Shown here one piece after another: positions 1-64,000 of a stretch of 64,000 bases of DNA. The notes beneath the pieces are model-generated. The model was not told the origin of the DNA, made no database searches, and was given only the letters and a program-made list of their open reading frames with translations. Position numbers and translations under genes: made by a program. The first letter of the stretch is position 1; the number at the start of each line of letters is the position of its first letter. Source of the DNA: Fragilariopsis cylindrus CCMP1102 (Eukaryota; Bacillariophyta; Bacillariophyceae; Bacillariales; Bacillariaceae); contig FMBT01000307.1 of assembly GCA_900095095.1 (NCBI GenBank), positions 372,001-436,000 on the forward strand. The letters run 5' to 3'.

Positions 1-733
1 GGTTGAGGCGTTGATACCTATTCAACAAATTGCAACTAATTTTTGTTCTACTGATGATACACAAAGCAAAAAAAACGGTAAACATGGTAACACGATTAGA
101 GATCTTGACAAGATATTTCGTGACGTTATGATGCATGTTCTATTTCCACCAGGTATAGCCCATAGCTGTTCGAATCATATCCACAATGGTGTTCAACCAA
201 TATCATTTCGGTTTATGGGCATTGACACAACCGTACATTTCCCTTTCAAAACCAGCTCCTTCGTATCTGCATTGGAATGCCTGGATGAGATTGATGAATT
301 TGGTGAATGTGGAACTATTGCAGCGTGTACTGCGATCAGTAAAGTCTTGCAAAGTATGGAATGTATCCGTTCTACTGGATTTTGTGGGCTGGATATTCCA
401 GTGTGTAGTGATAGGCGCTTTGTTCAACTAATCGAATCGTCGAGTTGCCCACGTCGCCTCATCAACATTTTACCAGTGTGTGCGAATGGAATTGATATGG
501 TATGTGTGCCTGGAAGTGATGTACATCTGCATACACAATCTGAGCAAAGTTTGCGGTCACTTCTCTTGGATATGGTAACGTTAGCAGAGCAATTAGGGAA
601 GCCGTTGATTTCTCGTATTCTACCTGTTCCCGGTAAAAAGAAAGGCGACAGAGTCAATTTTGGATCTTCATCCCATTTTATAAATTGTAATGTCATCTAC
701 CTGGACAAAGGAGAATGCAAAGGTGAAAGATAA
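1..733 (+). CDS. DUF711/UPF0210 family protein, 3' part (5' end outside window)
   Basis: The frame is open from base 2 to a TAA at 731-733, so this is the C-terminal part of a gene that begins before the window; no ATG near position 11 is required. The C-terminal half carries the signature of the UPF0210/DUF711 family: a GFCGLDIPVCSDRR segment, then a segment with Cys-Ala-Asn-Gly-Ile-Asp leading to VPGSD, an LLLDM helix, a run ending SRILPVPGKKKGD, and a final VNFGSS...NCNVIYLD. In prokaryotes this family is small, cytosolic and of unknown biochemical function, and its members resemble glycyl-radical (PFL) folds. About 240 residues are visible and the prokaryotic protein is usually 440-460, so roughly half is missing upstream. 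The 3' end faces the 3' end of the epoxidase gene 124 bp away. The family call is firm; the role is unknown. Confidence 0.75.
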   Translation, partial: VEALIPIQQIATNFCSTDDTQSKKNGKHGNTIRDLDKIFRDVMMHVLFPPGIAHSCSNHIHNGVQPISFRFMGIDTTVHFPFKTSSFVSALECLDEIDEFGECGTIAACTAISKVLQSMECIRSTGFCGLDIPVCSDRRFVQLIESSSCPRRLINILPVCANGIDMVCVPGSDVHLHTQSEQSLRSLLLDMVTLAEQLGKPLISRILPVPGKKKGDRVNFGSSSHFINCNVIYLDKGECKGER

Positions 734-857
734 CACTGGACTACAGTATAGTATGAGTAGAGATACTGATTAGATAATGTAATGTGATTTTTATCTTGAT
801 TGATCGATCAATTATGATATAAATATTATTCGTAGTTTTTATATAGCTTTATTATTT

Positions 858-3421
858 TTACTTTTTTTTCGCTGCTAGAACTGTTTTTGTTTCTTTACCC
901 TTCTGGAAAAACGATGGTCCTGATTCCCTTACAAACCCTTCATCGGCCTTCGCAAAAGCTTCTTCACTCGACTCAAAATGTCTCGTCTTCCATTCTTCAT
1001 TTAATCTCTGAGCAACGTCGTCCATCCTAAATAAGACAGTCATAAAAGAAACAAGACACAAAAGGTTGAATAACTAAATTCCGTTTTCAAAAAAATCATG
1101 GCAAACGCAGTAATGATAAAGAAGTCAATAATCACTCACCTCCCCGTTGGGTAATAGGAATATAGATATGCAAACTGAGCTGGGAAAATTGCATATTGCA
1201 AAATTGGCTGATTACAAGAAAAAATAGTTCTTTTGGTAAGTATGGTGTGGAACTACAATTGCTATCTGAATTTTGCCCGTTAATAGTTATAAATGATGTG
1301 CTTACCTTCCAAAAGAACGTCAGATAACTCTTCCAAGACTTTCCAAGATCGTCATGAGGACTCCATGGTGTGTCAAATGCGTTGATGATCAAGTCACTGG
1401 CCAATCGACTCATAAATTGCACAGCGCTCACTCTTAAAATACGTTTTCTATAAAAATCTTGTAGAGAATCTTCGATCTTCTCGGTAGATCTTACGTTCGC
1501 GAGAGTTTCAGTAAGAACATATGCATCCTCGATCGCTTGGCATCCTCCCCTGAACGGAAAGGAAAAAAGTCAGTTAGTCATCGGTCTCAACAACAGCAAC
1601 AACAACGAAGTGCAATATGGTAGTACTCAATAACAGTTCAAATTTTGGATAAAACACTTACTGTCCTAAATTGGGCATCATTGCGTGAATGGCATCACCC
1701 ATGAGGACAACATTACCATCTGCCCAACTTCGAAAAAATTCGGGCGCTCTATCGTATAGATCACGTTGCTCAACGGATTCAGGTGGGGTTGAATCTAGAA
1801 CTGTCATAACTTCGTCAGTCCATCCCTCGTGCAGGGATTTGATGTAATCGACGAGATTTACTTCCGGATCCTCTTGGTCTTCTCTTGTCGAGCCACCCCA
1901 TCCGGATGGAGCCTTTCTGGTACCAGGTGGGAGCGCAAAAAAAGCATACCATTGAATACGGCCACCTCCGACATCTGAAGTTACAAAGTAGCGCTGCGGA
2001 CCAATGTATACCTTATATCCTGTTTCGTAGTAATCATCGGTTTTAAGGAGTGTCTCTCCAGCAAAGACTGTGTACCCCGAGTAGTCACACCCTTGTACTT
2101 TTTTTCCATTTTTATTCTTAGACTTGACTCCACCCTCTGAGTACATTTGATTTCGGACTGCACTCCAAATCCCATCACAACCCACAAGAATATCGAATTC
2201 GGTGTTTTCCCCGTTTTCTAACGTAACTGTGACTCCATTGCCTTTTCCGTGGTTTTCGTATCCAACAACTGGGTTACCATTTTGAATAAAATCTGGTTTA
2301 ATTTGTTTGCATTCGTCCAACAAAATTTCTTGAAGATCTGGTCGGTCGATTACTCCAGTGTAAGCTAGTTTATTGGATTTAAGAAAAAATAGTGAAATGA
2401 ATATCAGATAAAGAAACAGAAGGGAAGAAAAAAAGCGCATCGTTCCATTTCGATGTAATATACATCAAATCGCGTGACCAGAGGATAAAATTTTGTAACA
2501 CAATGGTGTGAATGTTAATTCTCACTCAAAAACAGCAACACTTACGCAGACCAAATAAATCCGCACACTCTTTCAATGGGAACTTGACAAACCAATCGGC
2601 AGGAGCATCGGGATTCCAGAGGTAATCAAGAGAATCATTAGTCACTCGAAAAGATCCATCTGATCTGAGTCCTACAAAAATGTATCATTAAACGACATGA
2701 GAGAATTTCTCGGTGAGGGTTTTTGTTGTTCGCCGTCGGACAAAAAAAAAGGCAAAAATTGAAGATAAATCTGTCCGTACCATCTTTAATCCCACAAGTT
2801 CTAATTCCTGTAAAAGTAAATTTCTCCATGACACGATCGAACGTTCGGTCGTCAATTTCTTTCAATACCGATAATGCATTAGAAGCAAATTGAATTGGAC
2901 CTCCAAACCGAGCAAATTGTGATGTCTTTTCATACACCGTCACGTCAAAGCCCTTTCGATTGTAGAATTAAGGGATTCAGAGGACGATAGCAAAAAATAG
3001 AACAATAAAGTAATAACATTATGTGAGTCCAACAGAACAAGTTGTGTGTATTCACACAAAATCCATTCATCGCTCCTACACCCCCAAAAGGAGAGAAAGA
3101 ACAAATCCCGCACGGACGTACTTTTTTCAACATGTACAGGGCAGCAGTCAATCCACCGACTCCACCACCAGCAATAGCAATTTTCAATGTACGTCCAGGT
3201 CTAGCTGGAAGACCTAATTTTTCGTATTCGGGAACGTCAACTGATTCGGTGTCATCAACTGACGCGGCGGATAGTTGATGATGAAAAGATGACGACACTT
3301 CATTATTAGAAGTAATCGGGGTGGTGCGATGATAAATTTGAGGTGTTGATTGAAAAGCAAAAGCCTTCCCGTGGTTAGCTACACCAAGTGCAGCAAGAAG
3401 ACAGCATGCAATGATATTCAT
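858..3421 (-). CDS. ZEP: zeaxanthin epoxidase (plastid, FAD-dependent)
   Basis: Seven exons on the minus strand join cleanly: 3421-3122, 2952-2781, 2671-2546, 2364-1662, 1549-1306, 1207-1140 and 1026-858, giving 593 residues. The enzyme adds epoxide groups to zeaxanthin in the xanthophyll cycle, using FAD, reduced ferredoxin and O2. The N-terminus is a signal peptide with an AFAF cleavage motif, as in proteins sent to secondary plastids. The FAD dinucleotide fold is seen as IAGGGVGGLTAALY (about residue 88), the second FAD motif as LVGCDGIWSAVR, and the C-terminal GDAIHAMMPNLGQGG followed by QAIEDA is typical of ZEP. All six introns have GT-AG ends and correct phase. It is divergent from the CSP41-like gene with a 443-bp shared upstream region. 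Diatoms have several ZEP paralogues; I cannot tell which one this is. Confidence 0.9.
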
Positions 3422-3864
3422 GGTTCAAGATAAAGATAGAATACTCCGTAATAACAAGTGCTACCTTGATTATATCTTCATACAGGTGTTGTCAACTATA
3501 CAGTACGTAAAACAAATAATAATTGATAGTTGATTGTCGTTGATGTTATTGGTTCCGTCCTGTCATCGGTTTAAAGAAGCAAATTGGCGAAAGATATATG
3601 CAACCTAAAAAAGTAAAGAATTGCCAGATTTTCGTGTGAGTCATGAGTCGAGTGAGTCGAAACCATAGCTACACGTGTAATAAGCACTCGCGATTTAGCT
3701 TAATTTAATTCACGAGCAAAAGATAAATACGAAAATAGCCTCACAAAATCGTAGGAAGTCCGTATCTTCTTGAAACTTGCAACATACGGTACCGTAAAAT
3801 TGTATTAGGAAGTATCATATTTGTACTTTCTTGTATTAGTAACAGCAAAACAGAACAAAAGGAT
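3422..3864. promoter_or_regulatory. shared divergent promoter region of ZEP and CSP41-like genes
   Basis: This 443-bp gap separates two plastid-protein genes transcribed in opposite directions, so it must hold both promoters. It contains three tandem TGAGTC units at 3637-3659, the first being TGAGTCA, the classic AP-1/bZIP site. Twelve bases further on, at 3671-3678, lies ACACGTGT, a palindromic G-box core for bHLH/bZIP factors. A CAGTAC motif seen in many spacers of this window occurs near 3500. Regulation by light-responsive bZIP factors is an inference from the site types and the gene functions, not something the sequence proves. Confidence 0.4.
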
Positions 3865-5435
3865 ATGTTTCGACTTGCTTTCTTATTCGTCGGCCTTTTA
3901 GCAGTTGCAATTGGAAATGCTGCTGCCTTCGCTCCCATAAATTGTAATGTATTATCCAGTACGAATCTTGCCACCAAAACGAGACTGAACGCAGCGGCAT
4001 TGATTGTGCAGAACAAAGGTGGTGGTCATGGAGAGCTTGGTACGCACACTGTCTTTTCTTTATTTTGGGGTATCGGTGTATTTTTTTCTTTCAGAGTTTG
4101 TTGCTCACACTGTTGGGTTTCTTCTCAATTTTTGTTGTTGCTGTTGCTGTTGCTGTCGTCGTCGTCGTCTTTCGTTGTTGGTGCTTTCAAACTGATTTAT
4201 TGACGTCGCTGTCGTGCTTTGCGCTATATATATATATATGAATCTTGAATTAAAATAATCAAAAATCCAGGATTTCAACTCGCGAAGAAATTGTCTTCGA
4301 ATGACAAGATTGATTCTATAACTATATTGCAAGATGATTCGTGTAATATGAAAAGTGAGCCGTTTCAATCATACGCCTCGGACCTTTCAGATGATGTTAC
4401 GGTTGTCTATGCAAGATTGGGGGACGAATCGGTCGATGCTAAAACTATGCAGAAATGGTTAGGAGGAGATGATGCCCAGTTCGAATATATTTATGACAAT
4501 TATTCCAAAGGCCCAGAAGGGTCGAGTAAAGCCCTTTTAGATTGTGTGAAGAATTGGGGATGCTGTAAGCTTTATACATACGTTTCTTCGGCAGGGGTGT
4601 ATCAACCAACAGATACTACTCAATTTCCTATGGGAGAAGATAGTACCCCTATCAAAGAATCGTCAGGCCAAGCCAAGATGGATAATTATGTATCTGTTGA
4701 ATGCAATCTTCCGTTAGTATCCTTTCGTCCCCGTAAGTGTAATACTACTGCACATCTCACGATAACGTTTAAAAAAACGTAAATATATCCTTTGTTGTGA
4801 CAGATACTGAACTGAACTGAACTGAACTGAACTGACTTTTTTTTCTTTTCCCCCGATCACAACGATATCCGTCTTCCAAATAAGAATATATTTATGGTGA
4901 AAAATCTAATAAGTATGACTACATTGATTGGTATTTCGATCGTTTAACTCGTAGTCTTCCATTGCCGATCCCAGGTCCTGGAACGCAGAAAGTTTCACTA
5001 ACAAATTCGCAAGATGTTGCATCAATTTTTGCTGCATCACTTGACAATGAAGAAGCTGCTGTAAAGCAACGCTTTTTTAATTGCGGTACCGATAAACTTG
5101 TTACATATGACGAAGTGGCTTATTTGTGTGCAGAAGTAGCTGGTATTCCAAAGGAGGAAGTAAAAATCGCACACTATTCAGGCGATGATTTGGGAAAAGG
5201 TAAATTCCCATTTAGACTCACTGACTTTTACGTGGCACCAGATATGGCGAAAGAAAAGCTTGGTTACCAGGGAGCGATGAATGATCTGAAAGATGATTTG
5301 AAGTGGTACTATGAAGATTATAAGACACGTGGAAAGAAAACTATTGATTTTACAAAAGATCGAGAAATTATCGTCGCTTCGAAATCGTCGGAAGATGTTA
5401 ATGTTTATGACCAATACATCACAACCGAACAATAG
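3865..5435 (+). CDS. CSP41-like NAD(P)-epimerase-fold protein, plastid
   Basis: Three exons (3865-4039, 4271-4732, 4885-5435) splice in phase to a 395-residue protein. The first ~22 residues are a signal peptide followed by AAAFAP, the bipartite plastid-targeting motif of diatoms. The body is an atypical short-chain dehydrogenase/epimerase fold: GGGHGELGFQLAK replaces the usual glycine-rich dinucleotide loop, and YVSSAGVY is the Ser/Tyr strand. The C-terminal part (IPGPGTQKVSLTNSQDVA, then FNCG) is typical of the chloroplast stem-loop-binding proteins CSP41a/b, which bind and stabilise plastid mRNA and associate with plastid ribosomes. RNA binding here is inferred from the family. Intron 1 has a TTG/CTG/TCG triplet run and intron 2 a five-fold ACTGA tandem. 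Divergent from ZEP. Confidence 0.8.
4804..4828. repeat. ACTGA pentanucleotide tandem (5 units) in CSP41-like intron 2
   Basis: Five consecutive ACTGA units lie in the second intron of the CSP41-like gene. They look like an ordinary short tandem repeat with no visible function. Confidence 0.8.
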
Positions 5436-5717
5436 AATAGTAGAGAATAATTAATTGGGTAACGAACAATAAATCTGACTTATTTATGTGTTCTTATGGT
5501 TTTTTATCTCGAAAAAAAATCACACAGATATTGTTCGATAGACCCATCCTATAGTTTGAGCTGCCTATACTTCTAAATCTTGGGAGTAACGAATCAGCTC
5601 CTTATTTATTTGAATCTAATAACTTTCATAGCGAGTAACTCAGGAAAAAAATATGAAATCTATGATTTTGATGGTAAAATTACAGTATACAGTATGTTGT
5701 ACGCACACGTTGAGTGT

Positions 5718-7390
5718 TTAGTCTTCCAATTCTCTTGCTATTTCTGCCTCGAGCTCATCTAGGACTGGATCTTCTGTATCATCGTCAACATCCTCGTCTA
5801 CCAGTTCAAAGCCATTGTTTGGGGATCCTTCCGAAAGTGCTGTCAAGCTTGTATCGGTTCCAGCACCATCACCATTCATATCAGTAAGGGCGTCAGCTTT
5901 AGTGACTTCATCGATATTCTGGAAGTCGATATCTTCGTCTCCACTACCATCAAAGATGATTGCCTCTTCTTCGTTGCTACCAGTTACAGTAGTCGATGAA
6001 ATGTTCGCATCACCAATACATTCACTCGAAATTATTTCTGGTTGGTTGACGATATTTGATTCCTCCTGATAAGACCATATTTCGTCGATACTTAATCCAG
6101 CCTAATATCCAAACACAACGGGAAGAAAAGATCATCAAAAATAGGTGTAAGCGGATAAAGAACTCAGTAAAGTTGAAAATTTACTGGTCATAATATATTT
6201 TATCGAATCATGAATTATTCTCACCTCATACCGCGTGAAAGCACAATGGAAAAAGTAATTCCGCCAGAATACTTTTTCACGGGCCCCACCTCCTAAAAGA
6301 AGAAGAATATATATATACATATACATATAGCAATTGGTAAAGAATCAGTAAAAGTTAGTAACTACCCCAAAACAAAAAGTTACATCGTCTGTTTTCATAT
6401 TTTATATTCGAACAATGATTCATTCTCATTCACATACCAGATAGGGTTGCCTGCATATTCACTAACTCTGGATCTTCCTTCAATAGTTTCTGGATCAGTC
6501 CTACATGTGCATCTAAATCAAAATCTTCCAACAGTGGAGGAAGTGGCTCTAATTTCGCAAGTTTTTCGCGACTTTCTTCTGATGGTTCCATATGGAACCG
6601 CTGGGGCTTACTTTCTTTGTCCTCCTCCTCCTCCTCTTCAATTTCTTCATCGACAGTATAATTGGCTTCGGCCTCGTCAGTTAATGCGTTTTCCTCGCCA
6701 TCGTCGTCTTCGGTTCTCTCGGCTTCTGACTGGTTTTCGTTTTCTTCCTCCTCGGTGTCTTCCACTTCTAACTGAACGTTTAGCAGGGGCATTTCATATG
6801 GACCGAAGAATGTGTCTCTTCGAGAAGACAACAACAAAATTGCGTCCTTGCATTCTTCCACCAAAATCTGAGATTATATTTTTGAAGGTAATAATAATAA
6901 TAATAGTAGTAGTAGTAAGCAGTAGCAGTAGCATGTAATAATAATAGTAATAGTAATATAATAGTAATAGTAATAGTAATAATAATAGTAATAATAATAA
7001 TAATAATAATAAGAAGAAGAAGAAGAAGAAATGAGAAAATAAGATACATTCCCTTTTTCAGATCAATAGCAACAAAGAACGGACACGAACGAACAAAAAT
7101 CCACGACGACAAATCAAATCGATTTGAGAAAAACGTACTTCGCGTTCTAGGTCTAATGTTTCCCATGGCAAGAGTTTATCCAAACGAGTTTTTGCTTCTT
7201 CTTTTCGAGTAGCCTCGTCACGAAAATTTTGCCGTTCAGATATCATCTCGTCAGTATTAAGGGTGAGTTTCGCTAAGAACTCTTTTTGTTCTTCAGGAAT
7301 AGCATCTTGCACAATTTTAGTCGCCGTTTGAACAGTATCAGTAAACGTATCGAAGGCTGAATTTAACGCAGTAGATGGGAACCATGACAT
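5718..7390 (-). CDS. BSD-domain protein
   Basis: Four exons (7390-7139, 6867-6438, 6292-6225, 6101-5718) give 377 residues in phase. The order is an N-terminal amphipathic region (MSWFPSTALNSAFDTFTD...), a conserved helix ILVEECKDAILLLSSRR, a long acidic linker rich in Glu, then the BSD core VFWRNYFFHCAFTRYE, and an acidic tail ending ELED. The paired aromatic WRNYFF is the hallmark of the BSD fold, found in TFIIH p62, synapse-associated proteins and the BSDC1/DOS2 group. The overall layout (N-terminal helix, acidic middle, single BSD) is closest to BSDC1/DOS2-like proteins; the function is poorly known. The first intron (6868-7138) is filled with trinucleotide repeats. Confidence 0.75.
6889..7031. 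repeat. compound TAA/TAG/AAG microsatellite in BSD-gene intron 1
   Basis: About 140 bp of nearly pure trinucleotides: AAT/TAA runs broken by TAG runs, ending in AAG repeats. It lies wholly inside the first intron of the BSD gene and probably varies in length between strains. Confidence 0.85.
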
Positions 7391-7832
7391 TATATTGAAT
7401 GTTATTGGTTGATTAGAAGGGGTGGAAATATGATTAGAATAATAGAGACACTATGAAGTTCTTTGTACTGTTTGAATACATCGACACATCAACTAACTTT
7501 CGAACTTGGTGTCAATCAAAAAACAATTCATGGTAGGACTCACTGCACTAAGAACGAAATCCGGTATTCAGTACAGTATTCAGTATTCAGTCTATGCGCA
7601 CGATGACCTTAAATAATAATATTTATTTATAGACAGTACAGAAATATTATATTTTAACTCAGAGTTCAGAATTAACGCTGAATTTCTACTAGTACGTCGT
7701 TTCAGGTCATAATTTACTTTTATAGGTGAAAGACCCCGAAAAACTGTAAAAGCAACATTTTTGGTCAATTTATAATTTAAAATTAGTAAGTTACATTAAA
7801 CATCAAACATTAATTCAATCTCCAACATAATA
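7391..7832. other. intergenic spacer between BSD gene and decayed ORF
   Basis: AT-rich spacer that should hold the BSD-gene promoter on its left side. It contains clustered CAGTACAG/CAGTATTCAG words near 7568-7590 and an ACAGTAC near 7633. I see no gene. Confidence 0.5.
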
Positions 7833-8830
7833 ATGAATAACTTATTGTCTAATTTCGTAAACAAAGTCCAAACTAGACAGTTAGAAAATTTGCAACGTAA
7901 ACAAAAAACTTGATGTTGCGAATCGGGACTATCTTAAGAATATTATTACTAACGGTACAGAGGAGCAGGAAGACGATGACGATCACCATGACAATAATCG
8001 AGAGGAGGAAGATTTTGTAGAGGAAGATTATGTGTTGTCACAGCGTGATCTTGATAAGGCCAATATTAGGCTTGAAGAATTGGAGTCGAAACGATTATTT
8101 TTGCAAACGCGATTGCATACGTATCAGTCCAAAATTCGTAATGCTGAAGAGTTCATAATAAGTAATAATGCGGATAATAACAATTCTTCGAATATAAGCG
8201 AAGACCGTCTCGCAATGATGAAAGAAAAGGTAAAAAATCAGAAAAATCTTTGGAACCAGTACAGGACTTTATGATCAAATTGTAGATGAATTATCGGCGC
8301 ATACATCCAAAATTGAATCAATGCAACTTCGACAACTTGATTTAAAATTCAAGACACAAGAATGCAATGTGGTATTGCATGAACTATCGTACGGTACCGG
8401 AGAAACCACCAATGTTGTGGCTATACAATAGTAGAAAATGACGAAACATCTGAACTCGGATTGATCGTAAATAATTCGGACAATAATTCAGATTGTTTAT
8501 TACCATCAGACGATGGACATAAATTAGTTCCAGACATTACTGCAGAGAATGTTAGTAAAAAGGAAGAGGAGGAGGAAGTAGAAGAAATACATACCTGAAA
8601 CAGAAAGAGAGGAAGAAAGACAAATAAACAAAAAAGAATGGCTCGATTATCCATCTCTCTTGGCATCGATCGATCCGATTCTGAAGCAAAACAACGATAA
8701 GAACATGATCGATAAAGTTATTAGAAACACGTTAATTGAAGAAATAAAGCGAACTTTTTTTTCGAAGAAGAGGAAAAAGATATGATTGTTCCTTAGCTTT
8801 TTGAAGCTGAACGATTCATTCGTTCCTAAC
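7833..8830 (+). pseudogene. decayed coiled-coil protein gene, four frame breaks
   Basis: An ATG at 7833 opens a frame (MNNLLSNFVNKVQ...) that stops at 7911-7913, but the protein-like reading continues in other frames: KLDVANRDYLKNIITNG with an acidic stretch and a helical, Glu/Lys/Leu-rich region to about 8272; then DQIVDELSAHTSKIESMQ to 8430; then an acidic part to about 8596; then WLDYPSLLASIDPILKQ to about 8784. Frame changes fall near 7903-7908 (six A), 8262, 8428 and 8594, and are of mixed sign. I find no splice sites that repair them. The composition suggests a long coiled-coil protein; I do not recognise the family. Either a pseudogene or a gene broken by sequence errors. Confidence 0.5.
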
Positions 8831-9594
8831 AATGTAAGAAAATACGAAATTAAGGTTAAAAGTGTTTCATCTTAACATCAACTGTATCGTATTGAGAATA
8901 ACGCACGAAAATAGCAAAGTATATGGCCTGTACATAATGTATACAGTATGTAAGATTTGAATGACGGGATCATAAATTTTGTCCTTCATTGTTGTTTTTG
9001 GTTCCCATAGAGTAAATAGACAGAAACGATTCGATTCATCCTGTAGGAGGTATTTTATAATCCTGATCTTTAATATTCTATTCAAGTACATATTATGGTA
9101 CTTCTAGTATCATAATTCAGTATCATAATTAGATAGTTCCTGTAGAATTTAACAGTTGCAGCATAATAACACTACAATTGAAAATACAATAGTTAATAGC
9201 AATCAATACATTGAAACTTAAAATTATCTCAAAAGAAAACAAACAGCTAAAACAATTGTACATTACACGTTACGTCAGAAGCTACAGCATTGTTGCTCGA
9301 ATACATTGCAAGTGAAAAATTTGAAAAAGTTACCGTTTATTTATTTTATCGCTTCCCCCATTTATTCCACGTGGATGCAAATTTCATTTCTTTTAGACGA
9401 GTGCTTGAGGACACGAACATCGATCTTGCTGTCTTGCGTACAGGGTGTTAATGAAGTACCGTATCTTGAAGTAATACGCTTGAACGTGTACTGTACTGTA
9501 ATAAACTTCATTATGTACATACGATATTTTCATGTAAAAATCATAAAACATAAAAACTGCCATCCAAAGAGTACAATCCTGTAATAGACTGACC
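8831..9594. other. intergenic spacer upstream of IDI gene
   Basis: About 760 bp, AT-rich, with stop codons in all frames. It includes a GTACTGTACTGTA word near 9489, one of the recurring CAGTAC-type motifs, about 100 bp before the IDI start. No gene seen. Confidence 0.5.
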
Positions 9595-10596
9595 ATGCGA
9601 TTCTCTTTATCATTACTACTTGGGCTTGGACTTGGTTTCATGCTTCAGAAGCGCTCATTATCCTTCAGCCTTCTCCGACATTATTCGAGTACTACTCCAC
9701 AAATATACCATTCGTCTTTATCGTTGTCATCTTCTTTGCATATAGAAGAAACCATCAATAGCCATGACGACGATTCGGCAGTAGTTTACGGTGCAGATAT
9801 GAATCAAGAGGATATGATGGAATCAGATTTTTTGATTGTCGTCGATGAGAACGACAATGTCGTAGAAATATCAGACGAACAGTCAGTCTCAAAAAAGGCC
9901 GCCCATACCTTCTCCCCCCAACAACCGCGAGGGATTTTGCACCGAGCCTTTAGTTTGTTTTGTTTCAATGAAGAAGGCAAACTTCTCTTGACTAGAAGAG
10001 CCACTGATAAGATCACATTCCCAGCAGTTTGGACTAATACGGCTTGTTCGCATCCGCTAATGCAGATGTCATTATCGGAGGTTGATCATTGGCCAGAGGC
10101 ATTCCCTGAGATGCCCGGTATTAAGCGAGCTGCAGCTCGGAAAGCCAAACACGAATTAGGACTTGACATCCAACCATTTCTATCGGAGGTACAATTTGTT
10201 TCGCGTTTTCATTATTGGGCATCCGATGTACAAACGCATGGATTGGAGGCTCCTTGGGGTGAACACGAGGTAGATTACATACTCTTTCTACAACGTCCCG
10301 TGTCGGAATTTCAATTACAAGTCAATCCTGAAGAAGTAGCTGATATCAAATATGTTTCCATTGCAGAACTCAAAGATATGATTTATAACCAACCGGATCT
10401 TACGTGGTCGCCCTGGTTTGTTGGAATTATGGAACGAGGAGGCTTTGACTGGTGGGAAGATCTGGAAAATACACTACAGGGGGAAAATACGAACACAGAT
10501 ATTCAATTTTTTGATCCACTTCCGAACCACGTAGCAAAATATAATTTGCCTCATCACACACGTGAAACAACCGGGTTGTGGAAAATTAAATGTTGA
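9595..10596 (+). CDS. IDI: isopentenyl-diphosphate delta-isomerase (type I)
   Basis: A single exon encodes 333 residues, starting at the first ATG after in-frame stops. The enzyme interconverts IPP and DMAPP, the two C5 units of all isoprenoids. The Nudix-type catalytic core is clear: RGILHRAFSLFCFNEEG, then FPAVWTNTACSHPL with the catalytic Cys in the CSHP position, the metal-binding helix AAARKAKHELG, and WGEHEVDYILFL with the conserved Glu-His-Glu. The C-terminus (LTWSPWFVGIMERGG) is also typical. The first 90 residues precede the core and start with a strong hydrophobic segment, so a signal peptide and plastid or ER routing is likely. In many diatoms one IDI is fused to squalene synthase; this one stands alone. 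Confidence 0.93.
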   Translation: MRFSLSLLLGLGLGFMLQKRSLSFSLLRHYSSTTPQIYHSSLSLSSSLHIEETINSHDDDSAVVYGADMNQEDMMESDFLIVVDENDNVVEISDEQSVSKKAAHTFSPQQPRGILHRAFSLFCFNEEGKLLLTRRATDKITFPAVWTNTACSHPLMQMSLSEVDHWPEAFPEMPGIKRAAARKAKHELGLDIQPFLSEVQFVSRFHYWASDVQTHGLEAPWGEHEVDYILFLQRPVSEFQLQVNPEEVADIKYVSIAELKDMIYNQPDLTWSPWFVGIMERGGFDWWEDLENTLQGENTNTDIQFFDPLPNHVAKYNLPHHTRETTGLWKIKC

Positions 10597-11596
10597 GAGA
10601 AGACTGCGTTGGCTTTAGAAAAAACCTGTCTGATTTTTTTGTCTGAGTGGCATAACTTCACTACAGTACGAACTGCTCTTGTCATGTCGCGTCGACTGCG
10701 GAAAGTGTTTTGTGACAATGAAAACAAGGAGTCGAACAAATATTCTTCGTCTGGAAATCTCTAGATCTTGTCTATGCAAAACGAAGTTTAACTAAAACAC
10801 GCTAATGATGAACTTTTATTCTAGCTAAGGATGCAAGTCAGTACAGTATCATCAAATTCACAACATAGGCTTCCTGAGTATGTGTACAGAAATTCAATAT
10901 CCACAGCTGGTGATTACTCTATTAAAAACTGAAAGGGACCAAAGCAAATGCACCAAGAAAAAGACATTTAATCCCATTCCGTTGGTTTCTAATTTTATAC
11001 CCAGTCTTTACATCTCTATATGATACATCAAGTCTAATAGATAGCTATTTATAATCTGTAATCTGCTTCACATAATTATACTTGTATATTCCACATTGTA
11101 TTGGTACGATGCGAATGCTGTATTGAAGAGCTTTTCAAGTATAACTAAAGTTGTACCGGTTTAGTTAGAATAGTAGTAGTAGTACAGTAGCGCACTGCGG
11201 GGCTGCTGCAGCGGCTTGTACAACAGCTACCGTGGCTACTATTAGTACGGGACCATTACTTCTAATATTAAAGGATAAACAAAAGACTGTAAGGTAGGTA
11301 TTTACGGGTATATTTTCCACACAATCCGGAAATTATCCAAAAGGTGTGTTTATTATGGCTTTTTGTCTTATTTTGATTAATAGTTCTGTCCGGAGAAATA
11401 ATTTACTTATGGAGACTGAAATTCCTATTTTTGTTTGAAGTGCTCTCCTATTTGATATGTGTATTATGTGAAATCAATTGTTGCTATTTCGGATCAATCA
11501 ACATTACGAGTACAAGTAAAAGTACAAGTACAAGTAAAACAACACGCCTGATAGATTCGTCGCAGGAAAGCAACGGCTACAGTGGTAGAAAGTAGA
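10597..11596. other. intergenic spacer, IDI to TRRAP
   Basis: A 1-kb spacer without coding potential. It holds several CAGTAC words (10661, 10841, 11180), a copy of a dispersed ~29-nt repeat at 11387-11415, and a tandem of ACAAGTA words at 11509-11539 just upstream of the TRRAP start. Confidence 0.5.
11387..11415 (+). repeat. dispersed repeat copy A (TGTCCGGAGAAATAATTTAC...)
   Basis: This 29-nt word recurs at 54484-54512 with a single mismatch and in the same orientation. The flanks do not match beyond a short AT-rich stretch. It may be a relic of a longer mobile element or a conserved regulatory word. Confidence 0.6.
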
Positions 11597-14500
11597 ATGA
11601 ACTGGGAACCTGTTAGGAGTCGACTGCTCGGCACAGATCTAGATGACGCGTTAAAGGCTGCCACTGAACTTCGTGAAGGGATCGAGATTGTTCACACAGT
11701 TGAATTCCCCCTCATGTTGTCGGCCTTGTTGCCAGCATTTTCTACGATCTTAGCGACGAATCCCAACCATCCCAACGCCAATGATCAGAATAATTCGGTA
11801 CCTGTAGGTGGAGGGGGAGGGGGGGGAGCTGTTACTATTGCGAAACAGGAACAATCGCAATTGAATCGTCCGGATGACATAACACCATCGACGACGAACA
11901 ATATTAAACTACAGCAGCAGCAACAACAACAACATGAACATCATCAGCACTATAAATTGCGAAATACTATTTTGGAAATTATAAGTCGGATGCCTAGTAA
12001 CGAGGTTCTTCGTCCCCATGCACCCCATTTGGTGGCAGTCGCACTGGATGTTCTTATCCAACGACGAGACTACGAAGAGAATGCTTTGTTGGCGTCGCGG
12101 ATCATTTTTGACTTGTACAAGGCATATAGGAGTCTCCCGCAAGATTACATTCAACCTGCATTGGATTTTGTTGTATTGGCCTACAAGACCCTTCCGGGCG
12201 CGGTAAGTTCATTTGAAAAAAAAATTGTGTGCCTCCTCAATCATCTCTTTACTCTGTGAGCCAACATAATATCTATCGACCACTTTTATGTTATATTTCC
12301 CCAAAATTAATCTAGGTGCAACAAAGCTTTTCGTTTCAGACGCTTTCTGCTGCCAGCTCCACCATGACTACTAGAGATGTGCAACAAGAATCGATATCGA
12401 AGACCTCAACAACAGAATTGTCGTCGTCGGAACAGACCGATGGAAAACAGTTATCATCAACACAAATGGACACTACTAGTGAAGATACTTTTTCACCTAC
12501 TACTAAAATGGAGGAAACTTCGACGACAGGAAATACTACCGCTTCTTCTTCGTCCTCTTTTCGATTAATCTCGCTATCTCCGCGATCAAATACGTCTTTT
12601 AGAGTTTTAACCGAGTGGCCTTTAATCGTCATGTTAATGTTTCAACTATATCCAAAGTTTCTCAAGGGGAACATCCCAATCCTAATCCAAGTCATGATGG
12701 AGGCCCTGAGTCTTCGTGCACCAGCAATCGACACTATCGAAAAAAAGCAACAACAAATGCAGCAGCATACATCTGTCACTGATAGTACAGAGCAGTTACA
12801 TCTAGACGACTCTGCTAACCGCTTTTATTTCTCTAAAAGTCGTGAACTAGTGGCAGCACAGGCCAAGACTCTCTCATTTCTAACGTACCTACTGCGAGGA
12901 TTTTCCAACGAGCTCAAGCCTTACGAGGACCGACTGGCTAGTAACGTCGTTGCCATCATGTCCACCTGCCCGCGAGAGCTACTCAGCACACGGAAGGAAC
13001 TCTTAGTGGCTTCTCGTCATTTATTAAACAGCGAGTTTCGCAGTGGCTTTTTTCGTCACGTTGATTCTCTCCTTGACGAAAGAATCTTGATTGGCTGGTC
13101 CTCGAAACATCAGCATCGTTATCGTTATCTTTGTTACCACTATTCGGAACAAACAGTCTTGAGACCATTGGGATATGCTGCTCTATCTGATCTGATCCAG
13201 CACGTCCGAGCCACACCGGCGCTGAGCTTGGCGCAAATCTCTAAGGTTGTGTCCGTCTTTTCTCAAGTTCTCCATGACGCCTCCCTTCCCATGTCCACGC
13301 AATATACGGCTGTAAGGACATTGCTAAGTGTACTCGATGCCGTCTTCTCCAACAAAGATCGCGATCCGCAGTTAGGCCGGGATCTACTGGTGCGCATTTT
13401 GCGAACATTAGTAGAAAAACTCTCGACGTTGCATCAGGCCAATAATAATGACAGCAATAGCAGTAGCATACATCTAGCAGAAGAAGTAACAGTAGGGAGT
13501 AATAATAATAGTAATAATAATAATAATAATAACAATAGGGAGTATCATTCCTCCCTTGAAACCAAGAACGAGCCTCTGAGAGATAAAAAATGCATTGTGC
13601 GAGCGATTGTTGTCGGATCAAAGACACTGATTTGGTATATCAATAACTATCGCGTCCAAAGAGAAAAAGAAATGATGGAGAACATACAATCAGCTCGTGT
13701 GGGAGTTAACAATGAAGAGGCATATTCGGGTTTGTCGAAGATCACACACACAGAGCATGCTCTGATTGACAAGTACATCGTTTTAGGTATCCCTTGCATT
13801 AAAATTTTAAAGGAGAGAGATCGCGAAGAAGCAGAATTTCGAACTACTGCAGCCGCAACGGCTGGGGAGAGACCAGCGCCAGAGCAGTTTAGAGATACAT
13901 TGACGTACTTCGCAGCAGCTTTCACAACTCTGGATGGTCACGATTTACGAAGAATACTGGGGAGGAGATTGAATGTATTAGTTCAGGCCGTAAAAGACGA
14001 TCCCACAGCAATTGTTGTTCCTAGACATTTGTTGAGCGCCAATGCTTCGACAAGCTTTGAATTTTGCAGCATGATGTTGAATTTTTTGGTCAAGCGATTG
14101 GATCACCTGGTTCTTATGAAGGGAGAAAATGTTCATTTTATATCAATATCATCTGAGAATTACAACGAAAAAAGTCGATTGGAAGCTATACAAAATCGTG
14201 TGGAAGAAAAGGAAAATCTCGACGAAGAAGATATGAAAAAGTCGTCAAATGCATATCTCCAACTTTTTGAGCGCATCCTCAAGTCATTGTCGTCGTATCC
14301 TGAGAACGAGCGTGCATTGCGCCCACACTTGAAGAAGATCGTCTCGACTTGCTTGCGTTCTTCTCTTGAAAAAACTGAAGTCAGGGCTGATAATTATTGT
14401 ATGTTGCTACGTTATGTCTTTAGATCCATCTCTGCTGGAAAGTTTGAGGAGTCATACCGTGAACTTCTTCCCTTGATACCTGCCGTTTTAAATGGACTTT

Positions 14501-17500
14501 TTAGAATCTTATCCAGTACTGACGATACAACCCTTTGTCACACATTGATTGAACTTGTGTTAACGATTCCAGCAAGATTGTCTTCTCTTCTCCCGCACAT
14601 GAACTTGCTCCTCCGGGTTATTATAATGGCATTGGAATCTAATTCAGATGATTTGGTGAATCTCGGGTACGTATCGCATTGTTTAATTCAATTTCCAATC
14701 TTAAATATTGTCCTCTCTCATTTTTACTTCTCCTTACTATGTTTTTCCTTTCCTTTTTCCTATTCAAGATTACGAACATTAGAGTTTTGGGTCGATAATT
14801 TGAACCCTGAATTTTTGTTTCCCGAACTATCGAAACAAAAGATGGTATTTGTTTCTCTGATGAAAGCCTTGTCTATGCACCTGAGACCAGCACCTTATCC
14901 GTACGGATTGTTGACACTTCGTCTTTTGGGTAAGCTCGGAGGTAAAAATCGACGAGTTTTGCGCGAGCCAATGGATATTGCAGACCCAAAGAGCTTTTCG
15001 GAAAGCTCTAGAGAAAGCATTGGTCTGGAATTCGCTTGGTCAGCAAATGCTAGAAACGAGAGCGAGAACATGGATGCATCAGAAGGCGACTGTATACAAC
15101 AATCGATGTTCGAGATTCATCTACCAATTCAGAGGTGTCTCGAGCTTCTGAAAAGAACTTCACACAAAAACGAAGACAAGCCAGAGTCAAAGGGGGGGAT
15201 TTTGAAAAACATGGATCGAACAATGTTGTTATCAAAAGATATTGGTGATATCGACCTTCATCTTTACTGCAGGGATGTGATGCAAGAAACAAATTTGAGC
15301 CAAGTCAAGGCTGCGATTCAAGTTCTCCGCAGTTCTCTTACGAGAATTATCAACGTTCCTAATTCTAGCCTTGAAAATGTTGATATCAAAGGGATGATGA
15401 AACTAGACGACATACAGATCGATATCGAAAATGGGACTTTTGACATGCAAACTGTTGCCACTAGTTTGGCAAAGTACAATAACGAATTCCATACTATTGC
15501 CATTGGATTGATGTTCGGTTGCTCGTTTGCACCGATCAGAGAGAAGGAAACGTCTTTCGTGAAAGGATTGCTAACAAATATTTACGCCATTGTTACTAGT
15601 AATCAGGGGAACATTCTTCGTGTGGATGCCAATGGATCATCTTTACACCCACATAAGACCAATCTAGAAAACGAAGAATTTGGCGAAGATGGGTTGGGTT
15701 CGTTAAAGCCATTTGGTTATTTTGAATTGAATGGACCACTCAAGTATACGACTGATCCGCTTACTATAAATAAATCACTTGCAGAATTCCTCTCACAACC
15801 TTCCCCCACTTTGATCTCGGTGGGGTTGGACTTACTAAATCATGTGCTCGAATTACCAAGGATGCGGAACGATTCTGATAATAATGAAAAAACTCAAGCC
15901 GATACAGAAAACCTGGATAGAGGCTCGATGATATATTTTGAAAATCTGCTAAGTGCATTATGCGAACAGTGTGTGTCTTCAAATTGGAATCGGCGATATG
16001 GTCTGTATAAGGGAATCAGTACAATGGTTGAAATTCTCGGTTCATCTTGGGGGAAAAGATACGAAGTCGAAATTATGAATGTCGCCTTGTACTCAGTGAA
16101 GAGTGTGCCCAATGAAATGTCCATCGCAGGAATCAAAAGCTTTGAATTCTTGGTTCAAGTCTGCTCCACCCTTTATGGTAAACCAGGCATCAGTGAAAAC
16201 CAAAGTAAAAATGCACGATTTGCTGTTGACATGCTCTCACTTCTGAACAAGAGAGACACAGAAAAGTCGTCTGAGACATTATCTATTGTTACGAATCCAT
16301 GTGAAGATGTTCTGCAAATGTTGATCACCGAGATGGCTTCGACAAGCCATCTAGTGCGGTAAGTTTTATTCTTATTCTAAAGGACATTTCGCAACTTTAA
16401 AATCGGTTTTCTCATTTCCCATTTCTCCTATCAATTCTTTTCTAGCGCTGCTGCTCGATATGTATTTGACCAGTATTTTCTGAAAGCGGTAACAAAAGCC
16501 GACGCAAAGCTCAGACTTGAAAAACATATAACACTTATCAGAAGAGTACTATTTTCGCGATCGCTTCGTCTTCTACCTCTACAAGAGCAAGTTGGTGCAG
16601 TTGAAGCGCTTTCTGTGCTCGTTGATCAGGTCCCAGATTTGATACAATTGGAAGACCAGCATCTTTTAGCTTTTTTGTCAGAACTCTTGAAAATGGCTTC
16701 GGTAGCTGATGGAGAAATGACTGATACCAATCTTATTGGCAGTGTTGTAGATAGAAACGGTTATGTTCTACCTGCTCAGGGTCATCCTATCACGAACAAT
16801 GATATGCAAGTTGTAGAACCTACGCTTCGTCCATCTTCTCTTTTTCTTAGAAGGGACTGCGTTCTTGTAACAGACTCATTTAAGCTACTGGTCGGAGAAG
16901 AGCTACCGTGTGGTATTCAGCTTCGTGTCTCGTCCATTCAATTATTTCGATCAATAATTCGTGGTCATCCTGATACTTTTTTTGATGCAGAATCATCAAC
17001 ACCGGTTGGAAATATTCGGCCCCATGTTATTAGTCTACTCTTCCGGTCACTGGTGTCGCAACCGATTCAGGCAGTAACCGCTGCTCACGACGCTCTGCGG
17101 GATGTGTTGACGCTGAGTGTTGTGACAACTGATAGTCCGGAAGGTTCCAAGTCGAAGTCCCGTCTTCGAAAAGAGCTGCTCCAAACTTGCATTCGACCGG
17201 TACTTTTGAATCTCCGAGACTATACTCGGTTATCTACCTGCCTGTTGAGAGGGCTTTCACAACTTCTGTCGTTGCTATCGTCGTGGTTCAACAAAACATT
17301 AGGAGAAAAATTGCTTGATCATCTGCAAAAATGGACCGATCCAAATAGAATAAGATCTCAGAAGATATGGAAAGAAGGAAAAGAACCAGACGTTGCTGCT
17401 GCTATTGTTGACCTCTTCACTCTTCTCCCTCATGCCTCTAATTTTGTCGATCCACTAGTGAAGACTACTATAAAGTTGGAAGCCTGTCTTCCTGCCTATA

Positions 17501-20500
17501 AGTCTTTTCATGTCTACTCCCCATACAGGAAGCCACTTGCGCGATACTTGAACAAATACAGCCAGTACACAGTAGCTTTTTTCCTGCAGCGCTTGAAAAC
17601 ACCTCTTTACACTGAGCTCTTCCAAGATATTGTCAAATTTCCAGATTCGTCGCAACTTCGGGAATATCTCAGCGGAAGAAAATGCTCCGTCTCTCTTCTC
17701 AATGTCTCTTTTGAGCGACCTCTCGCGATCATTCGTTCAGAGAAAGCATCTGTCACTACTAGCGGGTCACCGAGTAAATCATCAAAGAATGACACTACCC
17801 TCTCCCTTCATGGAATCAAGCCATATCCTGGACCTCAGAATCAAATAGAGGCAATGCTTCAACGTGATCTTGTCGCAAAGGAAAAGAAGCTTCGAATTTT
17901 ACAACAAGAATTGACAAGAGCAAAAGAGAATTTTCAACTGAAAGGAATAGCAGGAAATGGTAAAAATTCCTTACCTGAAGCAAAGGTAGCATTAGACGAG
18001 GCAAAAAAGAAGCATAAGATAGCAAAGACTGCGTTTGATAAAGGAGCAAAGGAAGTGGCAGACATCAAAAGGCGTTATGCCGCTGAAGCGGAAAAGTCCA
18101 AGAAAGCTCAGGTATCTCCTTCGAATAATCCCAATGGACCTAGGCCAATGACAATCGATTCTCTGGAACTACAATTTCAAGGATTCCGTCTGATTGAAAC
18201 ATTGGTTGAATATGATTCTAGCTACTTGAAACAGGATAACGACGTCCTGCGAGCGCTACGCTGGCTATGGAGAAGCAAGGGTAGATACTTACGGATGCAA
18301 CACGAAGAATCTATTCCACCCAGATATCAAGGGGAGTCGAAAGCATTGGCATCTTTCCTCGTCAGCTATTCAAAGAACTCCCCCAGTGATGTAGATCTCC
18401 TTTTCGAATTGATTCGCATCTTTTTGCAACCTCCAACTAGCGATTTCCTATTCGTACGAGCATTCTTGAAGGAAACATCAGCTGGGGGTCTCGAGAAACA
18501 GCAAAAAGAGCAAATCATGCAACGTTTTTTTGTTCTTATGGCTGGAGAAAGTACAGAAGAAATAAAATCTCTTTCTCTACAACTTGTGGTTTATCCTATG
18601 CTATATGCTTCCTTCCATACTATGAATTCGAAAGGTGGCAACGAGTCATCTCCAAATCATGATGCGATGTCAGACACAGATATAAAAAATTCTGTGCCAT
18701 CTAAAACCACATCAGAATCTCTTGATTTCTTTAACGCATCTGTAGTCCAAAAATTTGTCACGGATGTCTTGTTTCACAACGGTAATATTAATCCTTGCGA
18801 AGAAAAACTCAAGGTTGGCTTGTTGCAGATTTCTGCTCTTTTCCTGGAGTTCATTCCAAGTGAGTTTGGAGAAAAGGGGAAGGACTTGATCAAGTTCTGC
18901 TGGTCTCTCTTAAGAAGTGATGATGCGTCATGCAAGAACTGGGCCTATATCGTCGCATGCCGATACATCAATGTCCTTGGATCGCCACAGAGCACTATCC
19001 TTCAGGTATACGATGCTCTTTTGCGTTCCCACCAACAGGAAGGGAAGGAACTTGTTAGGGTTGCACTTAATCTTTTAGTTCCTGCGTTGCCAAAAAAACT
19101 AGACAGGACGGGGTTCAAAACCGCGATTGACAATACATATCGAGTGATGTTTGAGGAGGGAAACTCCGTACCTCAGCTTGCACACGTTTGGTATATAGTT
19201 GTGCATCACCCTGGGATATTCTTACATAGACGCTCCGAGCTTGTTCGGTATATGATAAACTCGCTGAATCGTCTTGGACTTCCACCTAATTCCATAGCGG
19301 AAAATAGAATTCTCTCTCTGTCAATAGTAGACCTGGTTTTGCGATGGGAAAAGGATCAGAGGGAGAATAAAGTAATAGACGGAACTGAAAATTCAACTGA
19401 CGCAATGGATATTGATACTCTGCCAGTACCTTCAAGTGCGAAATTCAGTCATGCTGAAGTAGGGGGATTGGATGGACAGCAGCTAGACGTTACAGATGAT
19501 TCTCAGCTCCATTTGGATAAATCTATGGTAGAAACGATGGTCAATTTTCTCATTCGGTTTAAGATTCTTCTTGCTGACCCAAAAGTGGATACTACTTCAG
19601 TTGACGTCGAATCCAAACTTGATTCGCTACTTCGAGACATCATGGGAAGGTGGAATGGTTCGGTCATCCGCCAAGCATATCTTGAAAAGGTTGTATTAAT
19701 GTGTAAGGATGATGATGATTATAATAAGACAAAAGGTAAAAAGAAGACAGGAAAGGAGACCGACAAGACACACCCGAAAGGCTCGAAGACTTCTGTATCT
19801 TCAAAAGATGACGATGCCAAGAAATCAATCACGGGATTGTCTGACATACTGTGTGCGTGCATTGACATATTCTTAGTGCTTGCAGAAACAGACCCACAGA
19901 ACGCGTTTTTGATCGATAATCCGAGCCAGTTAAAATCCATTCTGAGTGCTTGCTTCCGGTATTCTAAGGTGCCGTCAGAAACAGCCATTCGAGAACAACT
20001 TGAAATTTTCCTCGTCTCTTTCTTGTCGCTTCGACCTCATGCAGATGAAAGAGTTGTACAGTCAATCACAGTTTGGCTTGAAAAAATTCTTATCGATGTA
20101 GATATGGAATATCGCAATACTGGTGGTCAGACTCATACGGAACCTTCGCGTCACGCTAGATTTCGTCAGTCAGCACCGTCGGAAGAGTCCGCTCTGTGGA
20201 TTGCGCCGTTTTATTTAGCCTTGGCATAATCAAAAAGGTTGGAAGGGTATCGCAATCTTTTCCCAAATTTTTTACAGGCTCGTTGCTTTTGCTTTTGAGT
20301 ACAATAGTAAAGAAACACACTCTACAAGCAGCTGCAAAACAGAAGCAAAACGGTGTTGCATACAATTCACAGGCAGGAACAATAAGCATTCGTCAAATGT
20401 ACTCGACACCTATATCTGGGATCCTTGAAGAAACTTGTTCTAACAGTACGCACTCGCCTGTCGCGGGCATCGCAAGGGGTATTCAGGGGAAACAATCAGA

Positions 20501-23500
20501 TCTTTCCAAGGAGTTGAAAGATTTCGACTGCATGTTACAGTCTGCAGTTGCTATTTTAGAAATTCTCGGAAATGGCGACTTGGCTTACTCGTTTTCTAAC
20601 AATAGGAAGTCACTTTTGTCACTTCTACAGTCTATCTTTGATATGAGTAATAACGCGCAGCTTCTCCTTTCTGCTGTCCGTATAGTTGGGAAATGGTTGG
20701 TCGCGGGAAGTTCAGGGCCACTAACAACGAAGGAACGGAACAGTTTTTTGTGGAAGATTTCTTCCTTCGATTACAATGGTCTTTCCGACGTACTTTCCCA
20801 GCCTCTCGCAGATCTTGTCTGCCATTACATGAATGCTTTAGTGAGTACATCAGATTTTCTGATAGAGAATCGAACCAGTAATAGCGAAGAGATGATCACG
20901 AGCCGATCACTTATAGCCTGCTTACTGACAGCTAATAATACTGCGAGAGAGAATATGTTATCATTGTTCCAAGGATCAACGTGCTATTCCAATATACAAG
21001 CTCGTCAACCTGCAGATATTCTTTGGCAGCTCTTTCATAGTGATTTTGAAGGATTAGGTGGACGGCATTGGGTGGTTGTATTTGTAGAGATCCTTTTGGG
21101 AAATATTATTCCAATGGGAGAAGCTGCAAACACTTCTTCATCTCAAGATAGTTGTATGAATGTGAAAAGAAAGTTACCTCATTCAATCAACGTAGAAGTA
21201 TCTTCCAAGGCTACTGTGAACCCATCGGTTCAATCCTCATTTGACGTCTTCAGTGAGGCTCTTCAATTCGAGTACTCGAATCTGAGGGAAGAAGGTGCTG
21301 GATGCCTGCTGCTTGATGCACTACGTCGTTTGGCTCACGGCGATAGCTACATATGTCAAACTCTACTTCAAATACTACTCCCAGCATCGTGGAACAATAT
21401 CTCTTCAAATTCGGTAAAACTCCGTCTTGTCTCTGCCATGGAGTCTTTTTTATCGCGCCCTTTCCATTCCCAAGCTTTCAAGAAAGAAATTAATGGGACA
21501 CAGCTACCTCAAAATGCAGTAAAATCATTCCTTTCAAGTGTTGTTTGTTTGGATCCATTACCGATTATTGATGTTGATTTGTTGATTACATTGGCTCAAA
21601 ACTATAACTGTTGGTACGAAGTACTGACGATTCTCGAAAATCAATTCTTGGTTTTATCATCATCAGAGTTGTCCGATGGGGGTACAACGCACTGCGATAA
21701 GATACTTCTCGCCATGCGTCATTGCTACCGGCAGCTAGGCGAAACAAAAGTTTGGTCCAGTTTGGCGTTGAAATCCTGTGCTCTCCCAGGATCAAGCTAT
21801 GCTACATCTCTTGAAGTATACGGCAAAGTGGGCAAAGCATTAGAAGCTTACACTGGTCTTATTGATTTAGTGGAATCTGAAGAGTCTACAAATGCTACAC
21901 ACTTTGAAATGGACTATTGGGAAGAAAGATGGGTGAACTTACAGCAGCAGGAACAACAACTAGACGTTGTATCAGAGTATGCCAAACTGTCTAAAAACGA
22001 AGAAATTATGCTTGAGTGTGCTTGGCGAGAACGGGATTGGGATAGTGTGAGAAGTTTGTGCGTTTCTCCTAGTATTGTCGCAGCTGTTGAAGCAGGTGAT
22101 CCTGCAATGAAAATATGTGAAACTTTATCAGCAGTAGCGGATGGAAAACTGGGCGACGTAGAAAATCTTCACGCCCAAAGCTCACAGCTGGCACTATACA
22201 AATGGCAAAATCTACCATCGTTTTCTGGAGGAAGCTGTGCTCATGCTAAATTATTGCATTTCTTTCACCGACTTGTTGAAATCAGAGAGTCAGGTCAAAT
22301 CATGGTCGAAACGAATAATCATTCAACCGGGAAAACGCTCCCAGATCTAAAAAATCTTTTGAAGTAAGTCTTCCCTGCCTGAAAGTTGTTCTTGAGCAGC
22401 AACCGAATGCATTTTCCCTTGTTTTTACTGTCTCTCACTCTCTCTCTTTCTTTTCTCCAAATATTGATTATAGCGCCTGGCGACATCGTCTTCCCAATGA
22501 TGAAGAAGAGCTAACAGTATGGGATGAAATCTTTACCTGGCGTGCCCATATGTTTAATGCCATCACATCAAATTTTCATTGGAGTGAACCAAGTACCTTG
22601 GCAACGCTTCATGATCGTCCTTGGACTGGTAAGTTTTTGTAACGTGTAATTTCTCTCAAGAGTTGAAGTATTTGTCTAACTTTATGCATTCTTCTTTGTC
22701 GGCGTATTTTGGATTATTACTTGCAGCTATCAGGATGTCAATGGTTGCAAGAAAACATGAAATGAAACAGGTAAGGTATCATCTTTTTTCCCAGGATTTT
22801 TTTGATACATTCGATTTTGTGTCCATTTGGATTCTCACCACCTTTCTTCTAATTATTTTTGTGTATAGACTGCATTTCTTTTACTCAACCGAATCACCGA
22901 CAGCAGAGCAATGGACGTTTCGGATGCTTACCTGAAACTTCGTGAACAAATCCTGCTCTACAACAATGCTGATAATGAGCTCGAGAGAACAGGTGGACTG
23001 AATCTTATCAATACCACCAACCTTTCATTCTTTGATGCTTCGCAAAAAAGCGAACTATTCAGATTGAAAGCGATCTTCTTGGCATCGCTGCGGCGAACAT
23101 CTAAGTCAAACCAAGCATATTGTCACTCAGTTCAAATTTGTCCAAGCCATGCAAAGTCGTGGATTAGCTGGGGCGGGCTTTGTTCTTCTCTAGGATCTAT
23201 GACAGAAAAGCAAGCTGAACAAGCGAGGGCAAGTAGGGGTGACAATACCCGTGAATCTAGAGCTGATTCGACCAAAAAAGTGGCGCAATACTTAGCTCAG
23301 GCAATGGGTTGCTTCATTGAAGCTATTCAAATAGATCCAAACGAGAAATCTCGAATCCATCTTCCCAGATGCCTTTGGATGTTGACGAAAGACGGATCTT
23401 CACCCGGAGTCTTATGCCAAACACTTGAGAACCGAGGGACAAAACTACCACCTTATGTCTGGCTACCATGGATTCCACAGCTTCTTACTGGCCTCTGTCG

Positions 23501-25679
23501 TTTGGAAGGAAGAGCGATCAAGTCTTTGCTTTCTCGAGTCATCAAAGCATACCCACAAGCAGCGTATTATTCTCTCCGAGCCTTTTATCTTGAAAGGAGA
23601 GACGTGGAACGAGCCAAAGGAGGAGGGAATGTTGCCCCCGGACAGCACATGGGTTCTGTAGCTTATGCCGAAGAAATGATGAGTACCCTCCGCCGATCAC
23701 ATGCCTCCTTATGGTCCAATCTAGAGGCTATTCTCGAAGAACTGATTGTGAAATTTCGCCCGTCATACGAAGAAGAACTATTAGCAACGATTTCTGCTTT
23801 GTTGGAACGAGCAGAGTCTCATGCGGAAAAACAATCTCTCCCCGATAAAAAACGTATTGAAGACGAAGAAGCAATGGTAGCATCGTGGTCAAAAACCCTT
23901 AGTCGGATTGCGGCGAAGTTCTTCAGAGAAACTGATTCAACGAGCTCATCAGCCCGAAGGGACGAAAGGGTCAAGAAGACTTCAGATTTCAAAAGGAAGT
24001 ATAAAGCGGATTTCGAGTCCGATTTTAAAGTTACAACACCTGAAGGACAGCAGGGAACTTCTACTGCAGACTCTAAGGCTCAGTTTCGACTTTCAGAATA
24101 TATAACTCTCCTCCAGCAGTGGAAGGAGAAACTGGAAATCCAGGTGGCTCGCACTCCCAACTCTTTACCATTGATCGAATCATCCCATTCCTTGGCGATG
24201 TTTAGCGGGAATTTTCCTAATTTATGGCCGGGGTCATGTGACACACGATATTCTTACGGAAATGACTGCAATGCGATAGAAGACGATCGTAGTGCCAGAA
24301 TGGCGCCATCGGCCTCATCTTCGGCCGCTATTGCGAGGAAAGCAGCACTTGGTGCGGCTCTTGCGGCAGCAAAAGCCGCAGCACGGGAAGGTGTGGGGGG
24401 TGAATATGGCGGTGGCTCTTCATCGATTGAGATTCCTGGACAATATTGTCCAAATTCTTCAACTTCTGTCGATATCAAGCCTAGCCCAGAACTGCACGCG
24501 AAGTTGATCAAGTTCGAACCTCATGTTCAAGTTTTGCGTCGCAATGACCAGCTGGTAAGAAGATGTGGTATGATCGGTAGTGATGGACGCACGTATAAAT
24601 TTTTACTCCAATTTGCTATTCCATACTGGACAAGAACTGATGAGCGGACCGCGCAGACTTCTTACGTTATTGACAAGTTCTTACGTCAGAATATAGTGTC
24701 GGCGAGGAATTACATTTCTATGCAACCAACTGCAGCTATACCTGTAGCGCAACGTCTACGAATGACTCCAGATCCCGATTCTCGTCTTGCTCTTGACGAA
24801 GTATGGAGAAACTGTAGGGACGAAAATAAGGAGGGAAAATCAGTCGCGAATTTCTTCTCGAAAGAATTGACGGAAGAACTGCAGAAAGTTATCTCTCACG
24901 ATACATCTGAAGCAGACAAGAAAAAACTTGAGATGGAAGTTCGACTGAAAGTTTACAGCAAAATTTGTGATTCAATGGTCGACAATCGAATATTGCTTCG
25001 CTATCTACTGCAGGTGTTGGATGGACCCGAAGCTTTCTATTTGTTCCGTCGTTCCTTTGCTGTACAGTTGGCAGCTAATTCTTTATTGCAATACGTGTTT
25101 TCCGTTGCCGAACGCACTCCTCAACGATTTGTCATCCTTCAGAGCAACGGGAAAGTGTTGTCCCCTGATTTTCGTATCTCCTATTCAAATCAGGGATTTA
25201 TTGAAGGATTTAACGAGGTTCCTTTTCGTATGACTCCCAATATTGAAAGAGCTATAGGGGATCACCACATTCAAGGTATCTTCGTTCGGTCTATGGCCAT
25301 GATAGCTGGGGCGGTCAAACAACACAGGGAGGAATTTGACCCTATTCTACGCCTTCTGATGAGAGATGACATATTGGCTTGGTATAGTAAATCACTCGCT
25401 AAGACAGACTCCAAGACACAAGAGCTTGAAAGGCAGCTGATTGAAAGAGTGTCCAAAAATGTTCACACTCTGCAGTCTCGCTTTTCCGAGTGTTCTCCGA
25501 AAATTAGTCACAACTCCAATAGCAGCAGCACCAGAAAAGGTGCGACTGTTGCAAATAGTTCAGAGACAGATGATGATACACCATTGCCCGTAGACATACG
25601 GGTAAATGAATTATTGAAGGTGGCAACAGATCCAGAAAAGTTGTGCATGACTCGAATAAGTTATCAAGGTTGGCTTTAA
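11597..25679 (+). CDS. TRA1: TRRAP/Tra1 pseudokinase scaffold of SAGA and NuA4
   Basis: Eight exons (11597-12202, 12316-14666, 14769-16358, 16446-20164, 20278-22363, 22474-22628, 22727-22770, 22869-25679) add to 13,362 nt, 4453 residues, with no frame break; human TRRAP is about 3860. The N-terminal HEAT region has the family segment LEIISRMPSNEVLRPHAPHL; the middle contains SLGLRTLEFWVDNL across an exon junction; the FAT region follows; the pseudokinase shows FRMTPNIERAIG and GIFVRSMAMIAGAV; the FATC ends the protein (CMTRISYQGWL). TRRAP recruits histone acetyltransferase complexes to activators. Poly-Gln (near 11911) and poly-Asn (near 13500) tracts add length. The start ATG is preceded by in-frame GTG only. 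The donor at 20164 (GTCAGT) was chosen because it alone gives the right phase near the stop and is less certain. Confidence 0.93.
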
Positions 25680-26038
25680 AATCTAAAATGAAAATATAGT
25701 CGTTATATATCTATCGTCACTATCAAAAATGATATTATCTCACTATAAATAAGATATTATCTCGAATCGACCATTCCTCGATTTTAAACCGCTAGCTATA
25801 CTTATATTAATTTCTAATTCTAATAATATCAATATTATTCCTGGAAATCGTAGGAATAGAATAACGTTAGTATCTCTAGAATTGTTCGATGCATTATCAG
25901 ATTTGTGTGGTATCTAGCAGTAGAATTAAAAAAAGAATCGAGTACAATAACTTAGTCTCATATTTACACACTGATTCGTGTGCTATCTATCTTTAGGACC
26001 TACACTGTCTGTACCAGGCTAAACGATTCATGTGCTAT
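25680..26038. other. convergent 3' spacer
   Basis: AT-rich spacer between the 3' ends of TRRAP (+) and the lumen-protein gene (-). It holds repeated GATATTATCTC words near 25730-25765 but no gene. Confidence 0.5.
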
Positions 26039-26997
26039 CTATTTTTCGGAGCTACCGAAAAATCGACTCAGAATATTCGCCTCAGATGAATCCGGTTCAA
26101 GTGCAGCATCCAATTCTTCTTGTGTTGGCTGTCGAATAAATTTCTTATTCTCTATAAGTCCTTGTTTCTTAAGTCTCATGGCTTGTGGGTTGGCAAGAAG
26201 CTTAAAACCATCTCCGTTTGCGTTCTGAATCAGCACTTGACTGCTAAAGGGGCCAAAATTAGCTCCCTACCCAGTCATTAAAAAAAAAAATGAAATCACG
26301 TCGTGAATAAAATGGTTAGAACATTCCACAAATCTGCTCACAACAATAAAGGATGGAAGACCAAAAAAGTACTTACGGCATCATTCAATTGCGTTCTTTG
26401 CCTGACGAGCTGTTCATTCTTTTCAAAATTGTCCTCCGACTGCTTCTTCAGTCTTTCTACGAGAACATTTCCTTCGGTATCTTCTGCTACCCTTGCTTCA
26501 CGGTCCTTTCGTTTAACCAACTCTGTAGGTTTTTGGAAATATTGTTGGGCCTTGTCGTTCTCGTTCGCCTCTGTTCGATACTCCGTCTTCGAGCAGGCTC
26601 CTAACGGACCTCGCTTCGTACAAATCATCACAGATTCTCCAGTTTCTAAAGTTGGAGCTTCGGTTTCACGCCCGTACTCGTCTGCACGTGCAGGCGAAGA
26701 AATCCCAAGAGACAAAACACCCATCGCAATCAACGATACAACAGATCTACGGGCAAGGTGCTGCGTGGAGCCGTTGATATTAGTAGTCTGCGTCTGCTGG
26801 TCAAATGTTTTGATAACGTCATCATTACTACTATTATTATTATCTATTTTCTTTGCCATACATCTCGTATTTGGTTTGGTGATGTCAAAACGTGGTGCAG
26901 CGTTCAAGGAAAATGAAGATGCCCGAAGAAGAAGGCACCAAAAGGTGACGAGACTGAGGGCATTCATCAAAGCGCTTTGATTATTGTTGCTTCGCAT
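26039..26997 (-). CDS. predicted thylakoid-lumen protein, unknown function
   Basis: Two exons (26997-26377, 26266-26039) give 282 residues. Three targeting parts are visible in order: a signal peptide with an ASSFSLNA cleavage/transit motif (residues 1-33); a polar stroma-directed stretch; then twin arginine ARRSVVSLIAMGVLSLG ending SSPARADE, an Ala-X-Ala lumen-processing site of the Tat type near residue 105. The mature part holds a short Cys-containing segment MICTKRGPLGACSKTEYR, two Lys/Glu-rich helices and a C-terminal domain (FGPFSSQVLIQNANGDGF...). I do not recognise a named family. The targeting logic strongly suggests a soluble lumenal protein; a photosystem-associated role would be speculation. 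Confidence 0.7.
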
Positions 26998-27313
26998 TGT
27001 CGTGAATTGTTGATGGATGTAAGACTTGATATGTGATATTTGATATTTGAATTATGTACAAGTAAATGCTCACGATCATTCTTCGACTCATTCGCTTGCT
27101 GTCTTGTCATTTCATTCTCGATAATTCTAGAATCCATCATCATCGCATCGAAATCATCCTCGGCTTCTATCAAACCCTTTCAACTTCCAGATGGAACCTG
27201 TAAAGATAAAAATTCATATGAAATATATACAAAATCGCATCCCCCGCAAACTTCGCGCCAAGAAAATTAAAATATATGGTGCGCATTTTTTTTAAATCAT
27301 GACTCATTTTAGC
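26998..27313. other. spacer left of the hAT-like element
   Basis: Probably the promoter of the lumen-protein gene. A short minus-strand open frame (near 26967-27173) lacks a clear ATG and a partner exon, so it is not called as a gene. Confidence 0.4.
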
Positions 27314-28760
27314 TACAGTACCAGGGGTAATAATCTATACGGGGTGCGTCACTGCGCGATTTTGATATTTGCTATGATGTACACAAATAAGAAATTGTGC
27401 CCCAAATAATTTTTGCGCATTTTTTTTCACTAGATAGTACTAGTTAAAAAGTGATTAAAAAACCTCATTTATGATTGACTTCTTTTACAGCTCTGACCCC
27501 CTAAACTTGCTTGGTGGAAAGAGCTCCTTCTAATTGGTCGACCATTGACCTCCATTCACGACTAACTTTAGTGGATCGGTTCGTTCTGGTGGATTAAAAC
27601 ACGGATAGGATTTTTTTCATAATAATTTTTTCACGACATGATTTAGTTTTTTTTCGGACATGATTTAGTCTTTCCTCGTTATTTTTTAACAAAAAACACA
27701 CTTTAAGAGCATATATTTTCCCTTATTTGGTTGCATTTGCCATGTCCCAGGGTACGAATTCGTCGCGGTTCTACTAGTAATAATTTCAACGATGCTTACA
27801 AAGCCCACAAAATTCAGAATCATGCCTATATGTATAGGGTAGGGTCGAATTGACTAAAGAAATTGAGTTCCTTTCAGCCATGAGAATGTACAAGAGTGAA
27901 GCAGCTTTAAGCGACCACTATTTGGAAAATTGTTACCATGACACAATGAGAACATCAGATAGAGGACATATGACTCTAGTTAGGGAGGAGTTTTTTGAAT
28001 TTGGGTACATGTTGATGGATAATTTATCATCCTCTGTGACTGAAGGTAAATTACTGTCAAAGATGGAAGTTTTAAGATTAGAGAAGGAAGCCATACTCAA
28101 TAACACCCCATTGTGGGAATTGTGGAAGGTGTCATCTAAGAAGGTTCAGTGTGTTACTGAGGGTGACAGGAAGAAAATGTTTGAGTATGTAGTGAAGAAA
28201 ACAGTACATACTAAATTTGAAGATGTATTCAAAGGATTGCGTGGGAAGCTTACAGCCCGTGGAACCAAGCAGAATATATCTGGTTTGAGTTTCAGAGGTG
28301 AAATGAAAGGGATGGACAGAAAGAAAACAGTAAGGACTAAGTAGAAATGTAAAATCTATTGAACCTTATTAGTAAATCATATTTAAAACGGATCTGTATG
28401 TATTATTGTTATTATTTTTATAGTAAATAGACTAGTGTTTTTGATGTAGAATGTTTTTCTAATTCTAGGCAAGTTAGCTATGAATGGAGGATATTTCCAG
28501 AATCAGCGTAGAAATACGGTCTAGAAAAGTGTTTTTAATTTTTTTATTTTATGTTTTTTTTGTATGTTATATGTGGTCCAAAGTGGTATAGTTAACTAGT
28601 AATGTCTAGGTGAAAAAAATGGGGAAACATTATTTGGGGCACAATTTTCTTATTTGGGTACATCATAGTAAATTTATTTGTGCGACGAATTTAAAGCGAC
28701 GCGCGGATCGTGACGCACCCCGTATAGATTATTACCCCTGTTATTACCCCTGTACAGTAC
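27314..28760. mobile_element. hAT-like DNA transposon, 1431 bp, with 8-bp target duplication
   Basis: The element runs 27322-28752. It begins CAGGGGTAATAATCTATACG and ends with the inverse complement, so the two ends are terminal inverted repeats; imperfect similarity continues inwards for about 120-150 bp. Immediately outside, TACAGTAC is present at 27314-27321 and again at 28753-28760: an 8-bp target-site duplication. CAGGG termini plus an 8-bp duplication are the diagnostic pair for the hAT superfamily. The right end carries the terminal 12 bp twice (CAGGGGTAATAA in tandem). Inside is one open frame (27850-28344) that does not look like a hAT transposase, so the copy appears non-autonomous. 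It sits between genes and breaks none. Confidence 0.85.
27850..28344 (+). CDS. unrecognised ORF inside the hAT-like element
   Basis: An open frame of about 164 codons preceded by an in-frame stop at 27835 and lacking an upstream ATG (the first ATG is about 14 codons in). The product is charged and helical: FLSAMRMYKSEAALSDHY, then VREEFFEFGYMLMDNL, then a Lys-rich C-terminus. I see no DDE/RNase H motifs, no BED zinc finger and no hAT dimerisation signature. It may be the 3' exon of a degraded element gene or a captured host fragment. An upstream ATG (near 27742) with GTACG-type donor context could belong to a first exon. Confidence 0.35.
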   Translation: MTKEIEFLSAMRMYKSEAALSDHYLENCYHDTMRTSDRGHMTLVREEFFEFGYMLMDNLSSSVTEGKLLSKMEVLRLEKEAILNNTPLWELWKVSSKKVQCVTEGDRKKMFEYVVKKTVHTKFEDVFKGLRGKLTARGTKQNISGLSFRGEMKGMDRKKTVRTK

Positions 28761-28931
28761 AAAGTATTAACGTTCATCAAAATAATTCATGATTTAATTG
28801 TGGTCTTGACACACGATAAACTCAAAATAACATTACTCTACCAACACCAACATCTTCCTGCTTCGGTTCTCTTCACCATCACATGCATCATCCGTAGACT
28901 ACTGTTCCTTTTAACATTGAATATCGATAAT

Positions 28932-30146
28932 ATGATCTCATCTTTTTTCAAACCCAAACCGAAGAGAGATCGAGCTAACAATAGTACAACTACAAATACG
29001 GACAAAAACTATGACGGGAGCAAAAACAATAACAACGAGAACAAAAGATTAAAAACGAATCATAATAAAAAGAATCAATCCGACGAAACATCGAAGCTGA
29101 TCTCTTACTTGGACGATCCTACAACAACAACTAATCATTCTCCTAACTCTCAATCCTGGAAAGGTGCACTTGACAAGCATCTTTCATCTTTGTCCTTTGG
29201 ACGTCTTGCTTCCTTTGTTGAAAGCGAACGGTATGTAGTCTATCTTGTCGTATGCTTTTTCGAAGATGACACATGAAGTTTAAATGCTTTCTTTTCAATT
29301 ATTTTAGATCTATTGTTTAGATCTACTATCTCGTGTGTATTATGTGATGCCGTGTCGTGTCGTGACTACTTTTCATTTATATTGCCTCCCTCTCATAATC
29401 TCAATCTTTCAATGTGTGTGTGTGTGTGTGTCCTGCTTTGTTTCGTCATGCATTCCCGTCGTCACGATAGAAAAAAATACACCGTGTTTCCTCCAGAAGA
29501 AGACACATTTGCTGCATTGAATTTGTGTCCGATTTCGAACACAAAACTTGTGATAGTTGGGCAAGATCCGTACCACGGACCACATCAAGCTCATGGATTA
29601 TGTTTTTCAGTCCGCAAAGGTGTCCAAATTCCACCATCACTTCGAAATATTTATAAGGAATTGTTCAATGATCCGAACATACCAAATTTTGCCTCCAAGC
29701 CCACTCACGGTAATCTTGAACGATGGGCCAAACAAGGCGTTTTGATGATAAATAATGTCTTTACGGTAAAAAGTGGTCAGGCCCATAGTCATAAGAAAAA
29801 GGGATGGGAAGAATTTACAGATGAAATCATCCGTGCAGTCGCCCGACGCAAAAAAATTGAAGGAGAAATCGGTAATGATGATAGCAATAAGAATAAGAAA
29901 AAGGATGGTCTCGTCTTTTTGTTATGGGGCAAGCCGGCAACGTTGAAAGCACAAACGGCTTTAGCGGGAGCTGGATCTTCTTCGTCTCGTCACCATATTA
30001 TATGCACATCTCATCCAAGTCCTCTAGGAGCGACGAAAACATCCGCACCCTTTATGGGAAGCCAATGTTTCAGCCGAGCCAATGAGGCACTTCGAGAAAT
30101 GGGGCATAACGAAATTGATTGGAATGTAGATGGAGAATTACCATAA
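28932..30146 (+). CDS. UNG: uracil-DNA glycosylase (family 1)
   Basis: Two exons (28932-29230 and 29471-30146) give 324 residues; the intron contains a short GT dinucleotide run. The enzyme removes uracil from DNA to start base-excision repair. The N-terminus MISSFFKPKPKR resembles the PCNA-binding SFF motif followed by a basic nuclear signal seen in nuclear UNG forms. The catalytic motifs are complete: GQDPYHGP (water-activating loop), RKKYTVFPPEEDTF across the junction, LMINNVFTV, FLLWGKPA, and HPSPLGA (DNA-intercalating/minor-groove loop with the catalytic His). It lies just right of the transposon, which inserted about 170 bp before its start codon. Confidence 0.93.
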
Positions 30147-30562
30147 ATAATCATGTCACTTTAAAACCTGTAAAATAATTATATGTATTCGTAGGACCTA
30201 ATTTCGGCATGATTACAAAAATAAATGTAACATTGTTTTCTTTCTTTTCAGATGACAATACCTACAACTTTTTTATAGTTTCTCACTCCCTCCTAACTAC
30301 AATTCCTTTTTCAGAAATTGATCTGCTATAGTACAAGTACGGTTTAGAATTACACTAGAAGAGGAATAATGCGATTTACTGAAGTTTCTAGGATGCGGTA
30401 CTGTAGTTACTGTCTACACAATTATTGTAATCGAAATTCTTACGAGGAAAAAAAAAAGAAATTTAATTTGCATTCGATTGAAAATTCACATGGGCTTAAA
30501 TCTATTGAACCATTATTCATAGATGGATACCGGATGTTCAATGTTTTTCCATTCCTTACATT
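30147..30562. other. convergent 3' spacer, UNG to Kir
   Basis: Short open frames here lack codon structure or family resemblance. A GTACAAGTAC word (near 30331) and a GTACTGTAG word (near 30395) are present. No gene seen. Confidence 0.5.
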
Positions 30563-32637
30563 TCAATTTTGATGTTCGGGTATGTATGCACAACTATCAC
30601 AATCTATTTCTTCGGTTGACAAACGCGATATATCATGAAACTTTGAAAAATCGATACTAACAACCGGATCAAGACTCGAGGGCCCATTTCTTTCTCGACA
30701 GCTGTATGGATGTACACAATCGGCGAATGTGTGATTAAAAGCGACGTCACAGAGTTTGTAAGAATGTCGTGCCTGAGTAGCAGCACCTGTACCTTCGTCA
30801 GTCCCCTCTACCAGTACTACCAATTCAATATCACGGTCACGAAGAAAATCTCCTATACATTCCGAATTGTCTTCCACGTTACTTGAAACATCATTGTTAC
30901 TTCCTATGTATAACGGATCACCCTCCGCTATAGATGCTGCCGAATCACTGATATCGGACGGACGAGGAGGTGGATACTGATGAGAAATCCCTTGGGCGTC
31001 GAACCAAAGTGGTTCAGTTGGTCTCAGGGGGGAAACTTTGTCCATACGATGGACTACGACTTGTGGCAAGCCCATCCAGACATGTGACCCAAATCTATCG
31101 TCGGGTTGTAATAACCTCATCTGTCGGCTCACAAAATAAGTTGTTTCAACGTGGGTCTGTGAATTATTGTTACTATTCGTTGTTTGATATTTCACATCAT
31201 CGTCCATACTACTTCTGTGAGAAGGATGTTTTGGTATTCTTTCGTGCCGTATGCAATAACATCTAACAGTTGCTTCGATTAGATGATATTTGCGTCGTTC
31301 GCCTAATCTGAACATAAAATGCGGAACCCCCCTTATATATCGAACGATCGCTTTGTCGCTAAAGAGAATAGATTTACTTCGTGATGCTCCTCTTGAAATC
31401 CTATGAAAGATGAGTCCCACCGCTACAGCGTCGAAGACAATGGCCGTGCATATTTGCCACAGTACAATCAGCAAGGGGAATAACTATGTATATGTTGTAA
31501 CGAAGAACAAACACAAGTTCCAGATATATATGTTAGGATTAAATAGTATTATTATATATATATATATATATATATTATTTTTGGGATATTACATATTACT
31601 TACCATCCACCAAAATAATAGTCTATAAAATTGGAGAATGAGCGTGTATGTGAGGAAAAGGGGAAGACAGAAATCTAAAAACCAATGTATTGAACATGTA
31701 CAGCAACTCTATTATATAAGGCTTACGACTTACCTGAAACGCCATATCCAATGGTGGTCATTGTAGAAAGGGAAAAATACATGGCTTCCATATGATCATT
31801 AATGTCTGAATTGTAGCATAGAATTATACCGTTAATATAAAGGAATGATCGTGTATGTATGTGAGGAAGAGGAAGACAAAAATCTAAAAACCACTATATT
31901 GATCATGTGGTACAGCAAGCAACTCTATTATAGGACTTACCCATGTCACAAAAAGCTATGGTTTTTGTACTTCCGTCCGGATTTATTTCAGCTTTGCTAC
32001 CAAAAATAGATAAGGCCTATAGTAGTTTGGAAAATGAGACAGGATTGTCGTCAGTCACTGTTACATTCATGCACCCTGAAATTGATCATGTATTCGTGTG
32101 TATTCGTGTATCAAGTATACGTACCAAGTAGACGAAACCAAAGAAACAAACAATTAAAGCGTAGGAAAAAAAAAGTAGAAGAAAAAGAACTAAAGTTTTT
32201 TGGTATACCAACCAGAAGAACCAATCTTTCCCACAATCTTCATAGATTTTTCGACAACAACAGATGCCGCCCCTTATTCGTCCTCCTCTCAGAGCCCCTG
32301 CTGACAGTCGTCGTTCTACACCCCATCTACCTCGTGATTGGCGTAAGGTACCACTTCTGTCTAGGATTCGTTGCTCTGATTGAAATTGATTTTGATCTTG
32401 ATTCTGATGTTCTACATCATCATCATCAACAACAAAGCGGACAGAGGAAGCAGCAGTAGGACGATTGCGATTACGATTGCGATTACGATGACGAACTTGT
32501 GCGCCGGTGTTGTCATTTTCAGTACATGCTAATGACGGTGGCGACGATGGCAATAGCGGTTCGCTCATTGTTATATCATTATTATTATCTTCTCCGTTTC
32601 CTTTATCTATACTCGAAAACTCTTCCCCGAACTGCAT
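30563..32637 (-). CDS. inward-rectifier (Kir-type) potassium channel, with one unresolved exon junction
   Basis: Five exons: 32637-32125, 32016-31941, 31805-31734, 31622-31604 and 31483-30563. The N-terminal cytoplasmic part is followed by TM1 (VYQKTLVLFLLLFFSYAL...), the pore helix and selectivity filter MTTIGYGVS, TM2 (LLIVLWQICTAIVFDAVAVG), then the Kir cytoplasmic domain with ILFSDKAIV, FMFRLGERRKYHLIEA. The protein would be about 533 residues. Exon 4 is only 19 nt (DYYFGG plus two bases). Joining it to exon 5 by GT-AG leaves the frame one base short; adding one base gives DYYFGGWLFPLLIV, which is what the family expects. So there is either one missing base or a non-standard junction. Channels of this class set membrane potential; regulators cannot be read from sequence. 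Confidence 0.8.
31548..31575. repeat. AT dinucleotide run in Kir intron
   Basis: A run of (AT)n in the last Kir intron, next to the problematic exon junction. Confidence 0.8.
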
Positions 32638-32723
32638 GGTTCATTGTCGTGTGATTAGTGATTTGGATTATTTTAATGTCAAAATTATAAATAAGAAATA
32701 CATGTCATGAAAATTTGTATCTG
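32638..32723. other. Kir gene upstream spacer
   Basis: Short spacer between the Kir start codon and the MITE insertion; the MITE therefore lies inside the probable Kir promoter region. Confidence 0.4.
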
Positions 32724-33016
32724 TACAGGACCATGTTCACCCTAGTGTGTTTCGGCGAATTAAAATTAAAAAGAAGCTAATTTATTTACGGTAAATGTCT
32801 GTAAATGTGCTGTAAATGTGCTGTAATGTGCTGTAATGTGCCGGGAATGTGCCGGAAATGCTGAGCCGCGTCACAAATAAATTCGTGTTAATAACAATAC
32901 AGTATGTGCCGCGGCAATTGTGCTCCAAATGTACAAATTGCACGCACAAATTGAATAAATTAGTTTCTTTTTAATTTTAATTCGCCGAAACACGCTAGGG
33001 TGAACATGGTCCAGTA
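32724..33016. mobile_element. TA-flanked MITE, copy 1 (289 bp, terminal inverted repeats)
   Basis: The left end CAGGACCATGTTCACCCTAG and the right end (inverse complement, beginning CTGGACCATGTTCACCC) are matching terminal inverted repeats of about 60 bp. TA lies on both sides (32724-32725 and 33015-33016), as expected for a Tc1/mariner-type element. The centre has no coding potential; it holds a degenerate tandem of a TGCTGTAAATG-like unit at about 32790-32862. A shortened second copy lies at 59862-59959. Confidence 0.8.
32790..32862. repeat. degenerate ~11-bp tandem inside MITE copy 1
   Basis: Six or so imperfect units of the form GTGCTGTAAAT/GTGCCGGGAAT in a row. They belong to the MITE interior and are absent from the short copy. 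Confidence 0.6.
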
Positions 33017-33244
33017 TGATGTGATACTTTTCCGTGAGGACTTACATATTATGTTAAATTCAGTCGTGTTAAATAGCTTTTCATGTCGAAGGAAAATCAA
33101 TCAATTCACATATTTTTAGATACATAATTTATAATATATATAAGATGTCTTCCCGGCGAACGAACACAAGTTTAAATAAGTGCAAGTTTATTAAAGATAG
33201 AAACAAAAGATCAAATCCTTGCTAAAACCACATTTGAAATTACT

Positions 33245-35234
33245 ATGTCCCCGGCATCTGATATTGTTGAGAAAGAATTTGCAGCAACATGGCAGTGGCG
33301 AATAGACACTGATCCCGAGCTTGCCGCAGCACTTGGCATGCTCTCACGACGTCGATCCAAGCATGCATTAGATCCTCGCTCTTTAGATTCGTTTGATCAA
33401 CGACTGGCGTGGGTGAAGAAAGCCTTGGAACGTATCAAAAATGGAATCACGCCTGAACAAATTGAAAATCAATTAACAGAAGATGAACGACTATCATTAA
33501 AATTATATACACAGCAGCTTGAAGACTACACGCACTATACTAGTCTTCACAAAGCCTATTTGTGCTGTGTTAATCGTTTAGAGGGCCCTCAGACTGATTT
33601 ACCTTTGTACTGCTCCTATCTTCCTGTTAAGACTCGTACTGATAAGGATTTTTTTCGTGATTTTCTCAAGGCTATACCGATACAATTACTACAGATTCAA
33701 AGCCTACTTGTTCAAGGTTTATCGGAAAATATTACGCCTCCCCAGATTAGCTTAGACGGGGTTGTTGCGCAACTTCGGGATATGATCAATGGCAATCTAG
33801 AAACTTTCTCCAAACCGATTCAATCATGTTTTGGCGACGGCAAACATGTGTCAAAAGAGGAATCAGATGTGAAGAAAGATTGCGAAAATGCAATTTTACT
33901 AGCTAAGGATGCATTCATCAAATTTACCGACTTTTTGGAAAATGATTATGTGCCGAACCTACGAACAGAGATAAGTGCCTCAAAAGGATACCCGAATGGT
34001 GAAAAATACTACATCGATTGTTTGAAATTTCACACCACCACTACAATGAGTCCGACGGAGATTCATCAACTGGGTCTAGACGAGGTGATTAGAGTTAGAA
34101 AAGAAATGGAAGTTATTGCATCCAAAGATGGATACAAGGGTAGACTCGACCAATATCTCGAACACTTGCGGACATCAACAGATTTTGAGCCAAAATCTGC
34201 CACGGCACTTTTAGCACACTATCGAGATCTTACTCAGCGTCTCTATCCAGCCTTACTTAATATCCTTCACATGAGAAGTCTGCCGCGACAACCTCTTAAG
34301 ATTACAGAGACACCGACGGCGTCCGCTCACATGGCACCAGCTGCATATTATTTGGCTGGCTCGACAGACGCGCCTAGGCCTGGAATGTTCTATGTCAACA
34401 CATCGAAACTTGCTACTCGTCGAACGTACGAATGTGAGGCACTTGCTTTGCACGAGGCAATACCGGGACATCACATACAAGGAGCTATTCAGGCTGAGTG
34501 TAAATTGCCTGAGTTTCGAAAATATGCGGAAGATAGACGTTACTTTGAATCGCCTTGTCGTTTTCCATTCTATACGGGATACATTGAAGGATGGGGACTG
34601 TATTCTGAAACGTTAGGTAAAGAACTTGGATTGTACAACCATCCATCGGATGAATTCGGTCAACTATCAATGGAAGCATTAAGAAGTTCTCGTCTTGTTG
34701 TCGATACCGGAATGCATTCTCTGGACTGGTCACATGAACAGGCGGTACAATACATGCTAGAAAACACTGCAATGGGAGAGCACGATGCACGTACGGAAGT
34801 GACTCGCTACGTGACTTGGCCTGGGCAAGCCACTGCGTACAAGGTAAGTCAGAAATAATTCTATATATCCTAGATTGCTTTAGAAATAACTACACTGTAT
34901 GCTAATCTGAAACTTACAATATATTTGTTTGAAGGTTGGAGAGCGATTCATACGAAGGATGAGAGATTATGCAGAAATGGAATTGCAGGATAGATTTGAC
35001 GTTCGTGATTTTCATGACGTTGTTTTGCTATGTGGTGCTGTTCCTCTCGATGTTTTAGAGGCGAGAGTGAAGGAATACGTAGAGGGGGTAAAGAATGACA
35101 TTAGCAAATGTACCAAACTTCAGAAGCCACCTATCGGTTCCACAGAAGAGGTTGCAAAAAGTAGTTTCATTGAAAGCATGACCTTTGTTAATTGGTGCAA
35201 ATGCTGTGTTGTGCCTGGTGCTTGTCAAGTGTAG
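33245..35234 (+). CDS. DUF885 family protein (predicted metallopeptidase-like)
   Basis: Two exons (33245-34843, 34935-35234) give 632 residues. DUF885 proteins are large alpha-helical proteins, common in bacteria, with a gluzincin-like metal site. The signature is present: ALHEAIPGHHIQG, in which HEAIPGHH matches the HExxxGH-type metal-binding helix, followed about 40 residues later by YIEGWGLYSETLGKELG, and then VVDTGMHSLDWSHEQAVQYM and VTRYVTWPGQATAYKVG. The C-terminal exon has FHDVVLLCGAVPLDVLE, the usual end of the domain. No signal peptide is visible, so it is probably cytosolic. Substrate unknown; peptidase activity is inferred from the motif. Confidence 0.87.
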
Positions 35235-35609
35235 CTGTGAGAGAAAAACTTAATGTGGTACAACAACTATGTATGCTTTCCGCTACAATTAATTTTAGAC
35301 CAGAATAAATGTGATGTAATTGATTTTTGTCCAAGCCGAGAGCTTTAGATGATAATATGATATTTTGATAAAATCATATCTATGGGACTGTTTGGAAAAA
35401 CCTAGGACTGGCTGATTATCACCCTCTTTCGTTAATTTTTCTGTTTTAGTAGGGCGTAATTGCCTGTATAGTGAGAAATGAAATATATCTAAACCATACC
35501 AATAATAATTCTTACCTGTTGATCCTAAAATATTTCTCTCATCATGGTAGACTTAATTACCTGTGTGACTTGTTAGCTAGCTTCCATAGGCACTGATTCA
35601 TGTCACACA

Positions 35610-35653
<44 letters not shown>

Positions 35654-36203
35654 CATATATACATATACATACATACATACATTATAATCGACGTGGTTGA
35701 TGCTCCCATACTTGGCTTGTGGTTAGAAAGAAAAAATGTGGCTAAAAAGCGTAGATTAAGAGCTACAATGGACAAATGGATGAGGGTCCGATCATCATTG
35801 TCCAAAAATCCAAAAGGGGATTCACTAATAGTGTTTTAGTGCTGCTGATTCTAATGACACAGAACAATGTAATGTTGCACAATCAGCGGATGTTGTGTTC
35901 TTTAGAGGACTTGAAATGATTATTATTTTCTATAAGAGCGACGGACGGACGGAGTACAGAGAATCTTCTGTCGTCTGTCGTACTGACATTTTTTAATTCT
36001 TACGAAAACTAAACATCATTAAAACAGCTTCGGTATTGATGTTGTAAAAACATAATATGAAACACTTTGAACTTGGACTTCCTTGTTAAATCGAGTTTAC
36101 GGAATACCAACCAGTAGATTGATCTGTTTATTTGTGACAGCAAAACTGTGGCGGCAAAAGCGAATCGAATAATAATAACAGTAATAGTAATAACAATAAT
36201 AAA
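35235..36203. other. intergenic spacer with CA/TA microsatellite
   Basis: About 970 bp. A (CA)n run followed by TATA/CATA repeats lies at 35608-35683. Open frames through it are products of the simple sequence. No supported gene. Confidence 0.5.
35608..35683. repeat. CA/TACA compound microsatellite
   Basis: ACACAC dinucleotides (about 18 units) grade into ATATATACAT and CATACATAC repeats. Confidence 0.9.
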
Positions 36204-36611
36204 ATGATGAACCGATGTTGCATCAAAATCGCACGCCAAACAACTAAAACGGCAATTGTGGATACTGTTAAATTGCTCCCGATTGCTGGGACCCTGTCAC
36301 AGACGTCCTATTTTCAGAATTCTTACTCGGGTCGTCATCGACTTTATGGTTGCACTTCGTCATCGGCGCTTCCGATGAAGGCTGGAACAGAGTTGAAGAC
36401 ACTGGGCATTTTCAAAGGGCAAGACACACCAATCACATTGGAGCGATCAGAATATCCGAATTGGATCAATACTCTATCGCAACCTTTGGCAAGCTTGGCC
36501 ACGCTGAGGAAAATACCAAACGAAGAAGCAGAATTAGACCAAATCAAGCGCTATCTTAAGTTGACTCGACGTCAAGCCGTCCGTCAACGGAATGAGGAGT
36601 CTGCTTCTTAA
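36204..36611 (+). CDS. probable mitochondrial ribosomal protein mL54
   Basis: A single exon of 135 residues. The first ~45 residues are basic, Ser/Thr-rich and without acidic residues at the very start, as in a mitochondrial presequence. The conserved C-terminal region reads ERSEYPNWINTLSQPLASL, then RYLKLTRRQAVRQRNEES. The Tyr-Pro-X-Trp core followed by a spacer and an RYL...R..R..N block is the pattern of the large-subunit protein mL54 (MRPL37/MRPL54 family). Two consecutive ATGs are present; either could be used. The call rests on a short motif and is not certain. Confidence 0.65.
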   Translation: MMNRCCIKIARQTTKTAIVDTVKLLPIAGTLSQTSYFQNSYSGRHRLYGCTSSSALPMKAGTELKTLGIFKGQDTPITLERSEYPNWINTLSQPLASLATLRKIPNEEAELDQIKRYLKLTRRQAVRQRNEESAS

Positions 36612-37046
36612 TATATATTTATTATAAATCGTTTAAGAAGTGTAAAATATAAAATCAACAGAAAACTGCTACGAATGTTTGTCTTATTGACTGTTATGTT
36701 ACTAATAATATTTCCAACGTATGTATTCAAATTCTTTTTGATTCTTCCGAACCACAAGAAGATCTTTCGCGTGAGCAACCACTTATTTTCCAACATACCG
36801 CATACGGGAATAAATTTAAAGAACTATATCTATCAGACGTTTGAGATATTATCTCTGCAACTGATATTACTAATTCTTTCACCTTCACCAATTGAGAGAC
36901 CAGGTTCCTGTTGAGACACTCGTCAACTTCTGTTGCTATTGGTGGATTAATTGATAGCTTATTTTCTTCTGTGGAATACGCACTACTGTATGGAACTTGT
37001 AGCTAGTCTGTAGCCTCTTGTCTTCTGGGGCACTATCAATCTTCAT

Positions 37047-37087
37047 CATGCATTATATTATATTATATTATATTATATTATATTATA
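37047..37087. repeat. TTATA tandem repeat
   Basis: About eight units of TTATA in a row in the spacer before the auxilin-like gene. Confidence 0.9.
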
Positions 37088-37569
37088 TCCTAGCTTTATT
37101 TCTTCTCTTCTCTGAATCTTCCCTAAAGATTATATATATATATATATATATATATATCCTTCCTATTGTTTGTCACCACTACTCCATATTATAATATGGA
37201 TATTTTCAGTAGCATCTTATGTGTGATAGTACAAAAGTATACAGTAATGTGATATTTAGAAGCGCATCAAACGGTGATGTATTATATCTTTCATGTGCTT
37301 ACAGTATGTGCTCAATAAAATATTGTGAATCTTCTTGCTGTTATTTTGGTGACAAGATTTTTGACTCGAAGCAGCATCTTATCACCTTATTATGTTTGAT
37401 ATTTTGTCCCAATTCTGTGGTAATGGGAATGACTGCAGTTCTAGATAATGGTTTCTGTACTCTATTATGTACTGTGTACATTATCTTTGTACTATTTTAT
37501 GTGACACTAAAATTAATTGCACAAGTAACTAATTTTTAATAGACATCCTTCTTTTTCTCCTGTGTTATC

Positions 37570-37901
37570 TCATATTGATATTATTCTCAGCAAATACAGG
37601 TAAATAGTTGGGTTGATGCCCACATCAATCAGCTGTTGGTATAATTCATCATCTACATGATCTACCATGGTTGCTTTTTTGATGACTTCATACACAGTTG
37701 TCATCATAAACAGTAGTTGTTGCAAGGATCCACCATTGCATTCAAATCATTATTGTGCACAATATCATGATTTAGTACATTGCTCATATCAATACTTGTC
37801 TTCTCCTCTTGAAGTGACCCATTGCTGCACTTTACTTGTATATAGTGTGCCTTCTTTGATTTGCTTGTAATGGCCATGTCTTCCTCACTCGTCTGGTACA
37901 T
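37570..37901 (-). pseudogene. possible coding relic, two frames in succession
   Basis: Read on the minus strand, an ATG at 37901 opens MYQTSEEDMAITSKSKK... to a TGA near 37704, where an overlapping frame one base back continues MMTTVYEVIKKATMVDHVDD... to a stop at 37570. The two halves (about 110 residues together) have ordinary codon use and no repeats. I do not recognise the family. It may be a relic of a mobile element or of a gene. Confidence 0.25.
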
Positions 37902-38451
37902 TTAATTATTATTGTACTCGTGAAATAAGACACTACTGATAACTACCGCTATATTCAAGTCATCACAAAAGTTAGATAATATTTTCCTCCTCAACGGATA
38001 TTTAAATATTTTAGAAGTTCGCTCACCATTTTCAATCTTTCTCGATGCACCCGAACTACCAACAACACACAGCAACACAACACAGCGACTCATCGAATTA
38101 GCCCCATAGCCATAGCCAAATAGAAAGTAATAAAGTAAGTTGGCATATCTGTAACCAAACTTGTACATGTTGAATGAAGCAATCTTTCATCGTCTGAATT
38201 TTGTTTAATTTCAATACTAGATAAAGCACTCTAGATTGGAAATTGGAAACGATTTGAACAAATCCAATCGACAGACGAGGCAGACGCATACTTTATGATG
38301 TAGCACTATACAGTATTATTAGTACTATCACCAGAAGTAATTTTTATCTGTGTTGGTTTGCTTGCTCACAAATTATTGTTCGTTTTCTTTCTGACCCGAA
38401 AGGTTACCATTGCATCATTAATACTAATTACATCATTTACAAATATCGACC

Positions 38452-40022
38452 ATGACTCGAAATGGATATGCCGGAAGTGATGGTCGTTCCATTCTAGTTC
38501 TTTACAAAATTATTAATTCTGAATCGGACGGAGCTGATAGTTTCTACAACTGCTTTCATATGGCTCATGGGTCAGGTCCAACCTTAAATTCTATCAAACA
38601 GTAAGTCCATTACATGCTCTCGTGTTCTTTTTTCTTTGTTCCATTTTGTGTCGTGAAAATAAAACTTTTACTCAAAATCAATATGCTGTGAATATATTGT
38701 ATATGTTTCTGCTATTAAGTCACTGTGTCGCAGCACACTCATTGAGTCATCTTGGACCGGAAGGGTATCATTGGAGAGTTTTAATTGAAGATAAATCGAG
38801 TGCAACAGGTACGCAAAAAACCTTTTCATGGTGGGATATACAAGATGGTAATGCGAAGCTACCCGTGAAAGAAACATCGCAATATGAGTTACGAAAACTT
38901 CTGTTCCCATCGAGACCAACCGCTAGCAGTGCCGATTCTGCCACAAAAGCCGCGAAAGGGGCTTTTAAAATGATGGGAAAGGCCATGGCCAGTGCCATCG
39001 GAGACGAAGGTGGTGTAGAGAATCAAGGGCCACCAGTTTCCGTGATGGTTGTCAAACTATTGGATTTAGTAAAGATTCACGACAAATATAGTGGAGGAGG
39101 AGGGCTTGCACATCATGCTCCGAGTCAGCCTCGACCTCGTCGTGCTGTAGTATCAGCACCTAAAAGTCGACCCGCTGCTTCGCAACCATCTCGTGTCAAC
39201 AATACACATCCTCGACCCCCTGCAGCAAGACAGGCTGCTCCCCAACCACAACGAACTGTTCATTCTGCTAATAAATCTACAAGTAATGGTGGCAATTTGA
39301 TGGACTTTGGAGATACTCCTGCCAGTAGGGTCATGCATCATGCAGCCTCGGCGCCTTCGGTCGCTAACCCTAACGAAACTAGAGCACAAAGATTGAAACG
39401 AGAAAAGGAAACAAAAATGAAGACAAGTAATCGGGTTTGGGACGATATTGACCAGCGGTGGATAGAGGTTGATCCTAAGATTGGTCGTACTGGCGGAGGA
39501 GTCGCAGGAAGGAATACCAATCCGGGTGCTCCACCTGCTGCCAAAAAAAATAGTGTAGGAATTAAGCTGGATATGTCCAATGCAGCAGGAAAGAGTGCTT
39601 CTGTACAAAAAGCTATGAACGATCGTGTAAATGAAATGGAAACAAGTCGACAAAAGGCCGTGGCGGAAGTGAAACAACGGGAAGTGGACAAAAAGCGAAA
39701 AGAAGACGAAGAGGATCTTATACGATTGCAACTAGAGCCAAAAATCAAAGCTTGGTCCGAAGAACATGGGAAGAAGAAGCAGCTGCAGGCCCTTTTGGCT
39801 AATCTTCACACGATATTATGGAAGGGTACGAAATGGAAAGAGATCAACATTGGTGATATTCTTCAACCGTCAAAGTGTAAGAAGTTTTATTTCAAGGCAA
39901 CCTTGGTAGTTCATCCGGACAAGACGCACGATCTTCCCGCAGAACAAAGATTTCTCGCCAAACGAATTTTCGATGCCTTATCGCAAGCAAAGACAATTTG
40001 GGATGAATCTCTAGGGAAGTGA
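38452..40022 (+). CDS. auxilin-like J-domain protein
   Basis: Two exons (38452-38600, 38720-40022) give 483 residues; the acceptor at 38719 is the one that keeps phase. The N-terminal ~110 residues form a folded-looking region (GYAGSDGRSILVLYKIIN... GPEGYHWRVLIEDKS) that I cannot assign. The middle is long, Pro/Ser/Ala/Gln-rich and basic. The C-terminus is an auxilin/GAK-type J domain: LANLHTILWKGTKWKEIN, a Lys-rich helix, then VVHPDKTHDLPAEQRF with the essential His-Pro-Asp, and a final FDALSQAKTIWDES. Auxilins recruit Hsc70 to strip clathrin from vesicles. Clathrin-binding motifs in the middle part are not obvious. Confidence 0.82.
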
Positions 40023-40307
40023 TGAACTTATTGTCCAGCAGTTCTCCCGCTCTCCCCTTTTCTACTACCGAATAAATTAAATTCACATGTAAATATACTG
40101 CTAGTTTTAACTTTTCATGGCTATTAGTATGGTTTTCCGATACTTTTAAACTTAATTCATTAAGATCAACGAATAAATCTTTTCCGATATGGCTATAAAT
40201 GATTTCACTACTTGTATAAGAACGGACTACCAATTAAGTTGCCCAACAACCAAAGCTTTCGGAACTACCGAATATGTATATATATATATATATATATTCA
40301 AATGTGG
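40023..40307. other. convergent spacer with AT run
   Basis: Between the 3' ends of the auxilin-like and SNF2 genes. A (TA)n run lies at 40274-40298. No gene. Confidence 0.5.
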
Positions 40308-43300
40308 CTAAATGATTTCGCAATCACTATCGTTTTCGCCGTTGCATTTTGCTTTCTTAAGAACAGACTTTAAAATATCATTCTTCTCTTTTCTAGATGA
40401 AGACGAATCCATTATAGCAGCATTCATCTTTGCTTTCTTTTCTTGCATCTTATAAATGTCCTCGTCTACTGTATTCAAGGCAATGAGCTTGTATACAGTT
40501 ACTGGTCGTTTTTGCCCAATCCGATGGCATCGGTCTTCAGCTTGTAGGTCGTTAAATGGATTGAAATCAAGATCATGAAGAATACAAACATCGGCTGAGG
40601 TAAGATTAATGCCTAAACCACAAGCCTTCGTCGATAATAAGAACACATCGTAGGATCTGTCAGTATTGAATCGATCGATCAGCCTTTGGCGATCATCTGA
40701 GGTTGTGCTCCCGTCCATTCGCTGAAACTTAAGTTTCAAGTAGTCCATTAAACACCCAAGCAAGTCAAGACATGATGTCCATGACGAAAAAATCAAGATA
40801 CGATGATCATCTGAGATTAGACCGGGTAGCAATTTACGAAGACTTTCGAACTTGGCAGAACAAAATAGATCTCCTTCATCTAAAACATAACGACCAAGAT
40901 CACCCCTTCGGTGTTCGTTTTCTCCAATCAAATCTAAAGCTGTAAGATGAATGTTGAAATCGTTCCACTGGTCGATTTCTTCACCCACTCTTTGTTTTGT
41001 TGATCCCTCCCCTTTGAATGCACCATACTTGTGGAAATAGTTTGTCAAATGTTCAATTTCACTCCCAGATTTCCAACGGTTTCTTAAAAGGAGAGGATGG
41101 TGTGCACATTTCCTTAGGTTCGTAAATAAATTCTCCCCAAGTGTATGATTGATTTTTGTATCACTCTTATTTAAGTGGTCTGAAATAATAGATTGATAGA
41201 TATCTCGAGTTCCACTACATAATTCGACAAATACAGTTTTTCTTTCTTTCTTGGGGAGAAGTTGAGCAATGACTTCGTCTTTCTTTCGGCGTAAAACGAA
41301 GGGAGCAAATAATTGTTTGAGTTTCTTATATGCTGTTTGTTCATCTCCATTCTCAATATTATCATCAACAAAATGTTTCAACATTTGTTCTGTATAGTTG
41401 TCCTGGTCATCGAAGGACTTCCCGGCTGACGAAAAGAGAGGCATAATAAACGAAAGCATGTTCAACAGCTCTTGCGGATTATTCTGCACTGGAGTTCCAG
41501 TCAGAAGTAGTCTATGCTCAGATTTAACCTTGTCTAGCATTTTGTAACGAATGGATTTGGCATTCTTTAGGTTGTGAGCTTCGTCGATAACTCTTTTGGG
41601 AATGGATAAAATGAGAGTAGAAGAAATAAAATAAAACAGGAGAGTTAGAGCTGCGAAACACCCAAACACGTGACTTTTGTATTAAGAATTAAGCCTATGA
41701 TTATATCCAAGGAACACACTTACAAATAATCGTATTTGAAACTGCTCAGGAATTTTCGATCTGGAGAGTTTTCCTTCTGAAAGTAAGAAACTGGTGCAAC
41801 AATAACGTCAAGTTGATTTTGAGGACTCATTTTATGGTTATAATTTTTGGGAAGATGTTCCCTCAGATTTTCCTTCAGTTCTTCTCTTTCTTTTTGCGAT
41901 CCATGATACTTGAATACTGACATCTCTGGACAGAATTTTTCGAACTCTCTGATCCAATTTGGTAGAGTAGACACTGGCACAACAATCAAATGTGGTAGGG
42001 ATCGGTTTACTTCGGATTTAGTATCATTATCAGTATCAGTATCGGTATTATAACCTTCGATTGTCGACGGTATTTTAACCATGCTAAAAAAGCGATAGTT
42101 TGGACAGTTTTTCCCTGAAATGCAAAGTTAAAGGCAAATGTTAGACGTGCTCATATGATAGATTGATCCCACCAGTGTTATGTAATTTATATATAGTAAT
42201 ACCTACCAAACCCATCTCATCCGCTAAGACTCCGTTGACATTCTTGGTACCTTTTTGAGTTTCACAAGTCATGCCGTTAAGTAATCTCATCCAATTGACA
42301 CCAATTAGTTGATATTTACTTAGGGTAACATCTGGGCATGCCTTGCACATTTCAGAGTTACTGATCCACTTGTGATCGGATTTGTCAGATCCGAATTCTC
42401 CTCCATCTAGATTACCCAAGAAATAGCTCCATCCACAATAATCCCCTGTACTGAGTTAGATGAACCATCTTTATTGTTACTAAACCATCCGCTCATCGCA
42501 CGAACGACGTGACTACTGAGTTGTTCGGCAGTCCGGAGAACATTAGTTGCCGTCTCCTTCTCGTGATCAAAGTATTCATCACCTTGATCTTCATCTTCCT
42601 CATCCGACGACGATTCGTTAAGCATAGCCTCGACATCCATTTGTTCCTTTTCATCTAACCTCATTTTCCTACTATCTTTTAAGGAGTTTTTCATGCTACA
42701 TTGACATCCTCCTCGTTAAAATCACCATCACCATCACCATCGACATGCGACATCTCATCTTCGTCCGATGAAAGGTTGATAGTAACGCGGGTTTTCGCCT
42801 TGTTCTTCACATTCATTTTCGATATCTTTACTTCAGTCGCCGTCTCTTATCATTATTGGAAGGTTCAGGCGTATCTTCTAAAGAATTGATAAGTTCGTCG
42901 TCACTACCACTGTCTCCTTCATTGTCCAGTACAGTCGTTTCTTGCGTTTTCTGTTGAAAATATTTTGACTTCCCATCCGTACCAGTAGCTCGAGGCTTGT
43001 TGCTGGTACTAAGATTCTTGTTGTTCTCTTCATCAGATGAAAAGACTTCCTCTAACTGTTTGTTATCTTTGGATTTGGAGCGGTTTGGAGTCGTACATAT
43101 AGGTAATTTTGACTTTTTTAATGCTGGTGGTTTCAACCGCATTAAAGAATCAGCAGATTTTTTCCGCTTTTTCTTGTCGGCATTCATGGATACAGTGGCT
43201 GTGGATTTCAAAGAGGGATTGCATCGACTCTTCGCTGCGTTGGCATTCTTTTTCAGCAACTTGGAAGGAGCACTTCGACGAACCTTGCCAGGTAAAAGAA

Positions 43301-43804
43301 ATGACTCTTCGTTATCGTCATCATCTGACGACGAAGAATCAATAGACAATACGTCGTTTTTGCCACTTTCCGTCTTTCCGCGACGAGCAGCTCGGCCACG
43401 TCTTGAAGAAGTGGTTGTGGTCGTGTCAATAACTTCGACGTCGTTATTATCACTATGATCCTCTTCGTCGTCGTCATGAAGGACAATATCCTCTTCGTCG
43501 TCGTCGTCATCATCGTCTTCCTCCATTTCGCTATTAAAGGAGCCTTCACTCTCTTCTACTAGTTCCTCCTCATCCTCGTCATCGACAATGAATTCATCGT
43601 CAGAATCGTCGTCATCGTTATACGAAATTTTCTTCCGGCGACGGGATCTAGCGGTAGCAGCAGCGTCTGAGTTCATTTTGGCAGTCGTTGGATTCTTTTT
43701 GTTCCTCTTTGTTTCTTTTCTTCTAGTGCCTGTCGAGCATCCTTAGCAATCTGCTGATCATCCTTGCCGCGTTTTTTGGTGGTAAACCAATCAGAGCTAC
43801 TCAT
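40308..43804 (-). CDS. SNF2 ATPase of the Fun30/SMARCAD1 type, five frame breaks in the N-terminal half
   Basis: Exons 43804-42207, 42114-41724 and 41592-40308 give about 1092 residues once breaks near 43690, 42832, 42697, 42418 and 42088 are allowed for. The N-terminus begins MSSSDWFTTKKRGKDDQQIA and is then acidic and Ser-rich. The helicase core is complete: SKYQLIGVNWM, NGVLADEMGLGKTVQTIAF, LIVVPVSTLPNWIREF, the DEAH box VIDEAHNLKN, LLLTGTPVQNN, and in lobe 2 ILIFSSWTSCLDLL, FLLSTKACGLGINL and AEDRCHRIGQKRPV. The segment HDLDFNPFNDLQAEDR is closest to SMARCAD1/Fun30 (HD.D.NP.ND.QAEDR). The lobe-2 exon is intact; each break needs one extra base. Either decay of the 5' half or missing bases in the sequence. 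Confidence 0.75.
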
Positions 43805-44245
43805 CCTTTTTATTTCACCTGGTAAGAGTCCGAATAATAAACCAATGCAAATCAGAAGTTAGACAACGAAAGCAACAAATTTGAAAAGCAACGAGGAAGT
43901 TAGTAATAGAGAATACAGTAGAGAATTTAGAATACTGTACAGCGTAATAATATCAAATACGGAGAGACTGGCAATGCTGAATTCAGGCGTGTCAGCGTCT
44001 TTTTAAAGTGCGCCCCAATTTTGCGCGCCTTAACACTGCTGACGGTTAGACGTGCGCTATTAAAATTGTAACGTTTCACGGTACAGTACTTTTATTTTTA
44101 TTTTTAATGTAGTTTGACGTACTATCGCTCTTTATTCATGTACTAGTAGTACTTTTAGAACTTGCTACCACGATGCATCATTTCATCATTTTACTATTCA
44201 ATAACCTACCGGTATCTATCCTCGAAACGATCTCATAAAAGTTGT
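43805..44245. promoter_or_regulatory. divergent spacer between SNF2 and the unknown basic-protein gene
   Basis: About 440 bp between two genes transcribed away from each other, so it should contain both promoters. An ACTGTACAG word near 43935 and a GGTACAGTAC word near 44080 flank a GC-richer stretch (GCGCGCC-like) at about 44010-44060. No gene. Confidence 0.35.
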
Positions 44246-46124
44246 ATGTATCTTGTTAGTTCATCTTCAATGCCAAATAGCATTAGATCTACACGTACCA
44301 GGAGTACACCAGCGCCCGTCGTTGCGGTATGTGGTGGAGATGGAGATGGATGGAAAAGAACAAAGAAAATAGGACGAGATGATGAAGAAATCGATAGAGA
44401 TCGCAAAATTGCTATCGCTAAACAAAGAAAAGCACGGAACATTGTTGTCGACGAGACATCGTCGCTGATAAAACGGAATACTGATTTAAATCCAACTGAA
44501 CAACGCCGTGCTAAAAAAAAAAGTGTTCGCACAGCGGCAACTATTTCCGAAAGATAAATCACGTAGGTCTTCTTCATCGAATAATGCAATTAGTACTAGT
44601 AGTACTGTCAATAAAAATGGGGATAGTAGAAGAAAAAGAAAATTTCCCCTTTGTATAGGAGACAAACACGACACGGTTACACCTAAAAAACGTTCCGTTG
44701 CATCATACGTTAACACTACATTCAAAAAAAAGAACAACAAATGGGAGGAGAAACGTGGTCGAGTAGGAAAAAATATAGTAACACCTGGAAAACCCGATTA
44801 TTATTCGTCCGATGATACTATCACAAGTAGAAATCACAACAACATTCACCGCCGTAGTCGACGAAAAAGCACTATATTGTTCTCGGGGGATTTTCAAAAA
44901 TCTGCAAAATATCTATACGAAACAACACAAAGGAGGAGATTCACACCTGACAGTAAAATGAAAGAAAGAGAACAAGATAAGCAGAAAACAATGAGAGAGG
45001 TAGCACCTATACAGACGGAAAACAATCTTCTTACCACCAGGGAGACCGATCACTTGTCAGTATTAGTACCACCGGTGTCTATCGACGAATCATGCAAATT
45101 ACAACCCCTGTCTAACAATCAACAACTAGTTCCGATGTTTGAACCACAATCACAAACAAAACCAAATTCTACCATTAATTGGTTAGACACGAAAATAACT
45201 GGTAAAAGCAGCGATGATAATGACTATGGGAATAATAATAAACATCTTCCCGTTCGCTGTCATCGTCGCCATTCTTTCGTGCGGGAACTTTTGTTAGGGA
45301 CAAATAGCAGTAGTAGTACGAACGAGATACAATCGCCAATTGAACAAAATGACCAGAAAGTCGTTACTGCAAGCATTGTCGATACGAAAACTGATCAAGA
45401 AAAATTTCAATTATCATCGGTGATGGTGTCAGATCCAATATTCGTGTATTCAAGTAAGAGACGACAATACCCTTGTAATATTGTCGACAACAAAGATTAC
45501 AATAGGCAACAAACTACGGCAAGCTCGATCTTTTCAAATTCCAAATACTCCCCATCAAAGACGCAGCTTCATCTAGGAACTCAGCGGGTGTATACAGGAA
45601 AACAATTAAATGAAACCGAGAATGCGAAAGAGGTAGAGCAAGGAAAACACGATTATTGCAAGACAAATCTACCTGACGACGACGACGACGTCCGCACCGA
45701 GAATCAATCCTTATCATCTTCTGTAATGTTATCTCTCCCTAGAAATGCTTCTTTTTCTCCTCCTTTTGCAATAATGGGTAGCATTAATGGCGATGGCGAT
45801 GATGATGCCACTAATTGTACTGAGGAATGTCCACATCAACAAACGAATCAAAATGTTACTACTGAGAAAGCAGTGGTCGAAGAAGTACGTAGGAATGATG
45901 TTGATCCGCTGGCAGATATCGCATATTGGCAAAAGATGACTGAAAAAGAAGAATCCCGGGGGAAAACAGTAAAAACTGGAGACTTTTCGATTCGCCACGC
46001 TCTTGCTAGTATTGTTCTGGCAAAAAATACAAATGAAAAGAGAGCCAAGAACGACAATTATCACGATGATTGTGGTTTTCTTTGGCTACCATCTATTCTG
46101 GAAGGAGGGACGGAAATCCTATAG
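44246..46124 (+). CDS. unknown basic, low-complexity protein; two frames meeting at an A10 tract
   Basis: An ATG at 44246 (or 44270) opens a Lys/Arg-rich frame to a TAA at 44555-44557. A second, 1.6-kb frame continues from the poly-A run at 44513-44522 (exactly ten A) to 46124. Read through the A10 with one A fewer (or two more), the protein is continuous: EQRRAKKK then VFAQRQLFPKDKS. The combined protein is about 625 residues, rich in Ser, Asn, Lys and Arg, with few hydrophobic segments; the best-ordered part is near the C-terminus (DPLADIAYWQKMTEKEE, then FSIRHALASIVLAKN). I do not recognise a family. A nuclear location is plausible from basic clusters such as SRRKRKF, but that is only inference. 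Confidence 0.5.
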
Positions 46125-48058
46125 ATGTGGAAGATTTAGACTCGTTATGGTGTCCGAACACCTTGAAAAGTTATTCTTCGCTATTCTGCTTTCTGCTAGA
46201 GTTGCACTTCCTGTTGCTCAATTTGTTCTATTGAAGTTTTCAAAACTAGAATTTTGAAGTGGTAAAACAAAAATATCTTTCTAAACAGCTTTGCGAGTTT
46301 AATTAAGTTTTTAGCTTTCAGAATGATGACAAAAATGCACAAATATTCCACAATGAATATATATTGATTGCTGATTAGAAATTACCAGTACATCTCATAT
46401 AAATGAAATAATGTTCAAAACAATTGAAAGTCTTTTATTTTAACTCTCTATCATAGTGCTTTTTGTTTTAGTTCACTGGTAGCTTTTATTTCCTGCAAAG
46501 GAACTTGCCTACTTGTTTTTCTAATCTATTGCAATTACAATGCAAAACAGAATGTTGTTACCTTCTCGGCAGAAAATCAAATTGTACAAAATTGATTAGT
46601 GACCAACCTAATAGGCTCAATCGCAATATCATCATCAGAACTTCATAGAGAATAAAAATGTCATTTTTAAAAAGCCAGCAATTATAGTGTGCACATTACA
46701 AGCAAAACAACCAGAACATAAGTGACCAAGCCTGTTATTTGACTTTTCTACTAGAGTGCACCCTTTTACTTCTTCACTCCACCAATGGAACAATATACCA
46801 TCTATCAATTGCATTACCACAAAGAACAAATCAGCATTATCACTGCTATAATGGAATATCCAACTTACCTAACCTGCTTCATTGCTGACTAGCAAATGAT
46901 GCAGTTTGATACCTTACTGACCTATGAACTCAGATGTTTTTGTGTATCCAAATGAGAGACTCTTCTTTCTGTAATGGCAACCATTTTCCTAGGTGTCTCT
47001 ACTGTTTGTACAGGACCATCTTCTGTTTCATAGGTTGAAAAATTTCTAGCAGAATATATAGATAATCAAATCCCCTTCATAGCGCAAATTCATGAATGCA
47101 CACGCAAAAAATAGAGTGGCGATTGAGATAGGGATTTACCTCACACCCTAAACCATGCATCGTGACTTGTTAGCAGCTTGTTGTAGGGGTAAGACATGAG
47201 TCACTAGTGAATGAGCACTAGTACGAGTGGAAAAGGAAAGGACTGACCAAGGACAGACCATACATACCACCACTTATGAGCAACTAAGCTCACACTTCTA
47301 ATAAACACTATTTACATACGTTAATAGCTTAGAATTCAGTCTAGTGAACTTAGGTAGCTAGACACATTTACAGGTTATGAGAACATTATAGCAATCAGAA
47401 GCAACTGTACCATCGGTATCATATAACTTACTATCGGATCGGACTCTGAAAGCAATCAAATGACCACTACTATCATCATTGGAACGTGTTACCAATCCTG
47501 ATGCAAACTTTGATCGTGACACTCCTATATTATCTACTATGGTTAAATCACCACCACCATCATATCGTCTAATGATAGTAAATTACAACAACAACCATGT
47601 TCGAAAAAAAATCTCGCGCTTTACTTAAATCCCCGCGTGAACACGTGTGGAACGTAGCCGAAGCAAGTTTGAACATCGGTATGGTATCTGACAAACCTAT
47701 GATCATATCATAAGATCCAAGTTAGGCATGTGCAAACCTCCCCTAAATGCTAATAACGCCGATTTTTTAAACACGAAATTGCTTTTTCTTTTCTTCACAT
47801 CACACGAGCCTCCACATCACATACAGTACGGTAACTTTACTGTACACATGATCCGAGCTGGTAATAAGACAATAGCAACACACAACACAACATACAGCTG
47901 TCGTTAATTCCAAATCTTTACCACATTTCAGTGTTTGTCTAATAGTCAACCCTGATCGAGGTGGAACATAGATATACGCAGCTCGACATCAATCAATACA
48001 AGCAGTTCCGACAGTCCTTCCCAGCAGCTAGGCATTTGCCCTTAACCATTTATTAAAA
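46125..48058. other. long spacer upstream of the XRN1-type gene
   Basis: About 1.9 kb with no supported gene. It contains one copy of a dispersed ~35-nt repeat at 47187-47214 (second copy at 56478-56503), and an ACAGTACGG...ACTGTAC pair near 47823-47845 about 220 bp before the XRN1 start. Confidence 0.45.
47187..47214 (+). repeat. dispersed repeat copy A (GGTAAGACATGAGTCACTAG...)
   Basis: Matches 56478-56503 at most positions, in the same orientation, including GTAAGACAYGAGTYACTAG and GTGAATGA. The copy here contains a perfect TGAGTCA. Confidence 0.5.
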
Positions 48059-51000
48059 ATGGGAGTTCCAAAGGTACGTTAAATGCTATTCTGCTATTTC
48101 ATGTTTTTGTACTCCACTAGTTATAGTAGGCGTTCGTATATAAATAGTCTCTTCACTAACGCATCGAATTACGCATGCATTTGCTACTGATATCATAATC
48201 AACAATAATCGATTCTATCGAAATACTGTCGACATACACATACAATCTAGTTTTACCGATGGATCAGTGAAAGGTACACGAAGATAAATGAGATCGTTTC
48301 CGATTCCGCTCTCCTTCCTGAGTTTGACCATCTGTACCTCGATATGAATGGGATTATCCACGGCTGTACGCATCCCAGTCATATGGATATATCTGATGTC
48401 ATATCGGAACGAGACATGATGTTGGGTATTATGCACTATCTCGATCGGATTATTACGCAAATTGTGAAGCCACGTGTTTCGGTGTATATGGCAATTGATG
48501 GTGTAGCCCCCCGAGCTAAACTTAACCAGCAGCGATCTCGTCGTTTTCGATCAGCTAAGGATATGGCAGAGGCAACAAAGGATTTGCCCAAGGAAAGGGA
48601 CGAGTCGGGGAATATAATGAAACCAGATCTATTTGATTCGAATTGTATCACTCCTGGAACTGAATTTATGGCACGAGTGTCGGAAACTATTAAATACTTC
48701 ATCAGAAAGAAAATCAAGGAAGATCCTATTTGGCGAGATTTGAAAATAATATTTAGTGGCCACGAGCTTCCTGGAGAGGGTGAGCACAAAATTATGGAAC
48801 ACATAAGAATGATGAGAAATGAACCGGGATATCAACCAAACACTCGTCATTGTATTTATGGACAAGATGCTGATCTCATCATGCTCGGTTTGGTCACGCA
48901 TGAACCTCACTTCACCATTCTTCGTGAAGTCGTTGATTTCGGTGGTGGATTTTCGAACAAGAACGCGCTGAAGGTCGTCAAAAAATATACCAAGGAGTCC
49001 GACTTTCAACTTTTGCATCTATCTGTTTTGCGTGAATACTTATATCTAGAATTTTGTAAAGACGCTACACCTGGAACATTGGATCTCGAACGGACTATTG
49101 ATGATTTTGTTTTCATGACTTTCTTGGTTGGGTACGTAATATCATTCATTCCCCTGTATATATGTGGTTATTTTTCTTCTTTTTCTTTCAATAGGCCAAC
49201 TGACATATCTCTCTAAAACTATATGAACTACATTTTATTCTAATGAAAATCCCCGCAGAAATGACTTCTTACCTCATCTAAGCACACTTGACATTGGAGA
49301 AGGGGCGTTTGACCTCTTGTTTGAATTGTACAAGAATCAACGTGCTAGTTGGGGAGAAGGACAGTACTTGACGGAAAGTGGTAACATTACGGATCCGTTG
49401 CGACTGGAAACTTTCCTGGCTGCTATAGGAAGCGTCGAAACGGAAACTTTGGAAAATCGCGAAAAAAATGATGCAGAATACGTTAAAAAACAGCGTAAAT
49501 GGAACAAACGCGATGGCTTGGCAGGTGGACCTTCTGATGCAGAATTAAAATCGACCGAACAATCGAAGCAAAATGATTACTTAACTATGATTCAAGTTGT
49601 CATGGAAAAGCAGAATGATTCAACTTTTGTAGATGGATGGACTCCTGTCCAACCAGGTGAAAAGGATTTCAAAGGCCGATATTACTACGAAAAATTGAAA
49701 CTAACCCCTTTAGATGTGACGGAGCATCATGCATTACGTCAAGCTTACATTGAAGGTCTAATGTGGTGCCTAGCATACTACTATCGTGGTTGCATATCGT
49801 GGGGATGGTTTTTCCCTTACCATTATGGACCGATGTTGAGCGATCTACGCAATTTGCCAGAAATGTTTAAGAAGATCCATTTCAGTGTTGGCATCCCCAT
49901 CTTTCCCTTTCAACAACTTATGTCCTGTCTTCCGCCAGCATCCTCGTCCCTAGTTCCCGAGCCCTATCGTTATTTGATGACATCGCCTGATTCTCCAATC
50001 ATTCATTTCTATCCTGGAGATTTCGAGGTTGACATGAATGGAAAAAAGAATCCATGGGAAGGTGTCAACTTGCTCCCGTTCATTGAAATCAATCTTCTAT
50101 TGGACACCATTAAAAAATACGCACCCGATGACAAGCTAACGAAAGTCGAAAAGCTTCGCAATCGAGTGGGAGAAATATTTTGCTATACTTTTGATCTTAC
50201 AGCCAATAATACACTTGAGGCACCTCACAAGGGTATCGGGCTAACTGATATCGTTAAATGCCATTCCCGGTGTACTATCTTGCCACAATACGATGCTGAC
50301 GGAGTTTCCTTCAAACCAGAATTGGTTCCTGGGACGCAAATTCCATATCCTGGCTTTCCGTCACTCAATGTCTTGCCCATCGAAGAAGCAGAACTTTTGC
50401 CGATTGGAGTGAAACTTTTTGGTTTTCCATCCAAGTATCATACGATGGTACTGAAACTTCACGAAATGCCCGACATGCCTCCTGTTGAAACATTAGCGGA
50501 TAATCTTTTGAATAGATCACTCTTCATTAATTGGCCTATGATGCACGAAGCTAGAGTCACTGCAATTTCGGACGAAAGGGTAGAGATATACATGTTCAAA
50601 GGAAAGAAAAAAGTAAAGGTCTGGAATAAATCGGAGCAAGATCGGTGGGCGAATGAATCTGGAGAGATGGCACAGAATTATCTAGGTGGCATCAATGTTC
50701 CTGGTTTGGGTGGAATTCAAATCGGTGATGTGAAAATTCGGTTGCGGCTGTTGCCGTTGCAGGGGATGAAAACAAACCAATTAAACGGGTCGACGGAGAA
50801 ACTTTTCGGAAAGGAGGAAGCTGAGGTACCTTTGCAATTGGCCTTGTGGCAAGCACCGGCGCCTGATCCACGTTTTGAAGAACGTGGTCCAATGACTCTT
50901 GAAGAACGCTTTCACGTCGACTGTAACGTTGTTCTGACGAAAGGAAAATATAGGGGCTGTGTTGGTCAAGTTATTGGAATTGCTGACGGTGAGAAGGTTG

Positions 51001-52325
51001 GAGTTAAGGTTTTGACAATGCCTCCTGAAGTTCCATTTGGGTTAGCGTTGGCAAGATCTATCAACGAATCATATGTCTCTTCCTCAGATGCAGCTAGGAT
51101 ATTGAAGATTAATCCATCACTCTTTGGTCGGATCACCAGTTCCTTAATATTTGCCCAGGGAGGGTATGATCTTGGCTTAAATCTTAAATCTCAGGAAGGC
51201 CTTTGTGTTGCTGGTTATACCAGGCAAAAGAAGGAAAATGTAACCAAAGATCCGCAAAGTGATGAAAAGAAGGCGTGGGATTCGGGCGATTCGCTCTTGG
51301 TCGTCGGTAGCGCAAGGGGTATCGGTGACACAGACAAGAACTCCCACAAGGAAAGGATACAATGGGAATATACTCCGAAATCAATCCGTCTTATCAACGA
51401 GTATCGTCAGCGATTCCCTCAACTTTTCAGTGCCCTTGCAAAACTTCCAAGTGAGAAGAAATACGATGCAAATATCGTCTTCGGTCCGAAAGGGGCAGAC
51501 GTACTTCCCAAGATCAGAGAGTGGTTGAACAACGTTGACAGTGCAAAATTACCAAGGACGCCTATATCTACTGAAACTATGACCCAAGAAGCCGTGATTG
51601 CAGTGGAGAAAGCAACCGATGTGCGCAATTTAGCTTTGAAGAAAAAGGGCTTTCCAATGGAATCATTGATTAAGATCCCCGGTAGCGTTTTGTATAGAGA
51701 AAATTCTACGGGTGCAACGGATGTCATGCTGGCAAGTGACCATAATGGCAATGAGGCACCAGAGCTTGGAGATAGAGTCGTAAACCTTTGTGCTAGCGGT
51801 ATCCCTTTTGGTGCACGAGGGATTGTTGTTGGTATTCACAAAGCTTCAACGGGTTGTGTTGAGATTGTGATGGACGAAGAATTCGTTGGAGGTACAAACT
51901 TGCAGGGACTTTGCTCTAATTTTAGAGGAAAGCTTGCAGTATGGGCACATTTGATGAAGAGCACAGTCGAAAACAACAGAGAAATAACTGATAAACACGT
52001 TCAACCGGGATCAGGCAAAGCAAAAGTTGATAAGATCTTATCTGGAATTGAAAAACAGATCGCAGATGATAATAATGGCTCAGTCTCTATTCCAACCCCA
52101 TCAAATTTGACCCAGCGAAGGCCTATAATTGCCTCCTCTCCAAACCGCCATGGATCGGCAGGTAAAATCAGGGCACCTTCGTCTGGAAAGTCGCGTGCTG
52201 AGTCTAGCGGTAGAGCCAAAAAACAAGCGGGCTGGCGAGAGGCGAGTGGTCCACCAGAAAAGGGTATTGGGTTCAAAGGAGTACGAAGGGGAAGAGTGGT
52301 ATCAATCAATGGAAAGCATTTATGA
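48059..52325 (+). CDS. XRN1: XRN1-type 5'-3' exoribonuclease
   Basis: Exons 48059-48073 (a 15-nt exon, MGVPK), 48251-49131 and 49259-52325 give 1320 residues in phase. The order follows XRN1: the N-terminal MGVPK|FYRWISERY, the metal site YLDMNGIIHGCTHPS, AIDGVAPRAKLNQQRSRRFR (which binds the 5' monophosphate), SGHELPGEGEHKIMEHIR, and YGQDADLIMLGL; then LVGNDFLPHLSTLDI across the third exon boundary, and the second conserved region with MWCLAYYYRGCISWGWFFPY. The long C-terminal part with SH3-like/Tudor segments (GKYRGCVGQVIGI; GARGIVVGIH) is XRN1 rather than XRN2. It degrades decapped cytoplasmic mRNA. The stop TGA overlaps the ATG of a following frame (ATGA at 52322-52325). Confidence 0.92.
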
Positions 52326-53176
52326 AAAGTGAAAAGAAAAATAAGACAACTGCGCGTGACACTCCTGTCTCTACATCAACGACAAATACTGCCGAGGGCA
52401 AGTCCACTGAATTGAAGGCGATGTTGGGTGTCACTCAAAGTCCAGCATCTCACTTGAAGGCTATGCTCGGTGTGAACACAACCATTGTACCTTCAGCTCC
52501 CAAAATCGTCCCTTCGCAACCCCAAAATCCTACTGCAAGTCTAAAAGCCGTTCTTGGAGTCAGTACTGACACGAATGCAGCCTCTTCTCATCCTCAACTA
52601 TCACAAGCAATGAACGATGGCTTTCCTCCTCCACCACCAGTACCTCCCTCTGCTGCTGACCAACTTTTGCAGCTCATGGCAAAGCAACAGCAGCAGCAGC
52701 AGCCTCTACATCAAATGCCAGCTGTTGTATCAGGTGGATCATCCTTCAACTTTGCCTACACTGAAGAGGGTAAAGACGAATCAGAAACACCTTCAATGAT
52801 GAATCATCATCCCCCTCCTCCATTCCAAACAATGCCAATGGGCTTTCCGCCGCCGCCTGCAGTACCAATGATGACTCCTTATGGTTACATTCCCCACCCA
52901 ATGCCCCCTGTTGGACATCCTGGAATTCCACCATCAGCAATGTCAATGGCTGCACGACAGCCTCCCAATGTAAACGACACAGGTACTGTATCAAGAGGGG
53001 ATTCCTCCGCTTTAGTCTCCGACGAAGAATTCCCTCCTTTGGGGGCTCAAGCACCAGCTTCATTGAAGGAGAAAGAAAGAAAAGAGCCTGATTCCGGAGG
53101 CACGAACACAAAGCCTCACGAGAAGACAACGCAAAATTTTCTTGTCCCTTCAGTTGTTAAGAACGGAAAGAAGTAA
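52322..53176 (+). CDS. Pro-rich tail frame with three LKAMLGV-type motifs, probably the XRN1 C-terminus
   Basis: This 284-codon frame starts at an ATG overlapping the XRN1 stop (ATGA). It has three copies of a short motif, LKAMLGV, LKAMLGV and LKAVLGV, spaced by about 20-40 residues, then poly-Gln and Pro/Met-rich stretches and EEFPPLGAQAP near the end. Leu-rich helical motifs and Pro-rich segments of this kind occur in mRNA-decapping factors, where they bind partners in P-bodies. Because the frame lies one base back from XRN1, it is most simply the XRN1 tail split by one missing base. A splice from GTACGA (near 52280) to an AAAAG acceptor (52336) would also join them in phase. A separate bicistronic protein is possible but unusual. 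Confidence 0.55.
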   Translation: MKSEKKNKTTARDTPVSTSTTNTAEGKSTELKAMLGVTQSPASHLKAMLGVNTTIVPSAPKIVPSQPQNPTASLKAVLGVSTDTNAASSHPQLSQAMNDGFPPPPPVPPSAADQLLQLMAKQQQQQQPLHQMPAVVSGGSSFNFAYTEEGKDESETPSMMNHHPPPPFQTMPMGFPPPPAVPMMTPYGYIPHPMPPVGHPGIPPSAMSMAARQPPNVNDTGTVSRGDSSALVSDEEFPPLGAQAPASLKEKERKEPDSGGTNTKPHEKTTQNFLVPSVVKNGKK

Positions 53177-53244
53177 TGCAGCTATTCTAAATAAATAATT
53201 AATTCTTTAATTTTATCTCTTTTATGATTAATCTTTTTGTAAAA

Positions 53245-54315
53245 TTATGATTTAATTTGAACGTCGAGCGCCTCAATCAGTTTTACAAGTTGAGGGTTTC
53301 CTCCGAGACTTTTAATTTCCGCCATAATTTCCCCCTTGAGAGAGGTGCATTTCGCTCTTGTGTATTCCATACTCCCCGATTCGACCATGATTTGTTGAGC
53401 AAATCGTTTCACGTCAGTATTGTCTGTTCTCTGTTTTAGAATGGATGATAATCTTTTGTCGTCAGGATTAAATCGTATACCTACACGTAACAGACCGACG
53501 AAGAAAGCGAACGAGATTTAGAGGGATGAGATAAGACGATGATTCAATCAAACAATCATTGGCTACTTACAATGTATCACTGGGTAACTAAATTTTCCTT
53601 CACTGATATCCTCACAAAAACACTTGGATTTCATATATTCCTCGTCCACAAGATTTACATAATCATCACGAATTTGAAAATAAACAGCTAAATTGTTGAC
53701 TAATGCGGTATAGTCTGTCGTTTGATTAGTCGTGGCAAATGCTTTCAAAAGCCCAACTGCAAGACGAAAAAGTCCACCGGTCTTATCTTGGACCATATTC
53801 AGGTACTCCTCTTCAGTCGGACAGTAACCTTCATCACGCCACATTATATCATGCCCTTGTCCCCTATGCAAATTCAACAATTCACCCACGAATACGTTCA
53901 TCGAAACGGGAGAATTTAAAGCGTGACATTTTTCCAGAGCAAGGAAGTAAGCGTAATTGGCTGAGTTAATCGTAGATGCGACACCAAAAATAGAATGAGC
54001 AACAGGAACGCCCCGACGTAGTTTGGAATTGTCTTCAATATCGTCAACCATAAGAGACGCATTGTGAAGATCACCGATGATTTCTTTCACTGAATCGAGC
54101 AGTTGGGGCTTAGAAGATTGATCAACGGTTAACCACGATTGAAAGCAATCTATCATTAATCCTCTCACATTTTTCCCAGGCATAGAATTGATATAGCGGA
54201 AGGATTCCAATAAAGCCAGATCTGTCTTGTGTGGTAATACTGATTCCTTTTTCGACATGGTTTCTTTCTCTATTATCTCGCTAGCCGTGTCGTTTTTTGT
54301 TTTGTTTTCTTTCAT
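53245..54315 (-). CDS. GGPPS: geranylgeranyl diphosphate synthase, type III
   Basis: Two exons (54315-53571, 53480-53245) encode 326 residues. The enzyme chains IPP units onto allylic diphosphates to make C20 GGPP, the precursor of carotenoids, phytol and prenyl groups. The first Asp-rich motif is LMVDDIEDNSKLRRG and the second IRDDYVNL, both required for Mg-diphosphate binding; the segment HSIFGVASTINSANYAYF and the short chain are those of the cytosolic animal/fungal-type (type III) enzymes. The C-terminus has FSYPVIHC then LKQRT and TSLKGEIMAEIKSLGGNP. No targeting peptide is evident from the ATG chosen (the first in-frame ATG; a GTG lies upstream), so a cytosolic or ER location is likely. 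Confidence 0.9.
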
Positions 54316-54898
54316 GGAAAAAATAATGTCGATTCCTCGTATCACACATAATTTATTTTAGAGAATATCTTGCTAACAAACAATGTAAGACCCACACTCA
54401 CACACGCCATCCAGTAGAAAAGATCTTGGATTTACGTACAGTTTATTGTATTCCAGATCTTGTACACGAGGCTTAATTGTTTTTGTCCGGAGAAATAATT
54501 TACTTAAGGAGACGCCCGAAGTGGCAAAGTTAGCAAGTAAGTATGAATAAAGTAATATCACCAGCCCTACGACGATTTGGCCTATTATTGTAAGACATTA
54601 CTTGTAAATATTATTAGTATCAAATAGCGCATACGATGTACTGTACTGTACAGTAATTAGGAGTAATAAGATAAATACTACTATGAAAAAGAAAAAAAAT
54701 GGATTAACGCTGCTTTAAACTTTCATAGTACCATGATCGAGCATTATTGTACAGGCGCACTGTTTCTAATATGTGCATTATTATACTAGGCTTTGTTTTC
54801 ACTTGGGGAAATCTTCTAGCAATTGCAAATTTCAATTCGCCTACCCTCATAATGCTAATTGTCAGTACAGTAATTAATTGGTTCTATATCAAATTTGT
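54316..54898. other. spacer between GGPPS and Oxa1
   Basis: About 580 bp. It has dispersed repeat copy B at 54484-54512 and a GTACTGTACTGTACAGTA palindromic run at about 54636-54655. No gene. Confidence 0.5.
54484..54512 (+). repeat. dispersed repeat copy B (TGTCCGGAGAAATAATTTAC...)
   Basis: Same 29-nt word as 11387-11415, same orientation, one mismatch (ACTTAAGG versus ACTTATGG). Confidence 0.6.
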
Positions 54899-56225
54899 TC
54901 ATCCTCTTCTACGAGCACGAGCGGTCTTACTGACTTGTTGTACACGTTTACGAGTTTCAACCTCCTTGTTGTGTCGCTTCATTTTGTCCTTTTCTGTTGT
55001 TGGTTCTCCCTTGACTTGCTTTACCAAATTGGTCATAGTCTCTTGAAAGCCTGCATCGGTTGACTTTCCGGGCATAGGTTTAGGACGATCCCAAATCCCA
55101 AATTTTTGTTTTACCCAATCGTTACGGAGAGCAATGGATTGTGACATTGTGATAAAATTGTTGGGTACCCAATAACAGAGCATAGCCGTTGGGAAAGTAG
55201 TAATGACGGGAACCATAACAAGTGCCATAGCCCGAAATGCGTTAACAATCATGGGTCCATGCTGCGGATTTGCGTCAATCATTTGATCTTTCCCAGTTTC
55301 AACAGTAGCAATAAATGATAGTCCACACATTACTGGTAAATATAAGTAGGATCTGGTACGGTCAAATCCGTGAACCAGAACAAACCCCCATCGGCTAATG
55401 CCTCAGGAAACAGATTGGGAAATTTTTTCATTCCAAAAAACATTCCAATAAACATAGGAGCCTGAACTAAGGGTGTTGTCAAAGCGGCAAATGGAGTAAC
55501 TTCGTACCGTTTGAATAATCCCTGCATATTTTCCGCAAAAGCTTTTTGTTCGGCTTGAGACGGGGTTCCAAGTAGTTCGTATCGTTTTTTTATCATGGCC
55601 AGTTCCGGCTGTAAGTGGGCCATGCGTGAGCTAGCTCGTTGCCCTCGAATTGCCAAAGGTAATATAATTAGACGTATACCGCACGTAACGCAAAAAATTG
55701 ATCCAGCGTAGCTAAATCCAGTAACATCGTTAAATAAATTAACAGCATTGATAGCCTGGTCTGCGATATTCCACCATTTTGGATCCCATATTTCTTGGGT
55801 TAGTGTCTCATCCGCAAACCATTTGTCACCTTCTGATGATGCTACCTTTTGTGACTCAATGAAAATTTTGTCCATTGTTTCTTCAAAGTTGTTTGGTTGC
55901 GATGACAACGATGACGATGTCACTGTCGATTCGGATAACGAAGTTGAAGAATCGGTTGTCGAGAGAAATCGTTGCTGCGAAGTCGAGTTATGCGTCAGTT
56001 TTAGGTTATTGTTACTTGAATATATGCTTCCAACAAATCCTTGTGTGCTGTAAGACATGCCAATGGGGCAATGCGTGTACAAAGTTGCTGCTGCTGCTGC
56101 GGCTGTCGACGATGATCTAGTTCTACATTCTTCCACTGCAATGATACTGACGACGATGGAAAGGTAATCCGAGTGCAACGCTGAAACAGCGAACTCAATG
56201 ATTGCGACGACGATATCCGGATCAT
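54899..56225 (-). CDS. OXA1: Oxa1/YidC/Alb3-family membrane insertase, probably mitochondrial, frame broken
   Basis: Two frames together make about 430-442 residues. The first ends with DLTVPDPTYIYQ-stop near 55334, and the second, one base back, continues immediately with PVMCGLSFIATVETG. Insertion of one T in the TTT at 55338-55340 gives DPTYILPVMCGLSFIA, the family sequence. Oxa1 features: five hydrophobic segments, the first with VTCGIRLIILPLAIRGQRAS (conserved Arg in the membrane groove), FAALTTPLVQAPMFIGMFFG, and the last AMLCYWVPNNFITMSQSIAL, then a basic ribosome-binding tail ending KTARARRRG. Location: QQRFLSTT is a typical mitochondrial cleavage site. The start is uncertain: ATG at 56225 (MIRISSSQSLSSLFQRCTR, a good presequence) lies in another frame; ATG at 56059 is in frame. 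Confidence 0.8.
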
Positions 56226-56331
56226 GGTTCTTGCGACGTGAATTTCTAGTACAACCAGGAAACAGAATACGTAATGTACGGTCTGAAACTACTGCACAGT
56301 GATTGTCGTTGAAGATAGCTGTAAGAGTCAA

Positions 56332-57208
56332 GTTATTACCAGTGTATGCTGTTGAATTATCTGATTTGACGCTTGATAAAGTTTAAAAGTGTTATTAGGG
56401 CCCGGCCCTACCACTCGTCCGTCGGCATCAAACATTCGAAATTGCTGACTATGTCAATTTTCTTTGACCCTCCTGTGGGAGTAAGACACGAGTTACTAGT
56501 GAATGACCAGCATAGCAGTACAGTACGTGTAGGTACGTAGTTTAACAAGATTATCATAAAATCACCATCATATTCTGAACTAAATATGAGTTAACTTTAG
56601 AGGATAAAGATCAATTGAAGGAAAAGAAAATGCACGCTGATGACATCTGCTGATTCTAATCGTGCAATCAGATATTTCTGAATCCTATATTTTCGTAGGT
56701 TATTGCTAGCTAATTCACAGGAAGATTGAATCTCAAACTCTCCATATATAGCATTCAAGAATAAGACTACAGCCAAGATTTGCTATTGTTAATTTGAATC
56801 AATGAAACTGTAGATTCGAAATGAATTAGCTAGTTCTTGCCCCCACTGATTTTCCTTACACAAAACTATGTTGGTTTATCTCGAATTGATGATTTTACCA
56901 TACAGGGATTACGTATGCACCGAGACAGGCATCTACATCTATATACCTATAAAATTACAAGATTTTTCGAATGAAATGATGCGTTAAATCTAAACGCATT
57001 AACTCAAACAATACAATATCCATATTCGATAATTAATTAGAATAAACATCAGATCTTATATGATTTTTACAGTGTTTTCAAAAGAGTCCACCGAAAAAAG
57101 GAAAATGACATACTGCATTGTATTCATTACCTATTTCTTTGATTCTTTGTCATTAACTGTTGACCAGTGCAATACCGATGTTTATCGTTAATATCGAAGA
57201 TCCACCCA
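56332..57208. other. spacer between Oxa1 and GPX, holding the GPX 3' UTR
   Basis: About 880 bp with no protein gene. It has dispersed repeat copy B at 56478-56503, followed by CAGTACAGTACGTG (56514-56527). The right-hand part must contain the 3' UTR of the minus-strand GPX gene; if that is a selenoprotein, a SECIS hairpin should be here. A short perfect hairpin (AATGAATAC...GTATGTCATT) occurs at about 57102-57127 but lacks the SECIS core. Confidence 0.45.
56478..56503 (+). repeat. dispersed repeat copy B (GGAGTAAGACACGAGTTACT...)
   Basis: Second copy of the word at 47187-47214, with several substitutions; TGAGTCA is changed to CGAGTTA here. Confidence 0.5.
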
Positions 57209-57904
57209 CTACTCTTTGATAACCTCTTTGATAACCTCTTTGATATCTTCTTCCATGAGGCGCTCAATATCAGCTTCTAAATCCGTTGGTACAGAAACTT
57301 CACCATTCTTACTTACAAGGAATTTCCCTCTAAAGTTCCACATCGGATCACTTGCTCCTGTTTCGTCCTTGAAAAACTTCCACACCTCTGGTGCCTCGTC
57401 ACCCTTTATCTTCCCTAACTTCATCAAGATGCCAGGAAAGTTTTTTGATTTGGCGAATTCTTGGATCTCTTCATCCTTTTCAAATTCCTGCCATCCAAAT
57501 TCTCTGCTCGGGAATCCAAGAATGGATAGCTTATCTCCACCCCATCGCTCATGCAGACTTGCGAACTGAGCATACTCGCGTTTAGTAGCACCTTTTGTTT
57601 AAAAAGAGGATTATTTATTTCATTCCGAAAAAAAGAAATTTCATACGGTGAGTTTATTACAACGTGTGACGAACGCGGTCGAGTCGAAACGCAATCTCGA
57701 CAACGAATAAGAACAGAAGCAACAACGACAATGACAACGACAACGAGACCTACCTCATTTCGAGGCAACATTGGTAGCATATACAACTTTTCCTCTGAAA
57801 TCTTCCATTTTTTTTATCGAACCGTCACTCGTGACGGCGGTTAACGAATAGAAAGACGTCATTCCTTTCTTTGATGCTGCTAGCTTGGTGGAAGATGATC
57901 CCAT
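57209..57904 (-). CDS. GPX: glutathione peroxidase with in-frame TGA at the catalytic (selenocysteine) codon
   Basis: Two exons (57904-57754, 57591-57209) give 177 residues if TGA at 57757-57755 (codon 50) is read as selenocysteine. The context is exactly the GPX active site: DFRGKVVYATNVASK, then TGA, then GATKREYAQF after the intron. Selenium GPX enzymes have NVAS..UG here and non-selenium ones NVASKCG. The rest is a complete GPX: LHERWGGDKLSILGFP, FGWQEFEKDEEI, FKDETGASDPMWNFRGKF (the tetrad Trp-Asn) and a C-terminal Lys/Glu tail from a 12-nt repeat. The intron splits the codon after the TGA, with GT-AG ends. It reduces lipid hydroperoxides and H2O2. I could not identify a SECIS element by eye. 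No targeting peptide is seen. Confidence 0.85.
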
Positions 57905-58317
57905 CGTTTCTTGATGATAAATATGTGTGTTTATTAAAAACTATAAAAATCAGTTGTTTTTTTATATGGCAAGTGATAAAGTACTGTAGTGCAAGTATCG
58001 TAATTCAATAAGAGTCACAACAAGCGAAACTTCGAAACTGTATGAGATGTTTTTTGTTGTACAAAATCTACCGCAATCGACGTAAGAAGGGAACTTTCTT
58101 GAATTCGGTATGTTTCGAAATATCGAAATAGTTTACACGTCATATTCTGCTTCCAGTCCAGTCCCGCATTAGAGACTGTTCCAGAACAACACAACGATTG
58201 AAGATTAATGAGTAATGACGACAAACGACAAGGCTTGAACTTTACTCATGCCATACATTTGTATTTGATATACCAAAATAAATAGATATAGTCCCGAAGG
58301 TGGGAAAAATAGCAGTC
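57905..58317. promoter_or_regulatory. divergent spacer, GPX / methyltransferase
   Basis: About 410 bp shared upstream region of two genes pointing away from each other. It contains an AGTACTGTAG word near 57983. No coding frame with family resemblance. Confidence 0.35.
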
Positions 58318-59704
58318 ATGATAGACCTTATGATAAAGAGAATTTACTCATGTGGTCTTTATCGGGGGGTTTCAATCCGAATACGACAATTGGAAAAAGT
58401 ACCGAATGTGTCATCATGCAGTAATCATCGCTTTTTCGCAACTTCGACGACATCAACGACGTCAAACACAGCTGTTAATAACCGACGACCAAGGAAAAAG
58501 AGAGGTAATTACGAACAATTCAGTGAAGCAAAGTTGGCAACAAGCATGATGGCCACAACAACAAGTTTAGCAGCTCCTTTTCAATATTCAGGGGATTCTA
58601 TAGACGATTACAAAAAAAAGGCCGAACTATCACCATGGGGTAAGTACTATTACTATTTAAACTAAGAGTACTATCAACATCATCATCAATACTTGTTAAT
58701 GGTAAATCAGAAAATCTTGTATGAGTTGATTTTTCATGTCGTAAACCAAGATGTTGTTCCTCTTCTAATGTATGATTGTATTGGTTATTATTATTATTAT
58801 TGAACGATGTTGATGCTATTGTTGTAATAGTTCCAGTACCCGATTCGGTTGCTAGGAAAATTTTCGATAGGGCAATTCCTGAACACAATGATGGGACCGA
58901 AATAAATGAGAAAGACGAGGTAAGTTTTTCTTTTCCCTTCCACCTCTTCAATTTCTATCATTGCAGTTTTGAAAAGAAAAAAGAAAACTATTGAATGATA
59001 GTTGTTCCGACAACAATAAATAATCGCTTGGAATAATGTTGAACAAATCTAAAGTATCTAAAATCGACCTTCATGTTTGCTATACTCTTCGTTTCTGTAA
59101 GGTACATGTCGAATTAGGAAGTGGAGACGGTCGTGTTAATTTCCATGCTATTGAATATGGTGTGAGCGAATCGATCGGAATCGACGTCGATGAAGATATT
59201 GTTAAGTTGGCGGATGAAAGATTGAAACGCATACACCCACGGCCAAACCTAAATTTTATCGTATCGGATCTGTTAGATCCAACATCTCCTGCTTGGAATG
59301 AACACGTCCCCCGAGCAACGATTCTTACTATGTACTTTGCTAAAGACGGTCTTGAAAAGATAAGACCTTATCTAGAGCAAGCCTTGCGAGGAAAGCGTTG
59401 CAAAATCTTTACATGTGGATACCCCATGCCAGGGTGGGAGTCACAAATAGTTGAAACTGTCCTTGATATGCCAATTCACTTTTATGACTGGGGTAACAAT
59501 GAAGTGAACATGATGGTTCTTCAGCCTTCTGATTCGTTCGTTGACAGATTACCGGCGGGAAAAATGATAAAAGGTGGAGGGGCTCCTTCGGATCACATGG
59601 ATCAGTATATGAGCCGAAAAAACAAAAAATCAACCTATAAAAAAGATCCCCTACCCGGATATCACCCAGATGATCTAATCGACGATGATTGGAATAACAT
59701 TTGA
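58318..59704 (+). CDS. class I SAM-dependent methyltransferase, FAM173/ATPSCKMT-like, probably mitochondrial
   Basis: Three exons (58318-58639, 58831-58919, 59102-59704) give 337 residues. The first ~45 residues are basic with HRFFATSTT, a typical mitochondrial presequence end. The catalytic part starts with WVPVPDSVARKIF (the PTPD-like helix of FAM173 proteins), then motif I VHVELGSGDGRVNF (LGSGDGR binds SAM), motif II GIDVDEDIVKLADERL, LNFIVSDLLDP, and the post-I strand RATILTMYFAK. FAM173 members methylate lysines of mitochondrial ATP synthase c-ring and adenine nucleotide translocase; that substrate assignment is inferred from similarity of layout only. The tail is Lys/Asp-rich and unusual. 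Confidence 0.75.
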
Positions 59705-60195
59705 CCGTAAATGTTCATTAATACAGTAGTATATGCTACTTCTTCTGTACAAAAAATGTTTTTTTCTTTTCTTCAACACCTCTTTTTATAGTACTCCCCC
59801 TTTCGACTTAATTCAACTATTCACCCCCTCCTTCATCCTCGATCCCCCGCATAATCACCTAGAAGGACCATGTTCAGTGCATGTGCACGCACAAATTGAA
59901 TAAATTAGTTTCTTTTCAATTTTAATTCGCCGAAACACGCTAGGGTGAACATGGTCCAGTATATTTACAGGGCAGTAATAGATATTATATATCCGTTTTC
60001 GACTTTTTTTTATTTGTTTTTCTTCTTCAATTCTACTAGAAGTATTGACACAAACATTCATTGTTTATTTTATATGGTAGACAATGATGTGTATTATTTA
60101 GACCCAACGTTTACCACTTGAGAGGAATAAAGATATACACAACGCATCCAGTCAGTCAGTACAAGTAAAAGCATACATTTCAAACAAACCAACTC
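59705..60195. other. spacer with MITE copy 2 and F-box gene upstream region
   Basis: No gene. Besides the MITE it contains a GTACAAGTAAAA word at 60159-60170, 26 bp before the F-box ATG, matching the one upstream of TRRAP. Confidence 0.5.
59862..59959. mobile_element. MITE copy 2 (about 98 bp, internal deletion)
   Basis: The left end has only GGACCATGTTCA, and the right ~85 bp match the right end of copy 1 at 32726-33014 almost base for base (GCACGCACAAATTGAATAAA through CACGCTAGGGTGAACATG and GGTCCAG). TA follows on the right, TA precedes GAAGGACC on the left. It therefore looks like a copy that lost its centre and most of the left inverted repeat. Confidence 0.75.
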
Positions 60196-61879
60196 ATGAA
60201 TTCAAACAACGCGACTTCCATGAAAGATATAATTAGTTCGACGGGACCTGTCATGGACCAACGGTGCGAAAGTAGTTGCGTCCTCGAAAAGTGCGGTCGA
60301 TGGTTATTGAGCATTCCTCGTGATGATATTACAGTCTTGAGTCAAACTGTAGAGTTCAAGGAATTTTTGAGCGCCTTTGAAGATCTAGGACAAGCTCATC
60401 GGCGTGTAATCGTCAATACGAATCGTTTTGGTAGCAACGGCAATAGCAAAAGCAACGAATCTCACGCTCTTGCCAACAGAGGGAGTCTCCGTGATGTTTT
60501 ATTAGGAACCGACCACAAGAAAGCGCTGCAAAGAAGAGAACAATTACATGTACAAGCCCTACCACGAATCAATAATCCAAACAAAAGTCGAACTAATAGC
60601 AACAATTTTCTTCGCTTTACGGATGATGTTCTTTTGCGAATATTTGAATTCTTGCGATGTCGATCCTTAATTCAAACCTCCTACACATGCTCCCGGTTCT
60701 ATCAATTAGCGAGAGAAAGCGCCGCCCAACGTACTTACGATATCGCCCATGCACGGCAACTCGGTAATAATTTTCTACTTCTGAGAGCGAGAGAACAAAT
60801 ATACTATGTCGATGATAGAGATGAACGAGGGGATGATACCACTGGTACTGGTAGTAATGAAATGATTGGTATCGACTATGGAGACGTTGCTAGTGATATA
60901 AATTTTCACGTTCCAGTTCCAACTCTCTTGCCCGGTCGACGTGTTCTCGTAGAAAATGCCGGTGACCCAGATTTTAATGGTGTTTATCATTGCACTGATG
61001 CGAACGGTAATGTAAGCAAACATACATATCGTGCCGATCGTGGCGTTTCAGCATAATTCTAATTCTCTGACAGCGTACTGTATGCGTCTTATGCGTCTTT
61101 TTTTACCGCAGGGCTTCGTCTTCACCAAACCGCGCTTAACTTCTAACCGGGCTTCGCTTCGATTGCAAGTTCAGCATATGGCATTGGACGACGACGATGA
61201 GATCAATAATAATCCTCCACCGAATGATCCATTACAACAGATGGATCGAGATGGTGACATACCGATCGTAGGTGGACACCTGATGAATGACGACGATAAT
61301 AATATTGATAACGACAATCAGTTTCAGCCGCAGCATCAACGTCAGCAGCAGGAGGAACATTGGCAAAGAGCAATGATACCCAACAATTCAGGACGTTTCG
61401 GAGGGGAATCTGCTCAGACAGGTGGACAGCCACTTCGATGCATCATCGCTAAGGCGTACTCAAATAATGTAAGTAGAATTATAACACGGGGTATTTTTTT
61501 CGTTATATATTGTATAAATGGAAAAATCTGCATTTGTTGTATTTCAATTTTTGTTGACCTTGCTAATGGTGTGCTATAAAATATGTCCGTTCGTTGCTTT
61601 GCTTTCGTTGAATGTCCCGTTTACCAACAGGATGTTTTGTGGTACATGTCAAAGGAAGTGGAAATAATATCATTATGTGGTGCCGTAAGAAAGAAGAACA
61701 TTTATTCCTTCTATGCCCCATTAACGCTATCTGGGAATGCTCATCTCGAACTTTGTACATATCCCAGTCAAACTTCAGCGCTGGTTCGACAGAATCAGAG
61801 TTGGCGAGTGCTGCGAGGAACTATTGGTATCCAACCACCCACGATGGAAGTGATAGATCAAGACGATCTGCCACCTTAA
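60196..61879 (+). CDS. F-box protein
   Basis: Three exons (60196-61011, 61112-61468, 61631-61879) give 473 residues in phase. An F-box is seen at about residues 138-180: FLRFTDDVLLRIFEFLRCRS, then LIQTSYTCSRFYQLARESA, so the protein is likely the substrate receptor of an SCF ubiquitin ligase. After it come VPTLLPGRRVLVENAG, a GVYHCTDANGNGFVFTKPR segment that recurs in two parts of the protein (the second as FYAPLTLSGNAHLEL...), an Asp/Asn/Gln-rich linker and a C-terminal strand-rich region (WRVLRGTIGIQPP). The Gly-Val-Tyr...Gly-Phe-Val-Phe segment looks like a small beta domain; its ligand is unknown. Confidence 0.78.
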
Positions 61880-62329
61880 ACGAAGCTAACTTAAACGGAG
61901 CTAGACTAAATATGCATATTCAATATATATATATTGTATGAATTAAAAAACATGTGCTGGGCCAGCCAGAGTTGAGATGATATCTATAAAGCGTTACGAA
62001 CGGAACCTGCGACAAACTCAAGAAATATGCCTATCTTTGGAAAGATCCAGGAAAAATATCGTTGAAGGAGCTTCAAAAATGAAAGCAACATGTTGACACA
62101 ACATATGTAAATAGGTACTGTTGATATATGTTCCTGGAACAGTTCCAGGTTGCAGATATAAGTGCTACTACTCCCCCTTCTAGAACTAAGCGGTGCTGAC
62201 ATTGAAATCTTCACAAAAGAATATTGTATCTTTTCTTATCATATATATTCTATTTTTCACGTTTGATCTAAACTATTCATCACTTGCTAAGTCTATTTGT
62301 TAAAACACACCCCTACTAGAATGAAACAT
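61880..62329. other. convergent spacer, F-box gene to Rpn5
   Basis: About 450 bp between the 3' ends of two genes facing each other. Partial self-complementarity (CATATGT...ACATATG-like, near 62090-62135) is present. No gene. Confidence 0.45.
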
Positions 62330-63917
62330 TTAGTTCTTATTGATCAGATGTGTCGTCGTTTCGACCATATGTAAAAGTTTGTCAATATCAGACGCCCATT
62401 CCGATAGTACCGATTCAGGTGTCTTAGGTTCTGCAAAGCGTACGATGTCCTTCGGTCGGTCGATTTTCGCATAAACCGACCCATCACTGACCATGGAGGA
62501 AATTTCTCGTTCTAATCGTTCTGGTTCCAGTCCCAATAGTTGAGCCAATCGAGTACCGTGTATACGCCTATAATACAAAGAGGCCACTCGAACGTTGTGT
62601 TGAATATGCGACGATGGAATGATTCATGCCAAAATTGGATCAAGTCTTGACCACCTTCCAAAATAGCTGATACGCCTTCAAGCTCAACCTGATTCGTCAT
62701 TGGATAACTTATAATTTCTTTTTTCAGTAAATTTTAATGGTCAATTGAAACGAGGATAATTTTTCTAAATTAGAATCTTTGTGAACACGATTCATCATAT
62801 CCTGCTGTTCGTTGAGTAAGGGCTGAGTGCCAGATAAACTACTGTAGCTTGTAGGGCCTCTTTCCATTTAGTGTCGTCGTTCAAGATCATAGGTGTCGAG
62901 TAGATAGAATGGTAGTCCTTCGCAAGCAGAAACGCGTTCTTTTCGTGACGATGCAGTTCTGCCATTAGAGTGAAGAATTTGACTTTGTATTCTTCCATAT
63001 TGTCTTCCTGTAAATGTTTACGAGAGACTTTCCCTGCGACGATAGCGGCCCGAACATAATCCTTCTTGGCCAAGGTGAGACGCATTTGTTCAAGGATGAA
63101 TTCTACCTTTTCTCTCTTTGACAGGGATCCGTAGGTTTCAACATGAACTTCCTGTAATACATCAGCTGCAGCGGCCATGTCCCCCTCTTGTTCCTGATTT
63201 GTTGTTGTTGTTGTTGGTGGTGGTAATGATGAATGATGAATGATGAATAGAACCACGTGAAATTTAATAATAATTTACAAATGAATTGTTGTTAGAGTAC
63301 AAGTATAAGCATCCTTCGCACAGGTCATATATGCATATATGAGAATATATGGTACAACCACGGCGCTCTTGTTTTTATTATGGTTATTGGTTGTATATAA
63401 TACTCAAGCAATAATTTAAACTTACCATGATCATGGCCATGCATCGTGTCAATCGAGCCCGTTCAGCTTCCAAGAAGATTTTACCATCGGAAATTTCACG
63501 CAAAGCTTCCACCAACTTGTCCCGTGCTTTCTTTTCATTTCCACCTGTTACCGACAACGGCGTGTATTGACCCTCAACGCAATACGGGATGCATTTGTGA
63601 ACTAACGCACGAATGGCGGCCTGCTTCTGCGACCGTCGTGTGGAGAGAGTTTGTAAGGTCGTCAGCAACATCTCGTCGTCTCCCGCTTCCTTGCAATATT
63701 GAAGAGAAGATTCACAAACTCGGACTAAGTTGGGTGAATCATTTCCAACTCTACAACGTTTTTCGAGGGCTGCTAACATGGCCAATGCCTCTTTTAGTTG
63801 TCCCCCTTTCGCTAATTGAGCGCTTTGTTCGAGTTTGGCATCCGTCTCGGCTGTCAAATCGACCTTTTCTTCTAATTCGCCACCCAGGGCACGACCGGAC
63901 GATCCAACATTTGACAT
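62330..63917 (-). CDS. RPN5: 26S proteasome regulatory subunit Rpn5 (PSMD12), three frame breaks in exon 2
   Basis: Exon 1 is 63917-63426 and exon 2 63193-62330; the intron carries short TTG/GTT repeats. Rpn5 is a PCI-domain scaffold of the proteasome lid. The N-terminal helical repeats (KEALAMLAALEKRCR; YCKEAGDDEMLLTTL) and the conserved VETYGSLSKREKVEFILEQM and LTLAKKDYVRA are intact. Near the end the frame breaks three times within 215 bp, at about 62814, 62730 and 62604, each needing one extra base. With those restored the C-terminal PCI domain reads SPYSNEQQDMMNRV, then VELEGVSAILEGGQDLIQFW and a winged helix through AQLLGLEPERLEREISSMV and VYAKIDRP. The repaired length is 452 residues, the family norm. 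For an essential single-copy gene, missing bases in the sequence are the simplest cause. Confidence 0.85.
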
Positions 63918-64000
63918 GATAAATAATACTCTCCTGTAACTTTAAACTACCGTATAGATATAAATATGATGAGACCTTAATAATAATCACAAAAGAGATG
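63918..64000. other. window edge upstream of Rpn5
   Basis: The last 83 bp are the beginning of the Rpn5 upstream region. Nothing specific is recognisable. Confidence 0.5.

Follow-up and report, generated by a model that had tools for sequence, protein, structure and literature searches.

The window, a 64,000-nucleotide stretch of a diatom genome (C299:372001-436000 in the 67.9 Mb, 818-contig genome that we searched), carries on its minus strand a glutathione peroxidase (GPX) gene laid out in two exons between 57904 and 57209 (Table 1). Removal of the predicted intron, which begins with GT and ends with AG and whose splicing we infer from the sequence, would leave a coding sequence of 534 nt that is divisible by three, with a TGA as its sole internal stop and a terminal TAG ending at 57209. 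The first-pass annotation of this DNA had described a GPX frame with that TGA as its single break, and the spliced sequence bears this out; it had also proposed that a splice directly after the TGA restores the frame in phase, of which the phase stands and the position does not, the predicted intron starting one base 3' of the codon (TGAG/gtaggt). The N-terminus of the product, MGSSSTKL (57904-57881, minus strand), resembles what we take to be an N-myristoylation signal, which would presumably put the enzyme at a membrane. Elsewhere in the window, two open reading frames (2945-3421, minus strand; 3865-4203, plus strand) each begin with a signal peptide that has an AFA-type motif at its end, which we assume to be a feature of diatom plastid proteins and which points to a diatom.

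Table 1. Features of the GPX gene and its putative SECIS element, in window coordinates
Feature	Positions	Strand	Details and basis
GPX exon 1	57754..57904	-	ATG 57904-57902; codons 1-50 plus one base; holds the motif NVASK-Sec
TGA taken as Sec, codon 50, catalytic position	57755..57757	-	reading frame, structure alignment, paralogues
Predicted 162-nt intron, GTAGGT...AAAAG	57592..57753	-	sequence only
GPX exon 2, GATKRE...IKEVIKE, then TAG	57209..57591	-	frame and profile match
SECIS candidate hairpin	57069..57161	-	fold and own scans; 48-140 nt past the stop codon
5' core UGA of the proposed SECIS quartet	57150..57152	-	core scan
3' core UGA of the proposed SECIS quartet	57078..57080	-	core scan

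With Cys typed in place of the TGA, the spliced product matches the Pfam GSHPx profile over positions 1-108 of 108 (E = 3.9e-25, 88 bits against a cut-off of 27). Among solved structures 41 distinct sequences matched and the nearest are GPX4-type chains; the best match (E = 1e-23) is a designed GPX4 derivative, a chain deposited as GPX4 matches at E = 1.3e-22, and GPX4 entries (9j6l, 5h5q, 2obi and others) are the closest solved relatives by sequence, beside equally ranked designed derivatives. Judged by sequence, this likeness is far beyond chance. The TGA codon aligns under the catalytic Sec or Cys of the GPX4-type chains, confirming the earlier claim that it marks the active-site residue of the family, and the catalytic Sec/Cys, Trp and Asn stand in the same setting as in GPX4. 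Three of the four members of the catalytic tetrad (Sec/Cys, Gln, Trp, Asn) are present as the Sec codon, Trp and Asn; unlike in GPX4, the position of Gln is held by Glu (fpsrefg vs fpsnqfg in the alignment), so that the full canonical tetrad is lacking, yet membership of the family is not in doubt. Two further differences from GPX4 are the Lys/Glu-rich C-terminal tail and the complete lack of Cys from the product once the TGA is read as Sec. An internal resolving Cys is therefore absent, and an outside thiol, for example glutathione, would be the likely reductant.

The same active-site codon recurs elsewhere in the genome. The GSHPx profile found nine matches, three of which (L002, L003 and L004) share the TGA codon of the window gene, in the motif NVASQ-TGA-G[AL]TQR, and are without an intron where the window gene is predicted to have one; for L004 we did not find the first exon. 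Aligned with the window product, L004 has 79 of 129 residues identical, L002 82 of 164 and L003 84 of 165, and synonymous sites are saturated in the comparison with L004. For the pair L002/L003, dN/dS comes to 0.196 across the 122 codons that follow the TGA and to 0.527 across the 48 that precede it. The protein is thus kept beyond the TGA, which argues that this is not a dead reading frame; in the window gene the in-frame TGA occupies a position known for Sec, and the protein downstream of it is conserved. A more distant GPX, split over two matches (L006/L008) and found again on C597, likewise carries TGA (NVACL-TGA-GKTR). L001 has Cys at this codon. A scan of viral_contigs matched four stretches, none of them a relative.

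These comparisons bear on two readings in which no selenocysteine would be made. One is that the gene is a pseudogene or an allele in which a Cys codon has mutated to a TGA stop, or that a base was miscalled; the TGA is a single base away from TGT and TGC, and the intron is itself a prediction. We nevertheless regard this as highly improbable, since three paralogues share the codon, the protein is conserved past it, no further break of the frame occurs and a SECIS-like hairpin lies downstream (see below). The other is that alternative splicing removes the TGA and yields a protein without Sec, for which the proximity of the intron, one base past the codon, and the further GT dinucleotides upstream in exon 1 (three of them no more than 35 bases before the TGA) might be cited. 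Splicing at those upstream GTs would, however, shorten or remove the conserved VVYATNVAS stretch, and L002 and L003, intronless at this site, are open across it except for the TGA itself; we give this explanation very little credence as well.

The search for a SECIS element downstream of the gene, which the first-pass annotation had recommended, was made with scans of our own and did find a candidate. Its helix I pairs ACAGU with ACUGU; the internal loops are UAAUGAC on the 5' side and UGAAAAC on the 3' side; helix II (AAAGA-A-UC/GA-C-UCUUU) is followed by an unpaired AAA and a long apical stem. Unconstrained folding alone yields this SECIS plan, the minimum-free-energy and centroid structures agreeing, and the folding energy by itself is only modestly unusual (MFE -18.7, z = -2.0; 8 of 200 shuffles were as stable). 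The Rfam model SECIS_1 (RF00031) found no match in the window at the gathering threshold or in the 3' flank at an E-value threshold, and run on the whole genome it found none either, missing the candidates of the SelT and SPS2 genes too. Three early scans of our own capped the length of the apical arm and for that reason likewise found nothing in the window gene; the candidate was first seen by eye and the scan then widened to a long arm, so that the widened and generic scans are post hoc. The generic SECIS rule is not specific: it gave 33 matches on both strands of the window, eight of them, the candidate included, at or below the candidate's energy, and it matched 35 of 600 shuffled flanks, four of the 600 at the candidate's energy.

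A more selective pattern came from the genome itself. We drew a core (AAUGAY ... UUGA, with a long arm) from the hairpins of SelT, SPS2 and L002-L004. In L002, L003 and L004 the sequence UAAUGA[C/U] stands between helix I and helix II as in the window gene, making the 5' core loop near-identical among the four SECIS-like hairpins; the apical bulge of the L004 hairpin lacks the customary AA or CC and so, by one of our scans, do the AAUGAC ... UUGA hairpins of the SelT and SPS2 genes. Scanned with this core, both strands of the 64 kb window match only at the GPX gene. Six of seven selenoprotein 3' flanks match, five of which had defined the core and the sixth of which is that of the window gene; the miss is L006/L008, with no match in 1292 nt of its 3' flank. 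Ten of 10,000 shuffled 300-nt flanks match, a proportion that is not a clean p-value because the thresholds of the core were set after the window candidate had been seen. Across 315,250 bases of loci L001-L048, both strands included and some loci overlapping, there are nine matches: L002, L003, L004, the window GPX (L005), SelT (L027), L030, L031, SPS2 (L033) and L034, which we presume to duplicate L033 because the two scored alike. Each of the eight loci examined for it, the nine less L034, has a TGA at its Sec site. The SelU-like L030 and L031 had not been used for the core and so serve as an out-of-sample check; both match. Taken together, the SECIS-like hairpin likely represents a SECIS element in the presumed 3' UTR. 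Its closest known systems include the long-armed algal SECIS elements of Ostreococcus and Chlamydomonas; the core here is preceded by A, as in most eukaryotes, where Ostreococcus, in the excerpts consulted, usually has G (PMC2375036). As a separate observation, L002 and L003 share an identical hairpin with perfect 10-bp arms, ATGGTGTATA...TATACACCAT, some 420-455 nt past the stop in L002, in which we saw no SECIS core by eye.

As for the machinery that would serve such an element, the genome holds tRNA-Sec, SepSecS, SPS2 and eEFSec. Thirteen of 15 genome matches to tRNA-Sec were above the cut-off, with a TCA anticodon in all eight loci scanned. The tRNA-Sec loci L009-L016 (on C69, C547, C56 and C138) and those on C678 form small tandem arrays, with a spacing of 163 nt in C69 and C547, and among three loci compared, L011 and L014 show two D-arm forms in sequences that are otherwise near-identical. 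L009 and L010 (C69 and C547) hardly differ, with 99.97% identity over 3086 nt, so some of the tRNA-Sec copies are probably assembly or haplotype copies. SepSecS is present as two exon matches (E = 7.4e-64), SPS2 (E = 7e-54) has a TGA at its own Sec codon, and we assign eEFSec to L042, which matches 5izk at E = 4.7e-57. None of the 44 genome matches to the SelB model reached its cut-off; the three best were rejected as eEFSec, being on inspection IF-2, LepA and an EF-Tu, and L042 ranked fourth. SBP2 was not recognised by inspection among five L7Ae-family matches, a set from which a divergent or intron-split SBP2 could escape. Of the machinery named in the first-pass annotation, tRNA-Sec and EFSec were thus found and SBP2 was not recognised.

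Other genes in the genome also have TGA at known Sec positions. A SelT-like gene carries CVS-TGA. Two further genes, L030 (TGA at 1103) and L031 (TGA at 1462), match PF13911 and read RPG-U-VLC and SLG-U-PLC, motifs by which we presume them to be SelU; in each, a SECIS-like hairpin follows the stop codon at about 70-115 nt, and in L030 the link of the TGA to the matched exon depends on an inferred intron, since the TGA lies in another frame. That the organism generally reads TGA as an amino acid, for which we found no supporting point, seems the least probable explanation of all: TGA ends 6 of the 13 longer window open reading frames that we checked (some may be exon ends), and the in-frame TGAs examined sit at known Sec positions, in SelT, SPS2, the SelU-like genes and the GPX genes.

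The SECIS-like hairpin, the presence of most of the machinery and the paralogues with TGA together make the window GPX very probably a genuine selenoprotein gene, in support of what had been proposed from the sequence at the outset. We are accordingly highly confident in reading it as a functional, Sec-containing GPX4-type glutathione peroxidase of a diatom, the UGA of which would be recoded via the SECIS element. After splicing, the ribosome would reach the UGA at codon 50; the hairpin, about 50 nt past the stop, would bring in a SECIS-binding protein together with eEFSec and Sec-tRNA-Sec; the active site would receive Sec, and translation would continue to the TAG. The enzyme would then reduce hydroperoxides via its selenol, and glutathione or another external thiol would presumably re-reduce it. 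By the 50-nt rule known from animal work, a stop near an exon junction spares the mRNA from decay. With the TGA one nucleotide before the junction, the mRNA should be spared if Sec insertion fails.

The Glu at the position of the tetrad Gln deserves separate consideration. It is shared by L002-L004, hence by all four Sec-GPX of the window type, and is unusual; the Cys-GPX L001 reads FPCDQFG in this region, and the distant L006/L008 GPX has Asp (FPIKDF) at or near the position. Exceptions at the Gln position among characterised enzymes, in the portion of the source consulted, are GPx8, with Ser, and two plant GPx, with Glu or Gly (PMC7409322), and a narrow look at the literature turned up no mention of Glu there in a diatom GPX. 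One could imagine that the window-type enzymes form a Sec/Glu/Trp/Asn subfamily, Cys-free in the window copy, in which the acidic side chain might modulate the selenol or the preference for a reductant, functionally distinct from a plain GPX4 analogue; we put this forward as a speculative and rather doubtful idea.

A Sec-containing GPX in a diatom is not new in kind. In the excerpts of the report on Thalassiosira pseudonana, two GPx homologues are counted among 16 selenoproteins from SECIS searches and earlier work on the Sec-containing GPx of that diatom is cited (PMC2375036); we liken it to the window gene by this description, not by sequence. Diatoms are credited with 20-44 selenoprotein genes and algal GPX with mainly the Sec form in the text consulted of a second source (PMC7539508), and for tRNA-Sec of Fragilariopsis cylindrus 11 non-identical predictions are given, four of them in the paper's table, in the section consulted of a third (PMC5330540). 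As diatom Sec-GPX, selenoproteomes and multiple tRNA-Sec have all been published, the window gene is ordinary for its kind. Routine annotation could nonetheless miss it, with a frame that stops at codon 50, an intron that begins one base on and a SECIS that SECIS_1 does not see. In the stretches examined, the genome-derived core found the SECIS candidates of the GPX, SelT, SelU-like and SPS2 genes and, apart from missing L006/L008, nothing else; this selectivity may make it useful for annotating diatom selenoproteins.
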